A stretch of 64,000 nucleotides of DNA from Armigeres subalbatus (Eukaryota > Arthropoda > Insecta > Diptera > Culicidae): contig NC_085141.1 of assembly GCF_024139115.2 (NCBI RefSeq), forward strand, positions 36,896,120-36,960,119, given 5' to 3'. Positions 1 through 64,000 of the stretch are shown here, one piece after another; the stretch's first letter is position 1; the number at the start of each line of letters is the position of its first letter. The notes below the pieces were generated by a model. The model did no database searches and was not told where the DNA came from. It saw nothing but the letters and a program-made list of their open reading frames with translations. Made by a program: the position numbers and the translations under genes.

Positions 1-106
1 GAGATATAGAACATCGATGGTGTTAATTTTTTTATCTTCTAATTTACCAACTGACTCGCATTTTTACAACAATGCAAGTTCTCAAATGTTAAAAACATTT
101 GGGTTC

Positions 107-1864
107 CTTCTCGACATCGAGTAAGGCCATGGCGGATGTTTTTGAGACAAACTTGTTCCGTCTGAGGACGTTGGTAACTCGAGTCAGTTGGTGTACAGTT
201 GACCGACCGCGTCGGAAACCAAACTATTCCTCGAGCAAGATGTTGAGATTTTCGGCAGACTCAAGTAACCGGTGGGGCATAGCGTTTTCGAATAGTTTGG
301 ATAATCCTGAGAGAAGGCTGATGGGACGATACCTTTTGGGGGAGGAAGGATCCTTTCCAGGCTTCCGGATGGGGATGACTTTCGCTGACTTCCAGAAGGA
401 TGGGAAGTAGCTTAACCGGAGACACTGATTAAAGATCAGCGAGAGGTGCTCAAAGAACGGAGCACTTATGTGTTTGAGCTCGAGATTCAGGATGCTGTCG
501 AAGCCAGGGGCCTTCATGTTCTTCGATGATTTGATATAGGCCGTCAATTCGCCAGCTGAGATCTCCAACTCCTACGACAAGTCGTTGGGAATCAAATGGA
601 TGTTGTTAGCATGCTCGTTGACGGCTGCTTCGTGTAGATTGACGATGTTATGCCCAAGATTGTGTGAGCTGACGAAGTAACGACCTATTTCAGCGACCTT
701 CTCTGCAGGAGTTGTCAAGCGATCCTTAGAGCCATTATTGTCTAATGGGAACAAAGGTGGAATGGGCCGAGACTTGGATTTTAGTATTTTGGTCATTTTC
801 CAGAACGGCTTAGCATAATCTGGGAGAGTGCGGATCTTATTCGAGAAGTCGTCATTTTCGAGGTCCACCATTCTGGCCTTGATAATTTTTGTGATTCAAT
901 TGCAGCGTGCCTTAAGCACAGGCAGTCCAGTACGCTGAAACTGCCTGCGAGTGACATTCCGCACAATCGAATTAAATCTTTGGTGAGTGTATCGATGTTT
1001 AAGGAGTTGCTTACCTGCTTAGCCGTCGGGACATGCTGCTCTCTGGCCACCGAGATTGCCTCTTTGATGGCGCGTAGCTGGCTTTGCGGCGTCTCCGGAC
1101 GCACCTCGTTATTGATGGTGTTGTCGACGCATTGCTGGAACCGCTGCCAGTTCACTCGATGGTAGTTTCTGCGTAACTGCTGGTGCCAATTGACCGAGGA
1201 GCCCACTTCCGCCACCACCGGATAGTGATCCGAACTGAGCTCCTGGTAGACAACCGGCTGCGAGACGTGGTCGTTCATTTTGGTTATGTATAGGTCGAGG
1301 GTTACGTGGATACCGGACCGACTCAGCCGAGTGGGGGAATCCGGGCTCAAGATCGTGTAGTGGCCTTCCTCCATGTCGTTGCTCCAGATGGTACCGTTTC
1401 GATTGCCGCGACTGTTGCCCCAGGCTTGATATTTGGCATTCAGGTCGACGGCAATAATATACTGACCTTGTCTCAGCGTAAGCTTGACGATGTCCCTCCG
1501 AAGGGCAGCCTATGATCCATCGCCGGCTTTGGCTTGCGTTGGACAGTACGCCGCCAGGAGCGCGATTGTGCCGACAGAAGTGGTGATTTCTACACCGATG
1601 GCCTCGATGACACTGAGCTGAAAACTTGGAAGCCGATAACAGTTGATGATGTAGCGAAGAGCGATGGTCACACCACCTCCCCTGGTCGGTCGGTCGAGTC
1701 GCACGATGCGGAAGTCCGGGATGGACGTTCACCTCCGGTTTTAGGTGCATTTCGGTGATGAACGCCACGTCTATTTCCTTCTCCTCAAGGAAATCCTTCA
1801 GTTCAATTATTTTGCTCTTCAGCGAGCAAGCGATCCAGTTGACCAGGCCTACCCTAGCAGCCAT
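107..1864 (-). pseudogene. Jockey-clade LINE ORF2 (endonuclease and 5' half of RT), decayed
   Basis: ORF2 of a non-LTR retrotransposon read right to left. It starts at an ATG at 1864 (MAARVGLVNWIACSLKSK), the N-terminus of an apurinic-type endonuclease. Pieces in other frames follow: an endonuclease core (1510-1704) with AAYCP, an endonuclease C-terminus (793-1374) with the catalytic-type SSDHYPV motif, a linker (572-871), and the RT finger domain (224-568) with MKAPGFDSI and YRPISLLSGLSKLFE, which are Jockey-clade signatures. At least three frameshifts and several stops make it a pseudogene. Homology stops abruptly at about 107, inside RT, before the catalytic DD box. The missing RT part occurs as a separate fragment at 6.9-7.9 kb. 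Assignment to the Jockey clade is by motif recognition only. Confidence 0.85.
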
Positions 1865-2558
1865 TTTCAATGATGAACATGCCAAGAGTGAAGACCTGGT
1901 CGAAACGGGTTTTGCAGCTGCGCAGTCGAGTGGCGAGCTGTGCGAAGATCGGCATCAGTTGCTCCGGAGTGTACAGCAGAGCAAATTCTTCCGGTGGGAC
2001 GGCTTCGTTCTCCGACTGCCGACGGAACCCAGAGGGAGTGGGGGCCATTCGCTGGTGGATGGTGTCGACGATGCTGGAGCTTGGACCGATGCAGCTGCCG
2101 CTGTCTGTCGCTTGTACGGCTGTAGCGGTGGGAGTATTGGAATCACACGACGGGGAGCTGGGATGGCTGGAAAGTTCACCTCGTTGATTACAGGAACACG
2201 GTTCTTCTTCGGAATGGTCCTGGTAGAAGCCTTCTTCCGGATTTGCAGGAACTCGGCTCGCTTTGGGCAGCCTTTGTGGTGGCCCGATGTTTGTAGCCAC
2301 AGTTGGCGCACTTGGGATCGGCCACCTCCATTTTGTCGCACTCGTCAGTCGGATGGGGTTCACCACACTTGTTGCAGCGCGGGTTCATGCGGCAGTTCCT
2401 GTTTCCGTGCCCGAAATTGAAGCAGTTGGTGCATTACGTGACATCGCGGTGCACTGGCCGATATCGCTCCCAGTCAACGACGGTGTAATTTATAACGCCA
2501 ACCAGCTTTAGGTCCTTCCAGGTAGTGGAGCCGTGCTCCAGATGGATCAGGTAAAACG

Positions 2559-3879
2559 GGGGTGGCATTGCGCATCTCGATTCGAACGTAATTCTATCAA
2601 GTCGAGTCAAGTACAAGACACTGAAGACGACCACACAGTTGTGGTCGAAATACGTATCTGCAAAGATAACGAAAATTAACTAGTGGAATTAAATGGACAG
2701 TACTTAATTCGTCTTAGACGGTTTAATACATTCCACTAAAAGAGCTTAATATATTTTTCGGAGTCGAACATGTTTGGCATTACGGCTTTCGATTCGATCT
2801 CGAAAACGACTCATCGTTCGAGTATGCTCGAGGAGGTACAAGAATAACGAGATGTTTTGGCATTATGGATACTCGATAGCACACTGGAAAACGACTCAAT
2901 TCGAATGAAAAACACTCGTCACCTTTAAAGCTTTCGAATGTTGTTCGAGAGTCATTTCTTGCTGAAAGTTTTTAATTATATTTGTTATTATTTCTCTACG
3001 GGAAGAGAATAAATGTTTCATTATTGTATCTTGAAGGAAAGAATGTCATTAGTATACCTACTTTTATAGTTTTCAGACAATATGCAATCTCTAATTATCC
3101 CGAAATCCGCGTAAAAACAACTTCAACTAAAATCTTTTTTGTTTCTGCAGTTTTCACGTATTTCTTGACGATTTCGCGTGAAAAATCGATGGGTAAATCT
3201 TCATAAAAACGTGTATATTCCAAAACTACGTAAAAATAGTCGAGTTAAATAAAAATAAGAAGGGTAAAACGCGCAAGAGATAACCCAAGTGCATTTAACT
3301 TAAACACATGGATACATCCAAATAATTTATTATCGAATCCTTCTTTATCTTTAAATTATTTAGCTCAAAATTGGATCTGTGGCATAAATTTGAATAAACA
3401 TAAAACTTATAATTTGTGTCGTAACAATATCTCAATTTACAAAACATATCGTATCGGCATAATGTTTTAATCGGTTGCAACTGCTCAATAAATAATATTC
3501 CTTTTTATAGTCATTGAGCACAATTTACTTGTTTATAAATTAACTGCCAATTCATGCCCTGAAAGATGCCTTTCCAACAGGCAACATGCTACATGCAGAT
3601 GAAATTACTCTTATTCTCTCTGTTTACTCACATTCGCCAAGCGCTGAAGGTTGTCTCTCCAGCGGGCGGCATACTAAACACGGAGACAGCTATCTCTTAT
3701 TCTCTCTGTTTACATTTCGTTTGACAGAACATACTCGATTGAGCTAGTACAGCACCATTCGAAATCTTGTACTGCGACTGAATGAAGTCGAACAAAATAC
3801 ATAATGCCGCAATTTTCTCGAAACGAATGCAAAAACGTACGAATCGAGTGATTCGATTCGAGATGCACAATGCCACCCC
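2559..3879. mobile_element. 1.32-kb non-autonomous TIR element inserted in LINE ORF1
   Basis: The two edges are inverted copies of each other: GGGGTGGCATTG followed by GCATCTCGA-like sequence at the left, and the reverse complement ending GCCACCCC at the right, about 28 bp with few mismatches. The LINE gag reading continues on both sides, which fixes the boundaries. Further inward both arms carry repeated TTCGA/TCGAA and ACGACTC motifs. No transposase reading frame is visible. The target duplication is unclear because flanking bases have diverged, so I do not assign a superfamily. Confidence 0.7.
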
Positions 3880-4155
3880 TGGTCGCGATATCTCCTCGCC
3901 TTGTCGTGACGAGCGATCTTGTGCACGACTACTGGCTTCAGTCCGCAACTTTCAAGCTCTGCTTGGAGCTCTTCCTCCTTCATGTCGTGGAATCCTCGCA
4001 GCAAAGCCTTGAGCGGCTTCGTGCCGGGGTGGTTATGAGTGTTGTACTCATACTTGTGGACCTCGACCTCCACGACGGATTGATGATGGTCCTTGTTTGT
4101 CGGCATCACTTTCACGCCCTCGCTGCAGAGCCGAAAAGTACATTTCAGCCCCTTA

Positions 4156-4295
4156 GGGGCAAGCCAGAGTAAACGCGACGAGCGATGCGACGCGACGCGA
4201 CAGTGCAATTTGACAGCCTGTTGATAATGATTGTTATTCTTTTACGTGAGTCGCGTCGCGTCGCATCGCTCGTCGCGTTTACTCTGGCTTGCCCC
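4156..4295. mobile_element. 140-bp Harbinger-type MITE with perfect 46-bp TIRs
   Basis: A near-palindrome: the first 46 bases (GGGGCAAGCCAGAGTAAACG onward) are repeated exactly as the reverse complement at the end. It is flanked by TTA on both sides (4153-4155 and 4296-4298), the 3-bp TWA duplication typical of PIF/Harbinger. It interrupts LINE ORF1. Perfect arms indicate a recent insertion compared with the decayed host LINE. Confidence 0.85.
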
Positions 4296-4455
4296 TTAGC
4301 GATCAGCTGGCGAATTTTTGGGCGTAAATCAGGCGGATCGCCCTTCACAAACACGGGCGGGCACTTCTCCTTCCGCTCCGGTTGCACCTGCGGCAGCTGC
4401 GATTGCTGCTTCTTCTTCTTTTTCGGCGGATTGCCGGCGTCATCAAGCGGCAACG

Positions 4456-5470
4456 CACAGTGGCTAAAATCGTGTTTTTAGCGCGTTTATTTAATAGTAT
4501 CTTTATAATGTGATTTAGCGTGATGGTGTCTTCGAGACATTTTATCAGTAAGTTGCCGCGCTTCTTTGGAGGTATTCATCCTTATGAACAATCCCCCTAA
4601 GAGTGAGATGAAAAATTTATTTTTTGCACTTCACAACATATAAAGTTTGATTCTTCATAAAAGTTGTAGCAAAAGTCCTCCTGAAAAACTTTGTCGAAGA
4701 CACCAAGTTCGTAATTTCTTTACTTTTGGAGATTTATTGATTTTGATGCCAACAAGTTTTGAGCATGTTCGATGTATAAGCAACCAAGCACATGGAGACG
4801 CATGATGCATTAGTTCATCAACTCCTTGAAGGGTGATTGATTTCTGCTTTGTATAGTAGGAAATGGTTTTTAATTAAACATTCCTTACATTCACTTACAT
4901 TTCTACAGTTCAGGTAATATTCAAAAGTTCATTACTTACACTTGTTATGCGTATGAGATTGACTGTCACAATTTGCCCGTTGTCAAGTTGGAGTTAAATC
5001 AAATTTAACTAAAAATCCATTAAAATTGTTATAGCTTTTTTATTTTTAAAGTTTTAAGTCACAATAGTCACCAAACGCCGTATTTCAATATTATCTAAAA
5101 CTTTCTAGAACATGCACAAAATGTATAAATTAAAGTGAAAAAGATATGATGAAAAAACACATTTTGAGGGCTTGTCCGCATAAATCGTTAAAAGTCTCCA
5201 AAAGTAACGGAATTACGAACTTGGTGTCTTCGGCAAAGTTTTTCAGTAGAACTTTTGCTACAACTTTTATGAAGAATCAAACCTTATATGTTGTGAAGTG
5301 GAAAAATAAATTTTTCATCTCACTTTTAGGGGGATTGATCAGTAAACTGAATGCCTCTAAAGAATCGCATAAACTTACTGATAAAATGTCTCGAAGACAC
5401 CATTACGCTAAATTGCATAATAAAGATACTATTAATTAAACGCGCTCAAAACACGATTTTAGCCACTGTG
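4456..5470. mobile_element. 1.0-kb foldback element with ~280-bp inverted arms
   Basis: The segment begins CACAGTGGCTAAAATCGTG and ends with the inverse; the arms (about 4456-4740 and 5185-5470) match over some 280 bp with scattered differences. CAACG flanks both ends (4451-4455 and 5471-5475), giving a 5-bp target duplication. The centre is AT-rich and without coding sequence. It sits just downstream of the LINE ORF1 start region, so it is a third insertion in that LINE. Confidence 0.8.
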
Positions 5471-5486
5471 CAACGGCGAGAACACG

Positions 5487-5525
5487 TTACTTTTCAAAAG
5501 CTGCTTTCCAGCGCGCGCGAGCCAT
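5487..5525 (-). CDS. 12-codon mini-ORF in LINE 5' region
   Basis: ATG at 5525 opens a very short frame encoding MARARWKAAFEK and a stop, lying between the foldback element and the presumed 5' end of the Jockey LINE. A homologous mini-ORF (MARARGRAAFL) occurs at the right edge of the window in a repeat on the other strand. Conservation of start, length and basic peptide, with differing bases, suggests a leader or upstream ORF of an element family rather than chance. Translation is unproven. Confidence 0.35.
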   Translation of the reverse strand: MARARWKAAFEK

Positions 5526-5584
5526 TTTAATCGGGATTTCGCAGAGAGCGGTTGAACAAGATTTTACGCTAGGAACGGGCGTTT

Positions 5585-5845
5585 TTCGGAAAAATATCGA
5601 TACTGCCGAATCGATGTTTTTATTATCGAAATATCGATGCCGGAAAATATCGGCGTTGAAACATCGAAATTCCGATAGAATTACAAGCACGAGCAAAAAA
5701 CATAGAAAACTTTAGATTTCCCATTTTAGATCATCGAATCACACATCAAAAAAACGATATGGTCAAATATCGTAAAAAATCGATACAAAATATCGATTAA
5801 TCGGAGCGAAAATATCGATTCCCGATATATCGTATCGGTATCGCC
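5585..5845. repeat. Cluster of TATCGAT/ATATCGAT motifs
   Basis: Within about 260 bp the hexamer ATCGAT or a close relative appears over ten times, often as AAAATATCGAT and in both orientations (for example around 5595, 5610, 5628, 5645, 5775, 5795 and 5820). TATCGATA is the DRE motif bound by DREF/BEAF-type proteins in Drosophila. This could be a degenerate tandem repeat, a promoter/insulator-like cluster, or a TE end. No gene start is evident beside it. Confidence 0.5.
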
Positions 5846-5850
5846 CATTC

Positions 5851-6406
5851 CTATTTTACGCAGAGCGGACGCAGCGGAGCGAACACAACAGCACGAAGGC
5901 GCTCTGGTAGCATTTTCAAAGGAAAATCATCGAATTGGTGGTGGAAGTCTGCGTTGGTGGTCGTCATTCAACCTCAACAACAAATCAAAATCTTGTGAGG
6001 AAATTCCATTTGACTGCTACTGACGCCATCCATTTGAACAAACTCATTGCATCATCTCCCTCCGACGCGCGCTTGTGGTTGTGCTACCAAAGGGCAACTT
6101 TCTGTCGTCGCCAAACGATGGTAGCCCGGAAAAAATCGATATCATTTCTAATGACTAACGAAACAAAACCAAAGAATCTTTCCAAAATCGTCATTGTCGT
6201 CTAAATAGCCCAACAGTCTGTTTGTCTGGGTAAACAATTTTCTCAACGGTCAAAACCTCTTCTTGGATAAATAGTAAGTCCTGAAAAGGACTATTTGTAA
6301 TTTATCCTTGAAATCCCGCTCACTTTGCCACCAACGCTATAGAAAACGATTCATGTACGTTTCCATCGCGGGCGGAAGTCAAACGTTGCAAATTGCTTAT
6401 TTTTCC
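5851..6406. other. Unassigned intergenic stretch
   Basis: No recognisable gene, RNA or repeat. A plus-strand frame at 5935-6204 is open for 89 codons but has no recognisable motif and is probably chance. The sequence is of mixed composition with no strong low-complexity tract. Confidence 0.4.
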
Positions 6407-6412
6407 TTTATT
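6407..6412 (-). terminator. Poly(A) signal for small ORF
   Basis: AATAAA on the minus strand, about 70 nt past the stop of the small membrane ORF at 6482-6721, which is a normal insect spacing. Confidence 0.4.
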
Positions 6413-6481
6413 CCGGACATTTTTGAGCATAATGTCTTCTAGGATTCTGATGATATCCACTGAAAAAATAGACGAGTGGCT

Positions 6482-6721
6482 TCAGTGGCGATGCGGCTTT
6501 TGAGTGAGTCGTTCCTTTTCCACGGCTTGTTCATCCAACTGGGAGCTACTTTCAGTTTCTTGATTCGGTTGACCTCCGAGCAGTTTGCACAATGCTAATA
6601 AATTGACACAAATTATGATGAAAAATACCCTCCATTTCGTATAGCTAAGTAGTCCTACGTCACCTTTGCGTACAACCCGATTGGGCTGCACCTTTGAGTT
6701 TTTTTGAATTTGTTGTGACAT
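6482..6721 (-). CDS. Putative 79-aa single-pass membrane protein
   Basis: The frame is open upstream to 6784, but the first ATG is at 6721 (MSQQIQKNSK). The product is 79 aa: a basic hydrophilic N-terminus, one hydrophobic segment at about residues 31-50 (WRVFFIIICVNLLALCKLL), and an acidic/polar tail ending QKPHRH. A cytosolic basic side before the segment suggests a signal anchor or tail-anchored small protein. A poly(A) signal follows the stop. I do not recognise the family. It lies between LINE fragments, so it could be a real short host gene or a chance frame. The hydrophobic run flanked by charge and the poly(A) signal argue for a gene. Confidence 0.4.
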   Translation of the reverse strand: MSQQIQKNSKVQPNRVVRKGDVGLLSYTKWRVFFIIICVNLLALCKLLGGQPNQETESSSQLDEQAVEKERLTQKPHRH

Positions 6722-7022
6722 TATCCAATGAAAAAGCAATGTTACCTTGATCGTTTTTATTAAAATAGTTAGACTTTTTCTCACTAGTTAGCGCTACAGT
6801 CAGGAAAAATAATTCGCTGATGACTCGTATGGGATTTCCAAGAGTGGGATATCTTGTATTTTACTATCTTTGACGTTACACTTTGTTACCGTCTTGTCAA
6901 CCTGTTGCCTGAAAATAAGCTTGCTGTCGAGGGTCAAGCCAAGGTAGTCGGCCTCATTGGCCCATTCCACAGTCGTGTCATTGAGGATGATTTTGCAGTC
7001 CCCGGGCGGAACATGTTTAGGG

Positions 7023-7242
7023 CACGGTATACAGAAAACAAGGTAAGCTCGTTAGAAAAAATGACACTTCGAATGTGACGCATATTTTATCGCCACATGT
7101 TGGAGTACAAAAGTCAGCATACTGCGACCGTAGAGCATTGTCTCGGTCCAGCTTGTGTGAAGCTAGCAGTGACGTAACATGTTTACATTCAAACTGAATG
7201 TTTACATACTTGATGATCCTGCCTTGTTTTTTGTATGCCGTG
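7023..7242 (+). mobile_element. 220-bp hAT-like MITE, copy 1
   Basis: It starts CACGGTATAC and ends GTATGCCGTG, and GTTTAGGG flanks it on both sides (7015-7022 and 7243-7250), an exact 8-bp target duplication typical of hAT elements. It is inserted in LINE RT sequence. There is no coding capacity. Confidence 0.85.
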
Positions 7243-7678
7243 GTTTAGGGGATTTAGAGTGGGGGGAAATGATGACCTGCGTCTTCGCCGCGTTGATACA
7301 GATCTTCCAGCTGGTGAGGTACTCTGTCAGGACATCCAGGCCTCGTTGGAGTTTTGCCACTAGCGCTCTGATCACTCTACCATTGTAGACGATGGAGGTG
7401 TCATCTGCGAACAGAGACAGATTGCCGCCTTCTGGAGGTTCTGGCATGTCTTAGGTGAACAGATTGAAAAGCAGGGGCCGAGGATACTTCCCTGGGGGAC
7501 GCCTGCGACGATGTTGTGTGCATTGGAGCTCACTCTTCTGATTGAGACCCGGGATATCCCTGCCGACAGGTACATGTTGTTGATTTTCACCAGGTGGCTG
7601 GGAAGATTGTAACGATGTTGTTTGTACACCAGGCCATACATTGTTGAATGCCTTCTCGACATCGAGTAAGACCATGGC

Positions 7679-7897
7679 CACGGCATACAAAAAAACAAGG
7701 CAGGCCAGCACGCATATAAACATTCAGTTTGATTGTAAACATGTGACGTAAATACTATCTTCGCACAAGCTGAACCGAGACGATGCTCTACGGTCTCGGC
7801 ATGCTTACTTTTGTACTCCAGCATGTGGCGATAAAATATGCGTTACTCTTGAAGTGTCATTTTTCTTACGAGCCTACCTTGTTGTCTGTATACCGTG
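7679..7897 (-). mobile_element. 219-bp hAT-like MITE, copy 2, inverted
   Basis: Reverse-orientation copy of the element at 7023-7242, clearly alignable over its full length. Flanks are ACCATGGC and GCCATGGC (8 bp, one mismatch). Two oppositely oriented copies 437 bp apart in one LINE fragment give a transcript through this region a long hairpin. Confidence 0.8.
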
Positions 7898-7911
7898 GCC
7901 ATGGCGGAGTA

Positions 7912-8576
7912 AGGCCCACATTTCATTGACAATCACTTTCAATAACGTTTATTTATTTGGTCAGCCCAACATAAAACGCACCCAAAAAATCTGGATGATC
8001 GGAACTAGGATAGTTTTCTGAAAGTTTTTCAGGAGTTTGGATTTTTAGTCAGCAAAATCGTGCTAAAAGGAAGAATCTAATGGAAACCAAATCGTCTAAC
8101 AGTTAACCAATGAACAAAAAATCATACTCCGCCCTATGCATCAAATGCATTTTCTTATAAAGACACTTATTTTCATGACTCTTGGTACAACCATCAGACT
8201 TTGAAGTGATCGATGAGCTTCACTTTCATTCGTCTTGATGAACGATGCAATGATCAGAAGCGTAATTTTAAAAAACATCACCAATGTTAATGGTGAAGCC
8301 CCGCTAATATTTGTGAAAACAAAAATATCTGTATAAAACCATCACACATAGAAATGCCGAGAAAATATCCAACCTAAAAACACCCAAGACCGCTTGGTAT
8401 GCTTGGTAAAAATGGTTCGATAATAATGTCCTAATTCCGATCAGTTTCTTTATACTAATTTTCTCGATATCATCCCTTGGGAAATCTCTATTTTGTCAAA
8501 AGAGCAATGGCCTTTTTCCCGCTGCAACACTATTGATGAAACCACTAACCGGTCGGTCCATTTTCGAGTGATCCTA
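7912..8576. other. Unassigned AT-rich stretch
   Basis: No supported gene or repeat is seen here. It runs from the LINE break to the TA target site of the next TIR element. Confidence 0.4.
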
Positions 8577-8847
8577 CACTGTGCCAGCAAAGTACTCTTT
8601 AATGGGTAAAAAAGTACCCATTTCGAAGTTAAATAGTTCAACTCATTAAAAGAGTAAACAGCGTTTACTCATTAATGAGTAAAACGCATGTACGTCATAT
8701 TCGGGCGTACTTTTTACCCATTATATCAAAAAACATTTTTGGAGAAATGGGTATTTTTTACTCTTGATTATTTTTTAAAAAAAGGCCTAAATGTAATGAT
8801 ATTCATCGAAAAAGTGACGCAATTACAAGGTATATGTAAAATAACTC

Positions 8848-8875
8848 TTTATTTTATTTATTATTTTATTGTATA
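8848..8875 (-). terminator. Overlapping poly(A) signals of the element A gene
   Basis: Several overlapping minus-strand AATAAA hexamers lie 67-94 nt past the stop codon at 8942, still inside the element. Confidence 0.6.
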
Positions 8876-8941
8876 GATACATAACAAGACATAGTATGTA
8901 TTTAAAACAGCAACTTTGCTATTTTTGCTCACCAATCTGTT

Positions 8942-9722
8942 TCACCGGGTCGCATCGATGAACCTAGTGGCAGAACAGATTCCGCAATTAAGGACGCGTT
9001 TTAAGGGTGGGTTCTCCAACGGCGGCCGCCTCTGGAACCAGTCAACTAAATCGATGGCTTTGTGCCAACCATCTCGGACAATGTACTCCCGATCGCCGCA
9101 ACAACGGAATCGCCAGGGAAATATGGATATGAAGCTGGCATCCTGCAGACCGTGCACTGGCAGTATCAATTTCACATCCTCGATGTTCCCAAGCACGACA
9201 CAATCCATATTAACGCTAATCAATCCAACACTATGCTCGTACTGCGGCCTGCGGGTGAAAAAAATATTTATTTTGTGTAGGGGGCCGGGTTATGAGGAAC
9301 TTACATTGTAATCACTTCCACAAAGTCCGATTTTCCTGCGACGTTGTCGGATGAATTTGGCTGAAGTACAGAAGGCATATCGTTGCATCCCTTCATCATG
9401 AACAGCAACAAATATTCACCGCAGTCCGATGATTCTATTCTGGAAAGAAAAGTAAGATTGAAATGGAAAGGTTCGGCGCATCCAGCAACATACTTACAAT
9501 CCTTTGGCAATCCTTGTCTTGGGAATCCTCACATGATGGAACAGCTCCTTATTACCGTTGGGTGTCGTTTTAGCCTTGCCATCCATGACGGGGTACCACG
9601 CGTAATAGTCTGGTAATATTAGATTTCGTAATATTTTAAAATATTTACCTAACCAACAAACTAGCAAATATGCTACAATCGACAAATCGTTTGTTTGAAA
9701 GTACAATTTGTTTTTCACTCAT
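8942..9722 (-). CDS. Intact four-exon cargo gene of element A, 204 aa, unknown function
   Basis: Exons (transcription order) 9722-9662, 9609-9498, 9439-9305 and 9248-8942 are joined by introns of 52, 58 and 56 bp. All are GT-AG (donors GTTTGT, GTAAGT, GTAAGT). Exon phases fit exactly: 61+112+135+307 = 615 nt, 204 codons and a TGA. The ATG (MSEKQIVLSNKR) lies in an ACTCATTAATGAGT subterminal motif. An alternative donor at GTAAAT breaks the frame, so the 52-bp intron is preferred. Notable segments are YYAWYPVMDGK, SDCGEYLLLFMMKGCND, LILPVHGLQD, DREYIVRDGWHKAIDLVDWF and a C-terminal CGIC pair that might bind metal. There is no signal peptide, no zinc-finger array and no DDE motif. I do not recognise the family. 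Poly(A) signals follow within the element. Full openness through four exons implies recent selection or recent insertion. Confidence 0.75.
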
Positions 9723-9868
9723 TAAAGGGTATAAACAAGGAACTTTAAAATGGGCATAAAACACTCATTTTGCAAAGAAAATAATCACCCATTTTTTGAC
9801 AGTTTCATATATCGCCAAAAAAGGGGTGATTTTTACTCTTTAAAGAGTATTGTCGGGTTTACAGTGTA

Positions 9869-11087
9869 CAGCTTTTCAGTACGTGTTGGTGTACGATCGT
9901 TGCACCGCAATAAGACCATTTCCCTCGATCCATCTCCTGCTGTGCCATGAAGTGCAATGACTCGATTGCATAAAATTTTCATGCTGATTAAAGCAAAACT
10001 GCCATAGCAATTAACATTCGATCGATGACCGGGCGACGACACGCGTTCAAGTCCCCGGCAAACGATATTGCGGTGGGTCCAGCCGGCCGGCCGGTGGCTG
10101 TGAGAAAAAGTACGAACACGGGTTGCACGTGTTTTCATTTCCATTTCACAATGTATGACCCTCAAAAGCGTTTGACATTTATCAACGCTCTCCGAGTTGG
10201 AAAATTTTCACCGCCATCGGAAGAAAAATTTCGCTGCGAGTGCGCTGATCGACGATCGATCATTCACTCAACACACAGTTCGTTCGTTCCACTTGGTCCG
10301 CCACCGAGCAGGGCTCAACGGAAGTGGGTGGAACAAATCGAAAACAATAGGGAAAATACGGTTGACCGCATCATTGCATGGGCGACGCGACGACATCAGC
10401 AAACGTGTCTTCTCCTCTTCTATTGATGGTTATTTGATTTATTGAATATCAATAGCTGCCTTCGCTTATTGCTGTTTTTGCCTCCGTTCGGCCTGCCACC
10501 GATCGATCGCACGAGAAATCCCGTGCATCGAATTTCAATCGATTCGTCCGCCTACCCATTTCCCCGTCTTTGGGCAAACAACGGGACCGAAGCTGGAAGT
10601 GACGGTTGAGTGATACTCCTATTTGTTTTCCATTGGGGATTTGTGTCTTACGCTCATAAATAAATGGCATTCTTTTCTCCGCGGATCAGCCGTTGCGAGA
10701 CGATCCGATTGATGGCGACGACAATATGGTTATTTTCTTTGAATCGATCGATTGTCGGTCGGTCTACTGAACGGATCTCGGCCGAGGAAGGCGGTGCTGC
10801 GGTGGTGACAGTGATGAAGGCAGATTGATAGATTGATGTTGATGGGAAATGGATCGATCAAAGAGAATGGCGATGACTTTCTGGACCATAGGTACCTAAG
10901 TTGTGAATGAGAAAATGTGTCACGAAATTGAAGTATATTTTCGGGACTTTAATTTCTCCAGCAGCACAATTCAATTAGTTATGGTTGCGATTCTGGTATT
11001 AGTTGGTTATGGTTGATTAACGTGAACCTATGAATGAGTTTGAATTGAAATGTTAGTTTAATTTTATTCAATCATTTCAAATTGATT
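9869..11087. other. GC-richer host-like region without a recognised gene
   Basis: Composition changes here: many CGATCG and GGCCGG runs (10,020-10,110, 10,240-10,270, 10,500-10,800). Frames such as 10,025-10,426 (+) are open but lack motifs. This looks like single-copy host DNA, perhaps regulatory sequence or a 5' region of a gene outside the window. Confidence 0.35.
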
Positions 11088-11343
11088 TTCTTCTTTTTCT
11101 TCTTCTTCTTATTGGCATTACATCCCCCCACTGGGACAGAGCCAACTCGCAGCTTAGAGTTCACTTAAGCACTTCCACAGTTATTAACTGCGAGGTTTCT
11201 AAGCCAAACTACCATTTTTGCATTCGGGAAGTCGAGACAATTTCCAATCCGAAAATTGCCTAGATCGGCACCGGGAAACGAACCCAGTCACCCTCAGCAT
11301 GGTCTTGCTTTGTAGCCGCGCGTCTTACCGCACGGCTAAGGAG
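11088..11343 (-). mobile_element. Feilai-like tRNA-derived SINE
   Basis: On the minus strand it begins CCTTAGCCGTGCGGTAAGAC (A box TAGCCGTGCGG), has a B box GGTTCGTTTCC about 50 nt later, a tRNA-unrelated body, and ends in (GAA)n. ATTGAT occurs at both edges as a probable target duplication. Body and tail match the Feilai SINE family of Aedes as I know it. It would be transcribed by RNA polymerase III and mobilised by a LINE. Confidence 0.85.
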
Positions 11344-12341
11344 GATTGATCATCAATATCGAATTATTGCAAGTAAGTAGTGCACGATAAACATTTCCAA
11401 GATCCAAAGAAAAAATACACAGGAAGGCTTGTTGCGTAAGCTCAAGTTAATTGTGGGCAATTGCTTCTCTACATTGGTTATACATACATTGAAAGCTTAT
11501 TACAAGCCCATATTCTTGATTTTGAAGTGCGTCGCAATACTATTAGCTCTCATCAATCATAAAGTAGCAAGTTCATGATATTTATACACAGGGGTCATCG
11601 TATTTTATGTTCAAAAGTTAAATCAGCTTTTAATAGCAGATGCAAATCTTAAACACAGTTTACAGTCCAAAACTTGATATTGAACTTCCTTTCTAGCCCC
11701 GGTGGAAACACCACTTGCTTCGAATCCATCAATCGATCGCTTCGATCGACTCATCGTCAATTACCAATCCATTTACGAACTTCGTATCGCAAGCAGTTCT
11801 TCGACCTGAACCGCCTCCACCAGGCCACTTACTACCATCTGTCTGAATTTCGATCACCGCTTCCGGACACCGGCCGGCAACCACCCATCTTCGCAAAAAT
11901 CTGGTCTGGCCTGGCCGAGCCACCATCGCACAGCATCGCTCAGGGCGCTATCTACTTTTTCAAACTGACGCCATCTACTGCATATAGTTCGATGCCCTGT
12001 TGGATGGTTGGCCATTCAACACGGCTGCGTCTAATTAACGGCGATTTATCACTTTGAAAGTCTTTCACCTTTACTATGGCGCAACAGCTGCATCACAGTG
12101 CGGCGCCCGAGGCATCAACTGAGAAAATTATCTATGCGACACTTGTCTAAAATATTCCTACCCATAAACTCGTAGAAACCTTGAACGGAAAAATGTTGAG
12201 TATTTCTATAATTGCTACCTAATACTAGAAAGGGAGATAAAGATACAAGTTGATAAAAGTTGCGTTATGTTTTGTCAATAATTGCCCTTTACATATGTTT
12301 GTCTTTTTTTTGTTTGTGTTGTCAAATTGACGGCTGGGTAT
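11344..12341. other. Intergenic, with a GC-richer block at 11.69-12.11 kb
   Basis: The block 11,690-12,110 is less AT-rich than its surroundings and has a 127-codon open plus frame (11,674-12,057) with no recognised motif and no splice or poly(A) support. It could be a conserved noncoding or regulatory block. The rest is AT-rich spacer. Confidence 0.35.
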
Positions 12342-13050
12342 TAGGGTGGCTCAAAAAACACTTTTTCAAATTTTTTGATGGGCCGCCCTCTTATTCGGTT
12401 CTATTTGATGCCCTGATGCTCTGGACAAAATTTCAGCCAAATCGGTCAACGTTTGGGCAGTGCTAAACTCGTTGGAAGTTTATATGAAAAAATGTATGCA
12501 GAAACATCCAAAAACAGTGATTTGCAGTTGGACGGCACAATTTACGATCAAGAACCATGATACTCATTCAGTTCGTGGAAAATAAAATACAGAATGTTAT
12601 GCTGAAAACCGCGAGAAGATTAGAGTTTATTACGCAAAGATATTAGCATTTTACTGGAGTGTTGTAGGGGTGAATTTATTTCTTTTCAAAGGTAAAAGAA
12701 ACGAAATTTGCTCAAACCCCACTGCAGAGAAATGCTAATAACTTAGCCGGGCAAACTCGAATCTTCTCGCGGTTTTCTGCATAACATTCTGTATTAAATT
12801 CTACAAGATCTGAATGAGTATCATAGTTCTTTATCGTAAGTTGTGTAGTCCAGCTGCAATTTACTGTTTTTGGATGTTTCTGCATACATTTTTCCATATA
12901 AACTTCCAACGAGTTTAGCACTGGCCAAACGTTGACCGATTTGGCTGAAATTTTGTCCAGAGCATCAGGGCATCAAATAGAACCGAATAAGAGGGCGGCC
13001 CATCACAAAAATTGAACAAAGTTTTTCCCATACTAATTTGAGCCACCCTA
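12342..13050. mobile_element. 709-bp hAT-like foldback element
   Basis: It begins TAGGGTGGCTCAAA and ends with the inverse. CTGGGTAT flanks both sides (12334-12341 and 13051-13058), an exact 8-bp duplication. The arms (about 12,342-12,660 and 12,720-13,050) are inverted copies of each other over some 300 bp, so the single strand folds on itself. No transposase is present. Confidence 0.85.
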
Positions 13051-13058
13051 CTGGGTAT

Positions 13059-13483
13059 GTTTGTCTTTGTGCAAAATCGTTAAGAAGTTAATAAAATACA
13101 GAGGAGAACAGTTCAAAATGCACCTTGTCCTATTATTTTCTATTGAAAATTAGATATATAGGAGCATCAAGTTATGGCCAAAATACTATTTTTTATGCCC
13201 AAAGCACGCTTAAAAATACTCATTTATATTTTTTCAGTATTTTTTTTACGAGAAAGGCACCAACAGCGCTAAGTGGATTAATATTATATTATTCATTATA
13301 TTCATTCATTTTTGGATCATTTCAGTTGAGATCAGAACTAAAAATAATCTACTTTATGAAAGTCCAATTTTTGAAAATCATCGCTAGATCGAGTCATTCG
13401 ACTGTCACTGAGAGTGCTTACTATATGCAGAAAAGAAAAACAATTAGCCTTCTTTATATCGACTTTATTTTTGCCGCTGATAG
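13059..13483. other. AT-rich spacer
   Basis: No supported feature. A 139-codon plus frame (13,125-13,544) runs through AT-rich sequence into the next MITE and is considered chance. Confidence 0.4.
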
Positions 13484-13899
13484 CCCGCATAATAAAAAAC
13501 AACATGTTATATGGTCAGAATCATTATTACGATGTAAGATATAGCTTCACAGTTTACGTTGCGGTTATCGAATACTTTTCGATCGATTTAACCATAACTG
13601 CTCGACATCATCACTAAATGTCAACATATAACATGCTGTCTCTAAAATGTTCTTTATTTCCTGCATTATATGTCAACATTTTATCATACTGTTGAGCGAA
13701 AATTTTGCACGCGAAAACAGACGATTTTTTATGGTGACATAACTTAACAACCCCTTCAACATATTGTTATTTGTCAAATAACCGTACCACAAACTGTTAA
13801 AACTTTATATGAGATTGTTCATTTACAGTTGTCAACAGTAAAGGATACTGTTGTCGACCGCACGGGAAAATATCCATGTACAGTTTCTAATTATGCGGG
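13484..13899 (+). mobile_element. 416-bp MITE family Q, copy 1
   Basis: It begins CCCGCATAATAAAAAACAAC and ends AATTATGCGGG. Two further copies of exactly 416 bp occur at 23524-23939 and 28022-28437. This copy has the most differences from the others, so it is likely older. Clusters of ACATGTTATATG/ACATATAACATG occur inside. The 2-bp flanks do not match here (AG and AT). Confidence 0.8.
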
Positions 13900-16682
13900 A
13901 TGTTACAAATATGCGATAATGTGCTTCAATTTAAAGTTAAACCCAGATTAATCCACCTAGGTGATGAGTGCCTTTCTCGATCATCATAAAATATATCGCG
14001 AAAAGTTAGAAGTCAGAACAGTAATTAATTGGGATAATCTTATATTTCCATCATATCGTTTTTATATTTTTATGATGATTAAAGATAGAAAACGTACTTT
14101 CAAGATTTTGTTCTAGCGGCTTCTTGTATATAATAAGCGAATTACTTGTCTGGATACTCCAATACCTTTTCCGAACTAAGCTATCAGCTAAATCTATCTA
14201 TGTTGTGCATATGCATAAATCGAGTTTCAGACATATTAATTAATTTCTCCTCCGGGTGGCTTAATACCCGAAATATAGGAAATTAACTTTGAATGAACCA
14301 AAATAAGCGAAGTTTTCATTCTTTAAAAAAATCTTGCACTTTATACCGCTTTATACCTTTTCGCATCGCTATAGTTTGTTTGGAAATAAGAATGGCAAAA
14401 AAATTAAAAGTGAGATTTCTATCACTATTCATCATAAATATAAAACGCGATGCGAATGAGGACCAACCACGAGCCCATCTTTTGTAGATTGTGGTCCTAA
14501 AACGATTCAGAAAACCTCATGATAAATATTATGAAAGCCAAGAAATGTCCTTAGAGAATGTGTACCAGATCATAATTTTTCAATTTCTGTGATGTAAACG
14601 ATAAGATCGTTGATATTGCGATTCAGTATGACCTAATTTTACTAGCGTCCAACGGAGACCTGCATGTCGAGCACGGGCTGCTAAAACAAATCCCATTCCA
14701 TTTTATGCAAACCGCAACTGGTGTTATTTTATTCATATAAAACATTAGTCAAATAGATATGTTCGAATGTTCCAACTTCCAACAAAGTGGCCATTTCATT
14801 GTAACAATTTAATCTTTCAACATTTCGACGGAAAATCTGTGATGCATTCAGATTCAGCATGCTGTCTCAAACATTTTGATGAAGAATAATTGAATCACCA
14901 GAACGCTTAACCTGTTACACATTGATGCCTCGCTTTCAAGAAGCAAAAATGCCTGAGTGGCATAGGATAGGCTCTCACTCTGCGGACCATAGTTCGATTC
15001 TTCCAGTCCCAATTTTTCATTTTCCATAATAACATGAACTTGAAAATTACAGTGTAAATTTAAATTAACCTATAACATGTGTTGTGAACACACGGAGGTT
15101 AATTATTATTTCATCTAATTGAACGAAAATTTGCAGTTTTTGTTCTGAACTGTGCTAGAAAGGTCGAGTACTCATTTAATATGTTGTTGCTTTTTTGGCC
15201 AAATGAGATTTTTATATTCTGAATCCTCGTCCAATCTGGCAAAAATACCAAAAAAAATTTTGTTGAGGAATATGTATATGAAAAAAAAAATTGTTTGTTT
15301 GAGAAACATATATGTAACTTTGAAGAGCAATTATGAGAGTACTGCCTACAGTTTTCGCATTGAAGTACCCCAGGGTTGTGAGATTGCAAAAAAAAACTGT
15401 TGATATGTGGAAGAAATCGAAAGATTCAGTACAATTTGTTCAAAACAGTTTTTTTTCGAAATTAAAATGGATATACAGTTTCAAATTATTAATTTGCTTT
15501 CCTTTTCTGTTATCGAAAATAGTTCGCTAATTTACAACATCAATTTCACAGTTTCAATATTGTCGATGTTTTCTCACTTAATTTTATTGAAACTTGTACC
15601 GTATAATGTACATTAAAGTTATTCAAATTTTGACTTTTCTGTCCTCGTGCTCAAACGATTGCATTTACTATTTCAATAATCTCCGAAATTTTTAACAAGT
15701 TTGGATGTAATTTAATTGTGCATGTCATTTAAATGTTGTATGAAAGTTATTGTGAAAACTGAAAATTTTCATGTCGAATATTGCAACATTCAATCAAACT
15801 AACTGTTATTTATAATGGGAATAAATTTGTCGCTTGTAGAATTCATCTAATTTAATCGATAATAATGAATATTCATTTTTCTACTCAAATTTTTGATTAG
15901 CAGATTTAATTGATCACAAATCGTATGGATATCCTTCAACCTCATAACTGTTTATATCCTACAACAAATGTACGTAAAAATTGCTATGGAATGATGTCCG
16001 TTTTATTTTTGCGAACGAAATACCACAAGTCAGTCAAAAAGCCGCTTGGTGCGATTTAGCTAAGCCTCGACCACATGTCGTTGAATTACCAACAGTTTTT
16101 GCTGCATTTCTTTCAAATTGATATATCAAGGGGTAGACAAAATTTGAAAATATTCGCCCTGCTTTATGCCTATGAATAAAAATAATTCCATTGTTTAATC
16201 AGTGATATACTTAAAAACATTTGATGACAATGGACTGAAAATTATAAAATGAAGATGATACAAATGCGATTATGTATAAATGCAATAAAGCAATTTTCGA
16301 TATAATATAATATCATATAATTATTTTGCGTATTAAAAGATCAGAACTTTTGTGGTAATGGTAGTGTATGCTGTGAGTTTTTCTCCTAATCCCCACAACA
16401 TACGTCTCTTGGAATCAGCAAAATGCAAATCACAATAATTATGCTATTATATTATATATAGTCGTTAAATCGATTGTTTAAATTCAAAATCATTTTTAGA
16501 TTTAAAATTAAATTTTATTCCATCATAACATTGTGAATATTTCCAGAAACTCACAAAACTGAATGAATTTACAAGCAGACAACGCAAGAAACATACACCC
16601 CCCTATGCTGCTCAAGCACTTCGGCGCCAACAGAACTTTTTTCGTGGTTCTTGTGACGACCGCCAGACGTCAAAATGATCTA
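13900..16682. other. 2.8-kb AT-rich spacer
   Basis: No supported protein gene. Several short frames (for example 15,111-15,616) are artefacts of AT-rich sequence. A tRNA-like segment lies at 14,949-15,012. 'ACGAGAAAGGCA' at the left and similar debris hint at old SINE tails, but nothing can be bounded. Confidence 0.4.
14949..15012 (+). ncRNA. tRNA-like pol III segment (SINE remnant or tRNA pseudogene)
   Basis: It contains an A-box-like TGGCATAGGATAGG and a B-box-like AGTTCGATTCTTCC at tRNA-like spacing. A clean acceptor stem is not formed, so it is not a functional tRNA gene. Confidence 0.4.
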
Positions 16683-16988
16683 CACGGTTAGAAAAAAATC
16701 CTAATTTTATCTTTTTTCTCTTGATCTCCCTCCCTCTTTCCTTTGTTGTCATAAAATGAAGAAAAACCACCAACAAGGCATTAAAGGTGGAACCCAACGT
16801 TGAGTAATCTCATGATTACAAAAGTTGAGTGAAATTTACCTAACTTTTGGTTAGTTTCTAATTAAAATTAAGTATATTTTACTTAATATTAAGTGAATTT
16901 TACTTAATTTCAAGAAAAATTGCTTAATTTTGGGTTCCCACACTGAACCTCCGATTTGAGTTATATTAGGTACTTTTTCTAACTGATG
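16683..16988. mobile_element. CAC element O: 306-bp MITE
   Basis: It begins CACGGTTAGAAAAA and ends TTTTTCTAACTGATG, with TA on each side (16681-16682 and 16989-16990). Inside are repeated TTACTTAAT/AAGTAAATTT-like motifs and AAGTTGAG/CTCAAC motifs. No coding sequence. It has the same architecture as the larger CAC elements. Confidence 0.7.
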
Positions 16989-18004
16989 TACCTATGTGCT
17001 TTTTTGCCTATAGGTATTTACTTCATCAGTGCTAAAATAGAACAGAAGCTCGGCGCTGTACGGGCTGTGCTGATGCTACGATGGTTAAGCGACCGATGCA
17101 GCGTGAAACTCGTACAAAACCTCAAGAAAGATTCGTTTTGCGAACATATTATTTCAATTTCACATATGTGAATGAGCTAATTGCTCAATTTGTTGATTGT
17201 ACCTTGTAAATTAAATTTTGATGACTTGGTAAAGTTGATGCTATAAAGCATATCCTAAAACAAATGTGTGGAATTTTAAATGTGAAAGATTTGTTTAGTC
17301 GACATTTATATGGGGGCTGCCATCAGGGAACACATTGCCATTCTTTCTTTCACGCGCTTTCGCTGGAGACGTTAAACAAACACGATGCTTTTTGAAATTG
17401 CTACATGAGTATGCTATAGGGTAATTGTGTTTTCTTAGCGCATGATAGCAATAAGACAGCGAGAAAGTATGTCGTGACGCTTAGCATAGAAGAGGGTTTT
17501 CAATTACTGAACGGATATCCTATCGTAAAACGGTCACCCCAAATTACTTATTATTTGTAATTTCCATATGGCACCTTACCTTTAGTGGAGGTAGGTTCTT
17601 ATTGATATTTCATATTAATGTACATATGTTTCCTTTCGTTAGTTGAAGCGGTATGACGTAATTATTCTATCACACCAATATAATTTTCATACAAATTGAC
17701 TTCCCCTTCAATGGTGAAGCAACTTTACCCCATTGAAGCAACAATGTATCCATAGGGTACGAAGCGATTTTGAATAATTGATTAGATGAAACAAATCTAA
17801 TTTAAAATCAATATTTTATCTATTAGCTAATGACGAAACTGTATATTTTCAATCACCAACGATAAAACAAATATTTTCTTTCTCATTTCATTAATACTTC
17901 CAGTATAAGAACATTTACCCTAGGATAAACCTAATGCTATATAGAGGCAATAAACATATCTCCCATTCGATGATTCATATTTGTATGTATCTTCTCAAGT
18001 GTAT
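16989..18004. other. AT-rich spacer
   Basis: Nothing supported. There are no long frames, splice-compatible exons or bounded repeats. Confidence 0.4.
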
Positions 18005-18394
18005 TGCTGGTGCTGTGGTATAGTTAGCGCTTCTCACCCAAGACATCACGAGTTCAAATCTGAGGTGAGGGGTTTTGCTATTTTTGCACGTTAAAACAGT
18101 TTTTCGCCATAACTTCGGAACGCAATGGACCTAATTTTCAATAGCAAACAATGGGATTGAATTCTACGTCGAATGGAACTTGTTGAAATTGGATAATGTA
18201 AGTACCAAAAAAGTGTGTCTCACATTTTGTACACACACACACAACACACACACACATACATACACATATAACATCACCTCAATTCATCGAGCCGAGTCGA
18301 TTGGCATATAGCACTATGGGTCCCTGGACCTTCATCAAAAGTTGTTTTGAGTGATCATACTTTACGTATACTTAGTATACGAGAAAGGCAAAAG
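18005..18394 (+). mobile_element. tRNA-derived SINE
   Basis: The head resembles a tRNA: A box TGGTATAGTTAGC, B box GAGTTCAAATC about 40 nt later. A unique body follows, then a (CA)n tract, then a 3' region ending TATACTTAGTATACGAGAAAGG, which is itself palindromic at GTATACTTAGTATAC. I recognise the 3' part as a widespread mosquito repeat but cannot name the family with certainty. Confidence 0.65.
18231..18270. repeat. (CA)n microsatellite inside the SINE
   Basis: Interrupted ACACAC/CATACA tract of about 40 bp. Confidence 0.85.
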
Positions 18395-19003
18395 AACCTT
18401 CCATGTAATGATCGCTCTTGCTGTTTAACGGGATCTTACCTTGTCCTTGCGGAAACACGCATTCCGGTGCAATGCCGACGAAGTCCGGATAAAAATATCA
18501 TAAAATATCATTAAATTTATTATACACCATTGATTACGTAAAGCTACCATTAATTAAAAGGTAATTTTACAAATAAATCACATAAGAAGTTGGTTTTACA
18601 TATAATCTATGGTAAATGGGACTTTACAAAAGAAAATAGGGTTACAAGTAGGGCTTTACAATAAAATTTTCGAAATTTTTCATACAAATTTGAGAGCAAA
18701 ACAATTCATTTTAATGTTTGTCTATGGGATGATTTTCACGCCAAAACAATAAAAACAATATGTATTTCTAATGTTTTTTGTATTTTCTTTATTGTATACA
18801 ATAGACATACATTAACATTTATTTTGTTTTTAATCATGAGAGAGTTATTATTATTCCATCCAATGCCACTAATTTGTAATTTTCAGACAGGTATTTCGAT
18901 ATTAAAAGTAAATTCTGTAAAGTACAAAGTGTTAGAATTGAATGGAATAATAATAGCTTTCTTATGCAGATGAAAACATGAGGATGAATCCGAGTCACAA
19001 CTA
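18395..19003. other. AT-rich spacer
   Basis: No supported feature between the SINE and the TIR element at 19004. Confidence 0.4.
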
Positions 19004-20167
19004 CACACAAAAAAAAACGTTGGTAAAATTGAAAGAAACGTTGGTAAAACAAGAAAAACAGTTAGTGATTTTCAGTTGAAAGTATACGACTGTTAATTCT
19101 ACAATTGCAAAATGTTACTTGATGAGAACTTTGACAAGAGCAACTTTTCAAAATAACATTATCCTCTCAAAACTAAATATGCTTTCCACTTCTCAAAATA
19201 ACATTTTCCTTTTAAAACTAAAGTATATTTTACATTGAATCAACTAGTAATGCTTTCAAAACAATAACTGGTGTGCTGTTTAGTTCAACCGCTAAAATAA
19301 ATATTATATATTTGTTAAAAAAATCATCCTTTATTTAATCTTTTGGTTGTTGACTTGAAAAGTACCGGATACTAAAATGCAATTAGCTTGGACTGAATCT
19401 CGGATCCCACGTCCATTGCCTCCGATGTCCGCCGGTGATTTCTATTAATCATTCGACGATAATTATTCGGTGGTTTCTGTGGGTCGGACTCAACATGCTC
19501 AATGGTGATCCAGACCGTTCGTTGTTGCCCGTATCTTGCTGATTGCCATAGTTGCAGTTCCGCAAAATGAAAGAGGCAGTACCGGTAGAATTTGTCCTTG
19601 TTTGCCTGAGGCCTTCCGTCTTGGAGATTGGCAACTAATCTTTCTTCGTAAACCTGAAAATAGTTATAATCACTATTTTTTTTCATATAATAATTAACAA
19701 ATAACAAACCAGAAGCAATTTGTCTGCATCTGAACCATCGACGGCACCGCCATAGAATCGAGGATGAAGAAACGTCCATCTGCGCAGGATGGTAACCGGT
19801 AACCGGCCTTTGGTGCTTGTTTTAAATCGGTTCCTTAGCGGCGGTTCCTGGTTAAAGCAACAGAAGTCCAAGATCAGGAGTGCACAGTGCACTCCCGAAA
19901 TTATTTTTCAACTCACTGACAGATAGTTTTCGTTGCCAGTTATTTTTTCCCTTAGTGTTGCCGAAATTGAATTGTTAATGTATCATTCAATATTTTATAA
20001 TTGTTGTTTTGAGAACTTCCATGTGAAAATAAAAGTTTTACACTGAGAGAAAACTTCAAATCAATTTTTTATTCGAACGAAAAGTTTTACTCTTAAAAAC
20101 ACCAAATTTTTCATATTGTTAAAATAAAATTAGAAAATGTTGGAATCCCAACTTTTTTTTCTCTGTG
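19004..20167. mobile_element. CAC element J: 1.16-kb gene-carrying TIR element
   Basis: It begins CACACAAAAAAAAACGTTGG and ends CCCAACTTTTTTTTTCTCTGTG, with TA on each side (19002-19003 and 20168-20169). Direct repeats such as ACGTTGGTAAAA and TTCTCAAAATAACATT fill the left end. The interior carries a spliced minus-strand reading frame. The ends resemble elements G and H (CACA(C/G)AAA...). No transposase is seen. Confidence 0.75.
19372..19982 (-). CDS. Spliced cargo gene of element J, 5' end unresolved
   Basis: Three blocks fit in one frame: 19982-19917, 19847-19710 and 19653-19372. They are separated by 69-bp (donor GTGAGT, acceptor AACCAG) and 56-bp (donor GTTTGT) introns, all phase 0. The product ends DVGSEIQSKLIAF before a TAG. 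Distinct segments are RRWTFLHPRFYGGAVDGSDA, VYEERLVANLQDGRPQANKD and YCLFHFAELQLWQSARYGQQ. No ATG opens the first block, so the start is either in an unseen upstream exon or lost. The donor type GTTTGT is shared with intron 1 of the element A gene. Family not recognised. Confidence 0.6.
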
Positions 20168-21037
20168 TACCTATCCGCGTTTCTGTTATCAGGCCAGAAT
20201 GTGTATAAGAGTGGATGCTCTTAATTACAAACACTCTGATCCAGTCCTCTATAGTTGTAAGAGTGAAATCAGCATAGGCGTAACTAGAGTCTCGGTCTGG
20301 GGGCAAAGGCACCAGCTGGTGGGATGTAATTTTCAAAGGCGATTTAAACAAGGATTTAAAGCACTGTCGCATGGATTGCAATAGAAATTGTTTGACTAAC
20401 TTAATCGCTCATTCGTCCTAGAACTAACATAAAATCGAATAATACAATTGATTTCCAATGATGCTGATGTTTCAAAACGCTGTGTCTGTGTCAATCTGTC
20501 TCTCCATGTTACTAAAGGATAAGTATGTAATCTAAGATTCAAGAATCTTCTTCGAATTATCTATAAATGAAATTCGATATGAGTATATTTCTGAAAGTTT
20601 TCAAGCATTTCCATGATTACTTAATGCATAAAGATCTCGATTTTTTGAAACTTGAAATTTTGAAACTTCTTAGATGTGGAATAAATTCGAAATTTTGTCA
20701 TAATCAATATAAGTATTCATGCATCCAAAATGTATGCTTTGTGCTGAAATAGTTAAGTACGATGAACACAAATTTGGAATCATAATTTGTTTTTATGAGT
20801 CATAAATTCATGAGTCATAAAATTATGAGTCCTAAATCAAACTCCAGAATAACATAGCGTTTTTGATAGTTTTGCTGACGTTAGAAGAGGCTTTATTATG
20901 GTTTTCTGAATAGGTGAGCGATTTCTCTGCAAAAATCAAAGAGACTCGAGAAGCAACCAAATCGATCTGAATTGTGCTGCAAAAGAAATGTTTTTAAAAA
21001 TATTTTAATGCAATCTTGTTGTGAGTGAGAGGTTTAA
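20168..21037. other. Spacer
   Basis: Nothing supported. AGGCGTAACTAG at 20,277 resembles a hAT terminus, but no partner end was found. Confidence 0.35.
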
Positions 21038-21265
21038 GGCTCAGTCTCATTTCCCGAATTAAATTTAATTTTACTTAAACTGACAGTTCAAAATTAAAAA
21101 TCACCGCATAAGAATGGCTGCGTCTACCCAGCAAATCAATAAGACATCGATCAAGAATGATTCGATATGTGTCAAAAGTAATCCTGCTCATCCAGCAGGG
21201 TTATTCGATAATTATTGAACTTCCTAAGTTTAATTTGAGTTTAATTATCCAATTGAGACAGACCC
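21038..21265. mobile_element. 228-bp Harbinger-like MITE, copy 1
   Basis: Left end GGCTCAGTCTCATTT, right end CAATTGAGACAGACCC, with TAA on both sides (21035-21037 and 21266-21268). It is homologous along its length to the MITE in intron 1 of the host gene at 41275-41504. Confidence 0.8.
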
Positions 21266-22785
21266 TAAGTTTTCCTAATACTTTCAATGGAATGCGTTGT
21301 TGATTTTTCTGTCAATGTAACAGTATCTTAAGTTTTATAATTTTATATTTTTCTGTGCCAGAATTATATAGCGAGAAAAAACGTCCATAGGAATTTGATC
21401 AATTGTTTTGCGGCATACCTTTGATTAACTCGAAGATTTTGAAAGAATGTGTCTGAAATTTCATTGACGATTTGTATACATGTGCTCATTTTGATGTAGT
21501 TGCTTCAGTCTTTTTTGTGCTAGACAGGTTTAATAGAACAGAAATATTTATATCTTAATACAATTATGTTTTTATGTTTCTGCGACCAGGATACTAGTCA
21601 AACAAATGCAGAACAAATTTATTATTTTAAACTAGCAACTGAATTAGAAGCGGCATTGATTTTAGCTTAAAAATCGAGAAAATGTTCCCGGGGGTCCAAC
21701 TAAAATATTTCGATGCTTTGCTGAACAAAAGGTCATAGATGTGATAACGCAACAAAAAATATGTTTATAGAATTCATAATCAAAATTAAGAAATATGTAG
21801 AAAATATGTAATTTCAATTCCAATCCCATTCTAAACGATCCCTACAACTTGCAGTGATCAGAGAACGGTTTGTCAGGCACTTGAACATAGTTCCTGCTGC
21901 CTCGAAAACTCACAAACTTTAAATATAACTGAATTTATAATTATGAATTTATAACCCCTTTATATTCTGCAAGGAATCGTTTTTTGTACAGTAAAATATT
22001 TTTATTTTGAGCTTTTTCATTACGCGTCGAACGATTCAGGACGAAATGTCATAAGCATAAATATAAACAAAACATTGCAAATTTCACAATAGCTGTCTTT
22101 GATCATTTGCCAGGGAAATATTCATTGGAGGCGCTTTGAATTATCCTGTATTCCAAATTTTTCTTGCAATGCGTAATATGGGCCAAAATAGAACAAACTC
22201 ACAGGCTTCCACAGCAGTGTTCTATTCATGTTTGATTTTTTTCCACTAAAATTAAATGATTATGTTGCTGCTGAGGAAGGTGCGGTAAATGCAAAGTGGA
22301 TTGAGCCGTACACAAAATGACACATTCATACACCAAAACAATTGAAAAATATTTGAATCTCGTGATTCATTCGTGGTTCAAATCTGCGAAAAATAGAACT
22401 GAGCGGTATAACAGTTTTAAGCTTTTGAATCTCGACTGTTATAAAAAATGAATCTTGAGGTGCCTCACATTCAGATAATCTGACAATACAATACTTATTT
22501 GTATCAATAGAGATGTAACCAAGGATGTAACTCGTTCCCTACTTTAGAACTTCTTTAATGTATTTCATTCTATCAATAGATTTTTCAGTGAGATACGAAA
22601 CACGTACCTTTGTATTAATAACAGACGTTGTTATTGTTAGCACGACGAATCCTTTCTTGCTTGGTATATGTTTCATGTGTTATGTCGGTTTATCTGTGCT
22701 TCTACGAAAAGTACGATGAGAGCAAAGGAAAACATTAAGGTATGGTCACACACAGCCAAACGTCACTCATCTCAATAATGTTACA
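21266..22785. other. 1.5-kb AT-rich spacer
   Basis: No gene, RNA or bounded repeat can be supported. Confidence 0.4.
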
Positions 22786-22977
22786 CACTGTAAACCCAAC
22801 AATACTCTTTAAAGAATAAAAAACACCCATTATTTTTCCATATATGAAACTGTCAAAATAATGAGCATTATTCTTTTTTCGAAAATGTGTTATTTATGCC
22901 CATTTTGAAGTTCCAAGCTTTTACTCATTAATGAGTGAAAAACAAGTTGAAATTAATTTATAAACAAGCAACCGGAG

Positions 22978-23482
22978 ATGCTGATGGCGAATGAGGTAAG
23001 AATTATTGCTTTCATTGCTGTTATTTCTAATAAATGTTTAATAAATTATGTTTATTTTAGCCCGAACAATCAGCAAACATCAGCCGCAAACAAAGTTGAC
23101 CCCAGCAAACCTTCGATTTTAGAATATATTTCTTAGGCAGCTGGTGGTGGTGGTTAGGAAGCCGAAAAACGATCATCACCAATAGAGAAAGCCTTTGTTT
23201 CCAGCATTGGTCCCGGAGAAAGCTGCTGATAATATCCCGGGTATCGAGAAGCCGGAACGGTTGATAATAATAATGCCGATTCCGGCATTTACTCCTGATG
23301 CAGCTGCTAGTGGTACTCCGCAATTCTGTTCAGAAATACCGCTATAAATTGAAGACTCATTTGAAGCTGCTTTGGTCCGATTTCGCTGGAGACAAGAGTT
23401 CTCAGGATGTGGTTGAGAACCAGTTATTTTCGTCGACGGAACCAGTTGGATCATATATATTCGTAGTTCCACCGAAAGAGTA
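22978..23482 (+). pseudogene. Decayed cargo gene of element B
   Basis: A short first exon (22978-22995, MLMANE) ends at a GTAAGA donor. A 65-bp-class intron closes at TTTTAG, and the next block has stops in every frame. A plausible residual reading near 23,330-23,480 includes LLWSDFAGDKSSQDVVENQL and VGSYIFVVPPKEY. It is cut at 23482 by element G. Same position and strand relative to the ends as the intact gene in element A, but the residual protein does not look alike. Confidence 0.4.
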
Positions 23483-23523
23483 CACACAAAAAACAAACAT
23501 GGTTTCATAGAATGTTTTGCACT

Positions 23524-23939
23524 CCCGCATAATAAAAAACAACATGTTATATGGTCGGAATCATTATTACGATGTAAGATATAGCTTCACAGTTTACGTT
23601 GCGGTTATCGAATACTTTTCAATCGATTCAACCATAACTGCTCGACAACATCACTAAATGTCAACATATAACATGCTGTCTCTAAAATGTTCTTTATTTC
23701 CTGCATTATATGTCAACATTTTATCATACTGTTGAGCGAAAATTTTGCACGCGAAAACAGACGATTTTTTATGGTGACATAACTTAACAACCCATTCAAC
23801 ATAGTGTTATTTGTCAAATAACCGTACCACAAACTGTTAAAACTTTATATGAGATTGTTCATTTACAGTTGTCAACAGTAAAGGATACTGTTGTCGACCG
23901 CACGGGAAAATATCCATGTACAGTTTGTATTTATGCGGG
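23524..23939 (+). mobile_element. 416-bp MITE family Q, copy 2
   Basis: Termini CCCGCATAA/TTATGCGGG, with 2-bp duplication CT on both sides. Almost identical to copy 3, hence recent. Confidence 0.85.
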
Positions 23940-24216
23940 CTTTCTCCTTGAAAAGTGCTTAATTTTCTTAAAATTAAAAATGAAATTAGCTTCATTGAAA
24001 ATATCTTTTTTATTTGAAAGTTATTTTTCTTCTGTTCCTAACGATAAATTAAAAGTTGTCTCATTCAATCTAAAAGTTGTTTTACTTTCAAAACATCGAA
24101 CGATATATGTATATACACAGTGTATACACTGCATGGGTGAAAAAGAGAAAAGAACACATTATGTCATGTATCTTATCCATCTTTTTCTTTTCCTCTCAGT
24201 GTATGACAAAAATTTG

Positions 24217-24642
24217 AACCGCGATAAAAACAAAGCAGCAGCGACGACGAGCAGAGGAAGCTAGCCACCACTGGCACTGCTCCCGATTTATAATTGCAAC
24301 TGCTATTGTGTGGTGGCGAATTAAGTTTTTACTACTATTGTGCGCTGGTGGAGCTCATATTTATTACGGAATCAAAAGGTAAGTAATATTTTTATTTATT
24401 CGAAACGATGCAGTACCGGGTCCCAGTGTGTATTAATTCGTATCACGGAAATTCGGTACCCAAATCCAGCACTTCAATGGCGTGAATGGAGTTGGGAGCT
24501 GTTTTAAATTTAGAATGAAGATCCTTATGCGACACTTGCTTTTTATTCCTACAGATTCGGTCCGGCAGTTTTGACAGGAAGAAAATCTGACACGTTCAAA
24601 AATGCATCTTCAAGAGTGGCTGGGGTCGATGGATTATGTTGA
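24217..24642 (+). CDS. Partial spliced cargo gene of element G, membrane-like
   Basis: A frame opens after a stop near 24217 and runs to a donor GTAAGT at 24379. After a 176-bp intron (acceptor CCTACAG, 24554) it continues in phase to a TGA at 24640-24642. It encodes basic residues, then a hydrophobic stretch RFIIATAIVWRIKFLLLLCA, then HIYYGIKRFGPAVLTGRKSD. An AATAAA lies at 24755-24760. No ATG precedes it, so the 5' part is missing, possibly cut by MITE Q copy 2 upstream. Function unknown. Confidence 0.4.
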
Positions 24643-25066
24643 AGCCTCGTCGGTAGTTTTGGAAACTACTACAGCTGCTAGTCGGGCTGAACGATGAATG
24701 TCATGAGATTTTGAGGACACCTGTCACATGTGCGTTATTTAATCATCCCAGAAAAATAAATATTGGGTTTAAAATAAATTGAAAATGAAATAAAAATGAA
24801 AATCGATTCAATTAAGTTTCAAAAAAAGCACAAATAGAGGAATGAGAAAACAAAAATTTGGAGAAAGTAAAACTTTCGTGTTAAATTAAAAATATCATTT
24901 TTTTTTCCTACAGTGTGATAGCAGATTGCGACTATTTTCATTTGACAGCTCCACAATGTTGTTTTGAAAGGTTTGTACTTTTATTTTTAGAGCCGCATGC
25001 CACTTTTGAAACATGGGTGTAACGAAAGTTTCCGTACTTTTTTTTTTAAACATACGTAACTCTCTA

Positions 25067-26163
25067 CACGCTAACCTGAAATAACTCAGTCGCTGGGTCG
25101 TTTGTACCCGGATTTTTCTGATATTAGCAGTTGTCAAAATCTGGGTATGTCAACAAAATGGATCTGAGTCAGACGAACCCGAAATCTGGGTAACTGGGGA
25201 CTTAAACATTTTCGGATGTATCAACATGGCGTCGACCGGCGTCGATGTTGCATGCCCAGGCATTGAAAGCGTGAGTGAAGTGGACGAGCATTGATCTAAT
25301 TGAATCATAGCATCCTTTGCCAGTGAGTGAACAGCCTTGCTCAGATGGACACCAAACAATGATTATGAGCGATCGTTGCTGGGTAAACAACGAGCAACAG
25401 AGTTCGCCAAGCCAAACTTGGTATGGTATCCAGGGAAGCTACGATTGGAGCATTTGTGTTACGCTCGCTCTACTAGAATAAAACCAAAACATATCAGGTG
25501 TTCTGCTTTATTCATTCTGCTTTCAAGTAGCTGGGATGGAGGAGAGAAAGTATCGAAGCCTCCCATGCAGTGTATCAGAGTTCCATTCTTATATCGGACT
25601 TAATTTTCCTAATGTCTGAAAAGATTTTTCTAACAGCGTGTGGTAACAACACTCATTGGTAGGTTAACAAGTGATTTGCCTCACTCAGTTGTCTCCCGTT
25701 GGTGAGCGATGAAGATCTTTAAACATTGAATCAACGAACGCCAAATCTCAACGATCTAGAAAGCATCAGCGATTAGACCGCAGTAGAGCATCAAGTTGGC
25801 ATGAATTTAGCCGATTTTTACTCATGATCTGATTTTTTTCAAAGCCTGTGCATGCCAGAATAAATGTTGGCATTTTTTCGTAGAATGCAGCAAAAAACAG
25901 GTAAGAAGTGTCGAATTTGTCATGGCGGAGCATTGTCGGCACAGCCGGCAAATGATATGTGTTGGGGATTTTGTTTTATTTAAGATTTTTTACACATTAA
26001 TAATTTTCTGGAGCGAAAAGAGCTGGGTACCGGTTACCCAGATTTTTCGCTTGTACGGTTACCCAGATTTGAGTCAAGGTACCCTTACCCATATTAGAGT
26101 AACCACGGTTTTGCCGAATCTGGGTCACTTTGACATAATTTTGGGTAGATCCAGGTTAGCGTG
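25067..26163. mobile_element. CAC element E: 1.1-kb, nested in G
   Basis: Perfect 12-bp TIR CACGCTAACCTG, TA on both sides (25065-25066 and 26164-26165), ends rich in CTGGGTA/TACCCAGAT motifs. The homologous uninterrupted sequence in element H near 33,000 proves the insertion. A minus frame at 25,766-25,933 (MLRHDKFDTSYLF...) and a plus-strand splice-like GTAAGA near 25,895 hint at a decayed cargo gene, but no consistent model was found. Confidence 0.8.
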
Positions 26164-26179
26164 TACGAAAAAGAACCAA

Positions 26180-27611
26180 CACGGAGAACCGAAACAACTC
26201 AAAATTGAGTCTTTTTCACTCAACTTGACAGCAAAGTGCAACCACTCAAAATTGAGTTATTCACTAAGTACTGAATTTTGAGTTATTTTAATAAAACTTT
26301 GGTTGAGTGATTTTTACTTATAGCCAATGAGTCGAGTCTGAGTGAAAATGACTGAAAATCGGGTTATTACGGTACCAAATTTTAAGCGAAATGAGGATTT
26401 GTTTCGTATATTGTACGTGGATTTCCCTATTGGACCCGACCGTTCGAAATAGTCGCTCCTTGAACGGTCGTTGGAATCGCCGTTTTCACCTTCACACCGG
26501 TTTTCATAGTAAAATCTGTCAAAACTGGCAAGTCTGCCACGTGTTTTTTACTGTTTCCCTCGGACTTCTCTTTCTTTTGACATCTGTTTTGATAGGCAAG
26601 GAGCAAAAAACAAGGTAATCTACCAAACATTTATTGAGTTTGGCAAACCTTGCTGCAAAAGGGAACGTTTGAAATAGTCAAGTGAACCGACCTTCGAATC
26701 CATTGGTCAAGTAAATCCACAATACTAAAATCTATAAATATCATCATGTTTATAATTTTTTTATTCAAAACTATTTTAAAAATAGAAAAACAAAGATAAT
26801 TACATTTTGATTATAAATGACTTTAATGATCCTGCGGGATGTATGCCGTGTCCTCTGCTGTCACGATCAGAAATTTGATGGAACAACGTTTCGAATCTGC
26901 AAAAAAAAAAGAAAATTTGCTGAATTACTCATAAAAAGAGCCATGAAGGAAATTGGAGGTAAATTTGGCTACGCCACCGAATGCAGGAGACTTTGTGGTT
27001 TGAGGTTAGATCCCATCACCGCAAACATTAATTAGCAATAGTTTAACTGGTATATCAGTTATTTACATGAAAAAATTAGTTCTAATAACGTCGTACTCTC
27101 GGTCGTACTTACCTTGCGGGAGATGTGATAAAATCAGAGAGGTAGTTTCCGAGGTGATTTATTGGTGATTGCCGGTAAAATCATTATTCCTTCCTAAAAC
27201 TGTACGCAGAATAAATAAGTTTTTTATATATTGATAAGAAACTAATTGTTACTCACCCGTAGTAAAGTACCTTCCTCGGAACTTTACATTTCGTTCCATT
27301 TTGCCTAAATTTTCACACAATTATCAATTTAAGTTGAAATTTGAGTTCGTAACTTCATAAAACAAATTGAGCGTCGGTTAATATGGTTGTAAGTAAATTT
27401 TCAGCCAAAACCATGTTAAGTGCCAAAACTTAATTTTGGATACTTACATATAAATAAAATAACTCAGTGGAAAGTGTTGGGGGTAAACTTCGTAATTAAG
27501 TATAAATCACCCAACAACCAAAATAAAAATATATCCAAAATGGGAGTGTTGGCAAATTTCTCAATTTTGAGTAGTTTCACACTTGATTTTGGATAGTTTC
27601 GAATTTCAGTG
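26180..27611. mobile_element. CAC element F: 1.43-kb, nested in G
   Basis: It begins CACGGAGAACCGAAACAACT and ends GTTTCGAATTTCAGTG. AA flanks both sides (26178-26179 and 27612-27613), a non-TA 2-bp duplication. ACTCAAAATTGAGT and TTGGATA-type motifs are repeated in the ends. Element H again shows the empty site. Confidence 0.8.
26817..27035 (+). CDS. Hypothetical 72-aa ORF in element F
   Basis: An ATG-started frame (MTLMILRDVCRVLCC) with several cysteines and a lysine-rich middle. It may be an exon of a larger cargo gene. No clear splice partner was found, and it could be chance. Family not recognised. Confidence 0.25.
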   Translation: MTLMILRDVCRVLCCHDQKFDGTTFRICKKKRKFAELLIKRAMKEIGGKFGYATECRRLCGLRLDPITANIN

Positions 27612-27873
27612 AACGCAACTTTTTATTTTAACCAACGTTTTTTTTAGTTTGACAAATGATTTTTCTTTCTGTGTACGTCTGGTAACGGCAATGTTTGAAG
27701 CCACCGGTGGAAAAAACAATGCTAAATTTGTTCATAGTTTTTAAGTTTGTATATATGTTGATAATTGAATAAATACAATCATATTTTTGCTTATTAAATA
27801 TTTATAGCATGTCTACCATTCAATATCTGATGATTCGTATCAATTTGTTTTCAATAATTTCGGGAAGGCATTA

Positions 27874-28585
27874 CCCAAGTAACCATGAAGCTATATATGC
27901 TTGTTAAAAACGCAGCCCTAAAAGTTGACTTAAAGTGGAAAAGGGCAATTATAAGACCGAATTAATGGTTTATTACTCTGGCATGTTGAAATAAAGCATC
28001 AGTAATGCGTCGCTGCATTCGCCCGCATAAATACAAACTGTACATGGATATTTTCCCGTGCGGTCGACAACAGTATCCTTTACTGTTGACAACTGTAAAT
28101 GAACAATCTCATATAAAGTTTTAACAGTTTGTGGTACGGTTATTTGACAAATAACACTATGTTGAATGGGTTGTTAAGTTATGTCACCATAAAAAATCGT
28201 CTGTTTTCGCGTGCAAAATTTTCGCTCAACAGTATGATAAAATGTTGACATATAATGCAGGAAATAAAGAACATTTTAGAGACAGCATGTTATATGTTGA
28301 CATTTAGTGATGTTGTCGAGCAGTTATGGTTGAATCGATTGAAAAGTATTCGATAACCGCAACGTAAACTGTGAAGCTATATCTTACATCGTAATAATGA
28401 TTCCGACCATATAACATGTTGTTTTTTATTATGCGGGCGTATTGCTGGTTTAGAGTATCGTTGTCTGACAGTTGATGAATAAATGCAACTTTACATCGTT
28501 AAAACAGATCTAATGCAATTAGCATTTAGCATGCCGATTTGTGATTGATATATGTGCAATATTGTAATGCTTGGTGTTACTTGGG
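27874..28585. mobile_element. TIR element P, 712 bp with MITE Q inside
   Basis: Termini CCCAAGTAAC/GTTACTTGGG, TA on both sides (27872-27873 and 28586-28587). It carries MITE Q copy 3, so its own length is about 296 bp. Nested in element B. Confidence 0.7.
28022..28437 (-). mobile_element. 416-bp MITE family Q, copy 3, inverted
   Basis: Reverse-oriented copy with CG on both sides (28020-28021 and 28438-28439). It differs from copy 2 at very few positions. Confidence 0.85.
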
Positions 28586-28932
28586 TATTTATTAAAAAGA
28601 GTATTTTTTACTCATTTTCCCATATAATTTTTCCTCTGATAATGGGTAAAAATTACTCGTTGGATTGACGTACGGATAGTTTACCCATTAATGAGTAAAT
28701 GATGTTTACTCTTTTAATGAGTTGAACTATTTAACTTCATAATGGGTACTTTTTTACCCATTAAAGAGTACTTTGATGGCACAGTGCACACACGGAGATT
28801 TGAGAATACCCATGAAATGTTTTAAAACTACCCACCTTCGAGATTTATATGAAGCTGTCAAAAAGATGGGTGATTTCAAAATTTGGAAAACGGGTGAAAA
28901 GTGCCCACTTTAAAACAGTTTCATGTAATCTA

Positions 28933-30679
28933 CACGCTTAGATCAATTTACCTATTTATTGGTACTTATATCACCCATATTTAGGTATTGCATACTTTAC
29001 TCATATTATTGGTAAAATATACCGAGAAAATCGGTAAATTTTACTTATATTTTTGGTAAGTTGACTTCACCTATATATGGGTGAATGAATTTACCCAAAC
29101 TTGGGTGAAAAAATAGACATTGTGTTATCAGTCGATCATTATCACTGAAACTGTTCCGGCGAATGTTTGTCATCAGGAACTTATTTTCTTAATAAGAAAA
29201 TTGACTTCGAAACCATGAATCGCGGTAAGTAAAAACAGCTTCATTCGTTATTTATGAGGAAGATGCCTGGGAAGATGTATTTACAAATGAAATTCCATCT
29301 CTTCCACAGTCGGAAGAGCAATACCGCGACTACTGTGCTGCCCAAGAACCATAGCAGAACTCCTCTTGTCGGATCTTCCTGGAGCTCAGAGTACCTAACC
29401 CATCCAAAGTCTCAGATCCAAAGCATCAGCCTACTGAATCAACAGCCATCGCAACAGGTAATTTTCGATTCTGATATACCTTCTTCAAGGGCAAGTTCCT
29501 GTAATCCCAATGACAACTAGTATCATTCTCTTTCACAGCCGCGTCACGCTACAAAATTGTCGCTGGGCTCCATAGCTATACTTTTTTGCTCTGCAATAAA
29601 ATTTATAACGATTGTTCTGGGAGGACTTTTGAAAATTTGTTCGGGTAAGTAGTTGATATTTGGTTTTACCATCCAAAGCAATAACATAATCGTTAACCAT
29701 CACAATCTTTTCCAGCCCTGTTTCACAAGACAACCGAGGGGCAATAGATTCTCTTATATGTTTTATATGCCGGAACGAGCCAGTTGGACATAGCTGAGAT
29801 TTACCTCTTGGTACGCTATGTAACGCGGGAGAGGCAACCTACGGAGGATCTGATTACTTGCGATGGACTTTGTTATGATGTGCTCTGGTTGCAGTGATGT
29901 ATATTCCGATTGTCCCAGTTAACACCCAGCTTGTAAAGTCCAAGGGAAAGCAGCAAGACAACGATTCTATCATAGGTCTTGTCCATGCTCTTTCCAATAT
30001 AGAACATACTGCAGGAACAGCCATTCAATGGCTCTATGCAGCGGTACCCACAGACCGGAAGGTCAGTCTCCGTCTATGTGGTGCAGCGTGCCTCATCGAA
30101 AGAATGAATCGGTCCGCAAAAGTGCTGTAGATACCGGAGCATTGATAAAGCGAGCGACGTAAAAATATGACACCGACATGATTTCGGCATTCGGGTATAT
30201 ATTTAGATTGGCCAGATTTGATGGCTTGAGTCGAGTAAATCAATCTGCGTGGAACAGCGGTATCACATGGACAGATTTGGCGAAGAGTGAGACTAGTCCT
30301 TGCCATCACCGGTTACCGGCAGATGATTCCTTCTGATCTGGCTGTTGAAAGTATATATTATAGTTGATCGTCCATTATTGTAAAAATTAATCATTGTTAT
30401 TCCGTTTGTAAATATAATGTCAATAAATCTGAACGATTCTTCTTATACAAGAGCTAAATTTACTTAATTATTATATTATTTTTAATCGCAAAATATCCAA
30501 ATGTACCAAGCAAAAAAAACACAAAAATTACCCAAATTTGGGTGAAATTTACCTATAAATCGCACTCTTCTAAATATACCTATATGGGTAAATGCCACTT
30601 TACCCATATTTAGGTATGTGCACTTTTAGGAGATTTTAGGTACTCTTCACCCACATTTGGGTGAACTGAACTAAGCGTG
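28933..30679. mobile_element. CAC element D: 1.75-kb gene-carrying, nested in C
   Basis: It begins CACGCTTAGATCAATTTACC and ends GAACTGAACTAAGCGTG, with TA on both sides (28931-28932 and 30680-30681). Many TTACC/GGTAA and ACCCAAATTTGGGT-type motifs fill both ends. The interior has a multi-exon plus-strand gene remnant. Confidence 0.8.
29215..29900 (+). pseudogene. Multi-exon cargo gene remnant of element D
   Basis: ATG at 29215 is followed by a strong donor (29225, GTAAGT). Introns 29225-29309 (85 bp), 29458-29538 (81 bp) and 29645-29715 (71 bp) are all GT-AG, giving blocks 29310-29457, 29539-29644 and 29716 onward. One frame through blocks 2-4 is phase-consistent apart from a single TAG in block 2 (segments YKIVAGLHSYTFLLCNKIYN and ENLFGPVSQDNRGAIDSLIC). 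It does not join the ATG frame. A second frame gives GTSQLDIAEIYLLVRYVTRE further down. The gene structure is clear but the frame is damaged. Family unknown. Confidence 0.5.
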
Positions 30680-31637
30680 TAAGGTGTGGTGGTTTTTTAT
30701 CCTTTTATGGATGAAAAATCTGTTTGCAGTTTTTCGCGAGATTTTAGAATGGAGTCCTATTGGAAAACTTACTCTAAATTGTTTTAATTTATTTCAACGA
30801 TGTATTAAATAAGAGACAAAGTCCAGACATAATCACGTCAGTAAAGTAATTAGTAATATATAATTATAATGCAGTCGAGACATTGAACGTAAGTATTTCA
30901 GTGTTCTTAAAACTGCTAAATTTATAAGAAAATGAGAGCAGTGTAAATTGGATCCCACTGGACTCCGATATTTGAGTAAACTTTTTTTTTTGTGATTTTT
31001 AGCTGGCTTCTTCATGGATCTATAACGGATGGGTCAATAACACGATAATCTCACGATTACGTTACATTTGAAGACAGTAGTAATTAGAAGACAGTAGAAA
31101 TTTGGATACATATAAGAGGACCCAGAGGATTATTGAACTGATGGCTGATACAACTATAAATCTTGAAAAACCTTAAACTTAAGCTTCTGTAATTTGTATA
31201 TACTTAAAAGAGGAATAATCAATAAATAATGTATTGCATGTACTTCTTTTTATATCTTAATAATATTTATTTAACATAACAAATTTATCAGCGCTGAAAA
31301 TAATTTGCTGCAGATGGGTGATTTTCACCCATATGAAGAAAGCTTAGCTTTAGGAAGGTGAGTGAAAACTACACATCCATTTTGACGTACAAACCTTCTT
31401 CCCATTTGTGGATAAAGCCACTTTACCCACCTTATGGGTTAGTCCAGTTATCTCGAAGGTGGGTGAAAAAACACCCATTTCTGGGCATTTTCATTTCTCC
31501 GTGCAGATGATTTTATTTTTGCTTCTCAAAGTTCCTTTGAAGTACACTGAAAACCAAAACTACCCAAAATTGGGTTGTTTGCACTCAAAACCGTGGTTTG
31601 GGCCAATAACCCAAATTTGAGTAAAATGACTTTTCTG

Positions 31638-33047
31638 CACAGAAAAAACAAACATTGTTCTAATAATTATTTTGCCTTTTTGATTTAAAAAGCGTTTGAT
31701 TTTGTTTGAAATAAAAGTAGGATTGATTAACGCAAAAATTATGCTTTAGCATTGAAAGTGTTTCGAAACAAATCATTTTGCATAAATAAAAGTTTTTCCT
31801 TTTAACGCAAACATTGTAAAACTGTTGAACCATCCATTTAGAATTACTCTTCTTTTTTTGCCGGTGTCAGTTATTGTGCGTGATTTCTTGGTGACGGATT
31901 GAGCCTGACCTTTCGTCAACCGTAAATAAATTGGACTTCTGGAATAAAGTTTGCCTGCTGACTCCGCCAATTTCAACAACTAGGTAATTTATTAGCTCAT
32001 TATAAATACTGCATCTTGATTTATTTGCGACTTTGCCGATATAATATACATATGCAACGAACGTTTTCTTTTCTAGGTTCTACCTCACGGTTCTACGATC
32101 ACCGATCATCGGATTTAAAAATGCTTCATAAAAGAGTGCGTTTTAATTGGAAACAGTAAATAAATACTTTTGCCGGTAAAAGAGATATCGCATGTTTTTA
32201 GGGTTAGTTCCCCAAGGGAAAATTCCTTCCCTGGGACAGCCCAGCTCCCTTCATTTATGCTGAAAAATTCGTCGACTGCCATCACACGGATTGACGCCAG
32301 GTAGGTCATATATATTTTAAACAGCGTATAAAAAATAACAATTCCTATAGTATACGACCAAATTAAACAGTAGACCGGTGTGCTACTTTCCACAAAACGG
32401 TTCCCTGAATTACGTGGATCTAAGTGGCACCTTAGTTGATTTAAATTAGGACACACCTTGGTTCAATTCATGAAATTTAAATAAGTTTTTTATTTGTATT
32501 TACAGATAAACTGCATGATTTAATGTACCTGACCAGCAATAATCCATGCCACAATGTCAAGATGACGACGATATGCACCCTTGTGGGCGTTGCTGCACCA
32601 GTAGCTCGCCGGATTTTAGCCAAATCTCGCCAAAGATTGTAGTGTGACATCTCCGTGACCCATTGTTAAATAAAAGAAATATAATGTTTAAGTAACAAAA
32701 TAAAAACTGAACTATACAATTGATTGAATTAGAAAGGGAAAAGATGAGTAGATGCTAAAGGAAGGGGGTTTCTATTTCGGGGAATTCGAAGTTTCATTTC
32801 TGGATGAAAATATTCTATACTCTAGTTTTCCATAATGTGACTTTTTTGATTTGACAGATGTAAAGTTTCATTTTGAATGTCCAAACTTTTGATTTCAGGG
32901 CAGCATGCGATTTTTGAAGCATGGGTGTAATAAAAGTTTTCATACTTTTATTTTGAACAGAAGCAACTCTCTACGAAAAAGAACCAACGCAACTTTTTAT
33001 TTTAACCAACGATTTTCTTAATTTTATTATTGATTTTTCTTTCTGTG
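31638..33047. mobile_element. CAC element H: 1.41-kb gene-carrying, nested in I
   Basis: It begins CACAGAAAAAACAAACATTG and ends TGATTTTTCTTTCTGTG, with TG on both sides (31636-31637 and 33048-33049). It encloses an intact three-exon minus-strand gene. The right end is homologous to that of element G and lacks the E and F insertions, serving as a natural empty site. Confidence 0.8.
31867..32650 (-). CDS. Intact three-exon cargo gene of element H, 165 aa, membrane-like
   Basis: Exons 32650-32529, 32430-32168 and 31979-31867 are joined by GT-AG introns of 98 bp (donor GTACAT) and 188 bp (donor GTATTT). Lengths 122+263+113 = 498 nt give 165 codons plus TGA with matching phases. It starts MSHYNLWRDLAKIRRATGAA. 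Two hydrophobic stretches follow: VHIVVILTLWHGLLLV at about residues 25-40 and VYCLIWSYTIGIVIFYTLF at about 60-80. Then come segments VDEFFSINEGSWAVPGKEFS and a C-terminal soluble part with VEIGGVSRQTLFQKSN. A two-pass membrane protein is inferred. The acceptor chosen for exon 2 is the one that keeps the frame; an upstream AG does not. I recognise no family and see no transposase motif. Confidence 0.65.
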
Positions 33048-33773
33048 TGGCACTAGGTAGTTTGCCTTTAATCCCATGTAAACAATTTACCCAAAGCTGA
33101 GTTTAATTTATTCAAAGCGGACCTTGATCAACCCAAAATAGAGAATATTGAATTAACTCAAATTTGGGTTATTGGGCTGAGCAACCTCGGTGAGGTGTTT
33201 GCATCTTGCTCTAGTTTTGATAGCAATGATGGGAAAGAAAGGGAAAACTACCCAAATTTGGGTAATTTTTTTCCAGGGGTCTGCGAAGCGGCCATGTTTT
33301 TGATGCCAGCATCGAAATCATCGAATAATTTAATACGAAGGCGTAATCATAATCGTTGAAACCTGCCATTGGGTCGTATGAATAAAAAGTAGCAAAACTC
33401 AACGCTTGTAGTATCTACTCAAAAATAAAGTCCACAGAGAAAACTACATGTTTGATATGAATAAAAACATTTTCGAACTTATGGCATATGCTACATTCGA
33501 ACTTAGCCTTTACTACAGTTTCCCAGCAAACAAGGTTACTCTAACTTGACCCTAACATGAGTGTAACCTGTTAGAAAGTTACTCTAATTTTCTCACTAAC
33601 GTTAGGGTAAAATGAGACTAAAATTAGACAGATCTGCAACACTTTTGTTAGATATGTTTATGTAAGTTGCATAATTTAATCTAACCTGTTAGCCTCACTT
33701 TAGTATAACGTTAGCAATGTTTCGCAGTGAGCGGTTAGGGAGTTGTGAGGGTTGTTTTGAAAGGGCTTTCATG

Positions 33774-33867
33774 CTGATTTATTTACATTCAGCAGTCATC
33801 CGAGGCAGAATGTTCATAATATACATAACTGCCTCGAATAACAGATGAATGTAAATAAATTATCAAT
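33774..33867. repeat. Imperfect hairpin inside element N
   Basis: GATTTATTTACATTC and CCGAGGCAG on the left pair with CTGCCTCG and GAATGTAAATAAAT on the right, enclosing a short AT loop. Confidence 0.5.
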
Positions 33868-34075
33868 AAAAATCGTCTTAGAAATTTTCTATATTTACCA
33901 AAATAATTGTTATATATTTAGATTACCCACATTTAGCTTAATTAAGGTAATGTATTATGAAATTATAATTTTATCTTTTTCCTCCCGTGTTTTATAATGT
34001 ATAGACTATAGGAAGGAAGCAGTTTTGAAATTTACACTACAGCCGCCGCCGATTCCGAAGCGGTCTTCTATATTC

Positions 34076-37000
34076 TATATTAAAATTAAATTAAAATTAA
34101 ATTAAAATTAAATTAAAATTAAATTAAAATTAAATTAAAATTAAATTAAAATTAAATTAAAATTAAATTAAAATTAAATTAAAATTAAATTAAAATTAAA
34201 TTAAAATTAAATTAAAATTAAATTAAAATTAAATTAAAATTAAATTAAAATTAAATTAAAATTAAATTAAAATTAAATTAAAATTAAATTAAAATTAAAT
34301 TAAAATTAAATTTAAAATTAAATTAAAATTAAATTAAAATTAAATTAAAATTAAATTAAAATTAAATTAAAATTAAATTAAAATTAAATTAAAATTAAAT
34401 TAAAATTAAATTAAAATTAAATTAAAAATTAAATTAAAATTAAATTAAAATTAAATTAAAATTAAATTAAAATTAAATTAAAATTAAATTAAAATTAAAT
34501 TAAAATTAAATTAAAATTAAATTAAAATTAAATTAAAATTAAATTAAAATTAAATTAAAATTAAATTAAAATTAAATTAAAATTAAATTAAAATTAAATT
34601 AAAATTAAATTAAAATTAAATTAAAATTAAATTAAAATTAAATTAAAATTAAATTAAAATTAAATTAAAAATTAAATTAAAATTAAATTAAAATTAAATT
34701 AAAATTAAATTAAAATTAAATTAAAATTAAATTAAAAATTAAATTAAAATTAAATTAAAATTAAATTAAAATTAAATTAAAATTAAATTAAATTAAATTA
34801 AAATTAAATTAAAATTAAATTAAAATTAAATTAAAATTAAATTAAAATTAAATTAAAATTAAATTAAAATTAAATTAAAATTAAATTAAAATTAAATTAA
34901 AATTAAATTAAAATTAAATTAAAATTAAATTAAAATTAAATTAAAATTAAATTAAATTAAAATTAAATTAAAATTAAATTAAAATTAAATTAAAATTAAA
35001 TTAAAATTAAATTAAAATTAAATTAAAATTAAATTAAAATTAAATTAAAATTAAATTAAAATTAAATTAAAATTAAATTAAAATTAAATTAAAATTAAAT
35101 TAAAATTAAATTAAAATTAAATTAAAATTAAATTAAAATTAAATTAAAATTAAATTAAAAATTAAATTAAAATTAAATTAAAATTAAATTAAAATTAAAA
35201 TTAAAATTAAATAAAATTAAATTAAAATTAAATTAAAAATTAAATAAAAATCAATTAAAATTAAATTAAAATTTAATTAAAATTAAATTAAAATTAAATT
35301 AAAATTAAATTAAAATTAAATTAAAATTAAATTAAAATTAAATTAAAAATTAAATTAAAATTAAATTAAAATTAAATTAAAATTAAATTAAAATTAAATT
35401 AAAATTAAATTAAAATTAAATTAAAATTAAATTAAAATTAAATTAAAATTAAATTAAAATTAAATTAAAAATTAAATTAAAATTAAATTAAAATTAAATT
35501 AAAATTAAATTAAAATTAAATTAAAATTAAATTAAAATTAAATTAAAATTAAATTAAAATTAAATTAAAATTAAATTAAAATTAAATTAAAATTAAATTA
35601 AAATTAAATTAAAATTAAATTAAAATTAAATTAAAATTAAATTAAAATTAAATTAAAATTAAATTAAAATTAAATTAAAATTAAATTAAAATTAAATTAA
35701 AATTAAATTAAAATTAAATTAAAATTAAATTAAAATTAAATTAAAATTAAATTAAAATTAAATTAAAATTAAATTAAAATTAAATTAAATTAAATTAAAT
35801 TAAATTAAAATTAAATTAAAATTAAATTAAAATTAAATTAAAATTAAATTAAAATTAAATTAAAATTAAATTAAAATTAAATTAAAATTAAATTAAAATT
35901 AAATTAAAATTAAATTAAAATTAAATTAAAATTAAATTAAAATTAAATTAAAAATTAAATTAAAATTAAATTAAAATTAAATTAAAAATTAAATTAAAAT
36001 TAAATTAAAATTAAATTAAAATTAAATTAAAATTAAATTAAAATTAAATTAAAATTAAATTAAAATTAAATTAAAATTAAATTAAAATTAAATTAAAATT
36101 AAATTAAAATTAAATTAAAAATTAAATTAAAATTAAATTAAAATTAAATTAAAATTAAATTAAAATTAAATTAAAATTAAATTAAAATTAAATTAAAATT
36201 AAATTAAAATTAAATTAAAATTAAATTAAAATTAAATTAAAATTAAATTAAAATTAAATTAAAATTAAATTAAAATTAAATTAAATTAAATTAAAATTAA
36301 ATTAAAATTAAATTAAAATTAAATTAAAATTAAATTAAAATTAAATTAAAATTAAATTAAAATTAAATTAAAATTAAATTAAAAATTAAATTAAAATTAA
36401 ATTAAAATTAAATTAAAATTAAATTAAAATTTAAATTAAAATTAAATTAAAATTAAATTAAAATTAAATTAAAATTAAATTAAAATTAAATTAAAATTAA
36501 ATTAAAATTAATTTTAAAATTAATTTTAAAATTAATTTAAATTAAATTAAAATTAAATTAAAATTAAAATTAAATTAAAATTTAAATTAAAATTAAATTA
36601 AAATTAAATTAAAATTAAATTAAAATTAAATTAAAATTAAATTAAAATTAAATTAAAATTAAATTAAAATTAAATTAAAATTAAATTAAAAATTAAATTA
36701 AAATTAAATTAAAATTAAATTAAAATTAAATTAAAATTAAATTAAAATTAAATTAAAATTAAATTAAAATTAAATTAAAATTAAATTAAAATTAAATTAA
36801 AATTAAATTAAAAATTAAATTAAAATTAAATTAAAATTAAATTAAAATTAAATTAAAATTAAATTAAAATTAAATTAAAATTAAATTAAAATTAAATTAA
36901 AATTAAATTAAAATTAAATTAAAATTAAATTAAAATTAAATTAAAATTAAATTAAAATTAAATTAAAATTAAATTAAAATTAAATTAAAATTAAATTAAA

Positions 37001-37519
37001 ATTAAATTAAAATTAAATTAAAATTAAATTAAAATTAAATTAAAATTAAATTAAAATTAAATTAAAATTAAATTAAAATTAAATTAAAATTAAATTAAAA
37101 TTAAATTAAAATTAAATTAAAATTAAATTAAAATTAAATTAAAATTAAATTAAAATTAAATTAAAATTAAATTAAAATTAAATTAAATTAAATTAAAATT
37201 AAATTAAAATTAAATTAAAATTAAATTAAAATTAAATTAAAATTAAATTAAAATTAAATTAAAATTAAATTAAAATTAAATTAAAATTAAATTAAAATTA
37301 AATTAAAATTAAATTAAAATTAAATTAAAATTAATTAAATTAAATTAAAATTAAATTAAAATTAAATTAAAATTAAATTAAAATTAAATTAAAATTAAAT
37401 TAAAATTAAATTAAAATTAAATTAAAATTAAATTAAAATTAAATTAAAATTAAATTAAAATTAAATTAAAATTAAATTAAAATTAAATTAAAATTAAATT
37501 AAAATTAAATTAAATTTAA
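34076..37519. repeat. 3.44-kb array of an 11-bp A/T-only repeat
   Basis: About 310 tandem units of TTAAATTAAAA with rare variants (extra or missing A, one C at about 35,250). The array has essentially no G or C for 3.4 kb. It lies inside element N. It has no open frame and no known gene role. AT content suggests possible matrix-attachment or easily melted DNA, but that is inference. Confidence 0.97.
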
Positions 37520-37536
37520 ATTGCAACATGCTAGCG

Positions 37537-38560
37537 CTACCAGAAGGCGTACCCGAAGGTACCATTGCACGAAAGGGGGTCATTTTGGAAGCAGCACGTA
37601 AATCTAATTTTTGTATTGGGGTGGAAGCTGTTGAAATAGATCAGGTGGCGGCGAACCAGGCGAACTTCCGGATATACTTGATCTTGTTTTTCGAGGTTAA
37701 GTTCCTGTAATGACACAAAAAAAAGATAGATTCAACAATTAAGTACATACATAAGAGAAAATGTTTTCGCTGCCCAAGAAGCATTCACTGTAAAATCTTA
37801 CACGAGTGCTCATTAAAACTGTGAAGCTTATTAACTACAAAATAAACGCCACACTCACTGGTAAATTTAAAGGATCCATTAACCGTTTCCTAGCAATTTC
37901 TTTCAAGATACGACGCTTTCCGAAGTGGAAGTAACTGACGAGTGGTTTGATGGGAAAGCCTTGAAGCGCAGTCCATCGGTGCTGGCGGTGGAGAATCCAT
38001 GACCACCGGAGGAAGAACGTGCGGATGGGTTGTAGTTGGGGCTACCATTGATCCCTAATCCTATGTTGATTCTGTCATCTAATTATATCCTTTTAGGAGA
38101 ATCCCCACCTTCCCTTCAAGCGCACCATATCCTGCTGATCTTAGGAGCCATAGTTTTAGCTATATACGCTGTTGTAAGCAGGACTTAACTATATGCGCTT
38201 GTGGTTCTCCAGCTCTGCGATTGTGACGTGTCTGTATCTTCGTCGTAAGCTTGAAGCGCAAAATTTGCAGAAGTTGTCGGAACAGGCCGCGCGGTTGTCT
38301 TGAAGAAAATCTTCTGTCGCCAAGTGATAATCTGCGAGCAGCCCTGAATCGGTTGCCTTTGACTCGCTCTTCCAAGAACTGCCGAGGCCTCTTGCTATCG
38401 ACAACGCATCCTCCATGAACCCTTTTCGCTCCGTATCCAGGACCACGAATGCTGGAAATCAAGTTTAATGTTAAAACCTCACTATTTTTTAAATACGCCT
38501 AAATACTTACTTGAAAAAAGCATTCCAACATCGCCATTTTGTCGAAGATAAGCACCGAGA
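37537..38560 (-). pseudogene. Exons of the element N cargo gene
   Basis: Four exon-like blocks on the minus strand. Block a ends at 38511 (donor GTAAGT). A 59-bp intron leads to block b 38451-38189, and a and b are phase-compatible (RQNGDVGMLFS then TFVVLDTERKGFMEDALSIA; ends AELENHKRI). Block c 38060-37912 (NGSPNYNPSARSSSGGHGFS, donor GTATCT) joins in phase to block d 37704-37537 (acceptor TTACAG; LNLEKQDQVYPEVRLVRRHL, CNGTFGYAFW, stop). I could not join b to c without a stop, so the gene may be broken or use an unseen splice. Block b has a CKFC pair. Family unknown. Confidence 0.45.
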
Positions 38561-39517
38561 GCACTCGCAAAGCGCACCGAGAAGACAGCATGAAATGAAT
38601 GAAAAGAATGCTGTTTCTATTTTCAGCTGTCATAAAAAATGCAAGGCGCGAAAAAAAAGAAAAAGAGCATAACAAATGCTTTCTGAAGGGAAGCATAACT
38701 AACGGACCCTAACCATAATCTAACAGCTCACAGATTGTTACTCTGGGTAATTACTACCATTTACTACACGGAGAAACGTCAAAACAAAATCGACCCCATG
38801 ATGACGATGATGATTTCATCATTTTTTTGCGGCTAATCAACAAAAGGCATGTCTGTTTTGTTTGTTTTCCCTAAATTGGACTTCTATTTTCAAGAACAAA
38901 GCCGATTCGCTTCGATTCTGATGAATAATCTGCATTTGAAACATGAGTAGCAACGTCTTGAGCAGACTACAAGAAATCAGTAGTAAACTCTTTTTTTATT
39001 CATACCGAATCAGTTGTTTGTAGTATGTTCGAAATATGTAGTGTAGTAAAGTCTCTTTTATTCATACGAACATGTTCCACAAGTGACGTTTACTACTGAA
39101 AATGTAGTAAAGTTGAACTTACTACTTTTTATTCATACGACCCATTGAAAATGTATTTTGAATATCGTGATATTTTGGCGAAGTAGAGCGCTTGGTGCCG
39201 ATTGAAATATGAAAATTTATTAAAGGCATCAATATTCTTGTTGAAATAGCACCTCGCATTCATACTTTCGCACAAGTTCTTGAAAAATGATGAAAAATAA
39301 TTACGTCTATTTGGAAACAATCACTTCGGAATAGTGGTTTGTTTACAAAATAGAATTGTCAGTGGGAAACCCAATTTCAATAGAACAATGGGAAACTCAA
39401 AGATGTTGGCTATTGTCAAACGTAGTGGGTAGGATTGGGGTTGCCAGATACCTGATTTTTTCTGCGATATTCTCAATAGTGCGTATATTGAACTCAAAGT
39501 TTGGGTTGATTTATCTG

Positions 39518-40462
39518 CACGGAAGCTCTCAAGTACCCATTAATGGGTATTTTCGTACCCATTTTGAAGAAAAGCGGCATAACTCATTAAATGGGTAAAC
39601 TCGATTTACTCATTAATGAGTATTCCCTCCAAACTTCAAATAATGGGTATTTTTTGCTCCTGAATTTTATTGGCGAAATGGGTAAATAAGCCCCATTTTT
39701 TTGTTTTGTAGATTTGAGGTTATGTTACATAAATAATTTGTCTATCCAAATAAGCACAGACAGTATGATATTAACACGATCGTAATTAAAGAACGTCAGC
39801 AAAACTTTTTTGTAAATTTATTATCGCTTTCCTTTACATTTCACATACATTTTGGAGCCAAATTCACCTGACATCATCGTCCTCGTTATCGGAAAATGAT
39901 CCTCCACATTCACATGATTCTTCTCGTGAGGTAGAAGCTTAGTTTGACTTGCGGAAAATGAATTTGATTCGTCGGGTACCAGGTGCAAAGCCATAGTTCT
40001 CTGCAGAGGAAAGGTGCTTGTATATGAGATCGGAACAGGTCACTGTAATGAACCAAAGAAATCCTATAGAAAAATATATTGTTTTGTATTGTGAATGGAA
40101 AAACTTACTTCACTTACGGCTCAGCAAAAAATCCTACCACTTTACATCAACGGATGTCTTGCTTTCCGCCCGGAACCATTTCCGGATCGTAGCGACTTTG
40201 AACAAAGCACACTCCTGGATTTTAACTTGGATTTTAATGACTTCTTGCCAATGACAAACTTCTCTTGTAAAATGATGGCGGTGTTGAAAAACTATTTCAC
40301 GGGTAATATTTACGCATTAAAGTTAGTCGAAGAGGAAGTATAAATTGTGGTTAATTTACCCATTTTATGTTGTCATTAAAAAGCCCATTTTTTGACATCT
40401 TCATACCGATTCAAAAAATGGGTACTCTAGACCCATATAATGGGTACTTCCAAATGTCCGTG
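39518..40462. mobile_element. CAC element K: 945-bp, nested in I
   Basis: It begins CACGGAAGCTCTCAAGTACC and ends ACTTCCAAATGTCCGTG, with TG on both sides (39516-39517 and 40463-40464). ACCCATTAATGGGTA and ACTCATTAATGAGT motifs recur in both ends, like elements A and B. Confidence 0.75.
40095..40343 (+). CDS. Hypothetical 82-aa ORF of element K
   Basis: ATG-started frame (MEKLTSLTAQQKILPLYING) with balanced composition and segments FEQSTLLDFNLDFNDFLP and ALKLVEEEV at the end. It may be the last exon of a cargo gene. On the opposite strand an intron-like segment (GTAAGT to CTATAG) and a 45-codon frame also exist, so the coding strand is uncertain. Not recognised. Confidence 0.3.
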   Translation: MEKLTSLTAQQKILPLYINGCLAFRPEPFPDRSDFEQSTLLDFNLDFNDFLPMTNFSCKMMAVLKNYFTGNIYALKLVEEEV

Positions 40463-40879
40463 TGTCCGTGTAGGTAGTTTGCAGCTGGGACGTCAGATGC
40501 AACCAGCACCTTTTTGTGTAAAAGTATTGGTATCCCTCAAAAAGTATTCCGAATAATTTTGTTTTACGAGTACTTTTTCACTTTGAAAAGTATTCTAGAA
40601 AAGCCGGACAGCTTAATATTGAACTGTTATGAATACGTGTTTTATTTCCGATAGGAAAATCTTTATAAAAATAAGTTTACAAATCCGTAAATCACAAACA
40701 CTTTTATTGTGCTCAAAAGATTCTACCCGAGATTTAGGTGAAACACTCAAGGAAACAGTTGAGAATCGATGATCAACTGTGATGAAAAGAAGAACAAGTG
40801 TCAAAACAAGGAAAAAGAAGCCGTCTTTGCAGGTCTCGTCTCAGGGTAATTCGATTCACTTCCACCGTTGTTCATCGCC

Positions 40880-40890
40880 TTATATAAACG
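40880..40890 (+). promoter_or_regulatory. TATA box upstream of the XPG-like gene
   Basis: TTATATAAACG lies about 190 bp before the ATG at 41074 in sequence outside the TEs. A TCACTTC initiator-like site follows at about 40,919, slightly far from the box. No other strong core motif is seen. Confidence 0.45.
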
Positions 40891-41073
40891 CAAACGGTAA
40901 GCCTGCGAATTATTAATTTCACTTCATGTTTTTGCTCTGCTCTGCAGACTTGACATCATATTCTCTCGACTGACATACTACCTCGACCAATTACGAGCGG
41001 ATAGTGTTTAGTGTTTAGTAATTATTGTTTGTTCGTGTCTTCAGCAACGAACTGCATCTTTGTCACTGTAATC

Positions 41074-43281
41074 ATGGGTGTGAAGCACCTTGGCAAATTC
41101 GTCCGTAATGATGTTCCCTGCGGCATTTCTAGGATCTATATTGAAGATGAAATCAGGTACGTATTATAACATTAAGGGACGATTTCTTCACCTCCGCTTA
41201 GTGCTTAAACCAGGTTTAAGCGTATGGGTAAGCACCGCTTAAGAGTTAAGCGGAGGTGAAGAAATTGGCCCTAAGGGTCTGTCTCATTTGGAGAATTAAA
41301 CTTAAAAGTGACAGTTCGAAAATTAAAAAATCACCCCGTTATAAAAATGGCTGGTGCTACCCAGCAATTCCAATAGGACATCGATGGAAAATGATTCGAT
41401 ATCTGTCAAAAGTAATCTTGCTCTGCGAGCAGGGTTATTCGATAATTATGGAAATGTCACTTCTAAGTTTAATTTCAGTTTAATTATGCAATTGAGACAG
41501 ACCCTAAAAAACAAGCTTATGAACGCGTATTATTTTCATCAACAGCGAATATTTTAATAAATCGATGGAACCTCCGATTATAGTGATTGATCTATTTGCA
41601 TTGTTCGAGCCTCTTGGCATGCACGATCAGAAAGGACTATTCTTTGGGGGACGTTTCAATCTGGCGTTCGTTGTGATTGATAAGTTTTTTGCCAAACTGA
41701 CAGGACTAGGCGCCGAACTTGTGTTTTTCTACGACGGGCCGGTAAATGAGCCGAAAAGTGCAACTTGGTGCAATCGCCAAGACAAAAGATATAAAGATAA
41801 CCTAAAGTTGATCGAAGCCATTGAAAGGGGAACTGACCTACGAGCTCTGATGAATAAATATAAAGCCCCGCTGAACTTTGGATATCCTTTGAGGTATGCT
41901 GCACAAAAGCACGGAAAGTGTATTATGACCATCGGCCGCGAGTGTGATCAAGAGCTGGTAGCATATGCAATACAAGTGAACGCTCTGGCAATAATCTCCG
42001 AAGATTCGGACTACTTTATCTACGAAGGATCCTGGAGGTACTGGTCGGCTAGAGATCTGAACTTGTCCACATTGCGCACCACAGAATTTAACCGACATAC
42101 TCTTGTTAACTACCTTGGCTTGAATTTCAAGCAAATGCAACTTCTTGGTACACTCATGGGGAACGATATCATGCCACACGATGCAGTAAAGTATTTCCTT
42201 AAGCGCTATTTTCGAGGTGTCAATAAATTTCTCGACATGGCTCAATACATCCGACTGTTTCCATTTCGAAAACTTAATGATAATGCGGTGTTGACCATTT
42301 TTAACGATATCACAAACAAAATAGTTGGTAAGGATTTGATTCAGAAATTTCGACGTGGTTTGGATACTTACAGTGTGGTAATACCGTGGATTGCAGCCTT
42401 AAACAATTTCATTAATATTTATTCAATTTCAGAAAATCCAACAGCTGAACTTCAACCCCACTGCGGATCCCCTCATAGAAGCACTAATTCGAAGAGATTC
42501 ACCGTTCGAATATTTAATTTGGGGGGGTAAGCCACTGGACGTAAGCATGTGCATAGCCGACATGCGTCAAGACGATTTTGGGAATGATTACGCGAAACTT
42601 CAAATCGCACTAATTTCGCGAATGGCAGGAATAATTTTATTCCACCATAAACCACAGCGACCAAAACAACTGCCGATTATCATTAAAGCGTCTCATCAAG
42701 AACCACACAGAGTATACACCTTTCCCGTAAAATATCCGCGTGACGAAGCCACACCTACTCTGCTTGAGTTGCTATCGAAGGATCAAGCTACCCAGGAGAA
42801 GCTCAGGAATATTAAATTCCAACTTTTATCTTGGACTGCATCCGATACGCTGAACCCTGCTGAATTACAGAAGATCCCTATGCAATTACGCTTAACCGTT
42901 TTCACTTTATACTGTTTACTGGAGCGACACGATCTGGAGCTCTTCGAAGCAGACCTGTTTTTGCAGGTTGCTTACGATGTGTCATTCCAAACCTACGACA
43001 TTCGGGCAGTTGAATATCCCAAAGCAATCAAAAGTCGCCCATATCGGCTAGTTTTCTTTTATCAGAAAATGTTCACATACACGGCAAAGGCTTTTCGCTT
43101 GGTTGGCCTGGATGATGAAGATAACTTCCGTGATGATCCCCCGTTGGATGGCGTTCTGTTTCACAAGCGATACGATGAATGGAGTCAGGGTCAATATGGA
43201 GTTGATCATATTAAAGAGTGGAGAATTTATGAAGGGCTGCTTACTGACAACAATGCAAAGCAAATGGCAACATCTTTATGA
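41074..43281 (+). CDS. XPG/FEN1-fold protein, FAM120/asteroid-like, three exons, 587 aa
   Basis: Exons 41074-41156, 41546-42377 and 42433-43281 have GT-AG introns of 389 and 55 bp and fitting phases (83+832+849 = 1764 nt). The N-terminus MGVKHLGKFV is the processed-glycine start of this family. Nuclease-fold carboxylates sit at near-FEN1 positions: D43 (VIDLFAL), D91 (FFYDGP), E160/D162/E164 (GRECDQE), D181 and D183 (SEDSDYF), D235 (LMGNDIMP). The arrangement after the core (FIYEGSWRYWSARDLNLS) is closest to FAM120/constitutive coactivator of PPAR-gamma-like proteins rather than true FEN1. The C-terminal half (about residues 305-587) is family-specific. Full catalytic set suggests possible activity, but many FAM120 proteins act as RNA-binding scaffolds, so activity is uncertain. 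No internal stops; likely a functional host gene. Intron 1 is swollen by two MITEs. A 33-bp inverted copy of its 3' end lies 600 bp downstream. Confidence 0.85.
41176..41271. mobile_element. 96-bp MITE in intron 1
   Basis: Arms GATTTCTTCACCTCCGCTTA and the inverse TAAGCGGAGGTGAAG, TAA on both sides (41173-41175 and 41272-41274). Harbinger-like by its 3-bp target. It shares its right TAA with the next MITE. Confidence 0.8.
41275..41504. mobile_element. 230-bp Harbinger-like MITE in intron 1, copy 2
   Basis: GGGTCTGTCTCA at the left and its inverse at the right; TAA on both sides (41272-41274 and 41505-41507). Homologous to 21038-21265. Together with its neighbour it accounts for about 330 of the 389 intron bases, so the ancestral intron was about 57 bp. 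Confidence 0.85.
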
Positions 43282-43289
43282 TTAGAATG

Positions 43290-43295
43290 AATAAA
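43290..43295 (+). terminator. Poly(A) signal of the XPG-like gene
   Basis: AATAAA 9 nt after the stop; further AATAAAA runs occur to 43,350. A very short 3' UTR is implied. Confidence 0.5.
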
Positions 43296-43334
43296 TTAGT
43301 TATGATTGAATTAATGATCCCATTTGAATAAAAT

Positions 43335-43599
43335 CTTCTATATAATAAAAATAAAATGGTCTGTCTTCGTATCCACATAACTCGAAAACGGCTGGATGGA
43401 TTTTCTTTATTCCTTCAGCAGTTACATTCGTTATAGTTTCCGACGGGTTTATATGATATCTCCTCATGCGAAAATTATTAGTAAATTTGAGAAAATCGTG
43501 AAAAACTAAAATTAATATTCGTATGGAAATTTCGCATGAGCAGATCACATCGCGTATTTTCGCCTACTATGCAGGACAACGTCTGCTGGGTCTACTAGT
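43335..43599 (+). mobile_element. Helentron-like non-autonomous unit 1
   Basis: Starts in a TATATAATAAAA tract followed by ATGGTCTGTC and CTCGAAAACGGCTGGATGG. It ends GTCTGCTGGGTCTACTAGT. The opening and the (C/T)GGGTCNNCTAGT end match insect Helentron/HINE repeats as I know them. No coding sequence. Confidence 0.65.
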
Positions 43600-43851
43600 C
43601 TTCTTATATATAAAAATGAAATGGTCTGTGTTCGTATCCGCATAACTCGAAAACGGCTGGATGGATTTTTTTCATTTCTTCAGCAGAAACATTCGTTATA
43701 GTTTCCGACGGGTTTATATGATATTTGCTTATGCGAAAATTACGAGTAAAGTTGAGCAAATCGTGAAAAATTAAAATAAGGATTCGAAAGGGCAGTTTGC
43801 AACGCGCATTTACGCCTACTATGCAGGACAACGTCTGCCGGGTCGACTAGT
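43600..43851 (+). mobile_element. Helentron-like non-autonomous unit 2 (tandem)
   Basis: Head-to-tail copy of the preceding unit, ending CTGCCGGGTCGACTAGT. Copies differ at many positions, so the tandem is not recent. Head-to-tail tandems are typical of rolling-circle transposons. Confidence 0.65.
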
Positions 43852-43882
43852 TATTAATAAATTCCGTTTTACTGATATACGC

Positions 43883-43915
43883 TCTAATCATAAAGATGCT
43901 GCCATTTGCTTTGCA
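43883..43915 (-). repeat. Inverted 33-bp copy of the XPG-like gene tail
   Basis: The reverse complement matches 43254-43286 (last codons, stop and start of the 3' UTR) with one mismatch. It is directly followed by a gypsy LTR at 43920. Confidence 0.75.
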
Positions 43916-43919
43916 GGCC

Positions 43920-44094
43920 TGTGGAAATGTTCCCATGTAACACGTGAAGTATCGGAGCACTAAATAAAAGCCAACCTGTCGGTAGTACAGTAATCCACAG
44001 AAGAGAACATTTATTATCTCGCCTACTTAGATATCTAAATTCAAATTCAAATTCATTTGAAGTTACCCTGTAACGACCGTTCTAGGATACTACA
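43920..44094 (-). mobile_element. LTR of the older gypsy element (3' LTR)
   Basis: On the minus strand it starts TGTAGTATCC just after a purine tract AAAAGGAGGAGT and ends TTTCCACA, so TG...CA termini. It contains AATAAA. The partner LTR is not in the window. Confidence 0.65.
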
Positions 44095-44107
44095 ACTCCT
44101 CCTTTTC

Positions 44108-45523
44108 TTAAATGTCCTGAACTGGATCTAAACGGAAGTCATTCAAATATCCCGGTTGTCGAATACTTCGTTGAGGCCTTCGCTGTGGCGGAACCGCCAA
44201 GTCCGCTGTGGGTTGCGACCCCAATGGTTGGTTATTACTTGAAAGTAACTGTGGAGATGATGACTGAGATTCGCTGTTGATTTCTGAAGTCCTTGTATGT
44301 GGTAACGATATATTTTGATCGGCTAGATTTGCTTCAGTTGCCATGTGTTTCAAGTGAGCTACATTTCGATGAAATGTCCTTCCTGTGTCCTTACATCTTA
44401 AAGTTGCGTCGGGTCCGTTTCGTTGGATGACCTCCAGTTCTTCAGGGCTGAAATTGCTGGAAAGCTTGGTTTCTTTGTTAATGCGTTTAGCAACCACAAT
44501 ATCTCCCACTTTTATCAAGCTCGGCCTAGCTTGACAACGGTTGTCGCCATATTCGGCTCCTCTCACTTTTTTCTCACGATCTCTATCCATTACTTCCTCG
44601 GTCAAGATATTTCCTGCCGAAGGCATTGTGGGCAGCTTGTCACGGAGTACTCTCCCGAACATCAATGCTGAAGGAGCAACGCCGGTAGTTGAATGAGAGG
44701 TCGAATTGATGATACATCCTCAAATCCTACTTCCAGTCGGAATTAGGTGTTTCCTGACTAATCTGTAAGCGTTTCTTCAGAGCCCTATTGGCCCTTTCTA
44801 CTTCTCCGTTTGCTTGTGGCCAATATGGAGAGGTTTTAATCAACTCTATGTCGAATTCAGTACCAAATTTACTCAATGCTTCGCTTACAAACTGCGGCCC
44901 ATTATCAGTCTTCATCGATTCCGGAATACCATATCGACAAAAAGTTTCATGAAGCGCATGAATTGTCAATTTTGCCGTAATTTCACGCATAACAACTACT
45001 TCTACAAATCGACTGAAATAATCAACGAGTACTAACAGGTTGTGCCCCGATGGTAATGGACCCATAAAATCAGCTGCAATGTGGGTCCATGGTTTCTCAG
45101 GCATTCTTGTTCGCACAAGAGGTTCAGGAGGTGATAGAGCAGAGACCAGGGTGCACTCCCTACAACTTTTTACATATTTGTCGGCTTGCTTGTCCATGTT
45201 TGGCCACCATACCTTTTGCCTTAATCGTCTTTTCATTGCCACGATTCCAGGGTGCCCCTCATGAGCCAATTGTAAAATATGATGCTGCAATAACTCTGGG
45301 ATGACAATTCTTTCTCCACGGAGTAAAACATCCTCCAGCACACAAAGTTCAGATGCATAAGGTTTGAAAACTAATGCTTGTTTCGACCAATCTTTTCCTT
45401 AGAGTGCCCTAATTACCCCGCTGATAGTATCATCTTCCCTAGACTTTTCTCGAATATCTTCAAGTTGTATGGCAATTGGTGTGGAAGTGTTCGCTATGCA
45501 TATAATTGTCATTTTCGATGTCG
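44108..45523 (-). pseudogene. Ty3/gypsy integrase region, older element
   Basis: Read right to left: an integrase zinc-binding HHCC region (HEGHP and KSCREC), the catalytic core with D in AADFMG, D in KTDNGPQF and E in NGEVERANRAL, then a frameshift. A C-terminal part follows (44,108-44,665) with a GPD-type motif (VIQRNGPDATLRCKDTGR). The reading stops at 45523, where a younger LTR retrotransposon is inserted. The upstream RNase H-integrase linker continues on its far side at 60680-60752. Dead by frameshift and interruption. Confidence 0.8.
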
Positions 45524-46870
45524 TGTAACCTGCCAAATTGCTTACATTAGAAATTTACCTAAATTTACTATACATAATTAATTATTCATAAAATTCTACT
45601 TACTATTTACATAAACTATTACCTACTATTGCTCTAAAAATATTAAAACTAAAATGAACTTAAAAGTAACGGAATTGAATTAAAATAAAACAACATAAAA
45701 ATATCGAATATCAAAATACGGAAATCATATTGCCCATCCCTATTCCTATCCCGCAAAACACCCGTAACGTACCGTTGACATCTGCGCTGTCAAGCGCCAG
45801 TTCACCACCACTATCTCAAGCGTCAACCAACACGAGCCGAAGGAAACCGTTAAAAACATCCTAGCAACGAAAAAAACGGGCTCTCTACCAGGTGAACCAC
45901 CACAGCATTCAGTTGGTTCTGTGCGCGTTTTTTACTTCGCTTTTTTTTTTCCCCGTTTGTGATAGTGATCCGCCAGCTCGACACCTCCGGGACGCCATTG
46001 CTTCCGTCGAGAGTGACGCCCACGTGAAAGACGGCACCTGCTATCAGTGACCTGTGAAAAATCGGTCATCATTTTCGACCAAAGTGACGCCAAGCCGAAT
46101 TGCGTAGAGGAAACCGGAGAGATTAGCGGAAACACGACCGTAGTGAAGTGAAGTTCCTTTTCCTGACCATTACTGTGAAGTGCCGGATTCCCACGGAATT
46201 CTTATTCGATCCCGTAAAAAAAAAAGCATCTTCGCCGCTGGGAAACAAGGCCCGTTCGGCCGTCGTCAAGAAGAAGACTGCCATCTCAAGACCAACAACC
46301 CAGAGGAAGTTCGAACCGCTACTGATCCAGGTCGAAAGGAACTCTGTCTCGCGGCTACCAACATCACGGCCGTCGGATTGACACGTCACACGGGCAACAC
46401 CAATTGCATGTTTCATCTCTGGTCACATGATGCCACCCCCTATTCGGACCGAATCGTCGCAACCGGAATGAGGTCCGCAGAACGAAACCTCGCCGCATGC
46501 CGATGTCCCGGCAGCCATCTTCGTCGTGGCCTGGCATCCTGGAAATTGTTAAAGGTGTGTACCTATTCTCCTATTATCCACATTCCTTAAAGGCACTCCG
46601 TTTGGAGACAATTATAATTGAAAAGTAAAGAAATGAAACTATAATTAAAGCGCATTATAATGGTAACGTAAACTCTTATGATATTTCTTATTATTTTACC
46701 GCTTATTCCCACTATTTACACCATAAGATCGTTTGATTCACCTAGCTCGTTTTGTTTAAGGGAAGTATTTCCGCCTGCCAACCCCTCCAATTTCTCCCTA
46801 GAGCTATTATAACGACCCTGAGGTCACTAAAGGGTAGACGTAAGTCCCCCAGCAAAAAGATTCTCTAACA
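45524..46870 (+). mobile_element. 5' LTR
   Basis: Starts TGTAACCTGCC, ends CTCTAACA. It differs from the 3' LTR by a few substitutions and poly-A length changes (about 45,865-45,890 and 46,217). Followed by ATTGGCGCTCAACGC, a possible primer-binding site whose tRNA I cannot name. Confidence 0.93.
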
Positions 46871-47700
46871 ATTGGCGCTCAACGCAAAATAAAGTAATAA
46901 GAAAAGGTTTCCACTTTAATCCTAAAGTGGAACCCTTTTCAAGTAAGCTCCGGGAGGAATTGGAATCCTTTATTCCAATTGTTCTTATAAAGTGAAAAGG
47001 TTTGTATTCATTATAATCATTGCATTCATTAATTCATTTTCTGGTATGGGTTCGGATGATGAGAAATCTTTATAATTGTCGCCTTTCAATCGACTTTAGA
47101 CATTTAATCTATTATACATTGATACATTGTAAATAATTAAGCTTATAATAAGTGATTCTAAATAACATTCTCATTTACACAGTGCTTCGAATTGTAAATT
47201 TTTATTTTTATAATTTAGACTAGGGTTTAGTTTAAGAAAACAGCATAACTTGTGCGCGTTTTCTTTATTTCGCATAATTTATGCGATAGCATAGGCTTGA
47301 ATTTAGCCTTCCTTTTTAGTTAAAGCTGCTTTTTCTCACATTTTTTGTGAATCGTACACTAATAAAAATCCACACATTTTTATTGGCAAAAATCTAAAGA
47401 AATTTCCAAATAAATTTTAAGTGTGCGTTAATAACCACCCGCTATAGGAGAATCCACATAAAGGTTATTAGTTAATAATGGTTATGCGTGTTTCCACATA
47501 TATGCTATGCAAATTCACATAGCCGTTATGTGGGAAATACTATAGTCAAAATTTATGTGTGCCACACATAATGAATATGATTGGATTTTTGTCAGTGTAG
47601 TTAATTAGGGGTAAATTTTGTAGGTTTAGATTATTTGATAAAATTTATTGTATATATTTTTTGCATTTAATATATTTTTAAAGCATTTTCGGTTTCGAAA
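46871..47700 (+). other. Leader between 5' LTR and gag
   Basis: About 830 bp of AT-rich non-coding leader. It has inverted AAAGGTTTCCACTTT/AAAGTGGAACCCTTTT-like sequence at 46,900-46,940 that could fold near a packaging site. It includes a MITE at 47357-47597. Confidence 0.6.
47357..47597. mobile_element. 241-bp TA-target MITE in leader
   Basis: Termini CACTAATAAAAATCCA and TGGATTTTTGTCAGTG, with TA on both sides. CACATAA/TTATGTG motifs recur inside. It has CAC ends and a 2-bp target like the CAC elements. Confidence 0.75.
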
Positions 47701-49140
47701 ATGGCCGAAGCACTGATGGATTATTCCCAGGCAGTCGACAAAATTCTAGAATGGTACCACTCCTTAAGGGTGGACCATTTAATGCCCTATGAGCTCGAAT
47801 TTGAGCTCAATATTCGATCGATAGTGATCCGCGACGATCCCACCTATTCTCGAAGGCGGAGAAGCCTTCGAGACCATTTAAAAAACGAGAAGGAAACCCA
47901 GAAAACCATCGAGGTAGCACTTGATGTGGATTGGGAGGAAACAATTCAGTTTTGCCGACGGAATTTTGACGAGATCGTAGAAGGTCTGAAGGAGAATGAT
48001 AAGATTCTCAAGGTGAGAGGGCAAGCAAGGTTGCTGCGTTTTGGCCACCGAATTGTCCTTCTAGTTAACAATGCTAGGGAATTGGGAGAAGCGGAAAACT
48101 TTTTAAAAGCAATGTTGATAGACGTGGTGAAACTTTTATTGAATAACTTTTATGGGGGTTCTGAGGAACCAAGAGGGGAAAACAGGGAGGATCCGGAGGA
48201 CCATTCGTTGGTGGATCTGTTCAGTGCAGAGGGCTATGCTGCACCTCCTGTTTTGCCCACTCCAGTGACTGGTACCGGGGCTATTCCTAAGGGAACCGTG
48301 CCGGCAGAAAGTAATTCTGCGAGTTCCCAACTTGAAGGTGCCGTATGTGTGAACTCGTTGATGGCGAGGATTAAAGAGCTTGAAGCAGAGCTGGATAGAA
48401 GAGATAAGCAACGGGATGAGAGTTCTGTATTGTATATATCCGGCGTTCCGAATGGAACCCAGCCGAATATATCGAATGTACAGCCCGGAGTACCTAGTAT
48501 TCCGATGATTAAACCTCCGTTCACTCCCTATTCAGCTCATCTTCAAGTCTCTGAGGACTTGCACAATACCGGCGTTTCGCGCTCCGGTAAATCGGTGCCA
48601 TCTACCGAGCATTATGCTTACAGTTCCGCCTATTCCACGAATTCACAAGCCCATACGGTGGCTTCTCACTCAAGACCGGGTACTAGTGTCACATTCTCGC
48701 TTCCTCAGAGCTATTCGTCAGCACTGCCTCAGTGTTCTACCTCGTACCAGGACCACCTTCAGAAGGCTTCGAGTATTCAGCCTTTCAGTAGCTCCTCCGC
48801 TACTAGTTCGTGGCTCGGAAATCCAGCCATAGGTGCGGCGTCGGTTTCAATGCCGTGGTCAGTCCATTCGGCTGTGAATAGCACGCCGAGTTTCAATCCC
48901 TGGCTCGGAAATCCGGCACTGAGCAGTGCCTGTACGAACCCTTCGTGGTCTCAGAATCCGACTTTGAGATATACTCAATCGACCAATCCATGGACGGCAA
49001 CTGCTTCCTCAACTTCATTTCCTTACGCCAATCCATCTCTCACTCCCTACAGCGCAACGCTGTCGGGTAATCAGGGCGTCACAGCTTACCTGTGTCCAAG
49101 TGGACAATTTCCAAATACGATGGTGAGGATCAAGGGTTGA
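47701..49140 (+). CDS. gag N-terminal part
   Basis: 479 codons from the ATG at 47701. The first 150 residues are charged and helical (MAEALMDYSQAVDKILEWYH), followed by a long Ser/Pro/Asn-rich region with repeated W-L/G-NPA motifs (SWLGNPAIGA, PWLGNPALSS). It ends just where the capsid-like domain begins in another frame. Overlap of open frames is 49071-49140. No slippery heptamer is seen in that overlap, so a 1-nt indel is more likely than programmed shifting. Structural role by family. Confidence 0.75.
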   Translation: MAEALMDYSQAVDKILEWYHSLRVDHLMPYELEFELNIRSIVIRDDPTYSRRRRSLRDHLKNEKETQKTIEVALDVDWEETIQFCRRNFDEIVEGLKENDKILKVRGQARLLRFGHRIVLLVNNARELGEAENFLKAMLIDVVKLLLNNFYGGSEEPRGENREDPEDHSLVDLFSAEGYAAPPVLPTPVTGTGAIPKGTVPAESNSASSQLEGAVCVNSLMARIKELEAELDRRDKQRDESSVLYISGVPNGTQPNISNVQPGVPSIPMIKPPFTPYSAHLQVSEDLHNTGVSRSGKSVPSTEHYAYSSAYSTNSQAHTVASHSRPGTSVTFSLPQSYSSALPQCSTSYQDHLQKASSIQPFSSSSATSSWLGNPAIGAASVSMPWSVHSAVNSTPSFNPWLGNPALSSACTNPSWSQNPTLRYTQSTNPWTATASSTSFPYANPSLTPYSATLSGNQGVTAYLCPSGQFPNTMVRIKG

Positions 49141-50021
49141 AGTTGAACCAGTTCCTTGGAATGGTCCATGCCATGGCCGTATCTGAGCATGTCTCAGAAG
49201 TCGAGCTATTCGATTCAGCGATTCACCTTTTCAAGGGACCCGCCTTGCAGTGGTATATGACCATGCGGGCTGCCGGTCGCCTGTTGAATTGGCAGCACCT
49301 GGTTCTAGAGCTCAGGAGGACATTCATGCACCCCGATCTAGATACCATGATAAAAATGAAGGTTTATCAGCGTCACCAGTTGCGGAACGAGACGTTTCTC
49401 CAGTACTACCACAGTATGGAGGAACTGTTCGGAACTATGAGTGTTCCCATTCCGGAGCATGAAAAGGTCCAAATTCTGATGCAGAATGTCCGGATCGATT
49501 ATAAAAAACAGCTGAATTTCCTTCCTATCGCCGACCTCCAGACATTGGTGTCTGCCGGTCAGAAGATAGACGCTGTCAACTTCTCCGTGTACAATAAGGT
49601 CTTTGGACCGGAGAAGTCGGTGAATGCGGTAGAATATTCCGAGACCCCTAAACCGAAAAAGGACAAGCAAGCGAGCAAGCAACGCTCGTCTCAGCCGGCG
49701 TCCCAATCCGGCCACTCCTTTTCGCAATCGAACCAGCAACAAAAGGGTTGCCAAGGCGGAACCGCTGGTCCCCGTGGGCCAACTCGGTCGCACGCGACAC
49801 TCGAAGACATGATCGAGTCCCATCAGCCTCTCTCCAGTCGCCACTGCTTCAATTGCGGCAAGTTTGGGCATAGGATGGACCAATGCCGACTTCCGAAAGG
49901 AGTACTGTGCGAGAACTGTGGATTCCGAGGCTACCCGTCCAACAATTGTCCGTTCTGCGTAAAAAACGCCATCGCAGCGAGCCAAAACCGCCGGCCGCTG
50001 AACCAAAACTTCCAGGCGTAA
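49071..50021 (+). CDS. gag capsid and nucleocapsid part
   Basis: Open from 49071, no ATG needed if read from the preceding gag. It contains a Retrotrans_gag-type capsid region (about 49,130-49,560; FKGPALQWYMTM, LRRTFMHPD) and a Lys/Ser/Gln-rich linker. Two zinc knuckles follow: CFNCGKFGHRMDQC (a CCHC box with R-M spacing) and CENCGFRGYPSNNC. It binds genomic RNA by family knowledge. It overlaps pol by 139 nt in the -1 frame. Confidence 0.8.
   Translation, partial: SGRHSLPVSKWTISKYDGEDQGLKLNQFLGMVHAMAVSEHVSEVELFDSAIHLFKGPALQWYMTMRAAGRLLNWQHLVLELRRTFMHPDLDTMIKMKVYQRHQLRNETFLQYYHSMEELFGTMSVPIPEHEKVQILMQNVRIDYKKQLNFLPIADLQTLVSAGQKIDAVNFSVYNKVFGPEKSVNAVEYSETPKPKKDKQASKQRSSQPASQSGHSFSQSNQQQKGCQGGTAGPRGPTRSHATLEDMIESHQPLSSRHCFNCGKFGHRMDQCRLPKGVLCENCGFRGYPSNNCPFCVKNAIAASQNRRPLNQNFQA
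49961..49967 (+). promoter_or_regulatory. -1 frameshift site A AAA AAC
   Basis: The heptamer is in register with gag codons (GTA AAA AAC) inside the gag-pol overlap, the classic X XXY YYZ signal. GC-rich sequence begins about 20 nt downstream (GCCGGCCGC), possibly forming a stimulatory structure. Confidence 0.65.
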
Positions 50022-51842
50022 AACCTCCCGCTTGTTTCGAGCCGGCTTCGGATGATCTGTACCAGGTATCTCCGGCTTCGTTCACCATTTCATATCCATT
50101 CCCCAACGATAATCGTCCTTACACTTCTGTACAAGTTTACGGTGTAAACTTTCGCGCTCTTCTTGACAGCGGTAGTAATCTCACCCTGATCAATGACAGC
50201 GTCTTCAATTCACTCAAACCGAAGCGGTTATTTCCACTTCGGGATCCCGTCCGCCTTCGCACAGCGAGCGGAGAAGCGCTCAATGTCCGCGGACGAATTT
50301 ATTTACCTTTTTCTTGGAACGGTACGGTCAAGGTTGTTCCGACTCTGGTAGTTCCTAACCTGGCCATCAGCTGCATCTGTGGCATGGATTTCTGGAAGAC
50401 CTTCAGTATCCAGCCCACAATCACTGATTGCGCCATGCTGGAAAACTCAGAGGAAGAATGGAGCCGCGAGTCACCACCGTCTCCGACTGTTCTGACTGCT
50501 ACCGAGCAGCAGACCATAGAGCAGATCAAAACGCTGTTTATAGCAGCCCGCCCCGGACGATTGTCAACCACTCCGTTGGCGGAACACAAAATCGAACTCA
50601 GTGAAGAGTGGCGGAGAAAACCGCCCGTTCGACAGTTCCCATACGTCATGTCCCCCAAGACACAAGGTCTGGTGGCTGTAGAACTACAGAGATTGTTGGA
50701 CGCTGGCATAATTGAACCCAGCAACTCTGATTGGTCGCTGAACTGCGTACCAGTCGTCAAGCCTCATAAGGTTCGGCTCTGTTTGGACGCGCGTAAGGTT
50801 AACGAACGTACTGTTCGTGATGCTTACCCCTTGCCGCACCCCTGTCGAATCCTAGGCCAACTTCCGAGGGCGAAATACCTATCCACCATAGACTTGTCGG
50901 AGGCCTTCCTGCAAGTTCCGCTGGAGAAGTCCTCGAGGAAGTATACGGCCTTCAGTGTGCAAGGTAAGGGGTTGTTCCAGTACACCCGGATGCCCTTTGG
51001 TCTTGTCAACAGTCCTGCTACGCTGGCAAGACTGATGGACCGAGTTTTGGGCCACGGTGTACTGGAACCCTATGTCTTCGTCTACCTCGACGATATCGTC
51101 GTGGTAACGGAGACATTTGAGCATCACGTTCAGTTGCTTCGTGAAATTGCGCGTCGACTGAACAGAGCCAACCTTATGATTAACTTGGAGAAGTCTCAGT
51201 TCGGGGTGCCGGCGATTTCCTTCCTAGGATATCTCTTGAGCTCGGAAGGTCTGCGTGGAAATCCGGACAAGATCCGTCCAATCGTCGAGTACGAGAGACC
51301 GATTACGATCACCAAGCTCAGGAGATTCCTAGGAATGGCAAATTACTACCGCCGGTTCATCCCGAACTTCAGTGAGACTTGCGGGCCCCTGACGGACCTC
51401 CTCAAGTCCAAATCCAAGGTCATCGGCTGGAATCCAGCCGCGGAGAGAGCTTTCTGCCAGATAAAAGAGCAGCTGATCGCCGCTCCGATTCTGGGAAGTC
51501 CCGATTTCTCTCGGGAATTCGTCATCCAGACGGATGCCAGCGATGTCGCTGTTGCGGGAGTGCTCACTCAGCAGCAGGAGGAGGGTGAGCGGGTAATTTC
51601 CTATTTTTCTAGGAAGCTCACCACTCCTCAAAAGAACTATCACGCTGCCGAGAAGGAAGCTCTAGCCGCCTTGCTCTCCATCGAAGCGTTTCGGGGGTAC
51701 ATTGAAGGTTACCACTTCCCCTTAGTGACGGATTCGTCGGCGTTGACCCACATCCTAAAGACGAAGTGGAAGGTTGGGTCCCGGTGTAGTCGGTGGAGCT
51801 TGGACTTTCAGCAGTTCGACATGACCGTAGTGCACCGGAAAG
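49962..51842 (+). pseudogene. pol 5' part: protease, RT, RNase H (interrupted)
   Basis: Frame continuous from the -1 site. Protease has the LLDSGSNLTLI active site (about 50,160-50,195). RT has YLDDIVVV (about 51,090) and upstream motifs CLDARKVNERT and MPFGLVNSPA. RNase H has QTDASDVAVAGVL and KLTTPQKNYHAAEKEAL. The reading is cut at the target site CCGGAAAG (51835-51842) of a hAT-type insert, and the frame resumes beyond it at 56494. Enzymatic motifs appear intact, so the insertion is the main lesion. Confidence 0.85.
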
Positions 51843-52079
51843 CATGGGCGTAGCCAAGGGGGGGCAGGGGGGGCCGTCGCCCCCCTAAATTGTGGAAAGA
51901 TTGCACGGGTACTGAAATGAATTCCCTTAAACATGTGCACTTTACGATCCAATCATATACAGAAATAGGTGGTTGAAATTCAAAAGATTCCCAAAACTTA
52001 TTAGGGCATCCAGGATCCATAATATATGAAAGTTCAAAACAACTCGAAACATTTCGGACTCAAAAATTATCTTTGAAAT

Positions 52080-54820
52080 TCTTCTAGAAGCTCCCCTGGG
52101 AACTGCTGAATTCCTCCGGAAAGTTATCCACAAATTCCTCTGAAAATCGTTCGAAAATCCTTCTCATGTAATTGTAATTCCTCCTTATCTAGAAACCCCC
52201 CACTAATTTTTTTCAGGAAATTCACGAGGAAATTCCTTGAAGATTTCTTTTCTTCTCTCCAAGATTTACTTCTAGATATTTCTTCGGTTATTCTATCTTC
52301 AGGAAAAATCCGGCATTTCCTTCAGGCATGCATTCTAGAGTTCCGTCAAGAATACATACAGAATTTCTTCCCAAAATTCTACCAGAAGTTTCTTCAAAAA
52401 TTTATGATGGAAATCCTCCGATTTAGCTCCATAATTTCACTTGTAAATCTATAAGAAATTCCTGCGGAAATTCTTTTAGGAACTTCTCCGGGCATTCCTC
52501 TCGGAGCTCTTCCTTTAATTCCTCCGGGATTACTTCCAGGAAATTTTCCGGGAATACCTCCAAACATTGAATAGCGAAAGGAGTTTCGCTTTCTGGAGTT
52601 TCTTCAGGTATGTACTTCTCCAGGAATTCCTTCAGCGATTTTCCTGGGAGATTTTCCGCGGAAGTGTACTAGACTTCCTTCCGGAATTTACTCGGATATT
52701 TGACAAGAGTTCTTCCAGAAATTTCTTCGGAACAATCCGCAGGGGTTTTCTTCAGCAATTCATCTGGGAATACTTTCAGGATTTCATCTGTGAATTTCAG
52801 CATTAATTCCTCCTGGTATTTTCTGGGAATTCCTTCAGATATTTTTTCGGAAATTCCTTTAGGAACTTCTCTAAGAATTATTTCAGGACTTCCATGTGGG
52901 AATTCCTCCGGAAGTGCTTGTGGGAGTTCCTCCGGGAGTTCTTCCAGGAGTTTTTCCAAGAAATTCTCCGGTAATACCTCCAGGAACTTCACAGGGAATT
53001 CCTGGACGATATTTGGCAGGGATTTCACGGGAAATGGGTATTCGGAAGTTCCTTCAGAAATATGTTTTCTCTTCCTCTAGGGTATTCCACCGGATGTTCC
53101 TCTGGAGTTCCACCAGTAGTTCCTTCGGGAATTCAATCAGGCTTTCTTCCAGGAATTCATTTAGCATTTCTTTAGGCATTTATCTACAAATTCCTCTAGA
53201 AGTTCATCGGAGAATTTCTCTGGGAGTTCTTACGGGAATTCCTCCAGGAGGTTCTTTTAAGAATTCTTCCAGGAGTTCCTCCTGGAATTCTTACGGAAGT
53301 TCCTTTGGGAGTTCATCCTAGAATTCTTACGAGAGTTCCTCCAGGATTTCCTCCGGAAATTCTTCCTGTAGTTCTTCAATAAATTCCTCCAGAAGTTCCA
53401 CCGGCCGTTCCTCCGAGAATTCCTCTGATAATTTCTCCGAAAATTCCTATAGAAAATCCCCCGGACGTTCCTCCGACCACTACTCTGGGAGTTCCTCCGG
53501 GAGTTCCTTTTCAGAGAAACACTCGGAGAAACTGCCGGTGAAACTCCCGGAGGGATTCTCGTAGAAACTGCTGGTGTATTTCCCGGAGGAATTCCCGAAA
53601 GAAACTGCCGGAGGAGCTCCCGTAGAAATTTCAGGAGGAACTCCTAGAAAAATTCCTAGAGGACCTCCCGGATGAGCTCCCAGAGAAGCTATCGGAAGAA
53701 CTTCTGGAGGAATTTCCAGCTTAATTTCTGAAGAAAGCCTAAATGATTTCCTGAAAAAAGCCTGGAATAGCTTCTGGTGGAACTCCCGGAGGAATTTCCG
53801 GAGAAACTCCCGGATGAATTGCTGGTGGAATTCCCGGAGGAACTCTCGAAAGAAATTTTCTGAAAGAATTTCTGAAGAAACTCCCGGGAGAATTTTCAAA
53901 GGAACACCGGGGAAACTACCAGAAGCATTCTCGGAAACAAGAGAATTCATCTTATAGACAAATCTCGTCTAGCTGAAACCTTTGTTGGGTTTTGTAGATG
54001 GACCATCATCATCATCAGAGGACCTCCCGGAGAATTACCTGAGGAGCTCGCAGAGAAATTCTCAGAGGAGCTTCTGGTGGAAAATCTATATAAATTCCTG
54101 AAGAAGCCTAAATAAATTCCAATTCTGCCGAAATTCCCGGAAGAATTTTCAGAGGAACCGATAGAACTACCGGAATTATTTCTCGAAGGAAATCCTAGAG
54201 AAATGGAAATGCCGGTGGAACTCCTGGAAGAATTCCAGAAGGAATTTTCGGAGAAACTCCTGGAGGATCTCCCAGTGGAAATCTTGAAGTTTCCTCCGGA
54301 ATTCTTTTAGGATTTCATTGCGAATTAATCTAGGAATTCCTCCGAAAATTCCATTGTTGATTTCATTTTCGGTATAATTTCTGTATAAATTTCCGGTGGA
54401 ATTCCTGAAGAAATTCTTTGAAATTTTTACAAGAAATTATTCGAAACAATTCACGGAAAATTTTATGGAATTTACACAAGAAATTCGAAGATTTTTCGTG
54501 AAATTCTCAGGAATGTTTATTGGCAATTCTACGGAATTTCCACGGAATATTCTTATTCTTTAAAATTATGGGAAACAGCACGAAATTATTTGAATTATTG
54601 CAGGGAATTCTGCAGAACTTATAAAGAAGTTCGTGAAGATTTTCTTGGAGTAAATAATGGTGGAATTTTCGGATCAATTCCCGGAAAAATTTATGGTGAA
54701 ATTCCTGAAGACGCCGAAAAAGTTGCTGGAGGCATTCATAAAGAATCCCTGATAGAATTTCGTATAGAATGCCAGGAGCAATTGTCGAAGGAATTCCTGG
54801 AGAAAGCTTGCATATTGATT
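52080..54820. repeat. 2.7-kb degenerate ~12-15-bp repeat domain with strand switch
   Basis: Left of about 53,510 the sequence is endless variation on TTCCTCCGGGAATTC. Right of it the complement (GAATTCCCGGAGGAA) dominates until about 54,300, then fades. Repeat-peptide frames on both strands (Ser/Gly-rich or Glu/Pro/Leu-rich) are by-products, not genes. Confidence 0.85.
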
Positions 54821-54835
54821 TTTCTGCCTATTTTA

Positions 54836-56094
54836 GCTTAGCTTAGCTTAGCTTAGCTTAGACTGACTGTACATATCAATGGTTGCTACTCCGTGATTGA
54901 TCAGAACTGGTGCAAATTGCACTACGATCCAAGTGAATAGTGGTGGGGATTTACCAACTATTCTCGAAGTGCACGTTTCAGCAGCTCGCAAATGTTGATC
55001 AATAACGGCGCCAGCCAAGCCCTTACAGTCAGTTGGGAAAGGAGGAATGTGAGTGTGTGGTAATTGTTGCTACTAGAGACCGAGAATACCTCTGCATCTC
55101 CACATTTACCACGGGAAGGAAGTAGTGTTAGTTGGTGGGGTAATCAGTAACATAGATCAGGATTCACCATGGAAAGTAATGTGACCTATGAAACTTCTAC
55201 ACAGCAGTATTAGCATTTCCACAATTTGTTCAATTGTTCATTCTTCGCGAGAATAAACAATCAACCGCTCAAAGTGAGCGATTGTTCATTTGAATTTCGG
55301 ATTAGGCGCCCGCGTTATCATTTCATTAACGTAAGAAAAGTGAAGAAGAAACGGGATTTAAATTGAAAATAATTGATAGTAATCGGAAAGCTAATGTTAT
55401 TCAGCAACCCTTATTTTATCTCTATTTGACGTTAAGTAAGAATGTAAATTTACGTTCATTTTACATGTCGTTTATTTTGCATTACTTTCGCGCGCGTGTG
55501 TGTGTCACTTGCATTGACCAGTATACCGTAATCAGGATCTCACTGGTACAGTAAAACCTCTATGAGTCGATATTGAAGGGACCATCGACTCATGGAAATA
55601 TCGAGATGTGGAATAGAAAATTCTTGGAAAGCTGTTTGAAGGAACCATCACAGCAACCCATAACATATTTTTTACTATGGCATAATTTGCTTCCACGAGT
55701 CGATATTGAGTCATAGAACATCGACTCATGGAGGTTTGACTGTATTAATCCTGATGTGCCGGTTGGCACTCGTGTTGGGCTTGTGCGCTTTGAGCGGCAC
55801 ACGTTCGCTTCCCAGTCAATCGCACATGGTGCAATACAAGATGCTAAATTGGAGACGATATACATACATGTTGTGTGGACAAGTACATCTATCGCCTGCA
55901 CTCCAGCATCCTACACGACACCATATACGTTCATGTGTTGACTGGGTTTGATAGGGCCTGCTTATGGACACATGCAGCTTTTTGTAGAGGTTTAACAGAG
56001 CCCACTGTCAAACCCCACCACATCCTAGGCAGGCCCCTAACTCGCAGTGGCCATGGGGAGGGGTCGTCAAGCCCTTGGACATAGTCCCTGCTGC
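54836..56094 (-). mobile_element. 1.26-kb retroposon with (TAAGC)n tail
   Basis: Flanked by a 22-23-bp duplication, ATTGATTTTTCTGCC and its extension (54814-54835 and 56095-56117, one indel), typical of LINE-driven insertion. On the minus strand it ends in about six TAAGC units. No RT is encoded. The body contains a Tigger-like MITE (55549-55742). Resembles dispersed Aedes repeats, family not named. Confidence 0.7.
55549..55742. mobile_element. 194-bp pogo/Tigger-like MITE
   Basis: Termini CAGTAAAACCTC and GAGGTTTGACTG, TA on both sides (55547-55548 and 55743-55744). ATGAGTCGAT motifs repeat in both arms. Confidence 0.85.
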
Positions 56095-56493
56095 ATTGGA
56101 TTTTTCTGCCTATTTTATAATAAATATTATTTCAGAGAGGATTTGTTTGGAAATTCAGATGTATTGTTCTAGTTTTCTTAAACTTATGGAAACTTATGCA
56201 TAAGACAAGACTTATGGAAGAATGCAGGATTTTTATAATAATTGTTATAGCCGATTTTATATTCTTTCTGAATACCAAGTTCCCTAATATTTTTCTCACT
56301 TTATTTAAAAATATCTGATGAGCAATAAATCACGCATTTTTAAATCCATTATTGTTTTAATCATTATTGTTTCGATTTGGTTTGGATTTGGTTTTATGTG
56401 TTTCATATTCATGTGTTTTTATAAAACTACTATAAAACAACGATTTAAAAAAAAGTTGGCCCCCCCCTTCTCGAAATCCTGGCTACGCCCATG

Positions 56494-57778
56494 CCGGAAA
56501 GGCAAAGAAAATGTCGTCCCGGATGCATTGTCGAGAAGCATAGCGTTAGTCCAGGATTCACCGACTTCTCTGTGGTACGCCTCCTTGATGGATAAGGTCA
56601 GCAGCCGCCCAGACGACTTCGTCGACTTCAAGGTTGAAGATGGCAGGCTGTATAAGTTCGTCACTGCCCGGAATGTACCTTTCGACTCGCGATTCGAATG
56701 GAAGCAAGTAGTTCCAGCCGATGATGTTGCGGAGATTTTGAGGCAAGCTCACGATGAGCACTTCCATCCTGGGTTTGACAAAACGATAGCTCGTGTCCAA
56801 CAGCGCTATTATTGGCCCAAGATGGTCAAGGACGTCAGGGCATATATTCACGCTTGTTCCACCTGCAAGGAGGTCAAGCCGTCTTACGTCCAAACAACCC
56901 CGGAAATGGGGAAAATGCGCTGTGCGTCCAGGCCGTGGCAAATCATTTCAATGGATTTTGTTGGTCCGTTGCCACGGAGCCGGAAGGGAAATCAGCACAT
57001 TCTAGTGATTTGTGACTATTTCTCGAAGTGGGTAATGATTCACCCGATGAAAAAGCTGGATAGTTCAGCCATGTGTGTGATTTTGAAGAATCAGTGGTTC
57101 TACCGGAATTCTGTCCCTGAAACCATTATCACCGACAATGGCAGTACTTTCACTTCAAAAGACTTCAAAGAATTATTAGACCACTTCAAAATCACACACT
57201 GGCTGAACTCCCGCTACCATTCGCAATCGAATCCGGTCGAGCGCGTCAACCGGACAATAAACGCGGCCATACGCACTTATGTCCAGGAAGACCAGCGTGT
57301 ATGGGATACGAAAGTGCCCGAAATTGAGCTAATGCTCAACACCAGTATCCATGCCTCGACCGGGTTCACTCCGTATTTCATTACCCACGGACAAGAGCTA
57401 TCGGAGCAGGGGTCCGACCACCGTCTATCTCGTCACGGAGACAAATTACCCGCGGAAGAGAAAGTGGAAAGACGCAAACAGATGTTCACGAACATTCACG
57501 AGATCGTTCGTAAAAATCTCGAAAAATCTCATGACGTTTCCCGAAGCCGTTACAATCTGCGTAACCGTACGTTCGCCAAGTCCTTTGCGGTAGGACAGTT
57601 AGTCTACCGGAAAAACATGAAGCAGTCTTCGGCCGTCGAAAATTATAATGCCAAACTAGGCCGGCAATATCTACCCTGCCGGGTGAAGGCTAAAATCGGC
57701 TCGTCTTCCTATGAGCTGGAGGACCTAAGTGGAAAAAACCTAGGAATCTGGCCAGCCGTTCACCTGAAGCCAGGGTAG
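56494..57778 (+). pseudogene. pol 3' part: integrase
   Basis: Continues the frame broken at 51842. A PDALSR linker is followed by an integrase zinc domain (HDEHFHPG and CSTCKEVKP), then the catalytic core with D in SMDFVGPL, D in ITDNGST and E in NPVERVNRT. A C-terminal domain with a YELEDLSGKNLGIWPAVHLK ending follows. All three catalytic residues are present. The stop is at 57776-57778. Confidence 0.85.
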
Positions 57779-58579
57779 TGCTGATTTGAACATCTGTTTC
57801 GCTTTCTCTTCCCAACCCAATTCCCCTAGAAGGACTATTGAGAATTCGGTAAATTGCGTCTCACCGGAGAAAAACAAACAGAACAAATTAAAATTAAAAA
57901 AAAAAAAAAAAAATAGCTTACGTCATTCATGCTTCTCGGTTCTCGTCGTCGTCAGAGTTTCAATGGTTGTTTCCTCCTGATACACATCATATGTTGTCTC
58001 TTCCTCTCATCCATCTCGTTTTCTTCTTTAGTGACAATCGCTGGCGTTGCCAGTGTCACATTTAAGGCGATTGTTTACTAAAATAGTAACGCCTCCCAGG
58101 TGGTGAATTTCGTTGATCGAATGATACCTACGATCGAGTGGGTCTAGCAAGAACGCTAGACCTTCTCAAATTTATAATAAGGGCCCTAGAATTAACAAAA
58201 TAGTCGATAACTGGTGTGTGTGCGTGTGAGTGTGTTGTTCTTGGTAAGATGTTTTTTGACCAGACAACCGTGTGAATGGAAGGAGTGAATGAAAATTGTA
58301 TGAAAGGTGGTGGGAATGAACGAAAGAGTGAATGAGTTTTTTTTTTAATCCCGAATTTCACTTCGGTGATGATTAAATAAAATGAAGAGGTTTCTAGAAT
58401 ACTTATTTCTCTCTTCTTAGCTTAAGTTAAATTTACAATTAAAGTCAATTAAGTACATAAAACCTTAATATTTCTAAATATTTGATTTCGCGGGTTAAAC
58501 CTGTTTATTTCTGACGAACCCTTATGCCAAAAGGCCATGTTCCCGGTGATGCATATTAGTTTGATCCATTTCATCCACT
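57779..58579 (+). other. 3' untranslated region of the LTR element
   Basis: Non-coding, with a poly-A run at 57,897-57,915. No envelope-like frame. Nothing else supported. Confidence 0.55.
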
Positions 58580-59275
58580 AACTGAGCAAGCAGACTCTAT
58601 GGTTAAGAGTCGAGTGATCTGATGGAAAAGAGTTCCTCTCTTAAGAACGAACAGATCTTTCTACCAGATCTAGTCAACTCGTAACCAAATGAGAGCTGCA
58701 ACTGCGAGAACTCCAGAACAAGCCCCATTCCTTTTGTGGCTAGACTCTATAATTGAATGATTTGGAAAAGAGTTCCTCTCGCCAGAACGGACAAATCATT
58801 CCACCAAATCAGTCCACCGCTGAATTAAAAGAGAGCTACTTGATGTAGAACCCATTATTCTTACCTGTTAGGTAACCAGACTCAATTACGGAAAGGTGAG
58901 TGATTTCGCGGAAAGAGTTCCTCTCATAAGAACGGACAAATCATTCCGCCAAATCTGTTCACCCTTCGGTAAAAAGAGAGTTACCGCATCCCGACGTATT
59001 CCATTCAGGTAGCCAGACTCTATTGCTGAATGGTTAGTGATTTTGCGGAAAAGAGTTCCTCTCATAAGAACGGACAAATCATTCCCCCAAATCTATTCAC
59101 CATTCAGTGAAAAGAGAGCTACCGTGGTCCATTATATTCTAATAGCCTGACTCTATCAATGAGAGTTAAGTGATTTTGCGAAATAGAGCTCCTCTCATTG
59201 GAACGGAAAAATCAATTCGCCAAATCAATCTAACTCTAATTGAAAAGAGAGCTACTAGGACAAATTCCTTGACTT
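58580..59275 (+). repeat. Five ~140-bp tandem repeats before the 3' LTR
   Basis: Each unit contains AGACTCTAT, AAAAGAGTTCCTCTC, GAACGGACAAATC and AAAGAGAGCTAC (anchors at 58631, 58771, 58916, 59053, 59187). Within units, TGATTTGG pairs with CCAAATCA and the first and last segments (for example CTGAATGGTTAG and CACCATTCAG) are complementary. Units could fold as successive hairpins in the RNA. Confidence 0.8.
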
Positions 59276-59320
59276 TGACTTCCCTCAATCAAAAAAAAAA
59301 ATATATTAATTTTTTTTACT

Positions 59321-59336
59321 CGAGGTGGGGGATGAA
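59321..59336 (+). promoter_or_regulatory. Polypurine tract
   Basis: GAGGTGGGGGATGAA directly before the TG of the 3' LTR, the plus-strand priming site by family knowledge. Confidence 0.7.
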
Positions 59337-60675
59337 TGTAACCTGCCAAATTGCTTACATTAGAAATTTACCTAAATTTACTATACATAATTAATTATTC
59401 ATAAAATTCTACTTACTATTTACATAAACTATTACCTACTATTGCTCTAAAAATATTAAAACTAATATGAACTTAAAAGTAACGGAATTGAATTAAAATA
59501 AAACAACATAAAAATATCGAATATCAAAATACGGGAATCATATTGCCCATCCCTATTCCTATCCCGCAAAACACCCGTAACGTACCGTTGACATCTGCGC
59601 TGTCAAGCGCCAGTTCACCACCACTATCTCAAGCGTCAACCAACACGAGCCGAAGGAAACCGTTAAAAACATCCGAGCAACGAAAAACCAGGTCTCTACC
59701 AGGTGAACCACCACAGCATTCAGTTGGTTCTGTGCGCGTTTTTTACTTCGCTTTTTTTTCCCCGTTTGTGATAGTGATCCGCCAGCTCGACACCTCCGGG
59801 ACGCCATTGCTTCCGTCGAGAGTGACGCCCACGTGAAAGACGGCACCTGCTATCAGTGACCTGTGAAAAATCGGTCATCATTTTCGACCAAAGTGACGCC
59901 AAGCCGAATTGCGTAGAGGAAACCGGAGAGATTAGCGGAAACACGACCGTAGTGAAGTGAAGTTCCTTTTCCTGACCATTACTGTGAAGTGCCGGATTCC
60001 CACGGAATTCTTATTCGATCCCGTAAAAAAGCATCTTCGCCGCTGGGAAACAAGGCCCGTTCGGCCGTCGTCAAGAAGAAGACTGCCATCTCAAGACCAA
60101 CAACCCAGAGGAAGTTCGAACCGCTACTGATCCAGGTCGAAAGGAACTCTGTCTCGCGGCTACCAACATCACGGCCGTCGGATTGACACGTCACACGGGC
60201 AACACCAATTGCATGTTTCATCTCTGGTCACATGATGCCACCCCCTATTCGGACCGAATCGTCGCAACCGGAATGAGGTCCGCAGAACGAAACCTCGCCG
60301 CATGCCGATGTCCCGGCAGCCATCTTCGTCGTGGCCTGGCATCCTGGAAATTGTTAAAGGTGTGTACCTATTCTCCTATTATCCACATTCCTTAAAGGCA
60401 CTCCGTTTGGAGACAATTATAATTGAAAAGTAAAGAAATGAAACTATAATTAAAGCGCATTATAATGGTAACGTAAACTCTTATGATATTTCTTATTATT
60501 TTACCGCTTATTCCCACTATTTACACCATAAGATCGTTTGATTCACCTAGCTCGTTTTGTTTAAGGGAAGTATTTCCGCCTGCCAACCCCTCCAATTTCT
60601 CCCTAGAGCTATTATAACGACCCTGAGGTCACTAAAGGGTAGACGTAAGTCCCCCAGCAAAAAGAATCTCTAACA
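59337..60675 (+). mobile_element. 3' LTR
   Basis: Near-identical to 45524-46870 over the full length; TG...CA ends, followed by GTCG. Confidence 0.93.
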
Positions 60676-60679
60676 GTCG

Positions 60680-60752
60680 AAAGGTTGCGGTTCGGACAGT
60701 GAGAGTCGCGAGAGAGCATCAGCTAAATTAGTGACCCCTGGTTCGTGGACTA
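60680..60752 (-). pseudogene. Older gypsy element, RNase H-integrase linker
   Basis: Minus-strand reading VHEPGVTNLADALSRLSLSE, the standard linker before integrase. It continues the older gypsy at 44108-45523 across the 15-kb insertion. It is cut by element L at a TA, and a few more codons in frame follow after 62137. Confidence 0.75.
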
Positions 60753-62135
60753 CACGGACAGAAATTTGTTACTATTGAACCAATAATAGCAATTGTTATA
60801 TTTATATGAATAAAATAATTTGAATTTATGTCGATTATTATTGTTTTTACAATATTAGTTCATATGGAACAAACATAAAATTATGTTTGATCCAATAATC
60901 CATTTTCAATCATAAATATTTTGAAAATAATAAAAACTCTTTTTATTTCAAACAGCATTTGATTTAATTTTACTTGAAGTTATCTATCTATTTCAAAGAC
61001 ATCAACCACTTATACCAGAACGTAACGTAAAAGTAACTCACATAACCTACCCCCGATGACAACAACTTCACTCGGTAGAAAAATAAACCAAACTAACATT
61101 TTTGTCCTGATTTGAAAAACAGTTTTTAAGTTATTTTTATTTAAATTTTAATAATATCGCATTACGGTAAGTAGGATTTTGAGGATATAGTATATAGCAT
61201 ATAGTCTTATTTTTGTAAATTTCCATTCCCGAACAGCTTCAGCCATTTGTGGTCCGGAACATCTTTAACAGTGACAACCAAACTTTTACAAGTTTTACGT
61301 TTTTATAGATTTTTTGGAAAAAGTTTCGTGCGATATCAAGGTGAGAGATACACTCATTGCCATGGGAATAAAATCTATTTGGACCCCCACTATATGGTCG
61401 TCTCCAACGATTGTAGATCATTTTGAAAACCCGGAGCAATTCCCACCGCTGCAGTCAACAGTACTGTTTACTTTATACGTCCGGGATTCTAAATCGCACA
61501 GAGTCTTGAAGAAGAGACCTATGGATCCAAGTGCTGTATAAGGTGAAGATCGGCTACTACTTAACGAGCAAACTATTCGTGTTGAGCAATTTCATCGGAT
61601 GAGATGCAATTCCATGGCGATGGCTCGTACTCTTTTAAAAGGAATGATGCAGAAACAACCAAAACAGCAAGACAGCGGAACGGGATGCCAACAGCAGTCA
61701 TTCAACGAATCAATAAATTAATTAAGGCACACAAATTGCAATAGATTTTCGGGAAGAACAATAAAATGTTAAATATTTCTGAGTAGTCATGTAAATTATA
61801 AATTTATTGACAATTTTGAAAACAATTACAATACAATTTATTTTAATAAAAAAAGGCATCGTGATAATAATGAAAATAATTATTAAAACAATAAAAAAAT
61901 TTACGATATATTCTAAAACCAATCTTATTGAATCAATGAGAGAAATATTGTTGAAACAACAATATTATTATTGTTAGCTATTCCAACGTTACAGCGTTAC
62001 CTCTATAGCAAAGATTCATACCAAGGAATTCAAACATATTTTCTTATTGTTTCAACAATATGATTTTCTAGAGAATTTTGAAAACAAAAATAATTTCTTG
62101 TTACCGCCAAAACAAAGTAAATTTCTGTTTGTCTT
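60753..62135. mobile_element. CAC element L: 1.38-kb gene-carrying
   Basis: It begins CACGGACAGAAATTTG. The right end is a worn inverse (AAATTTCTGTTTGTC). TA flanks it (60751-60752 and 62136-62137). The gypsy reading frame continues across the two flanks when the element is set aside, confirming the ends. AACAATA/TATTGTT motifs repeat in both ends. Confidence 0.7.
61310..61721 (+). pseudogene. Cargo gene exon of element L with one in-frame stop
   Basis: After an acceptor-like TTTTTATAG at 61309 one frame runs to a TAA at 61719-61721, broken only by a TAA at 61539-61541. Segments: VRDTLIAMGIKSIWTPTIWS, VDHFENPEQFPPLQSTVLFT, and past the stop VEQFHRMRCNSMAMARTLLK. The preceding block (LQPFVVRNIFNSDNQTFTSF) may be the upstream exon. 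AATAAA overlaps the end (61,712). Not recognised. Confidence 0.45.
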
Positions 62136-62164
62136 TACGTTGAATATTGTTGTTTTTAAAATAT

Positions 62165-62368
62165 TTTTGACGTAAACTACGTCTAAGGGGAAGACTCAGA
62201 TACAGGGTGTAAAACCGAAATTTCCAAATTCGAGACCGTCACGAAATTAGGATAGATTTCAAACGCTAATAGCGTCTTTATCTTTCGATGGATTTTCGAC
62301 ATTTGCTTATCAATCGATTCAGAAACTCTCCAGCAATTTGCCAATTCTATTGATACTATTGATTATCA
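62165..62368 (+). repeat. Direct repeat, left copy
   Basis: About 205 bp starting TTTTTGACGTAAACTACGTC and ending near ACTATTGATTATCA. Roughly 90% identical to 63258-63465. Confidence 0.8.
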
Positions 62369-62501
62369 ACGTTAAACTATTGAAAATGTTGTTTCTTTCC
62401 AAACCGGGTGAAAAATTCAATTCCGTTCATAAATCCCCAACACGGACATCAGATTGCAGTAAGGTACGGGCCTTTTGATCCACTGCTTCGTTTTCCCTGT
62501 G

Positions 62502-62540
62502 TATAAAAAGTCCCGTGTTTCGCGTGCGTGCGTCATTTTC
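62502..62540 (+). promoter_or_regulatory. TATA-Inr core promoter
   Basis: TATAAAAAG at 62502-62510 and TCATTTTC at 62533, 33 bp apart, the canonical spacing. It lies between the two direct repeats. The downstream 250 bp are GC-rich but contain no recognised protein. Confidence 0.5.
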
Positions 62541-63257
62541 ATTCTGGATGTCACGGCGAGCGGATCAGGGCTGTCTCAGCGGATGAAATTTTTTCGGACG
62601 GTGGTGGTGGCGGTCGTGAAAGCAGCAGCACCTCATTTTCATTCGTGTCCCATCTTCGGCGGATCTGGCAATCGACGGCGTTCGTTGAGCCGAATCATCG
62701 GATGGCGGTCGCGCAGCCCAGTGGCTGCTGTTAATAAGGCACATAAGTGGCAATTAATCGGTTCTTTTCAGAACCATCATTATATTTGGGAGGAAGGCTA
62801 AGTTGAAATAATTTTCCTAAAGTGCAACCGTTAGGAACTGGAAAATTCTTCAGTGAAATTTTCTAGCGTAATTCGGAGTTATATGATATTAGTGATTGAG
62901 AATGTTGATATTAGACGAACTTTCTTCATAGAACAAAGCATAATTGTTTGGCATCGGTAGCGGATTCATAGCATTAGTGCCGGTCCGAGCATAGGCTGTC
63001 ATCGGAAGATTGCTACAGCAATTTATTCACTAATGTGGCGTTTGCAACGATTTGGATGTTGTCGGCACAACATGAAATTTTCCCGCGAGACTCTAATTTT
63101 TTATTTTTCCTGTTGATGGTTGAAAAAGAAATCAGTTCCGATATGAACTTTATTCAAAGGGCAACGCTAACGTCGGTAGTTGAATCCCAAGCAAGTATCG
63201 GAAGGAGACCATGCAAACAATTGATTCGCATTATGACTGAAGAATGTTTGCTACAGA

Positions 63258-63465
63258 TTTTTTGACGTAAACTTCGTCTAAGGGGAAGACTCAGATACAG
63301 GGTTTAAAACGGAAATTTTCAAATTCAAGACTATCACAAAAATTAGGATAGATTTCAAACGCTAATAGTGTCTTTATCTTTCGATGGATTTTCGACATTT
63401 GCTTATCAATCGATTCGGAAACCCTTCAGCAATTTGCCAATTCTATTGATACTATAGATTATCAT
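63258..63465 (+). repeat. Direct repeat, right copy
   Basis: Second copy of the 205-bp repeat, in the same orientation, 0.9 kb from the first. The pair could be terminal repeats of a small retroelement or two dispersed copies. Confidence 0.8.
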
Positions 63466-63880
63466 TAATGCTTAATTTTTTTCTACAACAAATATGATTT
63501 TGAAAAAGTATCACCGGCGCGTACTTACTCGCAATCTACATGCTGATACATTTACAGTTACATCAAACAACTGAAAACCGAAATACGTCACTCCAAAATT
63601 ACGAGGTGACAATGTTAGAAAAATACAAAAGATAGGAAAAATAACACGGTGTGTAGTGCCTCCCCGAGTCACTCTTAGTGGCTCTTAGAGCCACTTTCAT
63701 TGATGGTAGCCGATCGTTAGTACTTCATATCAAATATCATATCATATCATAGCATATCAAAGAATATTGTGGCCAAATTTCATAAAATTTGGTCAAGAAA
63801 CCCCCCAATCCGCCACCCTCCCTCTCCTCAACATAGAACAAAACCTGCAAAGCCGTCATTCCCCCTACTTCATACAAGAA
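63466..63880. other. Spacer with short ATATC microsatellite
   Basis: An imperfect CATAT/ATATC tract at 63,726-63,765 and a palindromic AGTGGCTCTTAGAGCCACT at 63,679-63,697. No gene. Confidence 0.5.
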
Positions 63881-63954
63881 AATTTAATCTGGTAGGAGCT
63901 CCGCCGATGCCGAAGGTGGTACCACGGTCTGCTCTCCGCGACATCTCGAACGAA

Positions 63955-63990
63955 ATGGCTCGCGCGCGCGGAAGAGCTGCTTTCTTGTAA
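63955..63990 (+). CDS. 11-codon mini-ORF at window edge
   Basis: MARARGRAAFL and a stop, preceded by CTCCGCGACATCTCGAACGA, homologous to the mini-ORF and its leader at 5487-5560 (-). Probably the 5' end of another LINE copy that continues beyond the window. Confidence 0.35.
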   Translation: MARARGRAAFL

Positions 63991-64000
63991 TCAATAAAGT

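Follow-up and report, generated by a model that had tools for sequence, protein, structure and literature searches.

A probable Pack-TIR-like transposon of Armigeres subalbatus carries an apparent fragment of a prolyl endopeptidase gene

A 1,290-bp element with terminal inverted repeats, here called E1, lies in the 64,000-nucleotide stretch of Armigeres subalbatus DNA that we analysed (the window) and is very probably an old transposon of a Pack-TIR-like kind, one that took up part of a prolyl endopeptidase (PREP) gene and multiplied. As judged by protein comparison, its cargo is a rearranged and shrunken fragment of the host PREP gene. This gives an origin to a supposed orphan gene and makes E1 an animal example of a terminal-inverted-repeat (TIR) element carrying a multi-exon piece of a host gene.

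Homology of the cargo to prolyl endopeptidase

The arithmetic of the exon model proposed in an earlier, sequence-only reading of this DNA checks out in its four exons, their coordinates and sizes, the in-phase GT-AG introns and the 204 codons. On the minus strand, 615 nt between 9722 and 8942 form exons of 61, 112, 135 and 307 nt (5' to 3') that give 204 codons and a stop, and the three introns of 52, 58 and 56 nt are all GT-AG. The features, all on the minus strand, are given below with PREP residues in the numbering of the Aedes albopictus protein (P0058).

9722-9662: exon 1
9661-9610: intron 1, 52 nt, with a weak donor, GTTTGT
9609-9498: exon 2, PREP residues 259-295, with one frame shift before DSQDKD
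9497-9440: intron 2, 58 nt, GTAAGT...CAG
9439-9305: exon 3, PREP residues 312-355; in the P0058 alignment a pair of frame shifts around LLYFS cancel each other out
9304-9249: intron 3, 56 nt, GTAAGT...CAG
9248-8942: exon 4, of which 9214-9116 corresponds to PREP residues 415-447; stop at 8944-8942
8870-8865, 8862-8857, 8858-8853 and 8853-8848: four AATAAA hexamers resembling poly(A) signals, 3' of the stop

The four hexamers overlap or adjoin one another and agree with the poly(A) signals that had been read within the element. A fifth AATAAA lies inside intron 3 (9272-9267).

A search of PDB sequences with the whole 204-aa product listed ten matches, all of them prolyl endopeptidases (E 0.07-0.34), and each of the five shown in full aligned in two collinear segments. 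This first ranking of PREP may be taken as a lead, not as proof. Since the matches were weak but uniform, PREP proteins were compared with the product directly. In single pairwise BLASTP comparisons, to which the E-values refer, the product matched the two PREPs compared in this way, that of Aedes albopictus (P0058) at E = 2e-20 (76.6 bits) and that of Toxorhynchites (P0089) at E = 5e-22 (80.9 bits). When nine mosquito PREPs were compared with the 64-kb window by tblastn (E <= 0.01), all nine matched E1 and no other place. A profile built from 100 PREP proteins gave the product 24.7 bits and a second Armigeres copy (P0002, described below) 26.0 bits; when the product was shuffled 2,000 times, a score was reported for 1,200 of the shuffles, the best being 3.3 bits.

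Alignment to P0058 that allows for frame shifts scored exon 2 at 81, exon 3 at 150 and exon 4 at 102, compared with maxima of 40, 44 and 54 among 100 base shuffles of each, and three other mosquito PREPs scored 68-76, 127-136 and 96-105. The PREP matches of the three exons are collinear, spanning residues 259-447, and 61 of the 101 aligned residues of the cargo (60%) are identical to the Aedes albopictus protein. The sequence-only reading had assigned the product to no known family and had proposed a BLASTP and HMM check; BLASTP, the profile and the frame-shift-aware alignment now identify it as PREP-derived. That reading had named an unmistakable match to a host gene, captured once, as an outcome contrary to it, and these comparisons provide such a match.

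General family searches placed the cargo less readily. Neither Pfam, applied to individual frames as well as to the spliced product, nor NCBIfam returned a family above the cut-off or a PREP domain, and the Pfam scans gave sub-threshold matches only (one in one scan, four in other frames in a second). When the captured segment was used in a padded database search for relatives of PREP length, none of the 57 candidates scored reached E <= 10, and the similarity to PREP is therefore to be regarded as moderate. With exons 1-3 alone, ten unrelated chains preceded PREP (E 1.8) in the PDB search. In viral contigs, a pattern drawn from the element ends had no match, and the 46 pattern matches to the protein included no relative.

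The borders of the PREP matches follow the predicted exons closely in most places. In exon 2 the match starts within 2 nt of the exon start and stops within 12 nt of its end; in exon 3 it reaches within 4 and 2 nt of the exon ends; and in exon 4 it begins 34 nt (P0058) or 21 nt (P0070 and P0090) past the splice site. Relative to PREP, the gene is not the intact one that had been described, in that it bears frame shifts and large deletions. In exon 2, DSQDKD is read in another frame than what precedes it, and the alignments of three of the four PREPs tried extend through the shift. The pair of shifts in exon 3 is read from the P0058 alignment only. No counterpart of residues 296-311 or of about 356-414 can be recognised, and the loss between exons 3 and 4 may amount to about 60 residues. 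PREP has a Ser-Asp-His triad in its catalytic domain, and from the domain layout of the enzyme we take the cargo piece to fall in the propeller domain. Past residue 447 the product has no significant PREP match. Since no catalytic domain can be recognised in it, peptidase activity would not be expected.

The last 172 nt of exon 4 have no significant match, their scores lying within the range of shuffles. We considered whether this end might derive from the PREP catalytic domain and rejected the idea. By tblastn all nine PREPs, which are not independent of one another, gave the same weak match (residues 569-584 in P0058; E 0.42-0.59), but the PREP profile scored the corresponding frame at -4.2 bits, less than the 3.6 bits attained by the highest-scoring shuffle of the exon 4 end, and gave the exon 4 end itself no score. 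Frame-shift-aware scores of 37-47 for five PREPs are likewise within what 150 base shuffles gave (mean 34, maximum 50); the alignments are split between two regions of PREP (three of the five PREPs against two). At the other end of the model, the ATG and first 19 nt of exon 1 lie inside the terminal block common to E1 and E2. BLASTP against P0058 and P0089 carries the PREP alignment through exon 1 residues 7-20, while exon 1 with intron 1, taken by itself, has PREP scores of 24-25, no better than shuffles (mean 27.4).

Homology also bears on what an open frame of this size means. As a chance control, we made 150 dinucleotide-preserving shuffles of E1 and took from the better strand of each the longest ATG-to-stop path, with at most three introns (GT-AG, 45-70 nt); the intron limits were set after the exon model had been seen. 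With any GT donor allowed, 5 of the 150 shuffles gave at least 204 codons; with donors restricted to five pentamers, a choice that included E1's own, none did. On the minus strand of E1 the longest model has 229 codons with any donor and 204 with the five pentamers, and on the opposite (plus) strand 248 and 222. By itself, the open frame is only moderately beyond chance, suggestive rather than decisive, and we regard the minus strand as coding-derived because of its homology, not because of its openness. It is highly improbable that the four-exon model never had a coding origin and is merely a path left open by chance in AT-rich transposon DNA: the shuffles that attain 204 codons and the longer model on the opposite strand would be compatible with it, but collinear PREP homology stands far above shuffles. 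This homology refutes a chance origin of exons 2 and 3 and of the first part of exon 4, whereas exon 1 and the last ~57 codons of exon 4 may have arisen by chance.

Element ends and related elements in the window

E1 ends in terminal inverted repeats that match each other and lies within a target-site duplication; at 1,290 bp with TA on both flanks it agrees with the 1.29-kb transposon that had been proposed. Four further elements in the window are listed with it.

8575-8576: left copy of the TA target-site duplication of E1
8577-9866: E1, 1,290 bp, with CACTGT...ACAGTG ends, cargo on the minus strand; defined by its ends and duplication
8577-8753, minus strand: terminal block of E1 on the cargo 3' side, 83.2% identical to the E2 end (E1 1114-1290 against E2 5824-6001)
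9704-9866, minus strand: terminal block of E1 on the cargo 5' side, 83.6% identical to the E2 end at 22786-22949 (E1 1-163 against E2 1-164)
9867-9868: right copy of the TA target-site duplication of E1
22786-28786, plus strand: E2, same family as E1, with a CA duplication, the same ends and a different inside
28791-31503, plus strand: E4, related element of 2,713 bp with a CA duplication, interrupted by E5; 69 bp at 75% in common with E1
28933-30679, plus strand: E5, nested in E4, 1,747 bp, with CACGCTTAG ends and a TA duplication
39518-40462, minus strand: E3, related element of 945 bp with a TG duplication; 92 bp at 76% in common with E1

The ends of E1 and E2 align over 165 and 179 bp at 83-84% identity, with no further same-strand match at E <= 1e-3, and the inside of E2 had no PREP match in the tblastn comparison with the nine mosquito PREPs (E <= 0.01). 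The same ends therefore occur without PREP cargo. The suggestion that the element was built to move a small gene finds no support in this relative. Same ends around different insides are the mark of Pack-type elements, and cargo capture is seen here for E1 alone. It is very unlikely that the inside of E1 is a remnant of the element's own autonomous gene and not of a host gene. Nothing specific speaks for such an origin, although both known copies, in the window and in an Armigeres gene model, carry the same piece; E2, with ends 83% identical, is without a PREP match, the E1 frames scanned with Pfam held no transposase domain, and PREP is a conserved cellular enzyme. The earlier statement that the protein is not transposase-like agrees with this, and E1 is a short TIR transposon that carries non-transposase coding DNA with predicted introns.

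E1, E3 and E4 have shorter stretches in common near their ends (70-76%), and the motif TATGAANNTGTCAAA occurs near the same end in E1-E4. Since E5 has no sequence match to E1-E3, its kinship is one of end type and duplication only. All five elements start with CAC (CACTG, CACGG or CACGC, in no case CACTA) and are flanked by perfect 2-bp duplications. Elements of the CACTA (CMC) superfamily have CACTA-type termini and 2-3-bp duplications, which the CAC ends and short duplications of E1-E5 may resemble; the E1 frames scanned gave no transposase by which to assign a superfamily. E2 and E4 are adjacent and E5 lies inside E4. With five CAC-ended elements in 64 kb, this genome may lend itself well to work on how mosquito transposons capture genes.

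The insides of the other elements were searched for host genes, and none was assigned in Pfam and PDB searches of the open reading frames of E2, E3 and E5: ten such frames gave one sub-threshold Pfam match and no family, and three gave no PDB match at E <= 1. E3 has an 82-codon ATG frame at 40095-40343, on the strand opposite to the E1-like orientation, with no Pfam or PDB match at E <= 1. In E5, GTAAGT-like donors and pyrimidine-rich CAG acceptors, read by eye, flank short open stretches in the manner of a spliced gene. A further element interrupts E2, and the arms of its 420-bp inverted repeats (23521-23940 and 28021-28440) are 99.8% identical.

The window holds other repeats as well. A 3.4-kb tandem array at 34079-37522 consists of about 313 copies of an 11-bp unit, ATTAAAATTAA, at 97% matches, and a second tandem repeat at 58870-59226 has 2.7 copies of a 133-bp unit at 80% matches. 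Open stretches on the minus strand at 7372-7842, which we take to resemble a decayed non-LTR reverse transcriptase, had no Pfam match at E <= 0.1.

A second copy and the question of selection

Among 30 candidates from a protein database, the product had one match at E <= 10, an uncharacterised Armigeres subalbatus gene model of 171 aa (P0002), which is annotated as a gene by NCBI with an isoform X1 label and which itself matched PREP at E 0.038 in the PDB search. The two proteins are identical at 126 of 137 aligned residues, free of gaps, and agree only in exons 3-4. P0002 has neither exon 1 nor the greater part of exon 2; it reads the exon 2 tail in the other frame (KDCQRIV, window position 9515) and ends in a different frame from the window model (PLGSSMRPG at 8970, KIAKLLF at 8925). 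It keeps the same residues at the exon 3 frame shifts (MPSVLQPN) and the same exon 3/4 junction (VITMPQY), which suggests that the PREP piece was copied after these rearrangements. With this second copy of exons 3-4, rearranged in the same way, the piece has to all appearances multiplied, and a direct test becomes possible of whether the cargo is selected or merely carried.

To gauge what decay alone might leave, the three aligned segments were evolved neutrally to the observed identity, starting from randomly back-translated codons and ignoring indels. No stop arose in 14% of 3,000 runs, and in 3.3% there was no stop together with a pattern at least as conservative as that observed. The 101 PREP-aligned codons are open somewhat beyond this expectation, and both copies came to notice as open frames, which biases them towards openness. 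The simulation does not exclude decay and is no proof either way.

One alternative is that the rearranged PREP piece has become a small protein-coding gene of its own, under selection and spread by transposition, as has been argued for Ssk-FB4. The gap-free agreement with P0002, the NCBI annotation of that copy, the lack of stops in the PREP-aligned codons and the mutual compensation of the exon 3 frame shifts all accord with such a gene. We nevertheless regard it as unlikely, given that the window model and P0002 read differently at both ends, that P0002 was found as an annotated open frame, and that neutral runs without a stop are not rare. More speculatively, the transposon may have made and spread a new family of small, non-catalytic, expressed and selected mosquito proteins from a PREP propeller fragment by way of compensating frame shifts and deletions, its ends marking a mosquito-wide class of gene-shuffling elements with up to five members here; we regard this bolder proposal as unlikely too.

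Origin by capture and comparison with known systems

We hypothesize instead that the ends of a non-autonomous DNA element captured a genomic piece of the host PREP gene, introns included. Because introns fall on or close to the borders of the PREP matches, the capture would have been from genomic DNA and not from an mRNA copy; a retrocopy would lack introns such as introns 2 and 3 (GTAAGT...CAG, predicted splicing), which lie on or close to these borders. The event may have taken place in a mosquito lineage, possibly in an Aedes-like form, and internal deletions and frame shifts probably followed. The second copy of rearranged exons 3-4 in the Armigeres gene model suggests that the element was then copied, presumably by transposase supplied from elsewhere. 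An Aedes-like source is only a possibility and a weak one: the Aedes albopictus protein is the closest of the nine mosquito PREPs in segments 1 and 2 and is tied with two others in segment 3, whereas whole-product BLASTP slightly favours Toxorhynchites (80.9 against 76.6 bits). The product, if made, would be a PREP propeller fragment without a peptidase active site. At present the piece is most likely passive cargo in decay, which may still be transcribed and spliced from the element or from flanking sequence.

Compared with PREP itself, the cargo is alike in that exons 2-4 align in order to residues 259-447 of the Aedes albopictus enzyme, and unlike it in its frame shifts, its large deletions and its want of a recognisable catalytic domain. 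No description was recognised in literature searches on this PREP capture and on mosquito elements with such ends.

Among plant transposons, Pack-TYPE and Pack-CACTA elements were reportedly the subject of a study by Catoni et al. in 2018. As PMC8903248 outlines, such elements are non-autonomous, and the coding DNA that they capture is shuffled. E1 is like them in this non-autonomous capture and unlike them in its animal host, and the window elements have 2-bp duplications of TA, CA, TG, CA and TA. The ATon elements of Aedes aegypti (PMC3422177) are mosquito non-autonomous TIR elements with dinucleotide targets, as are the window elements; ATons insert specifically at AT, unlike the five elements described here.

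The closest counterparts are the animal Pack-TIRs. Tan et al. (2021; PMC8277862) report 370 young Pack-TIRs from 100 animal genomes, the filters (a parental copy of at least 90% identity and a length ratio of 80-120%) admitting young cases only; some are multicopy, some are transcribed, and the captured host sequence is at times exonic. E1 likewise has TIR ends around an inside derived from a host gene, as its PREP homology indicates. It differs in being much older or faster-decayed, with internal deletions and 60% protein identity to the nearest PREP examined. E1 would be unlikely to satisfy the filters of that study as given there, because 61 of 101 residues are identical at the protein level and pieces are missing. 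The same study describes Ssk-FB4, one multicopy family in fly populations (Drosophila melanogaster) that is young, strongly transcribed and reported to be under positive selection (PMC8277862). In Ssk-FB4 as in E1, a TIR element carries a piece of a host gene and has multiplied it, with splicing that follows the parent gene (predicted in the case of E1); Ssk-FB4 is young and strongly expressed, whereas E1 holds a PREP fragment without an active site that is known from sequence alone. Capture of gene pieces by transposons is already known from plants and animals, and E1 is a further case.
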